Shown: positions 1-49,081 of the stretch, in pieces | Numbering within the stretch: position 1 is the first letter of the stretch | How the letters are laid out: each line of letters starts with the position of its first letter | IMG/VR virus record: IMGVR_UViG_3300010885_034796 | Location: 1-49,081 of that record | Length of the DNA: 49,081 nt | Origin: a virus | Reading direction: 5' to 3' (one strand) | Program-made: the position numbers and the translations under genes | Notes under the pieces: generated by a model | Databases searched by the model: none | Told to the model about the DNA's origin: nothing | The model's input: the letters and a program-made list of their open reading frames with translations, nothing else

Positions 1-3000
1 ACGTCCAATATATGATGCTTGGCTTGCTAGGGTTCCAGTATATGCAGACGTATTTACGTCTGCTACACCATTAACATACATCTTAGTGGTAGAACCTTGT
101 CTAACAAGAGCAACGTGATTCCATGTATTGGCTGTAATAGAAAGAGCAGTTTGTATTCTATAACCACTTCCGTAGTATACCAATGTGCCGCTAGTAGTAA
201 TCCAGATTTCCCAACCCGGATCAATACCGAGAATTACTTGAGCAGTTGCCAATGAGGTAAGGTTAACCCATGCTTCTACCGTAAAGTCTCCAGCCATTGC
301 ATCGGTTGTAACCTGTAAGTAATTTGATAGAGGAGTACTGAACGAAATGCTACCACCTTCGGTAAAGTCAGCCGCAGTAGTTGTACCATTATTGGTCCAA
401 TATAGCGATGTTCCATCAGAAACGCCAGAAGTTGTAACGGTATAAGCTACAGTATTTCCTTCATTAACTGAAGTAACGTTTGGCGAGATCGCATAAGTTA
501 TAGAAGGCGTAACGCTTGTATCATTGACGGTAACAGTATTTGCTGTAGCAACAACTGTTCCACTAACCGAAACAGTTCTGATTTGTGCAATAATGGTTTC
601 GCTACCTTCTGTAGTTACGTCATTTAGCAACGTCCGTGTGAATGTTCCAGAGTTGCTTGTGATAGTAAACGAACCAGAATTAGCTGAATCGGAGAAGTCA
701 GCCGCAGAAGTTGTACCATTATTAGTCCAATAAAGCGTTGTCGCATTTGCAACTCCAACCGTGGTTACTGTAAATGTTACAGCATTTCCTTCATCAACCG
801 AAGTCACATTTGGTGATACTGCATAAGTTGGTGCAAGGCTCGTATCATTGACTGTAACAGTATTTGCGGTGGCAACAACTGTTCCACTAACCGAAACTGT
901 TCTAATCTGAACAATTATGGTTTCAGGGCCTTCTGTTGCTAAGTCAGCAGAAAGAGTTCTAGTGAATGTTCCAGAGTTGCTTGTGATGGTAAACGATCCA
1001 GAATTTAAGGAATCTGAGAAGTCAGAAGCCACGGCTGTACCATTATTAGTCCAATAAAGCGTTGTCGCATCTGCAACTCCAACCGTGGTTACTGTAAATG
1101 TTACAGCATTTCCTTCATCAACCGAAGTAATATTTGGAGATACTGCATACGTGGTAGTAAGAGTAACTGAACCAGTGTAGGCACGATCAGAAGTAGCACC
1201 GTTATTGGTTGCGCGGATTGTGAATGAATAGCTAGCAGCCTGATTATTCAATGTACCAGATATAATACCTGTATTAGCATCCAAGCTTGTTCCTGCTGGC
1301 AATGTACCGGATGAAACAGAATATGTAGTTGATCCAACTGCGTTAACTACTGAAGTATTGGCAGTGAAGCTATAAGATGACGCCCCCGCTGATGCACCAA
1401 GTGCGCCTGCGGCTGGACTAACCCATGAAACAATAGTTGTAGCAGTAACCGTTCCAGTGAACGAACGGTCAGCAGTAACACCATTTACAGTAGCGCGAAC
1501 TGTGAATGAATAGCTAGAAGCAGAATTCGTTAGTGTTCCTGAGATGATACCAGTTGATGTATTCAATGTTGTTCCTGCTGGAACAGTTCCAGTTGGAATT
1601 GAGAATACAATTTGAGTATATGGCGAACTTGCCGACCATGTAGTTCCGCTATTTGTTACAGAGGTGCTTAATCCGCTTGAATCTGTTAGCAATGTACCAG
1701 ATGTAGTTGAGTTAAGCAGAAGCACCGTATTGGTCATGGCATATGGGGGAGAAGTCGGAGTATTGAAATTGCCATTATAAACGGTTGATGTTACTAATCT
1801 GATACCGGACATATTTCCAGTAAATTGATATTGATTAGAAGTTGTGCTACCAATAGCAAATCCGCTTGCACCAAATGCATTGGCGTTGTAGCTAAATGAT
1901 GCTACGGACGAACCATTAACATAAATGGTATTTGTTGCACCGCTACGTTCCCAAGTAATATGCGACCATGTGTTTAATGGCACAGAACCTGCGCCGCTGA
2001 CAATGTTTCCAGCAGAAGCGCCAGAATTAACGTAAACTTGTCCGCTGTTCAAGAATACCATTAACGATGAACCAGAATTGTATGCACCGTCTGAGAAAAT
2101 TGTGCTACTTGCACCAGAAGTTGGGTAAACCCATGCTTCCATTGAGAAATTACCAGTAATTAACCCTGGTACAGAAATTTTCGAACTACCATTGAACGAA
2201 ATACTTCCAGAAGAACCGATTGCACTAGTAACTGCAACATTAGAAGTGAAGCTATATGCTGATCCACCCGCTGATGCGCCTTGTGCTCCTGCGGTTGGAC
2301 TATTCCAAGTAATACCAATAGCAGCTACCGATCCAGTGAATGCGCGATCTGATGCAACGCTATTGTTTGTAGCACGAATAGTGAATGCATAATTCGAATC
2401 TGTATTGGTCAATGTACCAGTAACAGCACCCGTTGATGAGTTTAGGCTTGTTCCTGCGGGCAATGATCCAGATGAAACAGAATATACCGTTGATCCAATG
2501 GGATTAGTAACGGTAATGCTTGGGGTAAAGTTAAAGGAAGAATTTCCAAATACAGCACCAAGTGCTCCTGCGAACGGACTATTCCATGTAACAACAGTGA
2601 TCGGGGTAACTGAACCAGTAAAGGCCCGATCTGAAGTGATACCATTGTTGGTAGCACGGATTGTAAATGAGAAGCTGGAGCCTGTATTCGTTAATGTACC
2701 AGAAACAACTCCAGTTGACGAGTTCAAAGTTGTTCCCGCTGGTACTGCGCCAGATGAAACAGAATATGTCGTTGAGCCTACTGCATTAATAACAGAGGCG
2801 TTAGAAGTTAGACTGAAGGATGATCCACCGTCAAATGCGCCTTGAGCGCCTGCGGTTGGGCTAACCCAAGTAACAACAGTAGTAGCGGTAACAGTTCCAG
2901 TGAACGAACGATCTGTGTACTTATTATTATTTGTTGCACGAATGGTAAATGAATAGCTCGATGCGCTATTAGTCAATGTGCCGGACACAATACCAGTTGC

Positions 3001-4086
3001 GGCGTCAAGGCTCGTTCCTGCTGGTAATGTACCAGATGAAACAGAATACGCGGTTGAACCAACGGCATTGGCAACCGATGTATTAGCAGTAAAACTATAC
3101 GAAGAACCACCGGCTGATGCACCTTGTGCGCCTGCGGATGGACCATTCCAAGTCACAGAAGTTGTATTAACGACTGAACCAGTAAATGCTCGGTCTGAAT
3201 ATACACCGTTGTTAGTTACGCGAACAGTAAATGAGAAGTTAGAATCTGCATTAGTCAATGTGCCCGTAATAGCACCAGTTGATGTATTTAAACTTGTTCC
3301 TGCTGGTATTGAACCGGCAGCAACCGAATATACCGTTGGCCCAGTTGCATCAAGAATAGTTGTATTTGCAGTAAAGCTAAATGCAGTTCCACCATTGAAC
3401 GCACCAAGAGCACCTGCTGCCGGACCATTCCATGAAACCAATGTTACTTCATATATAGAAGTAGTAAAAGAGCGATCCGAGTAAACGCCATTATTAGTAG
3501 CACGGATTGTAAAAGAGTAATTTTCTGGAAGGTCATCATATGGAGCAGCATCAAGAATACCCGTAATTGCACCAGTTGATGTATTCAAGGTTGTTCCAAG
3601 TGGCAATGTTCCGCTTTGAACAGAATATACTGTTGAGCCAGAGCCGTGAACTACGCTTATTATTGGAGAGAAAACGAAAGAATCGCCCCCGTTGAAGTTA
3701 CCAAGACTTCCTGCCGCTGGACTTGCCCATGCAACAGTTGTTACTTGCGTAACCGTTACCGAAAATGCACGATCATCCGATACATCATTATTTGTTGCAC
3801 GAATTGTGAAATTATAGCTGTTAGTATTATTATCCAATGTACCAGAAATAACACCAGTTGATGTATTTAAAGTTGTCCCTGTAGGCAATGTTCCAGATGC
3901 CACTGAATATACTGTAGCACCAAATCCATTAGTAATACTGACATTAGAATTTAAAGTAAATGAATCATTTCCGTTATATGATCCAACGCTTCCCGCTGTT
4001 GGACTAACCCATGCAACAAGCGTTGCTGATTGACTTAGAATCTTTGACAATCCTTCTGGTTTAATATTTTTATAAATAATCGCCAT
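1..4086 (-). CDS. Giant tail fibre/adhesin, 5' part: Ig-like, Calx-beta-like and LamG-like domains (partial)
   Basis: The reading frame is open from ATG at 4086 to the left edge (1362 codons, no stop), so the C-terminus lies outside the window. The start reads MAIIYKNIKPEGLSKI and an AG-rich stretch (GAGAGAG) lies about 12 bases upstream. After a short head there are about nine imperfect repeats of 85-95 residues with the recurring pattern YSVxSGTLPAGTSLNxSTGxxSGTL and FTIRATNN, typical of 'putative Ig' (He_PIG) domains. A LamG/concanavalin-like domain interrupts them (roughly 1750-2190). Two to three Calx-beta-like repeats follow (SVDEGNAVTFTV, LYWTNNGT), then a second LamG-like domain ending in VRQGSTTKMYVNGVAD at the edge. 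Such modular proteins are usually receptor-binding fibres or host-surface adhesins at the phage surface; that role is inferred. The plus strand here carries only shadow frames. Confidence 0.85.
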   Translation of the reverse strand, partial: MAIIYKNIKPEGLSKILSQSATLVAWVSPTAGSVGSYNGNDSFTLNSNVSITNGFGATVYSVASGTLPTGTTLNTSTGVISGTLDNNTNSYNFTIRATNNDVSDDRAFSVTVTQVTTVAWASPAAGSLGNFNGGDSFVFSPIISVVHGSGSTVYSVQSGTLPLGTTLNTSTGAITGILDAAPYDDLPENYSFTIRATNNGVYSDRSFTTSIYEVTLVSWNGPAAGALGAFNGGTAFSFTANTTILDATGPTVYSVAAGSIPAGTSLNTSTGAITGTLTNADSNFSFTVRVTNNGVYSDRAFTGSVVNTTSVTWNGPSAGAQGASAGGSSYSFTANTSVANAVGSTAYSVSSGTLPAGTSLDAATGIVSGTLTNSASSYSFTIRATNNNKYTDRSFTGTVTATTVVTWVSPTAGAQGAFDGGSSFSLTSNASVINAVGSTTYSVSSGAVPAGTTLNSSTGVVSGTLTNTGSSFSFTIRATNNGITSDRAFTGSVTPITVVTWNSPFAGALGAVFGNSSFNFTPSITVTNPIGSTVYSVSSGSLPAGTSLNSSTGAVTGTLTNTDSNYAFTIRATNNSVASDRAFTGSVAAIGITWNSPTAGAQGASAGGSAYSFTSNVAVTSAIGSSGSISFNGSSKISVPGLITGNFSMEAWVYPTSGASSTIFSDGAYNSGSSLMVFLNSGQVYVNSGASAGNIVSGAGSVPLNTWSHITWERSGATNTIYVNGSSVASFSYNANAFGASGFAIGSTTSNQYQFTGNMSGIRLVTSTVYNGNFNTPTSPPYAMTNTVLLLNSTTSGTLLTDSSGLSTSVTNSGTTWSASSPYTQIVFSIPTGTVPAGTTLNTSTGIISGTLTNSASSYSFTVRATVNGVTADRSFTGTVTATTIVSWVSPAAGALGASAGASSYSFTANTSVVNAVGSTTYSVSSGTLPAGTSLDANTGIISGTLNNQAASYSFTIRATNNGATSDRAYTGSVTLTTTYAVSPNITSVDEGNAVTFTVTTVGVADATTLYWTNNGTAVASDFSDSLNSGSFTITSNSGTFTRTLSADLATEGPETIIVQIRTVSVSGTVVATANTVTVNDTSLAPTYAVSPNVTSVDEGNAVTFTVTTVGVANATTLYWTNNGTTSAADFSDSANSGSFTITSNSGTFTRTLLNDVTTEGSETIIAQIRTVSVSGTVVATANTVTVNDTSVTPSITYAISPNVTSVNEGNTVAYTVTTSGVSDGTSLYWTNNGTTTAADFTEGGSISFSTPLSNYLQVTTDAMAGDFTVEAWVNLTSLATAQVILGIDPGWEIWITTSGTLVYYGSGYRIQTALSITANTWNHVALVRQGSTTKMYVNGVADVNTSAYTGTLASQASYIGR
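480..1165 (-). repeat. Tandem ~310-bp Calx-beta-like repeats in the fibre gene
   Basis: Two near-identical DNA units of about 310 bp, with the start of a third, lie in tandem inside the fibre gene. Each encodes SPNxTSVDEGNAVTFTVTT through ANTVTVNDTS. Long shared DNA words (for example the segments around 528-580 and 848-900) show recent duplication, unlike the older and more diverged Ig-like repeats downstream in coordinates. Confidence 0.75.
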
Positions 4087-4201
4087 TTTTTATTTCGCTC
4101 TCTCTAGCTTTAAATGTAAATTTAATAGTCTAAACTATTTTTGTTCTTTTTATTTAGTAAAGAAATATACTGATATTATACGGAAGTATTAAAAATAATG
4201 C

Positions 4202-4233
4202 AAAAAAAAATCGCCCTAAAATAGAGCGATTTT
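4202..4233 (-). terminator. Rho-independent terminator after the RNA ligase gene
   Basis: On the minus strand an 8-bp stem AAAATCGC/GCGATTTT encloses an AT-rich loop and is followed by a run of T. It separates the RNA ligase gene from the fibre gene. Confidence 0.75.
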
Positions 4234-4259
4234 AAGTAATAATGTTTTAATTTGTAGTA

Positions 4260-5408
4260 TTAGTTAAATTCCTCTCCAGTACTTTTAATTAAGTAACTAG
4301 GCGAAACCCACTTTCCAATCTTTCGGCCATGATTAGGATGCCTTCCGCCATCAATAGCCTTGATAACAATGCCTTCCCGAATATTAGAATCAGAAAGAGA
4401 ATCCTTGCCATCACGATACTTTACTAATTCTTCCAAATCATATGGCCCCTTATAAAGAATTGGAACAACCGTAACGCCAAGTTCTTCTGCAAGTTCTAGC
4501 ATCATATCAAATGGCACAAACTTCCAGTCAATTTGAATGTCAAATACCGCAAAAGATGGCTTATTATGACCATAATTGAAACCCTTTTGGATTCCTGCAC
4601 CATAAACTTCACCAAACACACGAATAGGAGCACCCATCCGTTCAGAAATAGCTTTGATACGTTCACCAAAACCATTATCAAGCATGTTCTTCAGATTTTT
4701 GACGTAAGTATTTCCAGAATTAGCTTCGTTATTAATCAGAACGAACCCTTTTGCAGAAAGACCCTTCGATCCAACATACAGATTACCGTCAAAAAACATT
4801 TCAGAATTATTAAGGTCAGGAACATACCCAGCCTGAAAATTTGTGCCATGTAATTTTTCTGTAACGATAACTTCTTCCCCAATTTCAAACAAATCAGGAA
4901 AAGTTTGAATGCTTTCAAAATCATACTTTGTAGTATGACCAAAAATGCTCGTCACTTCGCCAGAAAGTGCAATCGGAATTGGTGGCTCATACTTGATAAT
5001 ACCAAGATGATCGGCAACATCATCGCCATTCTTGACAAAAATGTATGTGCCATCCTCCCCAGAAAGAATTTCAGACCCACTATCGTCATATTCAACAGGG
5101 AACAAAATGCCCTGTGAAAAAATATCTCTGAGCCGAATACTTTTCACGCGATCTCCCTTAGAACCAGCAAGAATACCCTTATCCTTTTCTTCATTCCAGA
5201 AACCTGGCTTTAAAAGATATTCAGGAACAACGGCACCTTCTGGAACATAGACTACCAAATCGCCTTGCTTATAACGATGAGAACCATCTTCCAATTTTGC
5301 AGAAATACACAGATATCCACCAATGCGTACAATGCTAAGACGATCAGCATTTGGATGATCCTCTATTGGTTCAACAATCTCTACAACTTTTACCGAAAAA
5401 TCAGACAT
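4260..5408 (-). CDS. RNA ligase (nucleotidyltransferase superfamily, DRB0094-like)
   Basis: This 382-residue protein would seal RNA ends through a ligase-AMP intermediate, acting in RNA repair in the infected cell. Residues 1-150 form an N-terminal OB-like domain (HPNADRLSIVRIGGY). The catalytic domain carries motif I at 182-190 (VTEKLHGTN, adenylated Lys185), motif III at 265-270 (FGEVYG), motif IV at 345-350 (EGIVIK) and a motif V-like lysine near 366 (IGKW). This order and the KLHGTN form fit the DRB0094/Rnl5-type RNA ligases better than T4 Rnl1. The ATG is preceded by AAGGAG and by a sigma70-like promoter that overlaps the adk stop. A terminator follows. The RNA substrate is unknown. Confidence 0.8.
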   Translation of the reverse strand: MSDFSVKVVEIVEPIEDHPNADRLSIVRIGGYLCISAKLEDGSHRYKQGDLVVYVPEGAVVPEYLLKPGFWNEEKDKGILAGSKGDRVKSIRLRDIFSQGILFPVEYDDSGSEILSGEDGTYIFVKNGDDVADHLGIIKYEPPIPIALSGEVTSIFGHTTKYDFESIQTFPDLFEIGEEVIVTEKLHGTNFQAGYVPDLNNSEMFFDGNLYVGSKGLSAKGFVLINNEANSGNTYVKNLKNMLDNGFGERIKAISERMGAPIRVFGEVYGAGIQKGFNYGHNKPSFAVFDIQIDWKFVPFDMMLELAEELGVTVVPILYKGPYDLEELVKYRDGKDSLSDSNIREGIVIKAIDGGRHPNHGRKIGKWVSPSYLIKSTGEEFN

Positions 5409-5433
5409 AATTTTCTCCTTTGGTTATAAAAGG

Positions 5434-5461
5434 ATAATATCATTAGGGTAGTAAATGTCAA
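5434..5461 (-). promoter_or_regulatory. Sigma70-like promoter for the RNA ligase gene
   Basis: On the minus strand TTGACA (5461-5456), a 16-base spacer and TATTAT (5439-5434) lie just upstream of AAGGAG and the ATG at 5408. The -35 box overlaps the adk stop codon. This is a host-type (early/middle) promoter. Confidence 0.7.
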
Positions 5462-6021
5462 GCCATATCAATCCAACCAATATGTGCTGAAATAATTGCC
5501 GAAACAGTTCCTATAGCCAGCATGGCATCTACTGGAGCAACCGTTCCGCATTCTTTATAATATTCTAATACTGGAAGCGTGCTTTTCGTATATTCATCCA
5601 ATCTAATAGAAAATGATTCTGAATTATCGTCGGTACGACCTTGTTCAATGAACCTTTTTGCGATCCGACCTAACAATTCTTCTCTATCTATTTCAAAATT
5701 AATAACTAAATCTATTTTCTGATTATTTTCTGATAAGAGAACAGATAAAGATTCTGCCTGAGATATAGTTCTAGGATATCCATCAAAAATATTATCATTA
5801 TTTGGTGATAGATTTTTTCTAATCAATTCATTGACGATATTATCCGAAACTAAATTCCCTTTTGATATTATTTCTCTAATTTCTTTTCCAAAATCTGATC
5901 CTGATGCAATTTCCGAACGAAGCATGTCCCCCGTAGATAAATGATTCATTCCTTGTTCTATCAAAATCGTAGCTTGAGTTCCTTTACCAGAGGCTGGTGG
6001 CCCAAATAAAATTATATTCAT
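5458..6021 (-). CDS. adk: Adenylate kinase
   Basis: This 187-residue nucleoside-monophosphate kinase converts AMP and ATP to two ADP. It begins MNIILFGPPASGKGTQ with the P-loop GPPASGKGT. AMP-site features follow: LSTGDMLRSEI, then VSDNIVNELI and FDGYPRT (adenylate kinases have GFPRT), and a short lid region with RFIEQGRTDD. The frame extends upstream to a TTG at 6033, but GGAG lies in that extension, about six bases before the ATG at 6021, so the ATG is chosen. It sits beside the RNA ligase, which uses ATP. Phage adenylate kinases are uncommon compared with dNMP kinases; here it pairs with the GMP reductase at 14.9-16.0 kb as purine metabolism. Confidence 0.85.
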   Translation of the reverse strand: MNIILFGPPASGKGTQATILIEQGMNHLSTGDMLRSEIASGSDFGKEIREIISKGNLVSDNIVNELIRKNLSPNNDNIFDGYPRTISQAESLSVLLSENNQKIDLVINFEIDREELLGRIAKRFIEQGRTDDNSESFSIRLDEYTKSTLPVLEYYKECGTVAPVDAMLAIGTVSAIISAHIGWIDMA

Positions 6022-6087
6022 AATATTCTCCAATTATCGAAATAAGTATAACCTATTATTTTCGTATATCCAATTTCATTATAAACG

Positions 6088-6095
6088 GATAAATA
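6088..6095 (+). promoter_or_regulatory. T4-type late promoter box, GATAAATA
   Basis: GATAAATA lies 25 bases before the ATG at 6121, leaving a short leader that holds the Shine-Dalgarno AAGGAA. Confidence 0.5.
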
Positions 6096-6120
6096 AATTA
6101 GTCATAATTAAGGAAATACA

Positions 6121-6462
6121 ATGCATCCCACCAGTAAATTAAAATTTGGACCATCTGGAATTAAAGTAAAATTCAATGATGGGTCTTCAGTGGTTGATGG
6201 ATGGATTGTAAAACAATTATCTACATTAAAGTTCATTGTTACCGCTAATGGTACAACAAAATATACTGTAAAGTTTATATCGTCATCTTCTACACCACAA
6301 ATTAATGAGTTTACCATTATTGCAACACCTTTTGGTGGTGGAACAGAACATGTTAAAAAGATTGATGGGCATCATATTGCTACTTTTGAAGGAAATTGGT
6401 ATATTTGGGTAGTTTCACCAACAAATTCGGTTGCTGGAGATGCAACGTTAGATCATTATTAA
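6121..6462 (+). CDS. Small phage protein of unknown function, paralogue A
   Basis: This 113-residue protein has no recognised domain. It shares its layout with the next gene: an N-terminal segment with DGSSVVDGWI (DGNSVVDGYI in the neighbour) and a C-terminal segment EHVKKIDGHH...EGNWYIWVV (EHIHRIEQFV...EGHRYSWKFG). The pair therefore looks like a tandem duplication that has diverged. The sequence is beta-rich, with no signal peptide or membrane segment. A late-type box and AAGGAA precede it, so a virion or late role is plausible but not shown. Confidence 0.7.
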   Translation: MHPTSKLKFGPSGIKVKFNDGSSVVDGWIVKQLSTLKFIVTANGTTKYTVKFISSSSTPQINEFTIIATPFGGGTEHVKKIDGHHIATFEGNWYIWVVSPTNSVAGDATLDHY

Positions 6463-6469
6463 GAATATT

Positions 6470-6871
6470 ATGGGTTTAATTTTAAATACTGATTTTTTTG
6501 GAAATGATGTTGGTAGAATTGCCATAAAGTTTCACGATGGAAATTCGGTAGTTGATGGTTATATCGCAGAGCAAACGGGATCACGTCGATACGTGGTTAG
6601 TAGGTTAGACGAAACAATTGATACTTTTGAAGTTAAATTGGCTAGAACTATAGAAGATGTAAACGATCTAAAAGAAGGCCAAGCAACAATTTTAGTTTAT
6701 CCATTTTTAAATGGAGAAATTTCTGAAATTGCAGAACACATACACCGTATTGAGCAATTTGTTTGCCATACGGTGGAAGGTCACCGTTATTCTTGGAAAT
6801 TTGGAGATCATATTTTTCCACCTAACTCCGCATATAGAGATGGTTCTGCGCATATCGCGCAAATATGTTAA
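6470..6871 (+). CDS. Small phage protein of unknown function, paralogue B
   Basis: This 133-residue protein starts 7 bases after its paralogue ends and so is probably co-transcribed with it. Shared positions are IKFHDGNSVVDGYIAEQ near residue 20 and EHIHRIEQF...EGHRYSWKF near residue 90. It is more acidic in the middle (TIEDVNDLKEGQ) than paralogue A. No known family was recognised. There is no strong Shine-Dalgarno sequence, which suggests translation coupled to the upstream gene. Confidence 0.7.
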   Translation: MGLILNTDFFGNDVGRIAIKFHDGNSVVDGYIAEQTGSRRYVVSRLDETIDTFEVKLARTIEDVNDLKEGQATILVYPFLNGEISEIAEHIHRIEQFVCHTVEGHRYSWKFGDHIFPPNSAYRDGSAHIAQIC

Positions 6872-6948
6872 TTTTTATTTTTTAACGAATAATATTGCAT
6901 AATATACCTGATTTATAGTACAAAAGAAGAATAGTTGTGGAGAACATA

Positions 6949-7863
6949 ATGACTTCTAAATCAAAATCTAAATTAAATACGAGTACGTCTACGAGTTCTA
7001 TTAATATTCCAGAAAATAAGCTAAATCACGATATTACTCTGAAAACCCCAGAGCCGGTTATTATTCCATCTATTACGGAATCCGATAAACCTGTTGGGCA
7101 ACGACCACATATCTGCATTGCTACACCATGCTACGGCGGTCAAGTTTTTCAAAATTACTATTTGAGTGTTATTGGCTTAATTTATGCCACATTGCAACGT
7201 AAAGACATTGATTTGTCTTTTATCGTTCGTGGTGGAGATTCACTAATTACACGATCACGTAATTCAATCGTAGCGGAGTTTCTTTCCGAAACAAAGTACA
7301 CCCATCTTCTATGGATTGATGCCGATATTGGATTTAGCCCTGATGCCGTATATCGTTTGCTCTCTAGCAATCATGAAATTGCCGCAGGCGTTTATCCATT
7401 GAAGGCATTTACCTATCCAGATCAAATCCCAGAGCAATCTCGCGAAGATTTGATGTTCCGATACACAACATATCCATTTAATCCAACTGGTGCTAGTTTC
7501 CGAGTTGAAAATGGCTTTGTTGAAGTTAAGGATGCGCCAACTGGTCTAATGATGATCCAACGTGGTGTATTTGACAAGATGATTGAGGCTTACCCAAAGC
7601 TTCAATATAAGCCTGATCGTCAAGTTGGCCTCGAAAAGCTCGCTCATAAGATTGATCAATATTATTATAACTTCTTTGATACTATTGTTGATGAAGATGG
7701 TCGATATCTTTCAGAAGATTATGCTTTTTGTCGTTTGTGGCAAATGATTGGTGGCAAGGTTTATGCAGATGCTGAATCTAAGCTTACACACCAAGGCAGT
7801 CATCAATATCAAGGCGATTTCTCGCGAATGCTTTCTTATAAATATACACGATCTGAAGGCTAA
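6949..7863 (+). CDS. GT-A fold glycosyltransferase-like protein
   Basis: This 304-residue protein has a low-complexity Ser/Thr/Lys N-terminus (1-45), then HICIATPCYGGQV, typical of the first strand of GT-A (family 2-like) transferases. The metal-binding DxD motif appears as LLWIDADIGF, after SRNSIVAEFL. Later conserved pieces include GVYPLKAF and FCRLWQMIGGKVYAD. It would move a sugar from a nucleotide-sugar onto an unknown acceptor (host envelope, phage DNA or virion protein). The frame opens at a GTG at 6937, but GGAG at 6939-6942 is the ribosome site for the ATG at 6949. A strong terminator follows directly. Confidence 0.7.
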   Translation: MTSKSKSKLNTSTSTSSINIPENKLNHDITLKTPEPVIIPSITESDKPVGQRPHICIATPCYGGQVFQNYYLSVIGLIYATLQRKDIDLSFIVRGGDSLITRSRNSIVAEFLSETKYTHLLWIDADIGFSPDAVYRLLSSNHEIAAGVYPLKAFTYPDQIPEQSREDLMFRYTTYPFNPTGASFRVENGFVEVKDAPTGLMMIQRGVFDKMIEAYPKLQYKPDRQVGLEKLAHKIDQYYYNFFDTIVDEDGRYLSEDYAFCRLWQMIGGKVYADAESKLTHQGSHQYQGDFSRMLSYKYTRSEG

Positions 7864-7883
7864 AAATTAATCTATAAAATTTT

Positions 7884-7920
7884 AAGGCGGTGTTCTATTA
7901 AATGAGCACCGCCTTTTTTT
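7884..7920 (+). terminator. Rho-independent terminator after the glycosyltransferase
   Basis: The stem AAGGCGGTG/CACCGCCTT (extendable by three pairs including a wobble) is followed by eight T. Confidence 0.9.
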
Positions 7921-7925
7921 GTAGC

Positions 7926-7957
7926 AAAAAAACCTCCGACGTTTCCATCGGAGGTTT
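7926..7957 (-). terminator. Rho-independent terminator for the minus-strand gp15 block
   Basis: On the minus strand the stem AACCTCCGA/TCGGAGGTT is followed by a T run. It faces the plus-strand terminator, so the two transcription units converge here. Confidence 0.85.
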
Positions 7958-8096
7958 TACTGTCAACACAAGGAGTGTGGAAAATATCCCAACCATCTTG
8001 GTCAGTTTCGACAGAATTGTCCATATGGGTTCAATCGACCATCAAAAAATATCAGATTATCTGATTTGAAACAAGAATATTTTTGGTTAACCTACT
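7958..8096 (-). other. Structured untranslated stretch between the gp15 stop and its terminator
   Basis: These 139 bases hold no credible gene. On the minus strand they contain several small hairpins: ATCAG/CTGAT followed by ATTTTTTG (a possible weak terminator), TGGTC/GACCA, CCATATGG and CACA/TGTG. The word TGAACCCATA is shared with the untranslated stretch near 35.5 kb. It could be a long 3' UTR or a processed small RNA. Confidence 0.35.
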
Positions 8097-9449
8097 TTAA
8101 AGATTGAGACTCCAATATCCAGGAGAATACTCTCCATCTAATGCAATAACCCAATCGTCGCCAGTCCATCTTAGTTGTTTTCCAGTATATTTGTTTAAAA
8201 CATATTGTTGGCCGCTACCAACCGCAGTAAAATCAACTATCCAAGCACCATTTCTAAACATTATAATATCACCATATCTTGCAGTAATTTGTCCCCATGC
8301 AACACTTGGACCTAAGTCATGTAAAATTAAATATCTAGCACCATCTATTGGTTCTGGCAATCCACCGTCTACTGGATAATTATTTAATGGATGAATTACT
8401 GCATCTACGCCATCAAGTGTATTTGAAGGAAGACTACTTGGATCAATTTGCCATAATAATTGCGATGGATTATTTTGATCTATTTGTATTGTACCAAATA
8501 CGCTAGGGCCTTCTATATTATCTGATGTTTTGAGTATAAGTTGACTTGTGGCTGGTCTAATCTCGCCATATTGATGTATTAAATCTTTCCATATATATTC
8601 CATGTTATTAGAATCTATGGTTTTGCCATGTTCTCCTAATAATGTTATAATATTTCCGTTGACCTTAACAAAATGCATTCCAGGAGTAACGGCTCTTTGC
8701 GATAACATTGCTCCTGCATAAGTTGTATCGATTATTACATCTAATAATGGAGCAGTATCCGTAATATTGGCGATTATTTTGTTAATTATTTCTTGTCTTG
8801 TTAGAGTAGCTGGAGGAGATAACCAAATAGGTATTTCCAATGTAAGAGACATAATATCAATTTCGCTTTCAGAACCAACTGGTATGCTTCTTGACGAATG
8901 TGAAATATCTTTTATGTATACTGTGGTTAATGCGGTCCAGTCTAATGCATTTTGGCTATTCTGAATATCAAAGCTTGGGCACATAATCGTTAAAATTTGC
9001 TCTTCAAGTTGATATTTTTGATCAGTGTTTGAAGTCCAGAGATCAACTTTTATTTGCATAGTAAATGGAATTGGCATCAATCGTTTAACTGTATATCCTT
9101 GCCCTCTATCCGCCGTATATTGCCCAGTTACAGGGTCAATAGCCCGTTCAACAACTTGCATAGTATCAACGTGGTTTCTATTTTGCATTCGATCTTGATC
9201 GAAATTAACACCAGTTTGCCATACTGTGATAATTGGAACAGTAAGCAATGTATTGACCGATTGATTTCGTATAATATTAGCAACCATGCTATTAGTTGCA
9301 GCCATTCTGCATGGAACGGTCATTAAAGTTGGTGGATTTCCATTACTAGAACCCGCCATATATTGAAATCCAGAAAAAGCTCTTACAACCTGTTCTAAAA
9401 ATCTAACTTGTTGACGATCATAGAAGTAATCTAAACTTTGAATAGCCAT
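8097..9449 (-). CDS. 15: Tail sheath stabiliser/tail completion protein (T4 gp15-like) with C-terminal extension
   Basis: This 450-residue protein resembles T4 gp15, which caps the tail tube and sheath and joins tail to neck. Family-like pieces are LDYFYDRQQVRFLEQVVRAF near the start, VPCRMAATNSMVANIIRN, FTMQIKVDLWTSNTDQKYQLEEQIL, and MSLTLEIPIWLSPP near residue 210. T4 gp15 is 272 residues, so about 190 residues are extra. That tail contains YGDIIMFRNGAWIVDF and GKQLRWTGDDWVIAL, aromatic modules like those in the neighbouring gp14-like protein and the sheath. GTGGAG lies before the ATG and a late-type box lies upstream. Confidence 0.75.
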   Translation of the reverse strand: MAIQSLDYFYDRQQVRFLEQVVRAFSGFQYMAGSSNGNPPTLMTVPCRMAATNSMVANIIRNQSVNTLLTVPIITVWQTGVNFDQDRMQNRNHVDTMQVVERAIDPVTGQYTADRGQGYTVKRLMPIPFTMQIKVDLWTSNTDQKYQLEEQILTIMCPSFDIQNSQNALDWTALTTVYIKDISHSSRSIPVGSESEIDIMSLTLEIPIWLSPPATLTRQEIINKIIANITDTAPLLDVIIDTTYAGAMLSQRAVTPGMHFVKVNGNIITLLGEHGKTIDSNNMEYIWKDLIHQYGEIRPATSQLILKTSDNIEGPSVFGTIQIDQNNPSQLLWQIDPSSLPSNTLDGVDAVIHPLNNYPVDGGLPEPIDGARYLILHDLGPSVAWGQITARYGDIIMFRNGAWIVDFTAVGSGQQYVLNKYTGKQLRWTGDDWVIALDGEYSPGYWSLNL

Positions 9450-9471
9450 AATGCTCCACCTAATTATATTA

Positions 9472-9479
9472 TATTTATT
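9472..9479 (-). promoter_or_regulatory. T4-type late promoter box, AATAAATA
   Basis: On the minus strand AATAAATA is followed by a leader of about 22 bases that contains GGTGGAG before the gp15-like ATG. The first base of the box is off consensus. Confidence 0.4.
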
Positions 9480-9516
9480 GTTATAATATACTTAAACTAT
9501 TCAAATATTTTTTATA

Positions 9517-10485
9517 TTATTGAATGCCTTTTATTTTTTTCCACTTATCTATAAGAAATTTAATGAAATCTAATAACGACATATTATTTTTTCTCATAAA
9601 GTCTGCAACAATTACGGCATATTTATAATCGGAACTACTAGGCTTTTTCGCATTAAATAAATCAGTTGAAATAGACTTTTCTGCATCTTTTTCATTACCC
9701 CACTCTAAATCACGAGCAACATAATAAAGTAAATTGTGCAATTCTTTCGATGCCCGTTTAGTTAAATGGCTAGTATCATTTTTTTGTATGAGTTCTACAA
9801 TTCCAGACATAGTGGAATCTCTATTATGAAATTTCTTTAAACCTTTTTTGCCTTCAGATTCCCCATGACTCTTATAATATTCTTGATATCCCAGCATTTC
9901 ATCTTTTGTTCTAGTGTTTAAAGGAATTGATCCACTAATAATATTACTAGAATCGGCAACTGATATAGAGTTTCTTTTGTCTAAGAGCCTAAAAGAATCA
10001 CTATCATTATAAAGAAAGGTTTTAATATTGCTTTGTTTACCTAATATCAAAAGTTCTCTAACTCGTGGGCTTATTCTTTCATCAAATTTTGCTAAAAATA
10101 CATGGATTTCTTTAATAGCCGTATTAGGAATTATATTTTTTTTAGAAAAAACACGATCTTCTGATTCTCTATGTCGATCAGTTCTATCAAACCCAGACCA
10201 ATAGTCTATCGGCTTAACAATATAATTATTATTAAACCACGAACCATCTAAAACAAACATGACAGAACCTGGTCCAGAATATTTGCTATAATCGCCAAGC
10301 TTTGTTCTAGCTAAACTTAAAAAATACGGATGCCCCTTTGGTGCATACGATTCCTCGCTCTTATTACCGGCCACACTACTAAGTTCAAAATTTCCAGATT
10401 TCATTATACTTAATGCCGCCACAGGACCAGTATAATGATAAAGTATGGCAGAAGCAGCTTCGGTTAAAAAATCAGATATACGCAT
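9517..10485 (-). CDS. Possible ADP-ribosyltransferase-like protein with capsid-targeting N-terminus
   Basis: This 322-residue protein begins MRISDFLTE, a match to the T4 internal-protein targeting peptide with an (L/I)xE cleavage site after residue 9. Next comes ILYHYTGPVAALSIMKSG (His17-Tyr18), then YFLSLARTKLGDY, VMFVLDGSWF, IVKPIDYW and ESEDRVF (Glu109), then IKEIHVFL. This order suggests an ADP-ribosyltransferase fold with an H-Y-E-type triad, comparable in concept to T4 Alt, which is packed in the head and injected. The C-terminal half (160-322) is lysine-rich and unknown. There is no Shine-Dalgarno; TATAAATA plus five bases precedes the ATG. The fold call is by eye and tentative. Confidence 0.5.
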   Translation of the reverse strand: MRISDFLTEAASAILYHYTGPVAALSIMKSGNFELSSVAGNKSEESYAPKGHPYFLSLARTKLGDYSKYSGPGSVMFVLDGSWFNNNYIVKPIDYWSGFDRTDRHRESEDRVFSKKNIIPNTAIKEIHVFLAKFDERISPRVRELLILGKQSNIKTFLYNDSDSFRLLDKRNSISVADSSNIISGSIPLNTRTKDEMLGYQEYYKSHGESEGKKGLKKFHNRDSTMSGIVELIQKNDTSHLTKRASKELHNLLYYVARDLEWGNEKDAEKSISTDLFNAKKPSSSDYKYAVIVADFMRKNNMSLLDFIKFLIDKWKKIKGIQ

Positions 10486-10489
10486 AATG

Positions 10490-11044
10490 TTATTTATATA
10501 TTCTGAATAATGGCGTTTCTCTTACCAAATTTGTAGAAGAAGTATCAGATGATATTGATATATTTGAATTTCTTTTTTTCCAACAATAATTACTATATTC
10601 AGTTTTTGTCATACGAGACATAGCAGGCAATCCGAATATTCTTGGATCAATAAACTTACTAAAAACAGTATCTATCCAAACTCCACCATTATCAGGAAAC
10701 CAAAGGGCTGTTCCAGTTTTAATTTCTAAATTTCCATTGCGATCTAAAATGAGATAGATGTTTTCACCTCGCCATTCTTTTAAATGCCCTAATCCATCCG
10801 GAACAACGCCATCGACAACATATTTTGATATATATTCCAATGCTTTTGCGTTAATTAATGCATCTTCATCGCCTTTAACTAACGATATTTTATATTCTTT
10901 CAATGCCTTCTTATACCAAGGCAACGGAACTTTACTATTATCAATATCTTCTTCAGACAACTCTCTAATATTAGAGATTAATTCAGCTATTTTTGGCTTT
11001 CTGGTAGCTTCAAACAAAAGAAGTTCTTTTAGTGATCTCGTCAT
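10490..11044 (-). CDS. Unknown protein with probable capsid-targeting N-terminus
   Basis: This 184-residue protein starts MTRSLKELLLFE followed by ATRKP, which fits a targeting peptide with an LxE cut after residue 12. The rest is unfamiliar: an acidic helical stretch (residues 20-75), then a beta-rich part with GENIYLILDRNGNLEIKTG, and a basic, serine-rich C-terminus. Its ATG overlaps the stop codon of the gp14-like gene (TAATG), so translation is coupled. It sits four bases upstream of the ADP-ribosyltransferase-like gene. Confidence 0.65.
   Translation of the reverse strand: MTRSLKELLLFEATRKPKIAELISNIRELSEEDIDNSKVPLPWYKKALKEYKISLVKGDEDALINAKALEYISKYVVDGVVPDGLGHLKEWRGENIYLILDRNGNLEIKTGTALWFPDNGGVWIDTVFSKFIDPRIFGLPAMSRMTKTEYSNYCWKKRNSNISISSDTSSTNLVRETPLFRIYK
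10491..10498 (-). promoter_or_regulatory. Late promoter box TATAAATA placed for a leaderless mRNA
   Basis: On the minus strand TATAAATA is followed by ACATT and then the ATG at 10485. The box overlaps the last codons and stop of the upstream gene. By T4 spacing, transcription would start at the A of ATG. Confidence 0.65.
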
Positions 11045-12120
11045 TAAAAATCTGCTCTAGCTGTAACCGCATTTGATAGATATTGGCGAGTATTTTGAAC
11101 TGTTCCATCATTTAATGTAAATGTCGAATTACTATTGATAAAATCATAAAGCAATCTATGCGCAGCAGTCCATTCTTGCTGTCTATAATTAACTTCTTGA
11201 ATTTGCCAGCCAGATTGAATTTTCAAAAATAAAGTACTAGGAGAATAATCAGTTCTAAGGAACCAATCACCAATTTTAGGATTTAATGGAAAACTTGTTC
11301 CAGATTGTAATAGCTTTCCCTCTCCATTTGGCGGAATCCCATCTCCTGCAAAAATCCAAGGATTCATATTACCCATCTGATCTCCTGGCATAATCCAGAA
11401 TTGCTGAGTTTCAAAGTTTCTATGAACAAAATTGGCTCTAGCAGCATCAACTATCGCATTATTGATATTATTTTCAACGGCAATAGTAGACATTATGTCA
11501 CCAAGTGTTCCCAAATCATTAAGACCCAGAGGATCACTCGCTTGTTTATTAAGAATATCCGAAAATTCTTGGCTAGCCGTCATCGGAGCACATTTTATTC
11601 GCCAAATATGTTGAAACCATGTTGCCGAATATCCATCAGATGCCCAACTAGCATCTTCAACCACATAAAACGCATTTATAGGAACACCATCTTCTGGTTT
11701 TTGATCATCTCTTCTATGTGGAAGCTCTATAACATCACCAGAGATAATACGACGGCCACAAGATGCCACCATGTCATTTAAATGAATTTCAATAAAAATT
11801 GTATCATTAGTAAGCATTAAACCAAATTGGCTTAAATTGAAGTCAATATCATTAACATTGTATATTCCGCGCAATTCTCTAACGATTGGCTCATATGCTC
11901 GGTCGCGATTTTCTAATAATAATGTATCTTGAATTGCAAGTATGCCACCATCCATTATAGAAGAATTTGCAATTCCACTTTCTGTTTGATCATATATGCC
12001 TTTATATAGATGAACATATAATCCCGTACCGGATGCACCAAAAAACTCAGATATCGTTCTATCAAAGAATCGATAATCTTTTCCACGAATTCCATTATTC
12101 CAAATAGATAATCTAGCCAT
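11044..12120 (-). CDS. 14: Neck protein (T4 gp14-like) with C-terminal extension
   Basis: This 358-residue protein resembles T4 gp14, part of the head-tail connector. Recognisable pieces are LRGIYNVNDIDFNLSQFGLMLTND, SGDVIELPH and AFYVVEDASWASDGYS...WFQHIWRIKC, then QEFSDIL. T4 gp14 is 256 residues; the last 120 residues here form an extra part with GDWFLRTDYSPSTLFLKIQSGW, a Trp/Asp module also seen in other tail proteins of this window. There is no Shine-Dalgarno; TCTAAATA and five bases precede the ATG. The gp13-like partner is on the opposite strand at 13.9-14.7 kb. Confidence 0.65.
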   Translation of the reverse strand: MARLSIWNNGIRGKDYRFFDRTISEFFGASGTGLYVHLYKGIYDQTESGIANSSIMDGGILAIQDTLLLENRDRAYEPIVRELRGIYNVNDIDFNLSQFGLMLTNDTIFIEIHLNDMVASCGRRIISGDVIELPHRRDDQKPEDGVPINAFYVVEDASWASDGYSATWFQHIWRIKCAPMTASQEFSDILNKQASDPLGLNDLGTLGDIMSTIAVENNINNAIVDAARANFVHRNFETQQFWIMPGDQMGNMNPWIFAGDGIPPNGEGKLLQSGTSFPLNPKIGDWFLRTDYSPSTLFLKIQSGWQIQEVNYRQQEWTAAHRLLYDFINSNSTFTLNDGTVQNTRQYLSNAVTARADF

Positions 12121-12125
12121 ATAAC

Positions 12126-12133
12126 TATTTAGA
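12126..12133 (-). promoter_or_regulatory. Late promoter box TCTAAATA placed for a leaderless gp14-like mRNA
   Basis: On the minus strand TCTAAATA is followed by GTTAT and then the ATG at 12120. The box begins directly after the T run of the upstream terminator. Confidence 0.6.
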
Positions 12134-12164
12134 AAAAAAAGCCCGCCAATTTCTTAGCGGGCTT
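12133..12164 (-). terminator. Rho-independent terminator after the Gly/Ser-rich virion gene
   Basis: On the minus strand the stem AAGCCCGC/GCGGGCTT is followed by eight T. It insulates the gp14-like unit from upstream transcription. Confidence 0.85.
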
Positions 12165-12188
12165 CTCATCGTCTAATTATATTATAAA

Positions 12189-13340
12189 TTAGGCATTATC
12201 AATTTTTACAGAACTTCCTGCGGTAGGATTACCGAAAGTCCATTTAACTAATGTATGATCTGCAAATTGAGTTCCAGTGTTCTGAATCAATAAAGCATGA
12301 TTTGAGGTAACCTTCATAACCCAATATGTTCCACCAGCGCTATCAGTTGCATTGATTGACATTTCTCCAGCAACTGCGGGAGTACGTGAAACCAATTGGC
12401 AAACCCCAGTACCTTCGTATGTTTCAACGCGGTAGCGCTTTGTGCTAATTTGCTTAACTGCATCAGCAACCTTAACACTTGAACCAACCATAGCATTAAC
12501 CAAGATTGCATTTGCCTGATCGCTAGTCAAAACCGAAGTTGCGGCTGCACCCGCTGGAGAGAAAGTAATTGCAGCATCGGCAACGCTGAGATATCCGCTA
12601 CCTTTTTCAGTAACAGTAATTGCAGAAACACCATAAGAAACATTTAGTGTAGCGCCAGTTCCGGCTCCACCAGTGGTGCTTGATGCACTATTAGATACAG
12701 TAGTATATGAACCACCATTAGCCACGCTAACTGAATTAACACCCCAAGTAAGAGTAAATCTTGCGCCATTACCATTGTTATCAACTGGGCCATTGTATGT
12801 TCTTGCGCCCGTAACTGATGATGGTGGATTAGCTCCAGCCCATACACCTTGTTGAAGTACAGTGAAAGTGGCAACGCCATTTCCACCAGTAACTGTATCA
12901 ACGCGGATTTTTAGAGGAACAGTCCAACGAGCATCGACTGAGCTATCAAACCAGATTTCATCTTTCGCGCCGCCAGATACGTCATAGGCAGAACCACCGG
13001 CTGTAAGAGATGGTGCGCCGACAGTTATAAGAGAAGTAACTTGAAAAGTTGCAGCAGAGCCAGTTCCACCAACTGCGGTAATAACATCATTATATCCATA
13101 ACCGAAGCCACTAGAAGTCGTTACAGCGCTTACCGCTCTACCAACTACTGAACCAGTAGCACCAACTCCAGGCAATTCTGGAATACTGAAAGCTGCGGTC
13201 GGCAATGCACGCAAATACGAACCTGCGGTATTAATTGTTACACTAGAAACACCTTCTCCACCCATTCCATTGTCAGAATTAGTGCTAGTTGATCCTTTAT
13301 TATAATTACCAAAATATTTTTGATTTAACGGTCTACCCAT
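12189..13340 (-). CDS. Gly/Ser/Thr-rich repeat virion protein
   Basis: The protein is 383 residues from the ATG at 13340, which has AAGGAG eight bases upstream; the frame runs 15 codons further but without a ribosome site. It starts MGRPLNQKYFGNYNKGS. The body holds at least three repeats of about 60-80 residues built on GVSSVTINTAGSYL, GVNSVSVANGGSYTT and GVSAITVTEKGSGYLSV, followed by Ala/Gly-rich strands. Such beta-rich repeats are common in phage fibres and decoration proteins. The C-terminal 120 residues (VKQISTKRYRVETYEGTG...YWVMKVTSNHALLIQNTG) form a distinct compact domain. It lies among neck genes and has its own terminator. Confidence 0.7.
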   Translation of the reverse strand: MGRPLNQKYFGNYNKGSTSTNSDNGMGGEGVSSVTINTAGSYLRALPTAAFSIPELPGVGATGSVVGRAVSAVTTSSGFGYGYNDVITAVGGTGSAATFQVTSLITVGAPSLTAGGSAYDVSGGAKDEIWFDSSVDARWTVPLKIRVDTVTGGNGVATFTVLQQGVWAGANPPSSVTGARTYNGPVDNNGNGARFTLTWGVNSVSVANGGSYTTVSNSASSTTGGAGTGATLNVSYGVSAITVTEKGSGYLSVADAAITFSPAGAAATSVLTSDQANAILVNAMVGSSVKVADAVKQISTKRYRVETYEGTGVCQLVSRTPAVAGEMSINATDSAGGTYWVMKVTSNHALLIQNTGTQFADHTLVKWTFGNPTAGSSVKIDNA

Positions 13341-13399
13341 AATTTTACTCCTTGGCGTTCTAGGCCATACGCGATGCCAATTCATCGCATAATATAAAT

Positions 13400-13407
13400 T
13401 ATTTATG
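13400..13407 (-). promoter_or_regulatory. T4-type late promoter box, CATAAATA
   Basis: On the minus strand CATAAATA lies about 60 bases upstream of the ATG at 13340. It is divergent from the plus-strand box at 13457. Confidence 0.45.
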
Positions 13408-13456
13408 CTATATTAGACATCCATTGAAATAGCATAAAATTAATAGAATGATATTT

Positions 13457-13464
13457 GATAAATA
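13457..13464 (+). promoter_or_regulatory. T4-type late promoter box, GATAAATA
   Basis: GATAAATA is followed by 24 bases that contain TTGGAAAA before the ATG at 13489. Confidence 0.5.
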
Positions 13465-13488
13465 TTAAAAAATTGTTTGGAAAATGCT

Positions 13489-13860
13489 ATGAAAATTAGT
13501 GACTTTATCTATTTTACTGAAAGCTTTAATCAGTTTATTTCAGAAGAAACCCTAAATGGCGATGCATTCTTTGAAAAATATGGTTGGTTAGAAATTAATG
13601 ACATATTAGTTGAAGCAGAATATCAAGGACGAAAAGTTACCTTGAATAAACCAACTAGAACACCCAGTGGCCCAAAAAAGTTCTCAGTATATGTAAAAAA
13701 TGCTAAAGGCAACGTAGTTAAAGTCAATTTTGGTGATCCAAATATGACAATTAAGAAAAGATTCCCCAAACATCGTAAGAGTTATCGCGCAAGACATCAT
13801 TGCGATACTAACCCAGGACCAAAATGGAAAGCAAACTATTGGTCTTGCCGAAATTGGTAG
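13489..13860 (+). CDS. Conserved phage virion/internal protein with YWSC C-terminus
   Basis: The protein has 123 residues. The frame opens at a TTG at 13477, but the GGAAAA there serves the ATG at 13489. The N-terminus MKISDFIYFTESFNQFISE looks like a capsid-targeting peptide; ISE (residue 19) and LVE (near residue 42, ILVE before AEYQGRKV) are candidate cut sites. The rest is basic and conserved in style: GRKVTLNKPTRTPSGPKKFSV, NVVKVNFGDPNM, RARHHCD and a final YWSCRNW, with three Cys and a His that could bind metal. I recall this C-terminal pattern from many tailed-phage genomes without a proven function. It is directly upstream of the gp13-like gene. Confidence 0.65.
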   Translation: MKISDFIYFTESFNQFISEETLNGDAFFEKYGWLEINDILVEAEYQGRKVTLNKPTRTPSGPKKFSVYVKNAKGNVVKVNFGDPNMTIKKRFPKHRKSYRARHHCDTNPGPKWKANYWSCRNW

Positions 13861-13868
13861 CCTAAATA
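13861..13868 (+). promoter_or_regulatory. Late promoter box CCTAAATA before the gp13-like gene
   Basis: CCTAAATA begins right after the preceding stop codon. A 22-base leader with GGAG precedes the ATG at 13891. Confidence 0.45.
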
Positions 13869-13890
13869 CTCTTAATAATGGAGATATTAC

Positions 13891-14655
13891 ATGACCGCCA
13901 CCATAACAAAACGCCAGCGTTTGACTAACGAAATTGAAATCATCTTGGGTGGATCGATTGTAGATGTTGAATTAGACCCAGCCGATTATGATTTGGCTAT
14001 AACATTGGCGGTGGATCGTTATCGTCAACGATCAGGAAATTCTATTGAAGAAGCCTTCGTTTTCCTAGATGTTCAACCAGATGTAGCCACTTATACATTG
14101 CCTGGAGAAATTCAAGAAGTCCGTTCAGTATATAGAAATGTTCTTGGTAATTCTGGTGGTGCCGCTATTGACCCTTTCAGTTTGGCATTTACCAATAATA
14201 TCTATATGATTCAAAATCCCGCGCAGTTAGGGACAACTGGTGCAGGATTATTGGCAACATATGATGCTGCCATGCAATATCAATCATTGATTGGTAGAAT
14301 GTTTGGTAGAGATGTTCAATTTACATGGGATGCTGCTACTAAAAAGATTACATTCCATCGTAGATTTGGTGCTGTAGAAAACGTTGGTTTACACGTTTAC
14401 AATACTAGACCAGAAGAAATCCTTTTTGATGATGTTTATGCCAAACCATGGTTACGTAGTATGGCTGTTGCACAAGCAAAAATGATTCTTGGTCAAGGAA
14501 GAGGGAAGTATAATACCCTAGCAGGCCCACAAGGCGGCATTACGTTAAATGGTAATGAATTAAAGCAAGAAGCACAAAATGAAATTACTCTATTGGACGA
14601 AGAGTTAAGAAATCTTATTGATCAATCAGCGGGATATGGCTTTATAATCGGTTAA
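13891..14655 (+). CDS. 13: Neck protein (T4 gp13-like)
   Basis: This 254-residue protein is the likely connector partner of gp14. Signature pieces are LDPADYDLAITLAVDRYRQRSGNS near residue 30, FLDVQPDVATYTLPGEIQEVRSVYR, and the C-terminal KPWLRSMAVAQAKMILGQGRGKY...AGPQGGITLNGNELKQEAQNEI, which is highly typical of T4-like gp13 proteins. T4 gp13 is 309 residues. GGAG lies nine bases upstream of the ATG. It is on the plus strand, whereas gp14 and gp15 are on the minus strand, so the T4 operon is split. Its stop overlaps the stop of the convergent AbrB-like gene. Confidence 0.8.
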   Translation: MTATITKRQRLTNEIEIILGGSIVDVELDPADYDLAITLAVDRYRQRSGNSIEEAFVFLDVQPDVATYTLPGEIQEVRSVYRNVLGNSGGAAIDPFSLAFTNNIYMIQNPAQLGTTGAGLLATYDAAMQYQSLIGRMFGRDVQFTWDAATKKITFHRRFGAVENVGLHVYNTRPEEILFDDVYAKPWLRSMAVAQAKMILGQGRGKYNTLAGPQGGITLNGNELKQEAQNEITLLDEELRNLIDQSAGYGFIIG

Positions 14656-14804
14656 ATTGGTTTCTTTTTGATTTCAATACGATTATCAATAAATTCCCAT
14701 ATAATTTCATCACCTTCAGAAAGATTCATCTTATCGAGAATTTCTTGAGGAATTTCAATTATACCATCTCCGGTTTCTGGGTCTTCTTTCATGGTAACTA
14801 TCAT
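14652..14804 (-). CDS. AbrB/SpoVT/MazE-like swapped-hairpin protein
   Basis: This 50-residue protein begins MIVTMKEDPETGDG and contains GIIEIPQEILDKMNLSEGDEIIWEF, then RIEIKKKPI. The order (strand, IPxEIL helix, GDEI turn, strands) is the AbrB-type DNA-binding fold found in transition-state regulators and toxin antitoxins. AAGGAG is five bases upstream of the ATG. It ends tail-to-tail with gp13 and lies three genes deep in the GMP reductase operon, overlapping neighbours tightly. No toxin partner is adjacent, so a transcription regulator or a lone antitoxin is possible. Confidence 0.7.
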   Translation of the reverse strand: MIVTMKEDPETGDGIIEIPQEILDKMNLSEGDEIIWEFIDNRIEIKKKPI

Positions 14805-14806
14805 GT

Positions 14807-14905
14807 TCACTCCTTATCTGATAGAAAGTTTTTAATCGCTATCACAAGAACCATCAGCATACCACCAATAATTGATATATACGGGGCGGCATCTTGGAAT
14901 TCCAC
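14807..14905 (-). CDS. Tiny single-pass membrane protein
   Basis: This 32-residue frame starts with GTG two bases after the GMP reductase stop, with AGGA seven to eight bases before it, and its stop is two bases from the AbrB-like ATG. The sequence VEFQDAAPYISIIGG then MLMVLVIAI and KNFLSDKE has one membrane helix with an acidic N-terminus and a charged C-terminus. The tight packing supports it as a real gene; the function is unknown. Confidence 0.5.
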   Translation of the reverse strand: MEFQDAAPYISIIGGMLMVLVIAIKNFLSDKE

Positions 14906-14907
14906 GG

Positions 14908-15990
14908 TTATTTTCCTAAACTTGTGTTTAGTATTTTATTAACGCGGATGAAAGTGGTTCGCTTTGCTATTTCTTTTAGGTGCTCTGCGCCGATGTAACT
15001 CATTGTAGAACGAAGACCGCCTAAAAACTCTTCAACCGTGTTACAAACTGTTCCCCTATAAGGAACCCTAACCACTCTACCTTCTGCGGCCCTATACTTT
15101 GCTCTTCCGCCATAATATTTGTCCATGGCTTCGTGGCTAGCCATTCCATAAAACTTGGTATGCCAGCTATCTTTGCCTTCATCTGGCAACTCTTTGACCA
15201 TTATCCCAGCAGAATCATAAACTTCCCCGCCACATTCTTTGTGTCCAGAAAGAACTCCGCCCATCATGATGAAATCTGCCCCTGCACCAAAGGCTTTTCC
15301 CAAATCTCCTGGATGAACAATGCCACCATCTGCGCAAATATGCCCCTTAAGGCCATGAGCCGCATCAGCGCAATCGATAATAGCCGTAAGCTGCGGAACA
15401 CCAACGCCAGCAACCCGCCGCGTTAAGCAACCGCTTCCTGGGCCGACGCCAACTTTGACGATATCAACCCCTGCAAGGATCAAAGCCTCGGTCATTTCTC
15501 CGGTGCAGACATTTCCTGCCATAATAATGGTTTCAGGATTATCATTTCGAACTCTTTTAATAAAATCAATGAACTTTTCCAAATATGCACTCGGAACGTC
15601 TACACAAAGCATGGCTCCTAAAGTTTTTGGATCATTTTCTAGAGAAATAAACTTATCATAATCTTCTTCTCTCATTCCAATCGACACAAAATATCTATTT
15701 TGTTGATTTTTGCTGTTTGCCTTAGCGACAAACTCTTGTAATTCATTAAAATGATAATGTTTATGGAGTGCAGTTACCATATCATATTCAGATAATGCTT
15801 TTTGCATTTCGAAGGTAGCAACTGAATCCATATTTGCCGCAATTATTGGGACACCTGTCCATTCTTTTTGGCTATTTTTGAACTTAAACGTTCTGGTAAT
15901 ATTTACGTCAGAACGACTGGATAAAATTGATCGCTTTGGTTTAATCAAAACATCATCAAAATCGAGACTGATATTTTCTTCGATTTGCAT
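14908..15990 (-). CDS. guaC: GMP reductase
   Basis: This 360-residue enzyme reduces GMP to IMP with NADPH. It starts with LDFDDVLIKPKRS, as GMP reductase and IMPDH do, then PIIAANMDSVATFEMQ. The catalytic cysteine loop is GVGPGSGCLTRRVAGVG (Cys188), with ICADGGIVHPGD, GADFIMMGG and FYGMASHEAM following. The C-terminus YRAAEGRVVRVPYRGTV...GGLRSTMSYIGA...KRTTFIRV is specific to GMP reductase rather than IMPDH, and there is no CBS insert. It heads a minus-strand operon with the small membrane and AbrB-like genes. It probably shifts host guanine nucleotides to IMP/AMP during infection, together with the adenylate kinase; that is inference. Confidence 0.88.
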   Translation of the reverse strand: MQIEENISLDFDDVLIKPKRSILSSRSDVNITRTFKFKNSQKEWTGVPIIAANMDSVATFEMQKALSEYDMVTALHKHYHFNELQEFVAKANSKNQQNRYFVSIGMREEDYDKFISLENDPKTLGAMLCVDVPSAYLEKFIDFIKRVRNDNPETIIMAGNVCTGEMTEALILAGVDIVKVGVGPGSGCLTRRVAGVGVPQLTAIIDCADAAHGLKGHICADGGIVHPGDLGKAFGAGADFIMMGGVLSGHKECGGEVYDSAGIMVKELPDEGKDSWHTKFYGMASHEAMDKYYGGRAKYRAAEGRVVRVPYRGTVCNTVEEFLGGLRSTMSYIGAEHLKEIAKRTTFIRVNKILNTSLGK

Positions 15991-16019
15991 GGCATGGTTC
16001 TCTAAAAAGATTGAACCTT

Positions 16020-16049
16020 ATCTTAGCACACGTATAAGCCATTTGACAA
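16020..16049 (-). promoter_or_regulatory. Sigma70-like promoter for the guaC operon
   Basis: On the minus strand TTGTCA, an 18-base spacer and TAAGAT lie about 30 bases before the guaC start. Its -35 overlaps the divergent plus-strand -35 at 16043. Confidence 0.5.
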
Positions 16050-16070
16050 AATTATCGTTGCTGATATCGT
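16043..16070 (+). promoter_or_regulatory. Sigma70-like promoter, divergent from guaC
   Basis: TTGACA, a 16-base spacer and TATCGT precede a strong GGAGGG site and the ATG at 16093. Confidence 0.5.
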
Positions 16071-16092
16071 TAAAAAAACGGAGGGAATCAAA

Positions 16093-16224
16093 ATGAATAT
16101 CGCCACGATAGCCGTAATTTCTCTTATTGTGATTTATGGCATAACTTTCTTCTTAATGTCGCCAATTGGTAAAAATATTATGGTTTTCATCTTTGATTAC
16201 AAATATAGAAACCCTAATGGCTGA
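16093..16224 (+). CDS. Small membrane protein
   Basis: This 43-residue protein (MNIATIAVISLIVIYGITFF, then LMSPIGKNIMVFIFDYKYRNPNG) has one long N-terminal membrane helix and a short basic tail. GGAGGG precedes the ATG. It overlaps the next gene by eight bases, which points to a two-gene operon. No family was recognised. Confidence 0.6.
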   Translation: MNIATIAVISLIVIYGITFFLMSPIGKNIMVFIFDYKYRNPNG

Positions 16225-16480
16225 TATTAAAGAGCCTGATTATGATGAATTACGCCATTGGTGCGTATTCAGAATACCATTTGAGCATGTAGACCAAGAA
16301 ACGCACACCATATCATTAGAAATGCAAGAATGGCTGAATACTTCTTGTAGATATCAATGGGTTTTGGAAAATGTTCTTGATCGAATATATAAAAATAATA
16401 GAAGACAGATAGTATTAGCGCTCTGTATATATTTTGAAAATGATGAAGATGCTATTTTGTATCGTTTATTTTGGTCATAA
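16217..16480 (+). CDS. Unknown small protein
   Basis: This 87-residue protein starts MADIKEPDYDELRHW; the frame opens further upstream, but this ATG overlaps the end of the membrane-protein gene and suits coupling. It is rich in aromatic residues (HWCVF, YQWVLENVLDRIY, LFWS) and charged residues with two Cys. No domain was recognised. Its last 29 bases overlap the convergent gene on the other strand. Confidence 0.5.
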   Translation: MADIKEPDYDELRHWCVFRIPFEHVDQETHTISLEMQEWLNTSCRYQWVLENVLDRIYKNNRRQIVLALCIYFENDEDAILYRLFWS

Positions 16481-16781
16481 ACAAATTCATTAAATTACGC
16501 TGAGGTTGCCCTTTACTCTTTTCAAAAGAATCAACATATGATTGATCTCTTTCTGGAGACCAAAAGGATTCATATCCAGTAGCTTCTTGCCATGCTCTCC
16601 ATTTATCTGATGGCGCGCCTATGTATGATGGCTCGGCAAAATCGGTTGCAACAAACTCATCCCAATATATCTGCATTATATCGAGCATATTCTGCTTTTG
16701 ATCATCAGTAAGCATATAAAATGAATGATCGCATCGCACAGCCATGCTTATCAGTTTGCCTTGAGTGATAATGTGTTTCAT
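16452..16781 (-). CDS. Unknown protein, 109 residues
   Basis: The sequence begins MKHIITQGKLISMAVRCDHSFYML, followed by DDQKQNMLDIMQIYWDEFVA and a Trp-rich part (KWRAWQEATGYESFWSPERDQ). It looks like a small soluble helical protein. A second ATG at residue 13 is also possible. No family was recognised. A bidirectional terminator lies about 20 bases upstream of its start. Confidence 0.5.
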   Translation of the reverse strand: MKHIITQGKLISMAVRCDHSFYMLTDDQKQNMLDIMQIYWDEFVATDFAEPSYIGAPSDKWRAWQEATGYESFWSPERDQSYVDSFEKSKGQPQRNLMNLFMTKINDTK

Positions 16782-16800
16782 TTTTGTTCTCTATTGTAAA

Positions 16801-16830
16801 AAAAGGTTAGCGAATAATCACTAACCTTTT
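16801..16830. terminator. Bidirectional terminator
   Basis: AAAAGGTTAG pairs with CTAACCTTTT around a 10-base loop, with T runs on both strands. It can end the tail-collar gene on the minus strand. Confidence 0.75.
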
Positions 16831-16863
16831 TATCTATAAGTATTATAAACTGGCTCTCTTAGT

Positions 16864-17127
16864 TTATGGGCGCATAGGATAGATGCCTTCAACAAATACT
16901 AAAGCACGAGGTCCGTTATTCCAGTTTGAATCTTTTTCACCATTAATAATGGGCCGCAGGTCTGGTAGACAAAAGTTATGCTGCCCATCTCCACCATATC
17001 GTGTACTCATAAGTGAAAATAAGGCTTGATACTGATTAATTGGCAAAGATTGCCCATTTGCTTCCAAAGTTCCTTGTGGGGCAAATTCTGTTGCCATCCA
17101 GATAATTGATGCTAGGTATGCTTCCAT
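16864..17127 (-). CDS. Tail-collar domain protein, short
   Basis: This 87-residue protein is almost only a phage tail collar (MdpB-type) domain: FAPQGTLEANGQSLPINQYQALFSLM, then STRYGGDGQHNFCLPDLRP. In longer phage proteins this domain caps or oligomerises short tail fibres. As a stand-alone unit it may be a fibre tip, an adaptor or a remnant. AAAGAAAG precedes the ATG and the tRNA gene lies just upstream on the same strand. Confidence 0.75.
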   Translation of the reverse strand: MEAYLASIIWMATEFAPQGTLEANGQSLPINQYQALFSLMSTRYGGDGQHNFCLPDLRPIINGEKDSNWNNGPRALVFVEGIYPMRP

Positions 17128-17166
17128 AATTTATTCTTTCTTTAGATAAGATTGTACTTAAAAAAA

Positions 17167-17242
17167 TGGTGCCCCCAACAGGATTCGAACCCATGACATC
17201 CAGTTTACAAAACTGGCGCTCTACCAACTGAGCTATAGGGGC
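17167..17242 (-). tRNA. tRNA-Thr (anticodon UGU)
   Basis: The minus strand folds as a complete 76-base tRNA: acceptor GCCCCTA pairing with TGGGGGC, D arm AGCTCAGTTGGTAGAGC, anticodon stem CCAGT/ACTGG with loop TTTGTAA (anticodon TGT), T arm GGGTTCGAATCC, and a genome-encoded CCA end. TGT reads ACA threonine codons. It lies opposite and just upstream of the threonyl-tRNA synthetase operon. Confidence 0.95.
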
Positions 17243-17292
17243 ATTGTTATTAACATAGCAGTATATTTATACAAACGCAATATATTTTTTTG

Positions 17293-17320
17293 TTGAAATT
17301 ATAAAAAAACCATATATTAT
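17293..17320 (+). promoter_or_regulatory. Sigma70-like promoter for the ThrRS operon
   Basis: TTGAAA, a 16-base spacer and TATTAT lie just before GGAGAG and the ATG at 17346. Confidence 0.6.
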
Positions 17321-17345
17321 TTTTCATTCAAATGGAGAGTTCGCA

Positions 17346-17690
17346 ATGAGCATCAAGGCGCATATAAAACAAGCTGATTTAATGAAAGCATTAGATCGTG
17401 CTGAAGAAGGGTATAACGCTATCTTAGTCAAAAACTTGGCGGAAGATGATGAAGAAATTAAAAAATTCATCGAAAAACATAAAAAAGGAATGTTTTGGTG
17501 GAAAAGAGATTTAACTAAAGACGAAGCCTTATCAAGAATGGTTTATGCCAACTATTGGCGTTTTAACTCAACTGAGACCGGATATGCTATTTCAGAAGTT
17601 CAGTATTTGCGAAATATGCTGAAATCTGAAAAATTGTATGATATAGTTCTCAACAAGTACCAATTAGAATTATTAAAGGATTACCTATGA
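17346..17690 (+). CDS. Unknown helical protein upstream of the ThrRS gene
   Basis: This 114-residue, highly charged and helical protein starts [23 protein letters not shown]. It contains [22 protein letters not shown] and ends [18 protein letters not shown]. No family was recognised. GGAGAG precedes the ATG and its TGA overlaps the ATG of the ThrRS gene (ATGA), so the two are translated together and may act together. Confidence 0.65.
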
Positions 17691-18982
17691 GCGAAGAACT
17701 TCCTGAAAATGATCATCGCCGTATTGGGCGTGATCTAGGTCTGTTCCATGTACAAGAAGAAGCTGCTGGAAGTGTTTTCTGGCATGCTGACGGCTGGACA
17801 CTGTTTAGGACCATTGAAAATTATATTCGAGCAAAGCTGAAGACGGCGAATTACATTGAAGTTCGTACTCCGCAATTGTTTGATAGAAGCCTATTCGAGA
17901 AGTCCGGTCATTGGGAAAACTATGGCGATAAGATTTTTTCGACTGGAAATTTCCAAGATTTAGCATGGAAATTAAAACAAAATTTTGGTGGTTTTCCTTC
18001 TAATCCAAAGTCAGTAGATTTTAATCAACTGGATGAAATGGAATGCACGGAAGCCACGCATCTTTTTAAGCCGATGAACTGTCCCGCACATGTACAAATC
18101 TTCAATGCCGACACGGTTAGTTATCGTCAACTTCCGTTGAGAATGGCCGAATTTGGTTGCTGCCATAGAAATGAACCTTCTGGTTCTCTTCATGGTATCA
18201 TGCGAGTTCGTCAATTCACGCAGGATGATGCTCATATTTTCTGCGCGGAAGATCAGATTGTTTCTGAAACTAAATCTTTCTGTGAATTGCTTTTGGCAGT
18301 TTATAAGGATTTTGGTTTTGAAGATATCAAGATCGGGTTTTCCACTCGCCCAGAACTTCGGGCTGGTTCAGATGATGTATGGGATAGAGCCGAATCTGCT
18401 TTGGCTGAAGCGGTAAAACAAGCTGGTTTAGAATTTGAAGTATATCTTGGAGAAGGTGCCTTTTATGGCCCTAAGCTAGAGTTTGCTTTGAAGGATAATA
18501 AGGGTCGCGAATGGCAATGCGGAACTTTGCAGCTTGATTTCGTTCTACCAGAATCGTTAGATGCCAAATATGCAGGACAAGATGGAAATATGCATCGACC
18601 TGTAATGCTTCATAGAGCCATTCTTGGTTCAATGGAACGCTTCATTGGTATTTTGCTTGAACATTATGATGGTTATTTGCCAGATTGGCTAGCGCCAGTA
18701 CAAGTTGCCGTCATGACCATTAAGCCAGAAGCCGATGAATATGCACGTAAGGTTTTTAATGAGCTTGATGCTCTTGGGGTGCGGGCAATTCTCGATGTTC
18801 GAGATGAAAACGTATCACAAAAAGTTAAAGAACATAGCCTTAAGCGTATTCCATATATTCTGGCAGTCGGTGCAAGAGAAGCTGATACGGATATGGTGGC
18901 GGTTCGACGCTTTGGTGAACGAAAACAGGAATTATGGACTAGAGAAGATGCTCTAGATAATTTCAGAGAAATGCGAAAGTAA
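17687..18982 (+). CDS. thrS: Threonyl-tRNA synthetase, lacking TGS and editing domains
   Basis: This 431-residue class II synthetase would charge tRNA with threonine. It starts at the point where the core of bacterial ThrRS begins ([29 protein letters not shown]), so the N-terminal TGS and editing domains (over 200 residues in E. coli) are absent. The zinc ligands are present: Cys132 (MNCPAH), His183 (DDAHIFC) and His309 (VMLHR). Motif 2 has Arg161 ([12 protein letters not shown]) and motif 3 has Arg318 ([13 protein letters not shown]). Residues 335-431 form the anticodon-binding domain. An insert of about 40 residues (85-125) precedes MNCPAH. It is followed by a YqeY gene and faces a tRNA-Thr gene. 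Confidence 0.9.
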
Positions 18983-19004
18983 CTTCTAGTAAAGGAATTG
19001 AACA

Positions 19005-19520
19005 ATGTCTTTAATTGTTGATATCAAAGACCGACTTCTCGATGCGCGTAAGCACAATGACGTTGTAGCCAAGGAACTTTTGTCAACTTTGTTGGGGGAA
19101 GCTTCTTTAATCAGTGAAGAAGATTTCAAGGCAGGGAATACCACCCCTACCGATGAAAAGGTAATGGCAACAATTCGTAAGTTTCTGAAAAATGCTTTAG
19201 AAATGAAGCGTATTCAAGATTCAGAATTCGAGCGCGTTATTGGTCATTCTCGCTATGATGGAAAAACTTACCTAATGGGCGAAGGTCATCGCGAATTTAT
19301 GGAAAAGTTTGTTCCTAAGATGCAGGCAACTGATCGTGAAATCGAAATTCTGAACGAATATCTTCCTAAACAAATGACGGAAGATGAATTGCGGTCAGTG
19401 ATTTCAGATTTTAAGGCAGAAAATATTGGGGCTAATGTTGGATCGATTATGTCGTTCCTAAAAACTCAATATGCTGGCTTATATGATGGGAAAATGGCAA
19501 GTCAACTTGCTAAAGAATAA
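19005..19520 (+). CDS. yqeY: GatB/YqeY domain protein
   Basis: This 171-residue protein matches the YqeY family, related to the C-terminal tRNA-binding part of the GatB amidotransferase subunit. Typical pieces are LLDARKHNDVVAKELLSTLLGEA near the start, ATIRKFLKNALE, EIEILNEYLPKQMTEDEL, and the C-terminal GSIMSFLKTQYAGLYDGKMASQLAKE. Family members bind tRNA-related partners, but their exact role is not settled. AAAGGA lies about ten bases before the ATG, 22 bases after thrS, so this is one operon. The pairing with tRNA-Thr and ThrRS suggests a tRNA-handling role. Confidence 0.8.
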   Translation: MSLIVDIKDRLLDARKHNDVVAKELLSTLLGEASLISEEDFKAGNTTPTDEKVMATIRKFLKNALEMKRIQDSEFERVIGHSRYDGKTYLMGEGHREFMEKFVPKMQATDREIEILNEYLPKQMTEDELRSVISDFKAENIGANVGSIMSFLKTQYAGLYDGKMASQLAKE

Positions 19521-19535
19521 AACCCAAACTTAAAT

Positions 19536-19570
19536 CCAGTCCATATGCTGTAAATAAGCGTATGGGCTGG
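19536..19570 (+). promoter_or_regulatory. Hairpin hiding a start codon, with late box TGTAAATA in its loop
   Basis: CCAGTCCATA (19536-19545) pairs with TATGGGCTGG (19561-19570), with one wobble. The right arm contains the ATG of the next gene (19562). The loop holds the late-type box TGTAAATA (19549-19556), followed by five bases and the ATG. RNA read through from thrS-yqeY would bury the start codon; RNA begun at the late box would lack the left arm. Confidence 0.5.
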
Positions 19571-19957
19571 AAATATTTTATTAAAAAGATAAATGAATTT
19601 AATGATTTGGTTGCTTTAAAAGCAACTCTAATCATAGCGACCATGTGGTGTGTATATGCGTTTGCTGTAATGGTTATGATACCATTCTTTATTCCATCGA
19701 CTACTAGTATCATTCAGTTTATTTCATCCGCATTTTTGCAATTACTTTTCCTACCCTTGATTATGGTGGGACAAGATGTTCAGGGCAGAAAATCAGAAGC
19801 CCGCGCACAACAAGATCATGAAACTATTATGGCTGAAATGGCAGAATTAAAGGCCATTCATAAAGATTTACATACAGTTATGGCATCTAATGGCATGATT
19901 TGCATTAATTGCTCAAACTCCATAGTACAATCCGATAATTTAGATATTTCAAAATAG
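19562..19957 (+). CDS. Small membrane protein with cytoplasmic coiled tail (DUF1003-like)
   Basis: This 131-residue protein has two membrane helices (about residues 20-44 and 48-69; LIIATMWCVYAFAVMVMIPFF and IIQFISSAFLQLLFLPLIMV). GQDVQGRKSEARAQQDHETIMAEMAELKAI follows, a charged helix seen in DUF1003-type proteins of bacteria and phages. The C-terminal part has CINC, two closely spaced cysteines. There is no Shine-Dalgarno; the start is set by the late box and five-base spacing. Function unknown; a membrane-anchored regulator or transporter-like protein is possible. Confidence 0.65.
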   Translation: MGWKYFIKKINEFNDLVALKATLIIATMWCVYAFAVMVMIPFFIPSTTSIIQFISSAFLQLLFLPLIMVGQDVQGRKSEARAQQDHETIMAEMAELKAIHKDLHTVMASNGMICINCSNSIVQSDNLDISK

Positions 19958-19965
19958 TATAAATA
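19958..19965 (+). promoter_or_regulatory. Late promoter box TATAAATA placed for a leaderless mRNA
   Basis: TATAAATA is followed by AGTTT and the ATG at 19971. No Shine-Dalgarno is present. Confidence 0.65.
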
Positions 19966-19970
19966 AGTTT

Positions 19971-20198
19971 ATGAAAATATTAGAAATTATTGGCGAAGGA
20001 TATAAAAAGGATCATAAGTGCAAAACTCCTGATTCTATATATTCGTCTTCTATTTCCAAACGTACAGTAAAAATGTCTGTAAAAACTCCTATGGATATAG
20101 AACTTTCTAAAAAAGAAGCTAATGATTTAGAGTCAGACCTTCACTATGCTATAGAAAAAGTATTAGCTCGTCTCTTTAAAGATGATAAGAAGTCTTAG
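19971..20198 (+). CDS. Small protein with capsid-targeting-like N-terminus
   Basis: This 75-residue protein begins MKILEIIGE followed by GYKKDH, which fits a capsid-targeting peptide with an IxE cut after residue 9. The mature part would be a basic then amphipathic polypeptide (RTVKMSVKTPMDIELSKKEANDLESDLHYAIEK) with a lysine-rich end. T4 internal proteins are small and basic in the same way. A perfect TATAAATA box with five-base spacing precedes it. No family was recognised. Confidence 0.6.
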   Translation: MKILEIIGEGYKKDHKCKTPDSIYSSSISKRTVKMSVKTPMDIELSKKEANDLESDLHYAIEKVLARLFKDDKKS

Positions 20199-20200
20199 CT

Positions 20201-20395
20201 TTATTTTCCGAACTTTTTCCACGCAGTTGCGTATAATACTTCTTCACCTCTTTTTCCGTAACGTTTTTTAAAATCTTTTTTGTTTTTCTTTATAAAACGT
20301 TCTGCTTCGGAACTTTCAGGAGCAACTTCATCTAAGCCTTTTTTGCCTAGAATTATCATATCTTTTGATTTTTCAAAAATTTCTTTTGCACGCAT
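20201..20395 (-). CDS. Small basic phage protein (KKxYGKRGEEVLYATAWKKFG type)
   Basis: This 64-residue protein starts MRAKEIFEKSKDM (a possible IxE targeting site after residue 8). Its core is AERFIKKNKKDFKKRYG, then KRGEEVLYATAWKKFGK, a pattern I recall as the C-terminal piece of many small phage proteins, some fused to structural or internal proteins. It is strongly basic. TATAAATA plus five bases precedes the ATG and there is no Shine-Dalgarno. It converges with the previous gene with two bases between them. Confidence 0.65.
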   Translation of the reverse strand: MRAKEIFEKSKDMIILGKKGLDEVAPESSEAERFIKKNKKDFKKRYGKRGEEVLYATAWKKFGK

Positions 20396-20400
20396 ATTTG

Positions 20401-20408
20401 TATTTATA
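20401..20408 (-). promoter_or_regulatory. Late promoter box TATAAATA placed for a leaderless mRNA
   Basis: On the minus strand TATAAATA is followed by CAAAT and the ATG at 20395. Confidence 0.65.
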
Positions 20409-20464
20409 AGACCAATTATCTCATATATTAATTCAATAGTTATACAATACCAAATTATAGTGTA

Positions 20465-20492
20465 TTGACATATTAACGATTAATGTTATATT
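20465..20492 (+). promoter_or_regulatory. Sigma70-like promoter for the DUF805-like gene
   Basis: TTGACA, a 16-base spacer and TATATT precede ACAGGAG and the ATG at 20518. Confidence 0.7.
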
Positions 20493-20517
20493 TTTCCATC
20501 AAAACAGGAGAAGTATA

Positions 20518-20889
20518 ATGTCTTTTTTAAAAATCTTTAGTCTAAACGGTCGCACCACTAATATCATTTTTATTCTTACGTATGTTTTGGCTTACGTTCT
20601 TAAAATTCCTGTTATCATTGCGGCACAATATCTTCCATATACGTTTATGTCGGACTTTGTGACATCTCTTTCTAAGATTCTTGCAATCTATATAGTTTTT
20701 GCAGCAGCATCTAGACGCCTTAATGATATTAATTTGCCGAGATTCATTGCAATTTTTCTATGTATGCCATTCGCACTTAGACATTTTGTTAATTTTACAA
20801 ATTTTGCTGAATTTGGTATGTTTGCTTTAGAAATTTTTGCAGTTTTATTTTTGAGTGTTAGCAAATCTAAAGAAACTACCAGTCAGTAA
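20518..20889 (+). CDS. Membrane protein, DUF805-like
   Basis: This 123-residue protein has about four hydrophobic segments (residues 14-34, 46-62, 74-90, 95-115). The motif ASRRLNDINLPRFIAIFL resembles the RRLHDxxxSG signature of the DUF805 membrane family, though the protein is short. The start SFLKIFSLNGRTT also fits the GR-rich N-terminus of that family. It has its own host-type promoter and ribosome site, so early expression is likely. Function unknown; a host-membrane modifier is one guess. Confidence 0.6.
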   Translation: MSFLKIFSLNGRTTNIIFILTYVLAYVLKIPVIIAAQYLPYTFMSDFVTSLSKILAIYIVFAAASRRLNDINLPRFIAIFLCMPFALRHFVNFTNFAEFGMFALEIFAVLFLSVSKSKETTSQ

Positions 20890-21216
20890 ATGAATCCGTA
20901 TAACGTAAATACCGATATAGTCCGAATTACCTATGCAGGGTATAATTCGGACTATTATTGTTTCAGAGTGCATATTAGTGATTTTGAGACAATGGTCGCG
21001 CATATGAAACAAGCAGAAATAAGTGAATGGCTTTTTAATAATGCCACCGAATGGTTCATGGGAAATGATTTTCCATATCCAGACCATCCAAAAATATTCT
21101 TTGAGAATTCAAAAAAGAAAGATGTTTTTGTAATTTTTAAAAACTTTACAGATACTGTTCTTTTTGAAAATAATTTCAAAGTTAGTGGAATAACGCCATC
21201 AATGCTAAATCCCTAA
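20890..21216 (+). CDS. Unknown protein, 108 residues
   Basis: The ATG follows the stop of the membrane-protein gene (TAAATG), so translation is coupled. The sequence is aromatic-rich (YAGYNSDYYCFRVHISDFE, EWLFNNATEWFMGNDFPYPDHPK, FVIFKNFTD) and looks like a small alpha/beta soluble protein. No family was recognised. A perfect 13-bp inverted repeat lies inside its 5' coding part. Confidence 0.55.
   Translation: MNPYNVNTDIVRITYAGYNSDYYCFRVHISDFETMVAHMKQAEISEWLFNNATEWFMGNDFPYPDHPKIFFENSKKKDVFVIFKNFTDTVLFENNFKVSGITPSMLNP
20917..20955 (+). repeat. Perfect 13-bp inverted repeat inside a coding region
   Basis: ATAGTCCGAATTA (20917-20929) and TAATTCGGACTAT (20943-20955) are exact reverse complements around a 13-base loop, about 30 bases into the gene. 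It could form an mRNA hairpin or be a binding site for a dimeric protein. Confidence 0.6.
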
Positions 21217-21254
21217 TATACATAACCTACTAATATTTGAATATGCATATCTTC

Positions 21255-21287
21255 TATAAATAATATCACCACAAAATAGGGTGATAT
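21255..21287 (+). promoter_or_regulatory. Late promoter overlapping a hairpin that masks the ribosome site
   Basis: TATAAATA (21255-21262) is followed at once by ATATCACC (21263-21270), which pairs perfectly with GGTGATAT (21280-21287). The right arm includes the GGGTGA that would be the Shine-Dalgarno for the ATG at 21291. A start about six bases after the box would fall inside the left arm, so late RNA could not form the hairpin. This is the T4 gene e/soc arrangement. Confidence 0.6.
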
Positions 21288-21290
21288 ATT

Positions 21291-22160
21291 ATGGAAATTA
21301 GAACAACAAAGAGATATGGATGGCGTCCAGACTTGCCGGATTATAGAGATTGGGCATATGCTAATACGCATTATAAAGATTGGGCCTATTCTAATAGACA
21401 TTTATTGGGCGCGGTAGTTGCTCCCATAGACACTTCCCCTGAACATGCTGTTATTCATACATCAAATGGTCCTGTAGTAGTGCCTGAACCCGATGCGGTA
21501 ATAACCGTATTACCAGAAGCAATAAGTATGCGTTCTAAAATGCCACCAGTATGGAATCAAGGACAACTAGGAAGTTGTACTGCTATGGCTGCTTCTGCAT
21601 TATTTCAATATGCACACGGTGATGGTCCATATTCCGTTTTACATATATACTATTATGAGCGTTTATTAGAAGGAACGGTAAATATTGATTCTGGTGCGCA
21701 AATAAGAGACGCCATTCAAGTATTAGCAAATACGGGAGTTGGTCTTGATAAAGATTGGCCATATGTTATTTCTAATTTTGCAGTACAACCACCATTAATC
21801 GAACTAATGGAGGCCACACAAAATAAGGCAATTTCATATTCTCGATTAGAACCTTCGGAATATCGTCTTTGCCTTGCACAAGGTCATCCATTTATTATAG
21901 GAATTACCGTTTATAGTAGTTTTGAAACTCCTGAAGTCGCCGTGAGTGGAATAGTTCCTATGCCGCAGGCCGGAGATAAAATGATGGGCGGACATGCGGT
22001 TTGTGTTGTTGGATATAATAACAATATAAATGGCAAAAAATATTATGAAGTTAGAAATTCTTGGGGAGAAACTTGGGGAGATCAGGGGTATTTCTGGATT
22101 CCTGCCGAGTATCTCGAAAATCCAAATTTAGCCACAGATGCGTGGACAATTAGGAAATAA
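21291..22160 (+). CDS. Papain-like (C1) cysteine peptidase
   Basis: This 289-residue protein has the papain triad: Cys96 in NQGQLGSCTAMAASALF, His235 in GGHAVCVVGYN and Asn256 in VRNSWGETWGDQGYFWIPAEYL. The usual Trp after the catalytic Cys is Thr here. There is no signal peptide, so it acts in the cell or in the virion. Residues 1-40 contain a short repeat (DYRDWAYANTHYKDWAYSNRH), typical of the N-terminal part of bacterial C1 proteins found without a classical propeptide. A hairpin-controlled late promoter precedes it and a strong hairpin follows. Targets are unknown; virion protein processing or a host protein are options. Confidence 0.85.
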   Translation: MEIRTTKRYGWRPDLPDYRDWAYANTHYKDWAYSNRHLLGAVVAPIDTSPEHAVIHTSNGPVVVPEPDAVITVLPEAISMRSKMPPVWNQGQLGSCTAMAASALFQYAHGDGPYSVLHIYYYERLLEGTVNIDSGAQIRDAIQVLANTGVGLDKDWPYVISNFAVQPPLIELMEATQNKAISYSRLEPSEYRLCLAQGHPFIIGITVYSSFETPEVAVSGIVPMPQAGDKMMGGHAVCVVGYNNNINGKKYYEVRNSWGETWGDQGYFWIPAEYLENPNLATDAWTIRK

Positions 22161-22174
22161 ATTCTCAAATAAAA

Positions 22175-22208
22175 AGAACCGATTGGACTCACCCATCCAA
22201 TCGGTTCT
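22175..22208. terminator. Convergent terminator between peptidase and terminase
   Basis: AGAACCGATTGGA pairs perfectly with TCCAATCGGTTCT (13 bp, 8-base loop). The T run is on the minus strand, so it best fits termination of the large terminase transcript. Confidence 0.8.
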
Positions 22209-22266
22209 AAGAGGAGATTATTTATGGCAGAGATATTATTCTCTATAAGTATTTATCATAAAAGTG

Positions 22267-23700
22267 TCATATAACTACAGGCATTGGCATATCTTCATCA
22301 GAAAATAATTCATCTTCATCAATAAACTCTCTCAAATCACCAGTATGATTTGACCAACCCAAAACTACATCCAACATTCTTATACATAGTAACATGGCAG
22401 ATACCAAGTCATCATGTGATCCAGACTTTGAACGAAAACTATTTTCTACTGAAACAAATGTCTTCAATTCTTTAATAAGCTGATTACTTTTAATAGTCAT
22501 TCTGTCAGATTCAATTAAACTCTTAGCTCTCGCACACGCAGATAACTTTTTTCTATTATCCGTATTCAATCCTTTTCGGAATCTACGAGATTGTCCTTTT
22601 CGTTTCTTCTCACTAACAAAACTTCCAGGAAAACGTTCCTCTCCAGTATCCTCAATAATTTGAAGAATAGCTTCTCCTAAACCATTATTTTCAATTGTCC
22701 AAAATATTTCCGGATCACCCATTTGTTGAGGATCATCTCTTAAAGTTTGATCTATAAAGAATAATATCTTCATCAATTGCGCAACTTGTTGCCTTGGCGC
22801 TGTTTGATTATGCTGCCATTCTGCAACCTGTGTCATATTTGGCAATTCATATACTTGGATAGCAGCATAATCATACCCTGTACCAACACACGGGTCTAAT
22901 GCGGCTATATATGTCTTATTTGGTTCTGGCTCTTTAAACCATCGCACAGTGCCCGTATAGAATTCGGGATTAACTCCTTGCATTCTAGATAATGTAAGAG
23001 GATTAATCAGAGTTTCATCATCGGTAACAAATTCGCATTCGAACTCCTGGGCAAATCTTGCAGGACCAAGACTTTCTCTAAACGGTTTCGCCCACAGTTC
23101 GTCTCGTTCTGGATGTTCCCACCAAGGAACCTTAACAGCATAAAAGTCATTTATACCAAGATCATTATCTCTGGGATTGCCAAATTCATCAGTATTATTA
23201 ATTGCACCCTTCCAAATTTGAGCAAACTGATCTTCATCTGATTTTGGCGTTGATGTAATAATACATGATCCACCAGTAGAAAGAATCGGCTGAATAGAAG
23301 TCCAAAAAGCCTCTGCCTTATTAGGATGCACGAACGCAAATTCGTCGCATTGATGCGAAGATATGCTATTGTTACACAATATTTTATGGCTTTCGCTATT
23401 GAAAATATCATAAACATCTTTTATTTTTATATTTTCAATATTTTTAATAATATGAAACTCTTCATTTATGCCATCTATACGATCACCAATATTAAAATCT
23501 TTGGCAACTTTTTCTGAAAAATTTTCATAAAATCTATGATCCAGAGTAGCATCAATTGATTTCCCATTATCAAGATATAGGCGAACACCGTCGCGTTCTC
23601 CGGTATTTTTGATAATACCGTCAAAGTTTTCCCAGACTAAATCTGGAGATAAAATTTCATATCTTGTATTTTTTTTGAAATTCTGTATCTGCTTTTTCAT
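22267..23700 (-). CDS. 17: Large terminase, C-terminal half, fused to the C-part of a split intein
   Basis: The protein is 477 residues from the ATG at 23700, which has GAAAGG five bases upstream; an earlier ATG at 23748 lacks a site. Residues 1-117 are the C-part of an intein: block B GKSIDATLDHRF (TxxH), IGDRIDG, then DVYDIFNSESHKILCNNS and terminal SSHQ. The extein begins Cys118 as CDEFAFVHPNKAEAFW (Walker B), then IITSTPK (motif III). The nuclease domain carries AALDPCVGTGYDYAA and SHDDLVSAM, as in T4 gp17. The start overlaps the end of the HNH gene by 44 bases. Trans-splicing with the N-half is needed to make a full ATPase-nuclease for DNA packaging. Confidence 0.85.
   Translation of the reverse strand: MKKQIQNFKKNTRYEILSPDLVWENFDGIIKNTGERDGVRLYLDNGKSIDATLDHRFYENFSEKVAKDFNIGDRIDGINEEFHIIKNIENIKIKDVYDIFNSESHKILCNNSISSHQCDEFAFVHPNKAEAFWTSIQPILSTGGSCIITSTPKSDEDQFAQIWKGAINNTDEFGNPRDNDLGINDFYAVKVPWWEHPERDELWAKPFRESLGPARFAQEFECEFVTDDETLINPLTLSRMQGVNPEFYTGTVRWFKEPEPNKTYIAALDPCVGTGYDYAAIQVYELPNMTQVAEWQHNQTAPRQQVAQLMKILFFIDQTLRDDPQQMGDPEIFWTIENNGLGEAILQIIEDTGEERFPGSFVSEKKRKGQSRRFRKGLNTDNRKKLSACARAKSLIESDRMTIKSNQLIKELKTFVSVENSFRSKSGSHDDLVSAMLLCIRMLDVVLGWSNHTGDLREFIDEDELFSDEDMPMPVVI
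23350..23700 (-). other. Split intein, C-part (IntC, 117 residues)
   Basis: It contains intein blocks B and F but not block A: TLDH, then VYDIF...SHQ directly before Cys+1. Its opening RYEILSPDLVWENFDGI is close in style to the IntC of the AceL-TerL split intein (an atypically split intein, also in a large terminase). The last residue is Gln, not the usual Asn, which a minority of inteins tolerate. Confidence 0.85.
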
Positions 23701-24856
23701 TATACCTTTCAAATATATCCAGAGAAGACATTTTTTCTGTTGACTCATTTATTACTTTTTTAAAATACTCAAATTCTTTTTGAGATTTGTATTTTGAATA
23801 TCCTGTTCTTTCGCACAAATCTTCAAAAGAAATAGTGCTTTTATGGCTCTTTTTTACATTTTCTTTCCAATATATAGATTGAAGATTATTTCTGTCCGAA
23901 ATAAGCCAAGGACTAATACCATTTTTAAATCCATGTATTATGGAATAGATATGATCTACGTGATACGCGCCTTCAGTTCCAGCCCTGCCCGTAATTTTTC
24001 CATCTAGCACCTCTTTTTTATGTATGACCGTTAACCAATTAACAAAATTTCTATAATATACCCATTCTTTATTTTCTTTTATTGAAGAGACTCTGCCTTG
24101 TTTTGCCAAAGTTTCTCGTTGTTTTGGTCTAGCAACTGCGGCTATTTTTTGATACCCGCTGATACCATCTTCTCCTATTTTCATAAGAGTTTCGCGGGTT
24201 TTTCTTCCCTTTTTGGAATTGATACTTTCGCCATTTTCATCTAATTCTGCACGAACTTGTGTTGCTTTAATAACAGAAGCTTGATGCTTTGTTATTCCAT
24301 CTATCGTTTCTTCTGCTAGTGACATAGACAAGATATTTTTATGTCTGGCGCACGACAATGCTTGGTCTGGATATTTTTTTGAGAATTCTTCTACAGACAT
24401 TAGAAGAATTCCTTCTATATATTGTTTTTTGATATTAAGAGTTCTTATACCCAAAACTGGGCAAATGATAAAATTAATATTCTCATCGGTATTTGGAAAT
24501 AGATATAACTCCGCATTTCTTTGTTTATTTCTATTAATAAATGTTTTAATTTTAGAACCATGTGATGGATTTGTATTGCCCACAAGATTTGCATACTTGA
24601 TAAGTTCTTTTTTTTCTTCTTCTTTGTTTGAGGATGAATATCCTCGTTCATATGTTTTAAATGCCAAATTAGGACGTATGGCAATATTGTTTATAACACA
24701 ATACATTCTTTCGGACATAGATGCATCTCCAAAATCACGAGTATGTTCCATTACAAAATTATATAAATCTTTGTATTGTTTTTTGAAAACCAAACCTTTT
24801 CTTGCAAAATATGGAGCAAGTTCTGTTAGTAATTCAATTTCAGTCGCACAGGTCAT
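23657..24856 (-). CDS. HNH homing endonuclease between the split-intein halves
   Basis: The protein has 399 residues from the ATG at 24856; the frame opens at a TTG at 24868. Near residue 297 it has AYHVDHIYSIIHGFKNGISP, then NNLQSIYWKENVKKSHK, the His-Asp-His and Asn-Lys pattern of a phage HNH endonuclease group. The N-terminal half has a degenerate recognition region (ERMYCVINN...NLAFKTYERGYSS), and the middle has helix motifs (RETLMKIGEDGISGYQKIAAVARPKQRETLAKQG) likely for DNA contact. The gene overlaps the terminase N-half by 17 bases and the C-half by 44 bases. It is a free-standing homing endonuclease that would spread the split-intein arrangement. Confidence 0.8.
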   Translation of the reverse strand: MTCATEIELLTELAPYFARKGLVFKKQYKDLYNFVMEHTRDFGDASMSERMYCVINNIAIRPNLAFKTYERGYSSSNKEEEKKELIKYANLVGNTNPSHGSKIKTFINRNKQRNAELYLFPNTDENINFIICPVLGIRTLNIKKQYIEGILLMSVEEFSKKYPDQALSCARHKNILSMSLAEETIDGITKHQASVIKATQVRAELDENGESINSKKGRKTRETLMKIGEDGISGYQKIAAVARPKQRETLAKQGRVSSIKENKEWVYYRNFVNWLTVIHKKEVLDGKITGRAGTEGAYHVDHIYSIIHGFKNGISPWLISDRNNLQSIYWKENVKKSHKSTISFEDLCERTGYSKYKSQKEFEYFKKVINESTEKMSSLDIFERYNEKADTEFQKKYKI

Positions 24857-26417
24857 ATAGTTCTTCAAGAGATACCTCTTTTATTTCGCCAGTTATCTTG
24901 TCTCGTACTTGTACAGTAGTTTTTCCGCCAAGACAATATAGCAACGTGATTGAAAGACCACGACCAGCATCGGTTGACGTTGCGCGAGAAACAATTTTAG
25001 AGCCATTATCGAATGTCAGTGTACCTTTATTATATTCGGTAACACCCGCTCTAAGAAAATCTGGCATATTTTCGTAAGCATATCTAATACGATCCATAAT
25101 TTCTAATGCTTGAACAAACTTGTTCGCTGCTACCAAAATTGTAGTATCTGGAGTGAACATTGCCTTCCAAAGTAAAAATCCAGCAGCACATGTAGTATTA
25201 TGTGTTGGAACAAGAGTTTTTCCTGCCAAAAATAAATGATCTTTATTATCTACTTGTAAACAACGAACAGGAACACTATTTGTTTCTAATATTTCACTAA
25301 TATAAAAACGAGTATTTTTTGGATGATTTTTTACTTCACTCATTCTTTCCAATTTTCTTGGAATAGAACAGACTTTTTGTGTAGTACAAAAGGTTAATAT
25401 GAAACAATCTTTTCTATATGTTTTTTTAACTCGCAATGTGCTTTTAATTCCCAATGATGAAAGTAATATACGCACTTGTTCTATAAATTCTTTGTTGGAT
25501 TGATAAAATCTACAAACTCCATTTTTTTCAACAGTTCCATCGGTATCCATAAGACCGCGCAATAATTCTAAACGATTTTCTACTGAAGTAAAAATCATAG
25601 AATTGGGAATTTTTTTAGATAGGCCATTTATTCTTAATTTAGATCGTAAGCCTACTACATTAAAATTTCCTGTATTTGTCCTTCTTTTATCTGGTCTAAA
25701 TTCAGATACCGAAAATCCTTTTTTATTAAATTTATCAGCATAATGATAATAATCATCTTTTGAACAAGTAATTCTGCCGTCCGAGGAACTACCGTCTCCT
25801 AACCAACAGCCAAAAACATATGGTTCTATAATAGTTTCATTATCTGAAAATTGAATAGGTTTAGAAATTTCAATACTAATACTTTTATATTTGGCATAAA
25901 GCTCTTTCATTTTTCCAGTATCAACTGTGACTATTTCTCCCTTGCGAGTTGGAAGACGTATATTCCATAAATGTCCTTCATCTGCGACAAATGTTTCCCC
26001 ATGTGCAAATTTAACTGTATAACATTTATGATCATACATTGTGTCAGTAATAAAATTAATCTTGGCGGGTTTTCCATTTTGTCCATAGATCGTATCTCCG
26101 ACATTCAAATCGCCTAATTGAACAAATCCATCTGGAGTAAGTATGGGCGTATCTAGCGCCAGCGATTTTCCCATTTGTCTGGCTGTTAGTGCAATGGTAA
26201 ATCGATTGTCTGCAAATGATTTTATTATATGTTCTTGAAAAGGATATGGTTTAAATGGAATAGCACCTTTAAGAGGATGCTGAATTTTCATAAACTTACG
26301 CATAAAATACATCGGATCGCTAACGCATCTAGCTAACTGTCTATATTCAGTTCTAGTAAATGCTGTTTTTTGATAAGGACGCTTTGTTACAGTAGTATCT
26401 TGTTTTGGTCTGGCCAT
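24840..26417 (-). CDS. 17: Large terminase, N-terminal half, with a contiguous intein and a split-intein N-part
   Basis: This 525-residue protein begins MARPKQDTTVTKRPYQ. The extein has FKPYPFQEHIIKSF (adenine-binding Q) and ALTARQMGK (81-84 QMGK), where Walker A is cut by intein 1 (residues 85-407). After it come TTCAAGFLLWKAMF and LVAANKFVQALEIMDRIRYAYENMP, FLRAGVTEYNKGTLTFDNGS, and RGLSITLLY before Cys495. Residues 495-525 (CLGGKTTVQVRDKITG...LYDLCD) are the N-part of a second intein, ending at TGA. Removing intein 1 rebuilds ARQMGKTT, as in T4 gp17. A GATAAATA box lies upstream; the Shine-Dalgarno is weak. Confidence 0.88.
   Translation of the reverse strand: MARPKQDTTVTKRPYQKTAFTRTEYRQLARCVSDPMYFMRKFMKIQHPLKGAIPFKPYPFQEHIIKSFADNRFTIALTARQMGKSLALDTPILTPDGFVQLGDLNVGDTIYGQNGKPAKINFITDTMYDHKCYTVKFAHGETFVADEGHLWNIRLPTRKGEIVTVDTGKMKELYAKYKSISIEISKPIQFSDNETIIEPYVFGCWLGDGSSSDGRITCSKDDYYHYADKFNKKGFSVSEFRPDKRRTNTGNFNVVGLRSKLRINGLSKKIPNSMIFTSVENRLELLRGLMDTDGTVEKNGVCRFYQSNKEFIEQVRILLSSLGIKSTLRVKKTYRKDCFILTFCTTQKVCSIPRKLERMSEVKNHPKNTRFYISEILETNSVPVRCLQVDNKDHLFLAGKTLVPTHNTTCAAGFLLWKAMFTPDTTILVAANKFVQALEIMDRIRYAYENMPDFLRAGVTEYNKGTLTFDNGSKIVSRATSTDAGRGLSITLLYCLGGKTTVQVRDKITGEIKEVSLEELYDLCD
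24843..24935 (-). other. Split intein, N-part (IntN, 31 residues)
   Basis: The segment starts with Cys495 and has a block A pattern (CLGGKTTVQVRDKITGEIKE). It stops after only 31 residues, before block B. This break point is that of atypically split inteins (IntN about 25-35 residues) and not of DnaE-type split inteins. Confidence 0.85.
25197..26165 (-). other. Contiguous LAGLIDADG intein in the Walker A motif
   Basis: This 323-residue intein spans Ser85 to Asn407. Block A is SLALDTPILTPDGFVQLGDL and block B includes GETFVADEGHLW. The endonuclease has two LAGLIDADG-type motifs, YVFGCWLGDGSSSDG (200-214) and LLRGLMDTDGTVEKNG (285-300). Blocks F/G are VPVRCLQVDNKDHLFLAGK and VPTHN, with Thr408 as +1 residue. 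It sits between GK and TT of the P-loop. Confidence 0.9.
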
Positions 26418-26445
26418 ATGTCTTTTTCTAATTAAAGCTGTATAT

Positions 26446-26453
26446 TATTTATC
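26446..26453 (-). promoter_or_regulatory. T4-type late promoter box, GATAAATA, for the terminase
   Basis: On the minus strand GATAAATA lies 28 bases before the ATG at 26417. Confidence 0.45.
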
Positions 26454-26468
26454 CTATTTAATTAAGGT

Positions 26469-26476
26469 GCTAAATA
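26469..26476 (+). promoter_or_regulatory. Late promoter box GCTAAATA placed for a leaderless mRNA
   Basis: GCTAAATA is followed by ATTAA and the ATG at 26482. It is divergent from the terminase box. Confidence 0.55.
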
Positions 26477-26481
26477 ATTAA

Positions 26482-27615
26482 ATGAATCCTGCACTTATGA
26501 CTTTTGATGAATATTATAAAATTGTTAATTCGAATGAAAAGTTTCATCCGGATACAGCATATGATGCAAGTTTAGAAGATTTTAAAAAATCAGAATATCT
26601 AGATAAATCTAATTTTGAAAAATTACTCAAAAGAGTTAAAATTCGCGGAATAATGTTTGAGATTAGATTGAACGCTCGTCTGGTAAAATATGTTCATAAA
26701 GATGATGCTGGAGAATATAGACGAGATGCAGAAAAAAACTTAATCTATATGTCTCCAGACGAAATTAAACAGTCAAAATTAAAAACGCATGAAATTACTA
26801 TTGCTGTATTTAATGATGAAGATGAATGTGTAGGGGCTGTTCAAGATGAATGGGGGTCCGTTTTAGTACGGGTTGCAAAAGAATATCGTGGATTTGGTTT
26901 AGGCGTCATGCTTACTAAAATTGCTAGATCAATGGAGCCAGAAAAACCATCTGGAGGATTTACGCCTTCTGGGTATAAAAACTTTGCAAAAACCTATCAA
27001 GAGTTTGTTCGAGATGCATTATCTAATGGATTATATACAACATTGGTTAAAAAGGGCGAAATTAGTGTAGATAAAGTTAAAGAAATTATCGCTAGTGCCA
27101 AATTAAAAGATAAAGTAAAATCTACAAAACTCGATGTGAATACAAATGATCCGGCTGATTGGTTATTGTATGTTGGTGGATATGGCGATTTTATTATGTA
27201 TGATCGAAAATTAAAGGACATATATCAAGATACATCATATCATTATTGGATAGAAAAAATGATTAAGGGAGCTACGCTCGTCCGTGAGCACCCAGATGGC
27301 AATGCATTAATAGTTCAATTCCATGGAGCGAATGATCAAATAAAGAAGTTTCTTATGTCTTGTGTATTATCGTATTGTTTCAATGAAAAAATGGCACTAT
27401 ATGTTGACCCAGAAGATATATCTTATGTGGATTCAAGATTGGGTGCTGCTAAAAAACAACCAGATATGAAATCTGGCCATAAACGATATTTTGTCACGCC
27501 AAAGGCTTCTATTAATTATGAGCCAATGGGACGGGCTGAAAAATCGTTTAGAAAATCATTTGATCAATACGATGAATTTAAAAACACAGTTCTTGAGGTT
27601 GCGTTCTCGAATTAG
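26482..27615 (+). CDS. GNAT-like N-acetyltransferase domain protein
   Basis: This 377-residue protein has a GNAT-like core at about residues 105-165: ITIAVFNDEDECVGAVQDEWGSVL, then VRVAKEYRGFGLGVMLTKIA, which matches motif A (R/Q-x-x-G-x-G/A) that binds acetyl-CoA. SGGFTPSGYKNFAKTYQEFVRDAL follows, and a second, possibly related, domain (VNTNDPADWLLYVGGYGDFIMYDRKL...ALIVQFHG) forms the C-terminal half. It may acetylate a host or phage protein; the substrate is unknown. Its last 38 bases overlap the convergent gene. There is no Shine-Dalgarno in the usual position; the box-to-ATG spacing is five. Confidence 0.6.
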   Translation: MNPALMTFDEYYKIVNSNEKFHPDTAYDASLEDFKKSEYLDKSNFEKLLKRVKIRGIMFEIRLNARLVKYVHKDDAGEYRRDAEKNLIYMSPDEIKQSKLKTHEITIAVFNDEDECVGAVQDEWGSVLVRVAKEYRGFGLGVMLTKIARSMEPEKPSGGFTPSGYKNFAKTYQEFVRDALSNGLYTTLVKKGEISVDKVKEIIASAKLKDKVKSTKLDVNTNDPADWLLYVGGYGDFIMYDRKLKDIYQDTSYHYWIEKMIKGATLVREHPDGNALIVQFHGANDQIKKFLMSCVLSYCFNEKMALYVDPEDISYVDSRLGAAKKQPDMKSGHKRYFVTPKASINYEPMGRAEKSFRKSFDQYDEFKNTVLEVAFSN

Positions 27616-28810
27616 TCGTCAATAATCCCAAAGTTTGTGGATTGGCCTTTAAAATCATAGGCGAAAATTCTTCTATAACTTCATTATACATCATTTGAGT
27701 TATAATTGGCTTGAACATTGCAGAGCGAATAGCTCTATCTGGTCTCATTCCAGCAATAAGTCCTGGAATTATTGGTGTATTGTCCAGCAAAGATTTCTTA
27801 CTGATAGTCGGAGATGGAAGATATGGATTAAGCCATTCTTTATCATATGCCACCGAATCAATATTTCTAGCATTCCCGATTCTCAGAATTTCTAGCTCTT
27901 CTCCTGCTCTAATATGCATAACAATGTTGGCAACATGGTCCAATAGGGGAACATTTGGCGTAGATATGCACAGATTGCATAGCAGCAAGTCAGGATTATT
28001 TTTGTCATAAATGGACACAGCCTTAAATCCGCCGTGAGATTCCATTACGTTAGATTGCTTGGATAACTCATATATTGCATATTCTCCTTCAAATCGAATA
28101 GCATTTCCACCCAAGAATATGCGAGTAGTATCACTACCAATTAGTTTATTGAGAAACTTTACACTTCTCTTAATTATTTTTTTGTTTTCTTCCTTTTTTT
28201 CTCTAACTATGCGCTGAATTTCGTTTTTATTAAGTTTTTTGCCATGTGAACTATCGATCCATTCGCCATCATCCATAATGAAATTACTTTCATTTAGAGC
28301 AATTTGGTGCAACATTCTATTTTGTTCTTGATGGGAAACTATTTGATTAGACACTGCGGTTATGGATTCCGCCGCCAAATCGTTAAAATCGCAGGCGGTC
28401 CTCATCAAGGATCGCCTAACGACGCCTTTAATTGCCTCTAACTCCATTCGATCATTTAAAAAATTAATTGCGTTGGAATCTACATGGTCTAAGTTACTAT
28501 CTGCTAAATATCCGGAAGCGGTATCCACCATTTCTTTGAAAACGGTCGGAATAAGTTCTAGGCTAGCATAGCTTGCCATTTTAGAATCATGGCGATTATT
28601 CGCCCGCCATTGAATGTACTGGTCTTCAAAATAAAGACCCATGGCAGTTAAACTTTTCCAATAGGAACCGGCATGATCTCGGCGGTCATATGCATCGAAA
28701 ACTTCATTGGTATTCGGACACATTTCCATAAAATAAAAATGCGTGTCTCCTGCGATTTGTCCGCAAGTTGCAGAACAATCCAAAAAATACTGAACGTCTG
28801 GGGCTGGCAT
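27578..28810 (-). CDS. Unknown protein, 410 residues
   Basis: No family was recognised. The N-terminus (MPAPDVQYFLDCSATCGQIAGD) has two Cys. The middle is strongly helical and charged (EIQRIVREKKEENKKIIKRSVKFLNKLIG, about 205-233), suggesting a coiled coil. The C-terminal third (LLDNTPIIPGLIAGMRPDRAIRSAMFKPII) is more hydrophobic. GAGG lies about ten bases before the ATG. It is in a minus-strand run with virion/core genes, so a head or core role is possible but unproven. Confidence 0.6.
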   Translation of the reverse strand: MPAPDVQYFLDCSATCGQIAGDTHFYFMEMCPNTNEVFDAYDRRDHAGSYWKSLTAMGLYFEDQYIQWRANNRHDSKMASYASLELIPTVFKEMVDTASGYLADSNLDHVDSNAINFLNDRMELEAIKGVVRRSLMRTACDFNDLAAESITAVSNQIVSHQEQNRMLHQIALNESNFIMDDGEWIDSSHGKKLNKNEIQRIVREKKEENKKIIKRSVKFLNKLIGSDTTRIFLGGNAIRFEGEYAIYELSKQSNVMESHGGFKAVSIYDKNNPDLLLCNLCISTPNVPLLDHVANIVMHIRAGEELEILRIGNARNIDSVAYDKEWLNPYLPSPTISKKSLLDNTPIIPGLIAGMRPDRAIRSAMFKPIITQMMYNEVIEEFSPMILKANPQTLGLLTTNSRTQPQELCF

Positions 28811-28849
28811 TTCTTATAACCTCATAAACTTGTAGAATTATAACTATAT

Positions 28850-28953
28850 GCCGCCTTATCGCTCCTGCGCGGCGCACAGGCGGCTTCTCTCAGTCAAACG
28901 CAATAGTGCGTGCATTCTTCGGTTAAAGCCGCCTATGGCGTTCTTTGGCGGTT
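28850..28953. other. GC-rich intergenic block with two hairpins
   Basis: This block is strikingly GC-rich within a very AT-rich genome. It contains GCCGCCT/AGGCGGC (28850-28884, 7 bp, 21-base loop) and AGCCGCC/GGCGGTT (28927-28953, one wobble, 13-base loop). The words GCCGCC and GGCGG recur. No T run follows on either strand, so these are not ordinary terminators. A 54-codon plus-strand frame runs through it without a ribosome site. It could be an RNA-processing element or a recent insertion. Confidence 0.45.
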
Positions 28954-28965
28954 ATAGCGCATGGA

Positions 28966-29331
28966 TTATCCCCCTTGTAGGGCAGGAACTCCAATGGTTC
29001 TATTATTGATTACTTGATCAACTGTTTTGGCTACGCCGGTAGTTTCGACGCTTGCTCCATTATTACGATACATAGAAACATCGCCCGATTTGAACATGTT
29101 CTCAATATCCGCATCTCGTACTGTTACTTTTGCATCTTTTAACTGAGATATAGTTGTCATCTTTGACCGAATTGGTAAAAAATTACCAATAAGCGGCTTC
29201 ATGATAAAGAAACGCACACCTTCTTGCATTTTCTTTTCAATGATTACTCGCATTTTTGCGTCATTTGCTGGCTCCCATGTGATTTCCAAATCACCGGATG
29301 CATTAAGAAGGATAAGGCCGCGCTCACTCAT
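28966..29331 (-). CDS. Conserved-type small phage protein, unknown function
   Basis: This 121-residue protein starts MSERGLILLNASGDLEITWEP, then KMRVIIEKKMQEGVRFFIMKPL, and ends VINNRTIGVPALQGG. The opening (RGLxLLNxSGDxxxxW followed by a K/E-rich strand-helix and GVxFFI) is a pattern I recall from other phage proteins of unknown function. GGAG lies eight bases before the ATG. It is about 155 bases upstream of the 410-residue gene, separated by the GC-rich block. Confidence 0.6.
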   Translation of the reverse strand: MSERGLILLNASGDLEITWEPANDAKMRVIIEKKMQEGVRFFIMKPLIGNFLPIRSKMTTISQLKDAKVTVRDADIENMFKSGDVSMYRNNGASVETTGVAKTVDQVINNRTIGVPALQGG

Positions 29332-29390
29332 AACATATCTCCATTATTTTATGAAAATATGGCAGATTTTTTTATAATATGCAAGCGGAA

Positions 29391-29924
29391 TTATTGGTTT
29401 TCTTTATTGGAAAAATTATTATTTTCAGTTGTATTTTTCTTTATTTCTTCAATTTCTGCGGTTATTTTTCGAACACTGTCAGCATCCTTGAACAATGATA
29501 CTAATCCAAAATGTAGAGGAGAAGGCCATTGCCCCCATTCACACCATTTATATCCTTGGCTTTCCCAATCCAAACGTGGTGTAAATTCGTTATCTATTAT
29601 GGTCAAAAAATTGTAATAATGGAAATTTCCAGATTTAAATACATACAATTGCTTAATATCGAAAGGACCAGAATGTCCTGTTTCTTCGGTTGCTTCTCTT
29701 GTTACAGCGTCATATGGATTCTCACCAGGATCAATTGCTCCGCCCCAATTTCCCCAAGTGCCTGGTTGTTCAACCTGAGATGACCGATGGCATAAAAGTA
29801 TACGACCAGTATCTCTGGCTAAAAATATACAACCGGCCCCAGCCGATCCCCAAAAACCGGTTTTTTCTAATTCTTCTGCATGAAGAGCATCGTGCTCTCC
29901 TTCAAATAATTCCCGTATAAACAT
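29391..29924 (-). CDS. Nudix hydrolase with capsid-targeting-like N-terminus
   Basis: This 177-residue protein has a complete Nudix box at about 62-84: GAIDPGENPYDAVTREATEE followed by TGH (Gx5Ex7REUxEExGU). The N-terminus MFIRELFE followed by GEHDALHAEE fits the targeting peptide with an LxE cut after residue 8. GTWGNWGG before the box is typical of the fold. Nudix enzymes hydrolyse nucleotide-diphosphate compounds (NADH, sugars, caps, Ap4A); the substrate is not predictable here. It overlaps the upstream gene (TAATG). The C-terminus is helical and ends NNFSNKENQ. Packaging in the head is inferred only from the N-terminus. Confidence 0.8.
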   Translation of the reverse strand: MFIRELFEGEHDALHAEELEKTGFWGSAGAGCIFLARDTGRILLCHRSSQVEQPGTWGNWGGAIDPGENPYDAVTREATEETGHSGPFDIKQLYVFKSGNFHYYNFLTIIDNEFTPRLDWESQGYKWCEWGQWPSPLHFGLVSLFKDADSVRKITAEIEEIKKNTTENNNFSNKENQ

Positions 29925-30775
29925 TACGCTTTACCAATAAACTCGATTGCTTGTTTTTTAATTTCAGACTCCATATCGGATAAATCTTCGATTTCATTTC
30001 CGGAAGAATCTCTAACAGAAACTAATTTTAGTTTTGGGGAGGTTGGTGATCCGGAATATTCAATAGTGGCAGTTCCTATATCATTGTGCATTTTCCAAGG
30101 AAAATTATATGTACCAATGTCTGCATTAATTTCGGAATTATATGATTCATCTTCTTCTGGTTCATCCATAAGAACTTTGTATGTTTCTTCTAAATGGTCA
30201 GAATCAGTTCTAACTTTATTAATAAGGGAATAATATAATGCTTTGGCTTCGTTGCCGGTAATTCCCATTTCATGTCCGATTTTTTGCAAACCGTGACGAG
30301 ATATTTCCATACCAGATTTGATCATATCATCGGTCATTTCGCCTTTGTTTAGAATATTATGTAAACGATCAAGCGTGATTGTATGTGATTCTTCTTCTGC
30401 TATAGGATTGTCAGAATATCTTGCAGGAACCGTTCTTGTATTAATTCTAGTATGCTTATTAAAATCCTTATATCCATCAAATGTTTGAATTTCTGAATCT
30501 TCTGCCAATGGATTATCAGAATATCTTGCAGGAACATCGATAGTATCAGTTTTTGCAAATTTATTAAAATCTTTGTGACCATCGAACGTTTGGGGAGTTA
30601 TTGGATCATTCTTTTTCTTTTTAGATACACGCGAAACTGGAATCCATCCTTGCGTTCTATTTAATTGCCAAATTATACCAGTATCTTCGGTAACATATTT
30701 GGAATCATATTTTGCACGACCTTCTATCAACAAAATACCTAGATCATATGTGGTCGGAACTGATGGATATGTCAT
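29924..30775 (-). CDS. Unknown phage protein with internal 40-residue repeat
   Basis: This 283-residue protein starts MTYPSVPTTYDLGILLIEGRAKYDSKYVTEDTG. Residues 60-140 hold two copies of a repeat: QTFDGHKDFNKFAKTDTIDV then PARYSDNPLAEDSE, and QTFDGYKDFNKHTRINTRTV then PARYSDNPIAEEES. A helical middle (ISRHGLQKIGHEMGITGNEAKALYYSLI) and a beta-rich C-terminus follow. It overlaps both neighbours by a few bases (ATGA and TAATG). The setting suggests a virion/core component; function unknown. Confidence 0.65.
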   Translation of the reverse strand: MTYPSVPTTYDLGILLIEGRAKYDSKYVTEDTGIIWQLNRTQGWIPVSRVSKKKKNDPITPQTFDGHKDFNKFAKTDTIDVPARYSDNPLAEDSEIQTFDGYKDFNKHTRINTRTVPARYSDNPIAEEESHTITLDRLHNILNKGEMTDDMIKSGMEISRHGLQKIGHEMGITGNEAKALYYSLINKVRTDSDHLEETYKVLMDEPEEDESYNSEINADIGTYNFPWKMHNDIGTATIEYSGSPTSPKLKLVSVRDSSGNEIEDLSDMESEIKKQAIEFIGKA

Positions 30776-31560
30776 TTTGGTGCCTTCACTGTATTGGTAT
30801 CAGTAGACAATATAGCATCCTTCATACGAATGCCGTTCTTACCATATAAACGCTTATATGTTTTTTTATGATCCGACATGCTTCCGGAATTGCTTGCACC
30901 AGTATCCATGGTTTCGTCCTTGGCCTTGCCAATAGTTGGGGCATCTTTAATATCTTTATTGTATGCGTTATCGTCATCAACGACATCTGATTTCGGTAAA
31001 TCCATCCAACTAAACAATGAATTATGCGCATCAACCTTGTGGCTATCTTCATCTTCTTTTTGTACAGTACGAAGATAATTTAAAAACTTAGAGTTATACG
31101 AATTTCCGTACAACTCTTTATCCGTGGATTGGAACTCACCATAGCTAGGATCGGTAAGAACGCTGCGGGGTTCTAATCCTTTATCTCTGGCATCCGCATC
31201 AAGTTCGGCCATTGCATTTAAGCGATTGGTTTCAATCTCAGTAGGATCATTATAACCACGAACAACGATACTAGATTCCGTTGTGTGCAGCGCTGTTCTG
31301 ATTTCATTTTGAAGAACATGGCTACTGGCGGGTAAACCAAGAGTAAGATCGCATATGAACACTTCAGCAGCAAAGACATTTGGGAAATCTAATGGATTCT
31401 TTTGCAGCATAGTTTTAATTGGACGGGTAATATCAATTGGTTGATATTTTAAAATCGCTGTTTCTAAACGGTCCATTGCCTCGTCATCTAACGGAATAAC
31501 TGATTTCAGACGATAATTATACACACGCTCAGATTCTGCAATATATTGTTTCAAGTTCAT
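30772..31560 (-). CDS. Head-core or internal protein with capsid-targeting N-terminus
   Basis: This 262-residue protein begins MNLKQYIAE followed by SERVYNYRLKSV, closely like T4 internal proteins (MKTYQEFIAE), so cleavage after IAE is likely. VIPLDDEAMDRLETAILKYQ, then DFPNVFAAEVFICDLTLGLPASSHVLQNEI, is a pattern I recall from T4-like phages near structural genes. The C-terminal 100 residues are low-complexity, Asp/Lys/Ser-rich, ending with a basic segment. A TATAAATA box lies about 30 bases upstream and AAAGG precedes the ATG. It is the first gene of a block that ends with the Nudix gene. Confidence 0.65.
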   Translation of the reverse strand: MNLKQYIAESERVYNYRLKSVIPLDDEAMDRLETAILKYQPIDITRPIKTMLQKNPLDFPNVFAAEVFICDLTLGLPASSHVLQNEIRTALHTTESSIVVRGYNDPTEIETNRLNAMAELDADARDKGLEPRSVLTDPSYGEFQSTDKELYGNSYNSKFLNYLRTVQKEDEDSHKVDAHNSLFSWMDLPKSDVVDDDNAYNKDIKDAPTIGKAKDETMDTGASNSGSMSDHKKTYKRLYGKNGIRMKDAILSTDTNTVKAPK

Positions 31561-31590
31561 AATATTTTACCTTTTACTACCGCTATCTTA

Positions 31591-31598
31591 TATTTATA
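31591..31598 (-). promoter_or_regulatory. T4-type late promoter box, TATAAATA
   Basis: A perfect TATAAATA on the minus strand, 30 bases before the ATG at 31560, leaves a leader with AAAGGTAAAA. Confidence 0.65.
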
Positions 31599-31611
31599 CT
31601 TATAGTTAGTA

Positions 31612-31641
31612 TTGACATTTTTTAATTATATGAGATTATAT
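31612..31641 (+). promoter_or_regulatory. Sigma70-like promoter
   Basis: TTGACA, an 18-base spacer and TTATAT precede a strong AGGAGG and the ATG at 31666. It is divergent from the late box at 31591. Confidence 0.65.
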
Positions 31642-31665
31642 ATTATATCATTAATAGGAGGCATT

Positions 31666-32283
31666 ATGAAAGTTCAGGCATATTATCATAAGAAATCTGA
31701 ATTACTCTTTTTGGAAAAAAATGAGTATAAGGCGCATCTGTGCACATATAATGCTCGAAAGAAAATTATGCATAATCGAGAAGTTCGTATCAGCAATATC
31801 AAGAAACTCATAGAACAGACGAAATTCAATTATGGTAGCGTTGAAAGCACATTTGATTTTATTTTTAAAAATTTTGCTGATATCGCAGAATATTTGATGT
31901 TTGAAAATGGAAAATATCTTGGAACTCGGTCTCAGCAAATATATTTGAGAAAGCAAATCAGAAATATAAAAGTATTATCGATTGAGTGCAATGGTTTTGA
32001 AAAACTAAGAATTATTAATTTCCGAAATGCACAACGATTGGGTTGGAGTGGAGATGTAAGAATAGTATTTGCGCATGAACTTCCTTATTCTCTATCTATT
32101 TCTTCTATGTTAAATGCAATAGGAATTGAAACGGGGTGTGGCGGAAGTGGTGATGGAATTAAATATTCATACGATGCTATATTTTATGAAGACGTGTGGC
32201 AGAACCTTGCCCTCATGGCCAAAATGCGAAATGGAAATGCTAAGAATGATGAATGTTTTGAATATGAAGACGAAGACTATTAG
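31666..32283 (+). CDS. Unknown protein, 205 residues, early-type promoter
   Basis: The start is the ATG at 31666 because AGGAGG lies five bases before it; the frame opens 18 codons earlier. The sequence MKVQAYYHKKSELLFLEKNEYK is followed by basic helices (NARKKIMHNREVRISNIKKLIEQ) and a C-terminal part with FAHELPYSLSISSMLNAIGI, then a glycine loop (GCGGSGDG) and an acidic tail (EYEDEDY). No family was recognised. The strong host-type promoter and ribosome site suggest early expression, unlike the virion genes around it. It overlaps the convergent TerS-like gene by four bases. Confidence 0.6.
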   Translation: MKVQAYYHKKSELLFLEKNEYKAHLCTYNARKKIMHNREVRISNIKKLIEQTKFNYGSVESTFDFIFKNFADIAEYLMFENGKYLGTRSQQIYLRKQIRNIKVLSIECNGFEKLRIINFRNAQRLGWSGDVRIVFAHELPYSLSISSMLNAIGIETGCGGSGDGIKYSYDAIFYEDVWQNLALMAKMRNGNAKNDECFEYEDEDY

Positions 32284-32795
32284 TCTTCGTCTTTAGCTTC
32301 TCGCATCAATTTTATCAATGCATTTCTATCATCGACTATGAATGCATCGGCATCAACGGCAACATCGCCCATTTCATGCTTTAAGCGTTTTTCTTCAAGA
32401 TCGAGCTTTCTTTTTTCAAGCATTAACTTCATAGTTTTTAACTGAGAATCGCGCTTGGATGATTTTGCATCTAATGCTGTTTTATAAAGCATATTAGCTT
32501 TTTCGAAAATAGTCGCGGCGGATCGTTGGTCTACATTAAACCCAAGGTCCATCAACTCATCAGCATGCTTTAATGTTTTTTCATGAATTTCATCCATGGA
32601 AACATTATGGTCATGTGCGCCATCAAGAATTTCAAGATTATTTCCAGCGGTTTCGGCCATTTTAAGAACTGCTGCTAATTCTTGTTCATTTATATCTATA
32701 TCGGTAATTATATTAACATCCGGCGTTGGTTCCGTAGTTTTAAGAATTTCTTCCATACTAGGCAAACCTAAAACGTTTTCGATCATTTTTGTCAT
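32280..32795 (-). CDS. Probable small terminase subunit (T4 gp16-like)
   Basis: This 171-residue protein has the layout of marine T4-like gp16. It has an acidic N-terminus and helices (INEQELAAVLKMAETAGNNLEIL). The pattern RSAATIFEKANMLYKTALDAKSSKRDSQLKTM corresponds to the conserved 'yev...L.k...d...k' stretch. A charged coiled coil (MLEKRKLDLEEKRLKHEMG) follows, and the C-terminus FIVDDRNALIKLMREAK resembles the portal/TerL-contact end. It would recognise DNA and stimulate the large terminase. GATAAATA plus five bases precedes the ATG and there is no clear Shine-Dalgarno. It follows the gp4-like gene. Confidence 0.55.
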   Translation of the reverse strand: MTKMIENVLGLPSMEEILKTTEPTPDVNIITDIDINEQELAAVLKMAETAGNNLEILDGAHDHNVSMDEIHEKTLKHADELMDLGFNVDQRSAATIFEKANMLYKTALDAKSSKRDSQLKTMKLMLEKRKLDLEEKRLKHEMGDVAVDADAFIVDDRNALIKLMREAKDED

Positions 32796-32800
32796 GTCTT

Positions 32801-32808
32801 TATTTATC
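32801..32808 (-). promoter_or_regulatory. Late promoter box GATAAATA placed for a leaderless mRNA
   Basis: On the minus strand GATAAATA follows the gp4-like stop codon directly; AAGAC and the ATG at 32795 come next. Confidence 0.6.
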
Positions 32809-33267
32809 TTATTTTGGAATACCGAAAAGTTGGTGTTCGGTCATAACTCTAAAGAACCATCCGCGTCTTGCACAAAACTCAGCAGCCGCTTTCCACTTAG
32901 CCATATTTATTATTTGCTTTAATTTTGTTTCTTTAGATATTATTTCTTTTCTGCCATTCTTACGAATCGTGGGAACATATCGATAATCTTCTTTCGCAGG
33001 TTTAACTTCAATAATTTCACAATGTTGCTTGTTGTTTTTATCAATATAAACCACGAGAAAATCCGGAATATACATAGACCATCTTCCAGTCAATGGGTTT
33101 AAATATGGAATGGATAATGATTCTGACTGCCATGTTAATACATTTGGATGATTGTCAAAAACATTCATCAATGTAGTTTCCCAAGAAGACCGCGCTATAA
33201 TAGGATATTTCCCACTATATTTTTCTGGATTTTTTGGAAAAAATTCAGATTTTATATATTTTGACAT
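32809..33267 (-). CDS. 4: Head completion protein (T4 gp4-like)
   Basis: This 152-residue protein aligns well by eye with T4 gp4 (150 residues). It begins with FFPKNPEKYSGKYPIIARSSWE (T4 has WVPKNISKYRGDPKKITYRSNWE), then VLTWQSESLSIPYLNPLTGRW, YIPDFLV and EIIEVKPAKE. It ends KWKAAAEFCARRGWFFRVMT. The D...E-x-K pattern is that of a restriction-endonuclease-like/TnsA-like fold. It finishes the head after DNA packaging. It lies between the TerS-like and tube-like genes, four bases from the latter. Confidence 0.85.
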   Translation of the reverse strand: MSKYIKSEFFPKNPEKYSGKYPIIARSSWETTLMNVFDNHPNVLTWQSESLSIPYLNPLTGRWSMYIPDFLVVYIDKNNKQHCEIIEVKPAKEDYRYVPTIRKNGRKEIISKETKLKQIINMAKWKAAAEFCARRGWFFRVMTEHQLFGIPK

Positions 33268-33270
33268 ATA

Positions 33271-34680
33271 TTATAATCCGCCATTTATACTGGCGTTAAA
33301 TTCATCAATTTGTCTTTGAGTTAAAGGAGCGCTGCTAGATTTAACACTTTCGCTAGTATATGATTTTCCAACACTAACACCAATTTGCGTAGTAATGCTT
33401 TGTTGAGAATTAACAATAGCATATGATTGAGAATTTAATTCTAGTCCATTATTGTAAGTTTTTACTATTTGATCATTGGTAGAAGTTTTGTTAATTATGC
33501 TACTAGACATAACACCACCAACTATTTTTTTATTAATATAATTATTAGCAGATGTGCTTCCAGTTTCATTTCCAGCACCTTCTAATGAACCAATGGCGAG
33601 GTCGTATGCGCTACCGCTTATACCAGAAGTGTTATTTGGAGAAGTTATACTTTTCCCAGTACTATTATATATTGGGGCCGAAGGTAAATTTAAAGTAGAA
33701 ATCAATGATGGCATGTTGTTAGTCATATAAGTCATATCCCCCAATATTCCGTTATTTGTGGGATTATTTGTAGAACCAAAATCATAATCGCCAAACATAC
33801 TAAGGGCACCACTGCTATTAGTTGACGTTGGATTTGACATCAAATTTAAATTATTAGGTAAGTTTATAGTATCTTTAAAATTATCCTGCATTGGAAAAAC
33901 TTCTGGAGTAAAATTAAAGTCATGTGATCTTACTGACGCCCCTGTTACCATCGGGGTATTGCCATTAAAATTTCCTCTAAACGCGGATAAAACATCTGCG
34001 TTATTTTCTATAGGCTGAGGTTGGTTATTATCTCTATATAGTAATGCCTCGTATGCTATGGTCATATTAATAATCGATGGGTTTGATAATTCATAATCAA
34101 GGTCATCTGGGTCAAATGATTCTATTCGTGGATTAATCAAATCATATTGCGTGTACTTATTATTAAACAACTGATAAACTTCTATTTTTCTGAAGAAAAA
34201 CTGAGTATTAAGATCGAGAGGGCTTTCGCCTGAAGAATTTGACAACCATCTAGGAACATAACCAAATCCACTACCATTGTCTTTGATTTCATTGGTGGTA
34301 GCGTCATATTGAAAGTTTGCTTCATCCGCTTGATTAAAGTCACCAAAATAATATTTAGAATATTCATCCCACATTTGCATAACCAAGCCATCAACCGTAT
34401 CATATAATGACATTTTGATATTTGGTATTTTAAATCCAGTGGTTATTTTTCTTTTTTTATTATATTGATTTACATCTTCCATTAATACTTGAACAGCCGG
34501 TCTATCAATACTCTTTACCAAGAAACCTAAGTTATTTTGCCAAGTAGGCAAATTACCTAGATTTCCAACAAATCTTACATAAAAAAGACTTTTCTTTCTT
34601 GGAACTGAATTTTTATCCAGACCGAAGATAGTTGCCGCTTGATTAGGCGATTGTATTATAGTAGTTCTGGGATCAGCCAC
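33271..34680 (-). CDS. Tail-tube-fold protein (gp19/gp54-like), large
   Basis: This 469-residue protein starts with GTG. Residues 28-240 resemble the tail-tube fold: FYVRFVGNLG...FLVKSIDRPAVQVLMEDVNQYNKKRKI, then IKMSLYDTVDGLVMQMWDEYSKYYFGD and NPRIESFDPDDLDYELSNPSIINMTIAYEALLY. The remaining 220 residues are Asn/Ser/Thr-rich and of low complexity. It may be a tube initiator on the baseplate (gp54 role) or a second tube protein. It sits directly downstream of the gp19-like gene, with no clear Shine-Dalgarno, so translation may be coupled. Confidence 0.55.
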   Translation of the reverse strand: MADPRTTIIQSPNQAATIFGLDKNSVPRKKSLFYVRFVGNLGNLPTWQNNLGFLVKSIDRPAVQVLMEDVNQYNKKRKITTGFKIPNIKMSLYDTVDGLVMQMWDEYSKYYFGDFNQADEANFQYDATTNEIKDNGSGFGYVPRWLSNSSGESPLDLNTQFFFRKIEVYQLFNNKYTQYDLINPRIESFDPDDLDYELSNPSIINMTIAYEALLYRDNNQPQPIENNADVLSAFRGNFNGNTPMVTGASVRSHDFNFTPEVFPMQDNFKDTINLPNNLNLMSNPTSTNSSGALSMFGDYDFGSTNNPTNNGILGDMTYMTNNMPSLISTLNLPSAPIYNSTGKSITSPNNTSGISGSAYDLAIGSLEGAGNETGSTSANNYINKKIVGGVMSSSIINKTSTNDQIVKTYNNGLELNSQSYAIVNSQQSITTQIGVSVGKSYTSESVKSSSAPLTQRQIDEFNASINGGL

Positions 34681-34701
34681 GATAATAAAAATATTTCAAT
34701 A

Positions 34702-35286
34702 TTAAATATTACCGAGAGATGATGTAATATTTGGATTTTGTGGCATAATTCCGCCTTGCTGTGTCGCGTTATCATAACGAATAGTAAGGGCAATGGTCAT
34801 AGCATCTGAGCTACCATAATCAAACTCTTCGTAATTTACGCCAGCCAAGAAACAACCTTCAAGAATCCATTGTTCAATCGCAGCGCCATTACCGCCATCC
34901 AACGTTTCAATAAACATTCTAAACTTATAGTTAGAACCAGACTCTGGTGTTGTTTGTTGGAAGAAGTTCATTTGCTTTTGCATCTGATGACCAACTAATT
35001 TACTCACTGAGTTGGTAACGTCATCGCGAACAGTTAGTGTGATTTCCTGCCAAACAGCTTTTCCTGCATAATATGCAATAGAGTTGTAAGAATGGATTTC
35101 TTTTGCTTCTTGTTGCATCTGTGGACGACCAACAGATACAGTTTGCTGTGTTAGTTCTAGTCCATTATTAATTGGACCAAATTGAAAAACCAATACTCTA
35201 AACTTTTGTTTTGTTTTTGGTTGCAAAAGACCGCCGCGTCCGCCGCCTTGGCCATTAGGTATTCCAAAATTCTGGAGGGTGGACAT
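34702..35286 (-). CDS. 19: Tail tube protein (T4 gp19-like)
   Basis: This 194-residue protein begins MSTLQNFGIPNGQGGGRGGL, then QKFRVLVFQFG. Further on are RPQMQQEAKEIHSYNSIAYYAGKAVWQEITLTVRDDV and a final EEFDYGSSDAMTIALTIRYD, the usual tube ending with two beta strands. It would polymerise into the inner tail tube under the sheath. AAGGAA precedes the ATG and a CATAAATA box lies 37 bases upstream. The sheath gene is on the same strand but separated by two terminators and an untranslated stretch, so the two are regulated apart. Confidence 0.75.
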   Translation of the reverse strand: MSTLQNFGIPNGQGGGRGGLLQPKTKQKFRVLVFQFGPINNGLELTQQTVSVGRPQMQQEAKEIHSYNSIAYYAGKAVWQEITLTVRDDVTNSVSKLVGHQMQKQMNFFQQTTPESGSNYKFRMFIETLDGGNGAAIEQWILEGCFLAGVNYEEFDYGSSDAMTIALTIRYDNATQQGGIMPQNPNITSSLGNI

Positions 35287-35322
35287 TTTTACTTATTCCT
35301 TTAAAAACAGTTCTATATAATG

Positions 35323-35330
35323 TATTTATG
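35323..35330 (-). promoter_or_regulatory. T4-type late promoter box, CATAAATA, for the tail tube gene
   Basis: On the minus strand CATAAATA lies 36 bases before the gp19-like ATG, after the terminator at 35356. Confidence 0.5.
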
Positions 35331-35355
35331 AAAAAACATAATATGCAGACTTAAT

Positions 35356-35387
35356 AAAAAAACGACTGAGAAAAATCCCAGCCGTTT
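35356..35387 (-). terminator. Rho-independent terminator
   Basis: On the minus strand AAACGGCTG pairs with CAGTCGTTT (one mismatch) and a T run follows. It ends the untranslated unit at 35388-35567. Confidence 0.8.
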
Positions 35388-35567
35388 AAGTATAATAAAC
35401 ATTAAAAAATCTGATATACGAGTAATCTCTCGTACTTCTATGTGCCAATTGCGCTTTACAATTAATACCTTTAAACGTTAAGCTAACGCCTCCCAGTCAC
35501 CGACACATAAACTTATGGGTTCAGGATACTTAAATCCTTTCAGGAATGAACACTGTATGTTCAAATA
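35388..35567 (-). ncRNA. Candidate structured small RNA between sheath and tube genes
   Basis: This stretch has no gene but is a complete unit on the minus strand. It follows a GATAAATA late-type box (35576-35569), ends in a terminator and is cut off from the sheath gene by another terminator. It is full of short hairpins: TGAACA/TGTTCA, TCCT/AGGA, GGAT/ATCC, CATA/TATG, GTTA/TAAC, AATTG/CAATT and ACGAG/CTCGT. Parts (TCCTGAACC and GGGAGGCGTTA) recur near 43.8 kb. An RNA product of about 200 bases is the simplest reading; its role is unknown. Confidence 0.4.
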
Positions 35568-35568
35568 C

Positions 35569-35576
35569 TATTTATC
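35569..35576 (-). promoter_or_regulatory. Late-type box GATAAATA before the candidate small RNA
   Basis: GATAAATA on the minus strand directly follows the sheath terminator and precedes a gene-free structured stretch. Confidence 0.4.
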
Positions 35577-35610
35577 AAATAAAAAAGGGACGGCCATAAG
35601 ACCGCCCCCT
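35577..35610 (-). terminator. Rho-independent terminator after the sheath gene
   Basis: On the minus strand GGGGGCGGTC and GGCCGTCCC form an imperfect stem with a TTAT loop, followed by six T. Confidence 0.75.
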
Positions 35611-35633
35611 TATTATAATTGATCTATATACTA

Positions 35634-38585
35634 TTATAATTGAATAGTAGACGAGACCGCAGTAGCCAAACTCTGCCCAGCATTCAAGATACGAACTGGG
35701 ATATAAATGAACTCGATAGCATTTACTGGAATAATAGCAATGTCTACCCATAATTGATTAGCAGCAACCCGCGCCGCAGTATTATTTGTAGAATCACAAA
35801 CAACCGCATAATCGGTAATTCCCTGCAAGCTTACTAAGCCATTCAAGAAGTTGGTAACAACTGTTGTTACCGCGCTTTGCGTTTGTGTATCATTTTGTTC
35901 AAACAAGAATGGTTTTAATATATTATCCAAATTATAAGAAATATAATTAACCAAACGAACCACGTTAACGCGATCCATCGCAGTATTGCTTCCAGCTTGT
36001 AAGGTTTTTTGGCCATATACAACTAATCCTCTACCAACTATGTATGCGATAGGGTTAATATTATTTGAATATAATGTATCTCTTTGGCCTTGATTCAATA
36101 TTACGGGCTGATAATCATTGCCAGCAGTCAAGTATCCGACCGTTGATGCATTTGTAACCAATCCGCGAGTAAATCCAGCAGGAGCATACCAAGGATAAGC
36201 AACTTGGTCATTATAGGCGATAGCACAAAGCGCAATAGATGATGGTGGAATCATAACTTCATTGCCACTCAAATCAGCCGATAGTCCCCATGGATAATAT
36301 AGACCCACGTATTCGCTTGACACTGTTAAGCCGTCTTCTCCTGTAGAAGAAGCATTCTTGGCATTTTTTGCCCAATTCATGACTGGAGTTCCGGATGGTT
36401 GTAGACGGATTGGTGTATCACCAACAACAAAGGCTACATTCAACATAGATTCATTTAGAACAGTCATTTGTGGAATTAATTCAGAATATCCTGGAGCCGC
36501 AATCAAGTTAAAATAAACTAATTCAGAACGAATATCTTCATTTGTTTGAATAACTGATTCTAGCGCACGAACGATCATAGTACGTTGAGCTTTTCTTCCC
36601 ATATAAGGAGCACCCTGTGGTGTATTTCCGCTTGCGGTAACCCAACGTCCTGGATTATCAATAGCTGGGAAAATTGCAATGCTACTTCCATTAGTATAAG
36701 TATGAGTTGTATAGTCAGTTGAGTTATAATTTCCCGCTTCAAAGTAAGTAGGATTCCATTCTTTTACGTTATATGTTGATGCGCGGGTATTAAACAATAA
36801 CATACCATCTGGATATGTTCTTGGATCGGGAGCATCTGGATCAACGAAGTTAGAAAGGGCCAAGTCTTCAGGAGAAATAGAATTTAAACTATAACCGGTT
36901 CCATTGTTATTTGTATAAGTAGTGCCACTATCTTGGCGAGAATCAGCAAATACTATACCAAACGGAGAAGTATCGTCCGTTTTATCGATTAATGTCCATC
37001 TTTTTGTAGAAGCCGCATAGCGATATAGCATTGGATAATTTTCAAGATCGCTTGAATCAATCCATAAGTCATTATCGACTAAAGCGGTATTGTCGCTTTG
37101 TAACATTGGTTTTGATCCAGAAATAATGACACCTTTTGGGTCAGTTCCTGGGAATTTTCTTGAATATCCAAGCCACTGCGTTCCATCGCCGTACATAATG
37201 TCGGCTTTAAGATCAGTATTATACCAATATGTCCCTGCATCTGGAGTATATGTTGGTGTAACTATTGAAGCTTCATAAATCAAATTAGTCCAAATCGATC
37301 CAGTCCAACGACGAAGTTGTTGAGTTCCGGTAGCGGTATCATATCCAACATATAGTGTTCCCATGGCGGGAATACCAAATGCAGAAGTTGCCGCTTGATC
37401 TTTTGATGTTTCGCTATCTAATTTTGTAGAATCGAATTGATAAAATGGTGCATTTATCGTGGTCCACCCAGTCGATGAATTGTAAAGTTTTACAACCCAA
37501 GATGCTCCGTTATTAGGATAACTTCCTTTGATCCATACCGAACCATATGCCGAATTTGTAGGATATTGTGCGTTATTTGTTTGATATAAAGCAACACCAT
37601 TATAAGTTTTTGCAGAAATACCAAGAGTACCAAGCGCATTTCCAGTAACATTGCTAATAGAAATTGATTCACCTACTGTGTTTTTAATTTCTAAAGCACC
37701 AGAACTTGTAACAGATGCAATAATATGTGCATTTGCTAGTTGAGCATCTGCGTTTATTATAGTTACAATTTCAGCCAATGCACCAGTTCCCGAAGTAAAG
37801 CCACCATGGCCGTCCGGAATTTGGTCAAATGCTAGTGTTTTTGAATTAATACTAATTGTATCAACGAGTGGGGCAATCATATTTGGTGCAGGAGAGCCGA
37901 CAATTGTAGTTGGGCGCTTGGCCTTCCACTGAGAAGAACCAACCTTATACCAAGAACCACTGATGCGCTCATATACTATATTATCCGATTGCGTGGTAAC
38001 GACTGTAAAATCACCATCATTTCCAAAATATGCAGCAGGAGTATCCGTGAGCATATCGCCGCCACCAGCTAGATTAGAATGAGAGAATCTCAAAGTTGGC
38101 TGACTTGCCCATGCCAATGCCGCAGTTTGATTGCCATTGCTTTGGAATATACCAAATGAAGTTGAGCTTAAATCGAGCCAATATGTTCCATCCGGAACAG
38201 GGCTAACTGGAGCGGTAATAGATGGAGATAATTGATGTAAATCAATATTTGCACGAAGAACATAGCAACGGCTAGAAATACCAAGATATTGATATGCCGC
38301 CAACAAACCATATTCATTTAATTCGTAACCCTGAACTGGCGTTCCTTGAACAGTTTTAAATGATGGGGTTCCAAAGTTCTGAATCAATTCGCGCTGAGAT
38401 GTTGCTAAGAACAATGATCCCGCTTGATTAGGAACAGTTGCTGGCGCAATACCGCTTCCAGATGGAGCAGTTTTGTTTGTTGCAGTGGCCAGAACAATCA
38501 AAGGAATTGTTCCAGGACCTGCTCCGCCGTAGAAAGATTCGTCAATAATTTGTACCGATACTCCGGGACTAACCAATGTTGGCAT
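35634..38585 (-). CDS. 18: Tail sheath protein (T4 gp18-like), enlarged
   Basis: This 983-residue protein begins MPTLVSPGVSVQIIDESFYG, typical of myovirus sheaths, with QRELIQNFGTPSF and YGLLAAYQYLGISSRCYVLRAN near residue 100. The C-terminal third is strongly sheath-like: RTMIVRALESVIQTNEDIRSE, YYPWG, IAYNDQVAYPWYAPAGFTRG, LYSNNINPIAYIVGRGLVVYGQ and a final FIYIPVRIL. T4 gp18 is 659 residues; here about 500 residues (roughly 130-640) are inserted and contain repeated Trp/Asp modules (GTYWLDLSS, GTYWYNTDLKADIMYGDGTQW, NDLWIDSSDLENYPMLYRY). They probably face outward as decoration. GGAG precedes the ATG. Confidence 0.88.
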   Translation of the reverse strand: MPTLVSPGVSVQIIDESFYGGAGPGTIPLIVLATATNKTAPSGSGIAPATVPNQAGSLFLATSQRELIQNFGTPSFKTVQGTPVQGYELNEYGLLAAYQYLGISSRCYVLRANIDLHQLSPSITAPVSPVPDGTYWLDLSSTSFGIFQSNGNQTAALAWASQPTLRFSHSNLAGGGDMLTDTPAAYFGNDGDFTVVTTQSDNIVYERISGSWYKVGSSQWKAKRPTTIVGSPAPNMIAPLVDTISINSKTLAFDQIPDGHGGFTSGTGALAEIVTIINADAQLANAHIIASVTSSGALEIKNTVGESISISNVTGNALGTLGISAKTYNGVALYQTNNAQYPTNSAYGSVWIKGSYPNNGASWVVKLYNSSTGWTTINAPFYQFDSTKLDSETSKDQAATSAFGIPAMGTLYVGYDTATGTQQLRRWTGSIWTNLIYEASIVTPTYTPDAGTYWYNTDLKADIMYGDGTQWLGYSRKFPGTDPKGVIISGSKPMLQSDNTALVDNDLWIDSSDLENYPMLYRYAASTKRWTLIDKTDDTSPFGIVFADSRQDSGTTYTNNNGTGYSLNSISPEDLALSNFVDPDAPDPRTYPDGMLLFNTRASTYNVKEWNPTYFEAGNYNSTDYTTHTYTNGSSIAIFPAIDNPGRWVTASGNTPQGAPYMGRKAQRTMIVRALESVIQTNEDIRSELVYFNLIAAPGYSELIPQMTVLNESMLNVAFVVGDTPIRLQPSGTPVMNWAKNAKNASSTGEDGLTVSSEYVGLYYPWGLSADLSGNEVMIPPSSIALCAIAYNDQVAYPWYAPAGFTRGLVTNASTVGYLTAGNDYQPVILNQGQRDTLYSNNINPIAYIVGRGLVVYGQKTLQAGSNTAMDRVNVVRLVNYISYNLDNILKPFLFEQNDTQTQSAVTTVVTNFLNGLVSLQGITDYAVVCDSTNNTAARVAANQLWVDIAIIPVNAIEFIYIPVRILNAGQSLATAVSSTIQL

Positions 38586-38616
38586 GTTATTTTTTCTCCA
38601 AAAAAGAGTGTTATTG

Positions 38617-38624
38617 TATTTAGC
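38617..38624 (-). promoter_or_regulatory. T4-type late promoter box, GCTAAATA, for the sheath gene
   Basis: On the minus strand GCTAAATA lies 31 bases before the sheath ATG, with GGAG in the leader. Confidence 0.45.
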
Positions 38625-38713
38625 CCGATATACTTATTAGCGTGCAATAATATTCGTAGTTATACAAAACTTATGATCTATTCTATATTTATTCATTTAA
38701 TTATAAGTTTAAT

Positions 38714-38742
38714 TTGAAAATAAGAACTTTATGTGTTATTAT
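38714..38742 (+). promoter_or_regulatory. Sigma70-like promoter
   Basis: TTGAAA, a 17-base spacer and TATTAT precede GGAG and the ATG at 38770. Confidence 0.65.
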
Positions 38743-38769
38743 TTTCATTAATATTTTGGAGATTTATAA

Positions 38770-39108
38770 ATGCTTATTGAAAAGAAAATTGTGGCGAATG
38801 ATGTTGTGAGCTTTAAGATTCTCACAGGAGAAGAAATAATTGGTAAATGTGTCGAAATTACCGAAAAAACTATTACCTTATCAAAACCAATTATTGCTCA
38901 AATTCAGATGGTTGCACCAAATCAAGCTGGTATAACTTTTGGGCCATTTATGGCAACTGCCGATGAAGATACAGCAAAGTTTAAATTTGATTTAGATAAG
39001 TTAATCGCATATCCGATTAAGCCAAGAGAAGATATTAGAAATCAATATATAAAAATGACTTCTAGTATTGAAGTTATATCAGCGGCGGATAATTTATTAA
39101 AACTATAA
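38770..39108 (+). CDS. Sm-like small phage protein
   Basis: This 112-residue protein has VVSFKILTGEEIIGKCVEITEKTITLSKPIIAQIQM, the strand pattern of Sm/LSm-like barrels (bent sheet with G-E-E-I-I-G-K turn). It continues with FGPFMATADEDTAKFKFDLDKLIAYPIKPREDIRNQYIKMTSS. Small proteins of this kind are common in T4-like phages; a nucleic-acid-binding role is a guess from the fold. GGAG precedes the ATG by about eight bases. It heads a plus-strand operon of three genes with short gaps (10 and 1 bases). Confidence 0.55.
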   Translation: MLIEKKIVANDVVSFKILTGEEIIGKCVEITEKTITLSKPIIAQIQMVAPNQAGITFGPFMATADEDTAKFKFDLDKLIAYPIKPREDIRNQYIKMTSSIEVISAADNLLKL

Positions 39109-39118
39109 AGGAAATATA

Positions 39119-39958
39119 ATGGCATATCCTTCAGCACGAGTTGGTAGTTTAACGAAAAAAGGCGATGAAATTATTCATGGTGCCGATAGTATATTAATCG
39201 ATCCAAAGGTTGCTCCAAGTATTTCTATAAATTTTAAAGGAAAAACTCTTATATTTGATGAAGCTGATATAGCACATGGAGAACAAGATGATCCATCATC
39301 TGATACAGGGTCAATGTCTCTACCAACTGGACCAAACGGAACCTATACACCCCAAGATTTGGCTAGAATGAAAGAAAACGATCCAAACTTTGGTTCTGGA
39401 ATAAACGCAAGTCTTAAGCCAAATTACGCGAAGCCGTTACCGACTGATTGTTCGCAAATACCAGCAAGTGTTCCTTATGATATGCAATTATCTCCACATT
39501 TCAAATTAAGAGATTTGTCAATTGGTTCTTCAAGTTCTCCAGTTGTTTTTCCTCACCAAATCACCGCCCAGCACGGATTTTCTATTTCTCACATTGTTTG
39601 TAATTTAAAAGCATTATCGACAAATCCTCTTGAAGCTATGGCAAACAAGTTTGGTAGGGGAAATATGCTTATTAGTAGTGGGTTTAGACCTGGATCTGGA
39701 ACTAGCCAGCATGAAATTGGGCAAGCCGCCGATGTTCATATGCCAAGTTTAAGCGCAAACTCCTTCTGGGAAGCGGCGCAATGGGTACAAGAACATGTAA
39801 TGTATGATCAATTAATTTTAGAAATTGCTGGACCAATGTCGGCGGGGCATACGCCGTGGCTACACGTGAGCTTTAAAAAAGATGGACCAAATAGAAAACA
39901 AGTTCTAACTTGGAGGGGAAATAAAAGCTATACTCCAGGATTAACGAGGTTATTTTAA
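39119..39958 (+). CDS. M15-family zinc peptidase (D-Ala-D-Ala peptidase-like)
   Basis: This 279-residue protein has a variable N-terminal 130 residues followed by an M15A-type domain: YDMQLSPHFKLRDLSIGSS, NMLISSGFRPGSGTSQHEIGQAADVHM with the zinc-binding His and Asp, and a final HTPWLHVSFKK with the second His. It would cut peptidoglycan stem peptides, as an endolysin or as a tail-associated enzyme that opens the wall on entry. No signal peptide is visible. AAAGGAAA precedes the ATG. The next gene, of unknown function, begins directly after the stop, so the pair is co-translated. Confidence 0.8.
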   Translation: MAYPSARVGSLTKKGDEIIHGADSILIDPKVAPSISINFKGKTLIFDEADIAHGEQDDPSSDTGSMSLPTGPNGTYTPQDLARMKENDPNFGSGINASLKPNYAKPLPTDCSQIPASVPYDMQLSPHFKLRDLSIGSSSSPVVFPHQITAQHGFSISHIVCNLKALSTNPLEAMANKFGRGNMLISSGFRPGSGTSQHEIGQAADVHMPSLSANSFWEAAQWVQEHVMYDQLILEIAGPMSAGHTPWLHVSFKKDGPNRKQVLTWRGNKSYTPGLTRLF

Positions 39959-39959
39959 A

Positions 39960-40700
39960 ATGAGTGAAATTATTTTACCAGAAATAAATGGCGCGACCGT
40001 TCTTAGTCTTATGGGTGGAAACCTTCTCAATACAGGACCATTACAAGAATTAAATAAAATTTTAAATGCTTTGAATGCAATACTTAGTAGCCTTAAAGCT
40101 ATAGTATCCGCCTTGGCAGCATTTGGCCAACCGCCTCCTCCACCGTTAGTTCAAGCTATTTTAGGTATTCAAAGTATAGTGGATGGTCCTTTTGGGCACA
40201 TAGTTACATATTTAGAAAATCAATTTGATTCATTTGTTAAAAACTTAACATTGTATGCTGAACATACTAAGATTCAAGAAACTTTGGGTATTAGTTCTAA
40301 AGTAAAAGCCGCAAATGAATCATTAAAAGCATTTGGCTCAATATGTGGAGAAATCGCACATGACATACAATTGATTAAAAATTTGATCGCTGCATTGACT
40401 GACTTCTCTCCTGAAAAAATATTGAATATGCTACCGGAATTGTTAAGATTGGTAGAGAAAATATTTAAGGTCACGATAGATGAACAACGAGTTCAGGATA
40501 ATATGATGGATGTTCTTGTAAACCTACAACAGGCAAGAAGCTATGCAGAACATATAAATAATCCAGTTTTACAACCAATAATTGGTCTCGTTGGAACACA
40601 GTCGTTAAAAGATATCCTTAATAGAGCGATAGATCAAAATATTAGAAGTCTTGGCTTTGTTCCACCAAGTATAGCAAATAAATTGACACATGTTATATAA
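39960..40700 (+). CDS. Unknown helical protein, 246 residues
   Basis: The ATG follows the peptidase stop almost directly. The protein is mostly long amphipathic helices (LQELNKILNALNAILSSLKAIVSALAAF, then a proline run PPPPP, then FDSFVKNLTLYAEHTKIQET and a Leu-rich region ILNMLPELLRLVEKIFKV). Coiled-coil oligomers are likely. No family was recognised. Being joined to a wall-cutting peptidase, it may be a baseplate or hub component, or a partner in lysis; the sequence does not decide this. Confidence 0.6.
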   Translation: MSEIILPEINGATVLSLMGGNLLNTGPLQELNKILNALNAILSSLKAIVSALAAFGQPPPPPLVQAILGIQSIVDGPFGHIVTYLENQFDSFVKNLTLYAEHTKIQETLGISSKVKAANESLKAFGSICGEIAHDIQLIKNLIAALTDFSPEKILNMLPELLRLVEKIFKVTIDEQRVQDNMMDVLVNLQQARSYAEHINNPVLQPIIGLVGTQSLKDILNRAIDQNIRSLGFVPPSIANKLTHVI

Positions 40701-40761
40701 GATCAATAAATTGACCTCAGATACTATAGAATTGATAAAAGATTCAAAAAATATGTAAAAT

Positions 40762-40788
40762 CTCAATATAAATTTCTTGAGGTTTTTT
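40762..40788 (+). terminator. Weak rho-independent terminator
   Basis: CTCAA pairs with TTGAG around a 10-base AT loop, followed by G and six T, 60 bases after the operon ends. Confidence 0.4.
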
Positions 40789-40824
40789 ATAGATATTTTT
40801 CATAAAACAATTTATAGTATAGGT

Positions 40825-42354
40825 ATGGATATCGGTAAAATTTGGGAAGATTATTTTTCCGGAAAATATGAAGATGTATTGAATGTTGGAGCAAATGCAG
40901 CAGAAGCCATGCATATTGCTGCATTGTCATTGGTTGCCATGAAAAGATATGATGAAGCATCTACTCTTTTCATGGCAAGTAGTTTAGTAAACCCTAGACC
41001 AGATTGGTTTTCGAATGCTTGTATTTCTTTTCTTAATGAAGATCAAGCCGATCTTGCCTTAACATTTGCTTTGACTGGAATAAAAGATTTTCCAAACGAT
41101 GCTGGTATTAATTTTAATGCTGCAAACGTTTTTAGTGCATTAGGCAAACATGAAGAGGCAAAAACTTCTTTATTGAAATCTCTTTCAATAGATTCTGATA
41201 ATTGGGAAGTGGCCATGAATCTGGCCAATTCGTATAGGCGGCTAGACGATTTAACTAATGCGATGATATATTATGATATCGCCTTATCTTTAAATAGAGA
41301 TGATGCACAAGGAAAAATACGAACAAAATTAAATAAAGCAGTAACTCTTAGTGATCTTGGTTTTGACAGACCAGCTTTGATGATATTCAATGATTTATCC
41401 AACGAACATATAATTAGTCCAGAAATGGATTTTAATAGAGCAACTTTAAAACTAAAATTAGGCGATTTTGAAGGTGGGTGGAAATTATATAAAAAACGCT
41501 GGGAATGTTCTATGGCAAAAAATGATGTAGCTAAATTCCAGAGACCATTTTTAAATAAAATAGAAGATGCTATTGGAAAAAAAGTATTATTTTGCCAAGA
41601 ACAAGGGTTTGGTGATTGTATTCAATTTGTTAGATATGCGCCATTATTAAAAGAAAAAGGATTAGATATAACTATTTTGTGTTTATCTCCATTAGTTCGT
41701 TTATTCGAAACTATGGGTATTCCTGTAATTACATCTAGAGATGATTTTGAATACGATTATGAATGCCCTATGCTAGATGCGCCATATTTGCTTGGAACTA
41801 CTGTATCGTCTATTCCAAATAAAATTCCATATTTTAATATCCCAGAGGAATTAATATCCCAAAGAAAGTTTGAAGGCCGAGGCCGTTTAAAAGTTGGTTT
41901 CGTTTGGAGTGGGCAAGCTAGAGATAATGCAGAAATGCGATTAGTTGATGCAAAAAGATCAATTCAAATACAAGATTTTTATCCAATAATACGAGACATA
42001 GATGCAGATTTTTGTAATTTGCAATTTGGTCCAAAAGGACTGGAGTTCATAGAACATAACTATGCGTTTCCTTTTCCATTTTTAAGCCAAGATTATGATT
42101 TCTTGGATACTGCTGCCGTTATAAAAAACTTAGATTTGGTTATATCGGTGGACACATCGGTTGCGCATTTAGCTGCTTCGATAGGAACACCTACTTGGGT
42201 TTTATCTAGATATGATGGGTGCTGGAGATGGCTAAAAAATCGCCCCGATAGCCCATGGTATCCAAATATAGTAAGACTCTTCCACCAAAGCGAAAGAGGA
42301 AATTGGGCATCGGTAATAGACGAAATAAAAATTGAATTGAATAAACTTATTTAG
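40825..42354 (+). CDS. TPR-repeat glycosyltransferase (GT-B, OGT/GT9-like)
   Basis: The start is the ATG at 40825 (MDIGKIWEDYFSGKYEDVL), giving 509 residues; a TTG 16 codons earlier is less likely. Residues 1-240 are TPR-type helices (HEEAKTSLLKSLSIDSDNWEVAMNLANSYRRL). Residues 245-509 form a GT-B-like transferase: FCQEQGFGDCIQFVRYAPLLKEKG, KVGFVWSGQA, FCNLQFGPKG, FLDTAAVIKNLDLVISVDTSVAHLAASIGTPTWVL, and WRWLKNRPDSPWYPNIVRLF. This TPR-transferase layout is common in bacteria, where it may modify proteins or surface sugars. It has no strong Shine-Dalgarno. It is the second glycosyltransferase in the window. Confidence 0.8.
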   Translation: MDIGKIWEDYFSGKYEDVLNVGANAAEAMHIAALSLVAMKRYDEASTLFMASSLVNPRPDWFSNACISFLNEDQADLALTFALTGIKDFPNDAGINFNAANVFSALGKHEEAKTSLLKSLSIDSDNWEVAMNLANSYRRLDDLTNAMIYYDIALSLNRDDAQGKIRTKLNKAVTLSDLGFDRPALMIFNDLSNEHIISPEMDFNRATLKLKLGDFEGGWKLYKKRWECSMAKNDVAKFQRPFLNKIEDAIGKKVLFCQEQGFGDCIQFVRYAPLLKEKGLDITILCLSPLVRLFETMGIPVITSRDDFEYDYECPMLDAPYLLGTTVSSIPNKIPYFNIPEELISQRKFEGRGRLKVGFVWSGQARDNAEMRLVDAKRSIQIQDFYPIIRDIDADFCNLQFGPKGLEFIEHNYAFPFPFLSQDYDFLDTAAVIKNLDLVISVDTSVAHLAASIGTPTWVLSRYDGCWRWLKNRPDSPWYPNIVRLFHQSERGNWASVIDEIKIELNKLI

Positions 42355-42357
42355 AGT

Positions 42358-42867
42358 TTATCCAAATATTACTGATATAGCAAACGCTATAGAAAATAAT
42401 ATTCCTCTAAAAGTTTCAAGTTTATTATTAATTTTCGTTTGTTTTAAATTATCTAGACCATTATCTTTATTTTCATTAACAATTTTATCTACAGAAATTG
42501 CATAATTCTTTGAAAGAAGAGTAGCATAAAGAGAATAAGCCATCATTGCCGTTATGGGAATAGTGTTAGTAAATCCAAAAATACATAATCCAACAGCGGC
42601 CATCGCTGGCATAGAATGTCTTAAAAAAGAACCAGTAATTTGAATAGGAGTTCTAGGAGTAAGAGTTCCACCAAATGCCCATGGAAGCGTTCTATAAATT
42701 ATCCAAGCCATCGTTAAAGACGCGGGAACAATTCCTCCGGTCAATGCTTCTAATATAATCAAAATAGCAAGACTACCTATAACATATGATCGTTTAAGTG
42801 CTCCGCCAATACCTCTATCGGCTATAGAAAATGCAGGAGAAGCAAGTGCCCATAATTGTGTAATCAT
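42358..42867 (-). CDS. Membrane protein of unknown function
   Basis: This 169-residue protein has about four or five hydrophobic segments (YVIGSLAILIILEALTGGIV, ASLTMAWIIYRTLPWAF, MPAMAAVGLCIFGFTN, IPITAMMAYSLYATLL, and ILFSIAFAISVIFG at the end). A polar loop rich in Asn/Lys/Asp lies before the last helix. GGAA lies seven bases before the ATG. It converges with the TPR-glycosyltransferase with three bases between them. The length and helix number do not match usual holins, so no function is proposed. Confidence 0.55.
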   Translation of the reverse strand: MITQLWALASPAFSIADRGIGGALKRSYVIGSLAILIILEALTGGIVPASLTMAWIIYRTLPWAFGGTLTPRTPIQITGSFLRHSMPAMAAVGLCIFGFTNTIPITAMMAYSLYATLLSKNYAISVDKIVNENKDNGLDNLKQTKINNKLETFRGILFSIAFAISVIFG

Positions 42868-42888
42868 TGTATTATTCCAAGTTTTTAA

Positions 42889-43182
42889 TTATTTTTCATG
42901 TGTTAAAAATGGACGACTAAACCATTTTTTGAAAAAATCTTTTTCATTCTTCCACTTTTTCGTTCCTTGGAAAGTTAACGGGCTATCATTTGGGCCTTCA
43001 GCAATATGCTTTGGCTTCTTATGTTTCTTTTTAATATGAATAGCAATTGCGGCTTTTTGTGCCCATGATTGTGCTTCTTTGATAGATTCATAATTTTCCA
43101 TCAAAATTTGTGGACCTTCTTGAATAGAAAGTGTTCCATTCATTTCATCCATAATTTTTCGCATGTGTTCGGAAGGAGTCAT
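42889..43182 (-). CDS. Small basic protein of unknown function
   Basis: The protein has 97 residues from the ATG at 43182 (MTPSEHMRKIMDEMNGTLSI); the frame opens at a TTG at 43200, inside the promoter box. The sequence has YESIKEAQSWAQKAAIAIHIKKKHKKPKHIAEGP and a basic, aromatic C-terminus (KKWKNEKDFFKKWFSRPF), suggesting nucleic-acid contact. TATAAATA plus five bases precedes the ATG and there is no Shine-Dalgarno. The opening is like that of many short phage proteins. Confidence 0.55.
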   Translation of the reverse strand: MTPSEHMRKIMDEMNGTLSIQEGPQILMENYESIKEAQSWAQKAAIAIHIKKKHKKPKHIAEGPNDSPLTFQGTKKWKNEKDFFKKWFSRPFLTHEK

Positions 43183-43187
43183 AATTG

Positions 43188-43195
43188 TATTTATA
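43188..43195 (-). promoter_or_regulatory. Late promoter box TATAAATA placed for a leaderless mRNA
   Basis: On the minus strand TATAAATA, made partly of the last codons and stop of the methyltransferase gene, is followed by CAATT and the ATG at 43182. Confidence 0.65.
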
Positions 43196-43787
43196 TCCAA
43201 CTTAGAGTTGGCTCTCCGGTATAACCATGTTCAAAAATATACCAGGCAAAACATATCATTCCAGAGTTCTTCATTTTTTCACCATTTCTAGTCATGGACA
43301 ATCTTTTTGAAAATACATAAACCGTTTTCAATGGAGAAGATTCAAATATAATTTTTCTTTTAGCCCCTTCTAAAAATTGAAGCTTACACAAAAATGCAAC
43401 CTTACCTGTGGTCTGATTTAAAGAATGTTTCAAAAATATCTCGGCAATACTGAATGGAGGATTTGTAATAATATTGGCGGCTTTAAAGTCAGATGTTAAA
43501 AAATCTTCTCCACCCTTTCCATATCCTCGATCAATAAGGTCAGTGCTATGCACATTATAGCCATAGTCCTCCAGAATTGACGATATAGCCCCATCGCCAC
43601 ATGCTGGCTCCCATATCAAGCCTTCGAACTTCTCCCGCTGTAGGAGCGCGTGTGTGGCCTCTGGAGGGGTTGGGTAATAGTCATTTTCGGCTCTTTCATT
43701 TGAAAAGCCTACCAAGCTTTGTGCTCGTTTTAATTTTTTAGAAACTTCTTTTTCTGGAAAAAAGGAAACAAATTCATCGTTGCTCAT
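43191..43787 (-). CDS. Small DNA adenine methyltransferase-like protein
   Basis: This 198-residue protein has the class I methyltransferase motifs: GLIWEPACGDGAISSILEDYGY (motif I, SAM binding), STDLIDRGYG, and the catalytic NIITNPPFSIAEIF (motif IV NPPF, of the N/DPPY/F type). PTPPEATHALLQREKF precedes motif I, as in small phage N6-adenine methyltransferases. No separate target-recognition domain is seen. It could protect phage DNA from host restriction or mark it; the target sequence is unknown. GCTAAATA and six bases precede the ATG, and an untranslated stretch lies upstream. Confidence 0.75.
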   Translation of the reverse strand: MSNDEFVSFFPEKEVSKKLKRAQSLVGFSNERAENDYYPTPPEATHALLQREKFEGLIWEPACGDGAISSILEDYGYNVHSTDLIDRGYGKGGEDFLTSDFKAANIITNPPFSIAEIFLKHSLNQTTGKVAFLCKLQFLEGAKRKIIFESSPLKTVYVFSKRLSMTRNGEKMKNSGMICFAWYIFEHGYTGEPTLSWI

Positions 43788-43961
43788 GAATTATATTTAG
43801 CTTTAATTGGGGCTTAACGTCTCCCCATGACGGCATATTCAAGTTGGCAAAAAGGTTCAGGACACCCAACCCATATGCTGCCGGTGATATACGCCTCTAC
43901 CGGCTTGGCGCTAGGACATGATCAACAAATCTAGATTATTGTGTTATGAATAATTGTCAAC
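43788..43961 (-). other. Untranslated structured stretch upstream of the methyltransferase
   Basis: These 174 bases have no credible gene. On the minus strand a TTGACA (43960-43955), a 16-base spacer and a weak TAATCT come first. Then come the stem GCCGGT/ACCGGC, the words TCCTGAACC and GGGGAGACGTTAAGC, and finally a late-type GCTAAATA (43801-43794) six bases before the ATG. The shared words with the 35.5 kb element and similar GC-rich composition suggest a small RNA or structured leader. Confidence 0.4.
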
Positions 43962-43995
43962 AAAAAAAGGCGGCTCCGAAGAACCGCCCCTTTTT
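43962..43995 (-). terminator. Rho-independent terminator after the NYN gene
   Basis: On the minus strand GGCGG pairs with CCGCC around a TCTTCGGAG-type loop, followed by seven T. Confidence 0.85.
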
Positions 43996-43996
43996 C

Positions 43997-44638
43997 TTAA
44001 ACGCGAGGAGTAAACTCGCGAGGAGTAAACTCGCGAGGCTCACGCGGCTCACGCAGAGGACGCGAAACCATATCACGCAATGCGGTGAGATCGACATAAT
44101 GGTCAGCTTGGCGACGAAGTTCGTCTGCGATCATAGGATGACCATTTTCACCCAAGAACGATACCACGGTAACGCGGACACCCTTATTTTGAACCGCCTC
44201 CACAAGATGGCTGAAGTCTCCATCACCAGAGAATAAAATAATGTGATCAACCTCGGCGGCAGCGACAAGTTGTAGCATATTGACGGCAATTTCAACGTCC
44301 ATATTGCCCTTATTTCGAACCCGACCAGTTTCGGCATCGGTCATAGTCTTCATGGGCTTGGTGACCAAGGTATAGCCATTATAGCTCAGATAATCCGCCA
44401 GAGGACGAAGGGGAGAATAAGTTTCGGAATCTTCCACAGCCATCGCGGTGTAGTAGTAGGCTCGCTTAAAGTGAAAGGAATCTGTCAGCAGAGCCAGAAG
44501 CTTAGAATAGTCGATATCGATGCGAGCTTCCTTACACGAAGCATAAAAGTTTGGTCCGTCAAAAAATGCATAAGTCTTTTCATCTAATGATGAATCAGAA
44601 AGATTAAATGCAAGATTAAACTTTTCAAGAGTAGACAT
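43997..44638 (-). CDS. NYN-domain (LabA/DUF88-like) nuclease
   Basis: The protein has 213 residues from the ATG at 44638, which has GGAG upstream; an ATG at 44653 overlaps that GGAG. The PIN-like acidic residues are in TYAFFDGPNFYASC (Asp27), NKGNMDVEIAVNML (Asp114) and ILFSGDGDFSHLVEAVQ (Asp139, Asp141). NYN proteins are metal-dependent RNases or RNA processors. The C-terminus is a run of REPREPREFTPREFTPRV made by a DNA minisatellite. Its GC content and codon choice are higher than the neighbours, hinting at recent acquisition. It has its own host-type promoter and a terminator. Confidence 0.8.
   Translation of the reverse strand: MSTLEKFNLAFNLSDSSLDEKTYAFFDGPNFYASCKEARIDIDYSKLLALLTDSFHFKRAYYYTAMAVEDSETYSPLRPLADYLSYNGYTLVTKPMKTMTDAETGRVRNKGNMDVEIAVNMLQLVAAAEVDHIILFSGDGDFSHLVEAVQNKGVRVTVVSFLGENGHPMIADELRRQADHYVDLTALRDMVSRPLREPREPREFTPREFTPRV
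44002..44037 (-). repeat. 15-bp minisatellite at the 3' end of the NYN gene
   Basis: The unit CGCGAGGAGTAAACT is repeated twice exactly (44002-44016, 44017-44031), followed by a partial copy and then two CGCGGCTCACG-like 9-bp units. It encodes the tail repeats REFTP and REP. Confidence 0.75.
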
Positions 44639-44688
44639 ATTGATATTCTCCATACAACAGCGGGAATCGCCGTGCTCCTATAAGGAGG

Positions 44689-44716
44689 AACATATAGAGG
44701 TTTCTATCTAAGTCAA
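44689..44716 (-). promoter_or_regulatory. Sigma70-like promoter for the NYN gene
   Basis: On the minus strand TTGACT, a 16-base spacer and TATGTT lie about 50 bases before the start; the leader contains a CTCC/GGAG hairpin. Confidence 0.5.
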
Positions 44717-44743
44717 CAACTTTATAAACTATTTGTTAATTTT

Positions 44744-45409
44744 TTAATCTGCTTGCTTTACCGTCTTGTAAAAAACGTGGCTTGAATCCGTTGTAATTGG
44801 TTTAATACCTTTTGCCCAATAAGGATGCGTACTTTTAGTATGATAAAACAGAGCGCCTTTGGTTGTATCATATGACTTATTTAAAAGAATCTTTTTAGCC
44901 AAATCATATGCTTCTAGCCATGCACGATATTCTCCAAATTGTGGAGAACTTTTAAACTTCTTTTCCCATTCTTCAAAAGATTCTTCGCCTGGTGGCGGCT
45001 GCTTGGTTTTAAAATAAAATTCTATTTTTCGCATTTCTGCAATTTTTTCCCGATTTGGGTCAGATGGGTTCCAGCAAGAAAATTGTTTTCGTTTAAGCGC
45101 AACCCCTTTAATACCTTCTCCAAATCTTGGAGCATTCATTTCAGCACGATTTTTAATAACATGTCCAACCGCATTCATCCCTTCTGTGCCAAGATTTCTA
45201 GCCTCTCCCCACATGGTGTTAGCCAATATCTTAACTTCTTGAGCAAATGGGCTATTAGCCGCATTTGTATCATCATAATTTTTATTGGTTGGTGTGGCTA
45301 AAATTGCCGTACCCATTAGACCCGCAAGACTAGTCTTGCCAATATCGCCTAATGTTTTTCTAATATCTTCGTCAATAACTTCTGGTGGGAATAACTCATC
45401 AATACGCAT
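44744..45409 (-). CDS. SleB/CwlJ-type cell wall hydrolase with capsid-targeting-like N-terminus
   Basis: This 221-residue protein has a SleB-type (hydrolase family 2) domain at about residues 55-215: LANTMWGEARNLGTEGMNAVGHVIKNRAE, with the catalytic Glu in GEAR, then LKRKQFSCWN and GALFYHTKSTHPYWAKG. The family hydrolyses peptidoglycan glycan strands. The N-terminus MRIDELFPPEVIDE fits a targeting peptide with VIDE (IxE, residue 14) as cut site, followed by a weakly hydrophobic segment (LAGLMGTAILAT). CATAAATA and four bases precede the ATG. A virion-delivered wall enzyme or an endolysin are both possible. Confidence 0.78.
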   Translation of the reverse strand: MRIDELFPPEVIDEDIRKTLGDIGKTSLAGLMGTAILATPTNKNYDDTNAANSPFAQEVKILANTMWGEARNLGTEGMNAVGHVIKNRAEMNAPRFGEGIKGVALKRKQFSCWNPSDPNREKIAEMRKIEFYFKTKQPPPGEESFEEWEKKFKSSPQFGEYRAWLEAYDLAKKILLNKSYDTTKGALFYHTKSTHPYWAKGIKPITTDSSHVFYKTVKQAD

Positions 45410-45413
45410 TACT

Positions 45414-45421
45414 TATTTATG
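45414..45421 (-). promoter_or_regulatory. Late promoter box CATAAATA, near-leaderless
   Basis: On the minus strand CATAAATA is followed by AGTA and the ATG at 45409 (spacing four). Confidence 0.5.
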
Positions 45422-45459
45422 TAAATTGAGATTATTTCTCAAAATCATAGATAATGGTA

Positions 45460-46854
45460 TTATAGTTTCTCGTTGGGGACTGATCCCCGAAAGCCCTTGA
45501 ACCTTGGAAAACGAAGAGACCAAACATCAGAACCATCTTCCAATGTCGCTGCATCGGCTCTAATCTCAACAATCATCCCAATCATATTATCTCTTTTTTT
45601 CCAGATATCTTTTCGATCTTCATCGGAAAAACCGCTTCCACAATTTACTTTAATTTTTTTACCATCATCTTCGCCTTCGCAAATGAAAGCACCAAGCATA
45701 CCTTCGTATTTACCAGTACCTTCCTCTACACCTACAACGGATAGGCTAAAATCTAAAAAAGGTTTAATCTTCAACCACGCAAAAGAGCGTTTTAGCTCAT
45801 AAGGAGCATTTGGGTCTTTAACCATTATCCCCTCATATCCTTGCTCAATCGCCATTTTATTAAATTCTTGAAGCGATTCTTTTCCTTCGTTTGTAGATAA
45901 ATTTACGTATTTTTTGGGGATAACATAAACCAATCCTTTAGTATGTTCTCTTAATAATCCAGTAGTTTCTAGATTAGAAATAATTTCATGACGCTTTTCT
46001 TGAGATATTTTACAAATACCATCTTTAAATGCAGTCAATGGAATTATATCAAATATTGCCAATTTTGCCGCAGAAGTGTTTATATTATCCTTGCGATTAA
46101 CTTGTTTCATCAAATCTTGGAAACTAGATGAAACTACCTCACCATCTAATACTACTGAACCTGGAAGCATATTCATTATATCAACAAGGCTTTCTCTGAT
46201 ATCTGAGAAATTTGTATTAATTTTTCCGTTTCGCGTATATTGCGTTATACATCCTTCTTCTTTATTGAGTATGGTTAGAAGGCGAATTCCGTCCAATTTT
46301 ACATCTAACATTTTCGGTCCAGAAAGTTTTTTCTGATATTCTGGCTTCATACCATCATGTGCTAACTGGCACGAGAATACAGGGATCATATATTTTTTAG
46401 CATCATCTTGTGTTGGGGCTAATTTTTGAAGAACCTTATTAATAGTCTTAACATCGATACCAGCTTTCAAATCTTTTAATAAAACTCTACGATAGAATAT
46501 ATTCCAAGTCGGAATATGACATTTATCGGCGGCATCAAGAATAGCATCTCTTGCTGCATAACCAGTAAGTTTCCTAGTTCTTAGTTTATTGGCTAAATCT
46601 AAAAAATCACTAAATGATAATGTACCGGCGTCACCATCATCTTCGTCTGCAATTTCTCCAACTTTTTGAACACCAAATGTTATAAGAATATCATAACATA
46701 ATTGTGCTCCGATGAAGAAATCTCGATGCCCCTTCATAAAGGCATCCATAAGAATTTGTTCTTTTTCAGTTCTTTTCGTGGTACTTGAAAGTCGATTTAT
46801 AATTGATACTGCGTCCATATCATTATGTATATACGGTTTGATTATATTTTTCAA
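45460..46854 (-). CDS. 30: ATP-dependent DNA ligase (T4 gp30-like)
   Basis: The protein has 464 residues with a TTG start directly after the upstream stop and AAAGGA six bases before. An ATG at 46818 (MDAVSIINRLSSTTKRTEKEQIL) lines up with the start of T4 ligase and is the alternative. The active-site motif is MLDVKLDGIRLL (adenylated Lys), with VVLDGEVVS (motif III), AIFDIIPL, YEGIMVKDP (motif IV) and WLKIKPF (motif V). The C-terminal OB domain has VGVEEGTGKYEGMLGAF and EIRADAAT. It seals nicks in phage DNA during replication and repair. T4 gp30 is 487 residues. Confidence 0.88.
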   Translation of the reverse strand: MKNIIKPYIHNDMDAVSIINRLSSTTKRTEKEQILMDAFMKGHRDFFIGAQLCYDILITFGVQKVGEIADEDDGDAGTLSFSDFLDLANKLRTRKLTGYAARDAILDAADKCHIPTWNIFYRRVLLKDLKAGIDVKTINKVLQKLAPTQDDAKKYMIPVFSCQLAHDGMKPEYQKKLSGPKMLDVKLDGIRLLTILNKEEGCITQYTRNGKINTNFSDIRESLVDIMNMLPGSVVLDGEVVSSSFQDLMKQVNRKDNINTSAAKLAIFDIIPLTAFKDGICKISQEKRHEIISNLETTGLLREHTKGLVYVIPKKYVNLSTNEGKESLQEFNKMAIEQGYEGIMVKDPNAPYELKRSFAWLKIKPFLDFSLSVVGVEEGTGKYEGMLGAFICEGEDDGKKIKVNCGSGFSDEDRKDIWKKRDNMIGMIVEIRADAATLEDGSDVWSLRFPRFKGFRGSVPNEKL

Positions 46855-47496
46855 TTATAATCCTTTTAATAGGCGTAACAAACTTTCTAATTCATCTTTT
46901 CCAATAACAGTGTACCCATTACTATTTAATAGATCGATTAGTTTTTGTGGTTGAGTTGTATTTATTTTTCTAAACTTATCAGGTATTTCATACCAATTAC
47001 GCAATAAAGGATGTGTTTTATTGGTTAAGCTAATAGATGGCCCATATCTCCATCCATTTTTTAATCTATCTTTCATCCATTCATCATGCTGATCTTTAGC
47101 CCAAGAGGTACATAAATCTAAAAACTTATTGTCTGGAATTGAAATTTTATTATTACTTAAAATATCGGCTTGATTCGATGATATTTCAATTTCAAAATCA
47201 ATATCTGGATATTTGTGCATAAACGACGTAACTACGGGTTCTGCTTCCTTATCTTGGATATCTCTAGTCAATGATATTATATAATGATTTTCTTTTTTTA
47301 TTTCACGATGAACTAGTATTGAACTTTTAAGAGTGCCATTATTGTCAGTAGCTTGAATACCTGCGATCAAGCCGCTTGGTAAAAGCTTCTTTACACAATT
47401 ATACCAGCCAGAAATAACATCCTTATCTAATGGATGTTCTGTAATTAATTTAATATATCTCTGAATGTTTACGGGAGTATTATGAGAAAGGTCCAT
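46855..47496 (-). CDS. RyR-domain protein
   Basis: The protein has 213 residues from the ATG at 47496 (MDLSHNTPVNIQRYIKLITE); an upstream frame extension runs into the terminator. Residues 126-200 form a RyR domain: LDLCTSWAKDQHDEWMKDRL, NGWRYGPSIS, NKTHPLLRNWYEIPDKFRK and LIDLLNSNGYTVIG. RyR domains occur in phages and bacteria and are thought to bind ligands, possibly nucleotides. The N-terminal part (residues 1-120) is unknown. CCTAAATA and five bases precede the ATG. The DNA ligase starts at its stop codon, so the two are translated together. Confidence 0.75.
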   Translation of the reverse strand: MDLSHNTPVNIQRYIKLITEHPLDKDVISGWYNCVKKLLPSGLIAGIQATDNNGTLKSSILVHREIKKENHYIISLTRDIQDKEAEPVVTSFMHKYPDIDFEIEISSNQADILSNNKISIPDNKFLDLCTSWAKDQHDEWMKDRLKNGWRYGPSISLTNKTHPLLRNWYEIPDKFRKINTTQPQKLIDLLNSNGYTVIGKDELESLLRLLKGL

Positions 47497-47501
47497 ATTA
47501 T

Positions 47502-47509
47502 TATTTAGG
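47502..47509 (-). promoter_or_regulatory. Late promoter box CCTAAATA placed for a leaderless mRNA
   Basis: On the minus strand CCTAAATA is followed by ATAAT and the ATG at 47496. It lies just after the fibre terminator. Confidence 0.55.
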
Positions 47510-47523
47510 CTTTTTAAAGAAAA

Positions 47524-47550
47524 GGGCGCGACCCTTAAAGAATCGCGCCC
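47524..47550 (-). terminator. Rho-independent terminator after the second fibre gene
   Basis: On the minus strand GGGCGCGA pairs with TCGCGCCC and is followed by TTTTCTTT. Confidence 0.85.
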
Positions 47551-47576
47551 CAAACTTTGTAGATTATCTACTAGGA

Positions 47577-49081
47577 TTAACCTTGTAGATACTCAACGAT
47601 AACAGTAGCAGAACCACCAGTTAGGCCAGCCCCGATGAGTGTAGCAGTAATTGCTTGAGCGGTAACTGGCGTTGCAGCTTCGATCAAGTACAATCCGGCT
47701 GATGCCTCATCAATTGCTGAAGAAGCGGCTAGGTCGCCCGTTGCTGCCGAGTTAACAGTGATTGAACCAGAGGTATAAGCTCCAGTGATCAATACTTTAA
47801 CGCGGAGAACTGTACCAGTGATAGTACCAAGAGCGAGCGTAGTAGCTGTTCCTGCAAATGTACCAACCAATGTCTTAACGCCACCAACTGTAGAAGCGGT
47901 AACAGCAGCGGTCATTTGTGACAAGGTAACGGCGTCTTGTGCATTTGTCGCATTGGCAACATTGATTACGGCAGCGTTAGAAACGTTTACCGAACCAGTA
48001 CCCTTTGGCGCAAATACTAGGTCAAGATTTGAACCAGTACCAACAACCCCAACGCTTACTGCGGTGTTGCTATTTGTTACAGCCAAGTGACTTGTAGCAT
48101 TTGTAGTTCCAGTAAATACTGCAACTGGTGTATCTGCTTTATTACCAAGAGATACGTTAGTACCAGTTACGAACATTGTACCACCGGTTCCGGCAGCGAC
48201 TGTCATGTTATAGCCAGTTTCTGCTTGTAGAACACCATCACCAGTTTCACCGATGATAACATGACCTGTTCCTTGTCCAGATAGACGAAGGTCAACGTCA
48301 GCGTTTGTTCCGTAAGCAACCATGCTAACTTCGTTAGGTGTTCTAAAGTCAACAGCTAAGTTAGTATTAGTTGAATTGTTTGCGGTGAAAGAAACTACTT
48401 GTGTAGCTACGTTCGAAACATTCAAGTTCATGGTGATGGTATCAGCAGCAACGTGAACATTGTTCAAGGCGTCCGATGTACGGATTGTGTCTTGTGACAA
48501 GTTAGCAATTGCGGTAGCCAATGATACTTCAGCGGCACGAGCAGTTGTCGCTTCGATTACGATAGCAGCAGCAAGTGAGCTTTCAGCGGCACGAGCAGTT
48601 GTTGCTTCAGTAACTACTGATGCGGCCAATGAACCCTCAGCGGCGCGAGCCGTTGTTGCTTCAGTGGTGATTGCAGCAGATAGAGTACCTTCGGCAGCAG
48701 TTGCGCGAGTTGTTTCAGCCAAGACCGCAGCAGCCAATGAGCTTTCAGCAGCGCGAGCAGCAGTTGCTTCGTTGCTAATTGCAGTTGATACAGCAGTCGA
48801 GTATGTAGTATCGATGTCAACAGTATAACCTGTGTCGATTGAACCAGTTACTGAGATGCGACCAGCAGTTCCAGAAACAGTTGTATCTGTGTTGTCGATC
48901 TTATCGAATCCACCAGTGGAATTACGAACTACACCATCATACAAGTTGAAGAATGCAGTAGTTGTTCCGTCAGTGACGTAACCAGCAGTTGTTACTTTGT
49001 AGTAATCACCGGTTGCGCCAGCAGGAAGCGAGGTGGCTGCGCCAGAAGTAGCACCACCAGCAATAGTTCCCTTGTATTCGA
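47577..49081 (-). CDS. Tail fibre-like protein with coiled-coil repeats (partial, 5' end outside)
   Basis: The frame is open to the right edge, so the N-terminus is missing; about 501 codons are visible. The first part (KGTIAGGATSGAATSLPAGATGDYYKV...AFFNLYDGVV) is a trimeric-fibre-like shaft. Five 18-residue repeats of the type EATTARAAESSLAAAIVI follow (48501-48770), which would form a parallel coiled coil. Then come beta-rich, Asn/Thr/Gly-rich segments (LRLSGQGTGHVIIGETGDGVLQ, LDLVFAPKGTGSVNVSN), as in shaft repeats of phage fibres. The end SGSITVNSAATGDL...VIVEYLQG is a small beta domain. It is likely host-recognition or baseplate-attached; a terminator follows. Confidence 0.75.
   Translation of the reverse strand, partial: EYKGTIAGGATSGAATSLPAGATGDYYKVTTAGYVTDGTTTAFFNLYDGVVRNSTGGFDKIDNTDTTVSGTAGRISVTGSIDTGYTVDIDTTYSTAVSTAISNEATAARAAESSLAAAVLAETTRATAAEGTLSAAITTEATTARAAEGSLAASVVTEATTARAAESSLAAAIVIEATTARAAEVSLATAIANLSQDTIRTSDALNNVHVAADTITMNLNVSNVATQVVSFTANNSTNTNLAVDFRTPNEVSMVAYGTNADVDLRLSGQGTGHVIIGETGDGVLQAETGYNMTVAAGTGGTMFVTGTNVSLGNKADTPVAVFTGTTNATSHLAVTNSNTAVSVGVVGTGSNLDLVFAPKGTGSVNVSNAAVINVANATNAQDAVTLSQMTAAVTASTVGGVKTLVGTFAGTATTLALGTITGTVLRVKVLITGAYTSGSITVNSAATGDLAASSAIDEASAGLYLIEAATPVTAQAITATLIGAGLTGGSATVIVEYLQG
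48501..48770 (-). repeat. Five tandem 54-bp repeats in the fibre gene
   Basis: Units begin at 48501, 48555, 48609, 48663 and 48717 and each encodes 18 residues of the type EATTARAAEGSLAASVVT. They differ by several bases each, so they are established repeats that could still expand or contract by slippage. Confidence 0.8.

What the first reader, a model, noticed from the sequence alone, without database searches (positions are those of the whole stretch)
22267..26417. Large terminase broken into two genes by an atypically split intein with an HNH endonuclease gene in between
Seen: the terminase N-half ends TLLY then Cys with a 31-residue block-A piece and a stop; the C-half starts with a 117-residue piece carrying blocks B and F, then CDEFAFV, which completes Walker B. 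The break lies between blocks A and B, as in the AceL-TerL split intein (also in a terminase), not between B and F as in DnaE inteins. A 399-residue HNH protein is coded between the halves and overlaps both (17 and 44 bases). Known: 'fractured gene' arrangements with split inteins and a free-standing endonuclease have been described from metagenomes. New here would be this HNH type, the terminal Gln of IntC and the second intein in the same gene.
Basis: partly seen in the sequence, partly recalled or inferred. Interest (0 to 1): 0.93.

Follow-up and report, generated by a model that had tools for sequence, protein, structure and literature searches.

The report
Phage packaging gene split by intein
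In this jumbo-phage fragment the DNA-packaging motor gene is broken inside its ATPase site into two genes that a split self-splicing protein element should rejoin, with a DNA-cutting mobility gene in between; about 40 related environmental viral loci show the same site gaining, swapping and losing its parts.

Summary
On the minus strand, terL is split at LLY|CDEFAFV (Walker B) into an N-half ending in a 31-aa IntN, a 399-aa HNH-type ORF, and a C-half starting with a 117-aa IntC. Intein-free relatives read TLLYCDEFAFV straight through. I found 43 non-duplicate loci (window included) with an intein at this site. All 32 of the window's lineage end HQ|C, so the terminal Gln is a lineage trait. Atypically split TerL inteins and split inteins with a free-standing endonuclease were already known, so this is a new variant of a known kind; the AceL/Cat-type intein occupies another TerL site. 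Beyond the finding, in relatives: (a) six independent endonuclease losses, two giving contiguous inteins; (b) a near-isogenic pair in which only the nuclease domain plus IntC is swapped; (c) most short-endonuclease loci (not the window) carry a copy of the target DEFAFV codons abutting a TATAAATA late-promoter motif just before the endonuclease gene, as in I-TevI autorepression; (d) terminases in three coding pieces. Splicing, cleavage and autorepression are inferred, not shown.

The parts
26166..26417 (-). TerL N-extein part A (residues 1-84), up to the Walker A Lys (RQMGK)
   Evidence: intein-free relatives read RQMGKTTCAA
25197..26165 (-). Contiguous class-3-like LAGLIDADG intein (S85-N407) in the Walker A loop; HLWNI, VRC, THN|T
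   Evidence: PDB class 3 DnaB inteins 6bs8 1e-23; LAGLIDADG_3 4.8e-13
24936..25196 (-). TerL N-extein part B (residues 408-494), ends TLLY, first half of Walker B
   Evidence: Terminase_6N/PHROG matches; 52-82% identical to relatives at this site
24840..24935 (-). IntN: 31 aa, Cys1, block A, stop at 24840-24842
   Evidence: homologous IntN in most of the related loci
23657..24856 (-). Free-standing HNH-type homing endonuclease ORF, 399 aa; H-x-D-H at residues 299-302 (DNA 23951-23962), invariant N324 and N333
   Evidence: alignment A1 of 20 homologues; PHROG 5104 1.6e-15, unknown function; AF2 pLDDT 81
23705..23709 (-). Shine-Dalgarno-like AAAGG of the C-half, inside the HNH ORF
   Evidence: read from the sequence
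23350..23700 (-). IntC: 117 aa, TxxH block B, block F, ends SHQ
   Evidence: 32 of 32 loci of the lineage end HQ|C; HINT fold predicted for a natural contiguous homologue
22267..23349 (-). TerL C-extein from Cys+1 (CDEFAFV), rest of the ATPase plus RNase H-like nuclease domain, 360 aa
   Evidence: Terminase_6C 5.6e-10; PHROG 36964

Best explanation
This is a phage large-terminase gene fractured at the Walker B strand by a mobile split intein. The N-half (extein + 31-aa IntN) and the C-half (117-aa IntC + extein) are translated separately from one transcript; IntN and IntC associate into a HINT fold and trans-splice, restoring ...TLLY-CDEFAFV... as in intein-free relatives. The class-3-like intein in the N-half excises in cis and restores GK-TT of Walker A. 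The HNH ORF between the halves is the homing endonuclease that would cut intein-free terL near this site and spread IntN + endonuclease + IntC as a block. Shown: anatomy, conservation, empty sites, the HINT fold of a natural contiguous form (predicted), and endonuclease loss and exchange in relatives. Inferred: splicing, assembly, cleavage, homing.
For: Halves and overlaps confirmed. Intein-free alleles are contiguous, with Cys in place in several, e.g. L002 GLSITLLYCDEFAFVPPNK. 43 non-duplicate loci hold an intein at exactly this codon; 32 of 32 of this lineage end HQ|C. Natural contiguous versions exist (L015/L016, L028/L031) whose IntC is 100% and 97% identical to split relatives L055 and L036; AF2 gives pLDDT 90, pTM 0.84, disordered only at the junction where the split form carries the endonuclease, and Foldseek finds inteins at 2.5e-7. 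Endonuclease motif invariant in 20 homologues. Near-isogenic alleles L132/L019 differ only in endonuclease 3' part + IntC, with borders in the endonuclease and at the intein/C-extein junction, as expected of a mobile element.
Against: No splicing, cleavage or homing assay exists for any member. The window IntC is a divergent member (best 50% identity, long branch). The endonuclease has no Pfam HNH match and only weak fold support. The record is a 49-kb fragment, so an intact second terL elsewhere in the genome cannot be excluded (only one is seen in the record).
Confidence: 0.9

Rival explanations
1. Genes in pieces without splicing: the two halves assemble as stable subunits, as reported for Aeh1 NrdA split by mobE.
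For: Split genes with an endonuclease between them and no splicing are known in T4-like phages (PMC2988022; Friedrich 2007 cited).
Against: Here the break carries complete intein ends (Cys1, TxxH, SHQ|C) conserved in 32 loci, natural contiguous inteins exist at the same codon, and the break falls inside the Walker B strand.
Confidence: 0.04
2. RNA-level joining (group I/II intron holding the endonuclease, or recoding) yields a contiguous intein.
For: Endonucleases often live in introns in phages.
Against: No Rfam match at E<=1; the endonuclease ORF overlaps both coding halves, leaving no room for an intron; split loci without an endonuclease keep a stop, and L043/L046 have only 15 and 4 bases between the IntN stop and the open IntC frame.
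Confidence: 0.02
3. Dead remnant: the intein or the endonuclease has decayed and this terminase is non-functional.
For: Window IntC is divergent; some relatives carry endonuclease remnants (L044, L018).
Against: All splice-junction residues, endonuclease motif residues and both open frames are intact in the window; no other terL in the record.
Confidence: 0.04

Closest known systems
AceL-TerL / GOS-TerL / Cat atypically split inteins
   Same: Phage TerL host, short IntN and long IntC (25+104, 37+115, 30+104 aa; PMC11766414), split between blocks A and B, Cys+1
   Different: Different insertion site (site 2, FE|CEF, inferred from the 6dsl match to site-2 IntC and its CE after the intein); end in Asn in natural forms (site-2 loci end SN/KN); window IntC has no detectable sequence match to Cat
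'Fractured genes' with split inteins and free-standing endonucleases (Dassa 2009; paper not held, known from citations and memory)
   Same: Split intein halves flanking a free-standing homing endonuclease gene, known from metagenomes
   Different: In the window the nuclease motif is HNH-like rather than the endonuclease family named in that paper; site-1 relatives L118-L132 carry a different, EDxHD-like C-terminal domain (assigned by sequence pattern only)
MIJ3 phage split PolB intein with HNH endonuclease (PMC6892783)
   Same: Jumbo phage, split intein, HNH-family endonuclease ORF between the two gene parts
   Different: PolB host; site and endonuclease relation not compared here
I-TevI autorepression in T4 (PMC2988022)
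   Same: Homing-site-like sequence (15/20 nt there; 12-17/18 nt here) touching a late promoter directly upstream of the endonuclease gene
   Different: There an intron, here a split intein; binding and repression untested here; absent from the window itself
Class 3 DnaB inteins (Msm, Mch)
   Same: The window's other intein, W/C/T residues, PDB match 1e-23
   Different: TerL Walker A host, carries a LAGLIDADG domain

Membership tests
Inteins (HINT, class 1) | Nucleophile at position 1, TxxH in block B, Asn/Gln at the end, nucleophile at +1 | tested here: met
   Cys1, ATLDH, SHQ|C in the window; 32 of 32 relatives HQ|C
Inteins (HINT, class 1) | Insertion absent from homologous host genes at the exact point | tested here: met
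   Contiguous LLY-[C/L/M/A/I]-DEF in intein-free relatives; PHROG profile contiguous
Inteins (HINT, class 1) | HINT fold | tested here: met
   Predicted for the natural contiguous homologue L028; the window's two-chain complex was not predicted
Inteins (HINT, class 1) | Protein splicing | not testable with these tools
   needs expression
Atypically split inteins of AceL-TerL type | Short IntN, split between blocks A and B | tested here: met
   31 + 117 aa
Atypically split inteins of AceL-TerL type | Same host position and detectable sequence kinship to AceL/Cat | tested here: not met
   Window IntC has no 6dsl hit at E<=1; site-2 IntC has. It works like one but is not the same allele family. 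AceL's own flanks were not read here (paper not held)
Fractured-gene arrangement | Split-intein halves with a free-standing endonuclease ORF between | tested here: met
HNH homing endonucleases | H...N...H/N catalytic motif conserved | tested here: met
   H299xD301H302, N324, N333 invariant or nearly so in 20 homologues
HNH homing endonucleases | Profile or fold match to HNH nucleases | tested here: inconclusive
   No Pfam or PDB sequence hit; best fold hits are Cas9 HNH domains at E 0.4-0.95
HNH homing endonucleases | Site-specific cleavage of the intein-free allele | not testable with these tools
   needs assay
I-TevI-type autorepressors (relatives, not the window) | Homing-site-like sequence overlapping the late promoter of the endonuclease gene | tested here: met
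   26 of 43 loci have it with exact TATAAATA
I-TevI-type autorepressors (relatives, not the window) | Endonuclease binds the operator and represses | not testable with these tools
   needs assay
Genes in pieces without splicing (mobE/nrdA) | No splicing element at the break | tested here: not met
   Intein motifs at both sides

The most novel reading that the evidence does not exclude
The element is modular and self-regulating: IntN, a homing-site-mimic operator at a late promoter and the endonuclease's DNA-binding half form one exchangeable module, and the nuclease half plus IntC (HNH with ...HQ, or EDxHD-like with ...KN) form the other; one IntN serves both IntC types; and loss of the endonuclease repeatedly leaves endonuclease-free split inteins or re-fuses them into contiguous mini-inteins.
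Probability: 0.5. Interest if true: 0.82.

Novelty: new variant of a known kind. Interest (0 to 1): 0.68.

Why it matters
How split inteins arise, and why many have no endonuclease, is an old question. This site offers all states side by side in natural near-relatives: empty, split with endonuclease, split without, and contiguous again. That makes the direction of change readable from junction DNA and directly testable with natural pairs (L036/L028, L055/L015, L019/L132). The IntN/IntC pairs are also candidate short-IntN tools, and the homing-site mimic next to the late promoter would extend the I-TevI regulation principle from introns to inteins.

Tried and rejected
Single-sequence search with the window HNH found no relatives, because its peptide patterns were too specific; the alignment search found 58 loci. 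Intron: Rfam empty. Cat/AceL kinship of the window IntC: no hit. First intein alignments misplaced IntN rows and were not used for the fold; A4 was. Homing-site mimic as a recent copy of the local C-extein: rejected, the motif is no closer to its own C-extein than to permuted ones. Homing-site mimic at site 2: significant only in L053 (p=0.001), suggestive in L060 (p=0.12), absent in six others, so not claimed as general. TATAAATA as a generally enriched word in the window: not enriched overall (11 found, 8.8 expected); enrichment is seen only upstream of ORF starts in the pooled loci. AceL-TerL sequence in open papers: not found; Dassa 2009 not held.

Full report
Observation. On the minus strand: an N-half of 525 aa (26417..24840), an ORF of 399 aa (24856..23657) and a C-half of 477 aa from the ATG at 23700 (to 22267), overlapping by 17 and 44 bases. 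The N-half holds two TerL extein pieces around a contiguous intein (S85-N407) and ends in a 31-aa IntN. The C-half starts with a 117-aa IntC ending SHQ, then CDEFAFV. The contiguous intein matches class 3 DnaB inteins (6bs8, 1e-23) with a LAGLIDADG domain; intein-free relatives read GKTT there, which puts its first residue at Ser85, not Leu86.

The break is an intein site. PHROG 36964 runs contiguously across it (N-half to position 522, C-half from 517). Intein-free relatives encode TLLYCDEFAFV (L002, L003) or LLY followed by C, L, M, A or I and DEF. A scan of IMG/VR with the C-half returned 80 loci, about 50 of which also encode the IntC, and a scan with the endonuclease alignment returned 58 loci, partly the same contigs. 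After removing near-duplicates, 43 loci (window included) have an intein at exactly this codon. All 32 of the window's lineage end in HQ|C; the other 11 end in KN|C or SN|C. The terminal Gln is therefore a conserved property of one lineage, and it is not unique (Pab PolII intein also ends in Gln).

Endonuclease. Twenty homologues align with H-x-D-H (299-302), N324 and N333 invariant or nearly so. Pfam and PDB sequence searches give nothing, and the AF2 model (pLDDT 81) has only weak matches, the best being Cas9 HNH domains at E 0.4-0.95. I therefore call it HNH-type on motif and position. Two sizes exist: long (window, L042, L045, L082; L007 is intermediate at 327 aa) and short (about 290-310 aa), which lacks the first 100 residues. 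In L118-L132 the part equivalent to residues 101-258 is joined to a different C-terminal domain with an IAIEYQ pattern, which I read as EDxHD/Vsr-like from the sequence alone; these loci carry the KN|C IntC.

Mechanism, inferred. IntN and IntC should associate and splice in trans. Support: natural contiguous versions exist at the same codon, L015/L016 and L028/L031, the latter seen also as the fragment L029. AF2 on L028 gives a confident HINT fold (pLDDT 90, pTM 0.84) disordered only at residues 37-48, the junction where split relatives carry the endonuclease; Foldseek finds inteins at 2.5e-7. No intron RNA is present. Split loci without an endonuclease still have the stop codon (L026, L043, L046), which argues against intron or recoding explanations.

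Loss and re-fusion. In an IntC tree the two contiguous forms and the four split forms without an intact endonuclease (L026, L043, L044, L046) fall at separate places among endonuclease-bearing loci, so at least six losses are the simplest reading. L028 IntC is 97% identical to split L036 and L015 IntC is identical to split L055. The junction DNA shows IntN sequence through its former stop region and then the 3' end of the endonuclease/IntC overlap, with palindromic filler between (GTCACTCAATAATTTATTGAGTGAC in L028; an 18-bp hairpin in L015) and the frame restored. L028's junction recurs in three metagenomes and L015's in two, so assembly error is unlikely. I take this as split inteins turned back into contiguous mini-inteins.

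Cassette exchange. L132 and L019 are near-isogenic: one mismatch over 809 bases through TerL, IntN and the endonuclease N-terminal part (L132 2344-3152), then unrelated DNA for the endonuclease C-terminal part and IntC, then 99% identity over the first 300 bases from the Cys+1 codon onward. L022 and L114, the same allele in another metagenome, behave the same way. The same IntN thus stands with both IntC types.

Homing-site mimic. In all 19 intact short-HNH loci and 7 of 10 EDxHD-type loci, the bases just after IntN read GA[CT][GA]A[GA]TTTGCATTTGTATAAATA or close to it: 12 to 17 of 18 bases equal to the local DEFAFV codons, abutting TATAAATA a few bases before the endonuclease start. Shuffle p is at or below 0.01 in most. 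Third-position identity is 0.68 in the motif against 0.50 in the C-extein copy, which suggests selection on DNA. TATAAATA lies upstream of 36 of 610 ORFs against a mean of 9.9 for its 56 permutations; about 17 of these are the endonuclease genes themselves, so the excess for other genes is modest. In loci where the endonuclease is lost or reduced (L018, L044) the TATAAATA is broken. In T4, I-TevI represses its own late promoter through a homing-site-like operator (15/20 nt), and I-TevII and I-TevIII have similar arrangements (PMC2988022). The same function is my preferred reading here (about 0.5); a selected scar of endonuclease capture (collaborative homing) is the rival. The window, all long-HNH loci and L007 lack the motif, so it does not describe the window itself.

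Other TerL sites. A second site (FE|CEF, about 105 residues into the C-extein) holds inteins kin to Cat/AceL-TerL (6dsl 5e-12), split in L045, L047, L050, L053 and L060 with GIY-YIG, HNH/NUMOD3 or DUF7487 endonucleases. Those terminases need two trans-splicing events to join three polypeptides.

Novelty. Atypically split TerL inteins (PMC11766414), fractured genes (Dassa 2009, cited) and an HNH endonuclease within a split intein (MIJ3 PolB) are known. New, as far as the held literature shows, are the Walker B site with this endonuclease family, the natural series of gain, exchange, loss and re-fusion, and the homing-site mimic at the endonuclease promoter. I class it as a new variant of a known kind.

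Noticed in passing
L045, L047, L048, L050, L053, L058, L059, L060: TerL carries a second split intein (site 2, FE|CEF, AceL/Cat-type), in most with its own endonuclease of varying family (GIY-YIG, HNH/NUMOD3, DUF7487), so the terminase is encoded in three pieces.
   Followed up: partly
L133:1748-6141: The Walker A site also looks split here (IntN, 362-aa ORF with weak REase-like hits, IntC), next to a split Walker B site.
   Followed up: no
L021:3608-4432, L044:3256-4092; also L020, L025, L042: A divergent ATPase-only TerL paralogue (Terminase_6N 2e-18 in L021) sits directly upstream of terL, intein-free, and ends at the position of intein site 2 (...EYECEI*).
   Followed up: partly
window 10491-10498 (-), 6 bases before the ORF start at 10485, and other window ORFs; pooled loci: TATAAATA often stands only 4-5 bases before ATG (20 of 36 upstream occurrences in the pooled loci, most of them endonuclease genes), which with T4-like start sites would give nearly leaderless late transcripts.
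   Followed up: partly
L053:4836-4868: At site 2 a copy of the C-extein start (KFVIVDETLNN against EFVIADETLVN, 22/33 bases, p=0.001) precedes an HNH/NUMOD3 endonuclease gene.
   Followed up: partly
window 21291-22160 (+): Papain-family cysteine protease gene (PF00112, 1.7e-17) next to terL on the opposite strand.
   Followed up: no
window 35634-38585 (-): Unusually long tail sheath protein (983 aa, PHROG 10581).
   Followed up: no
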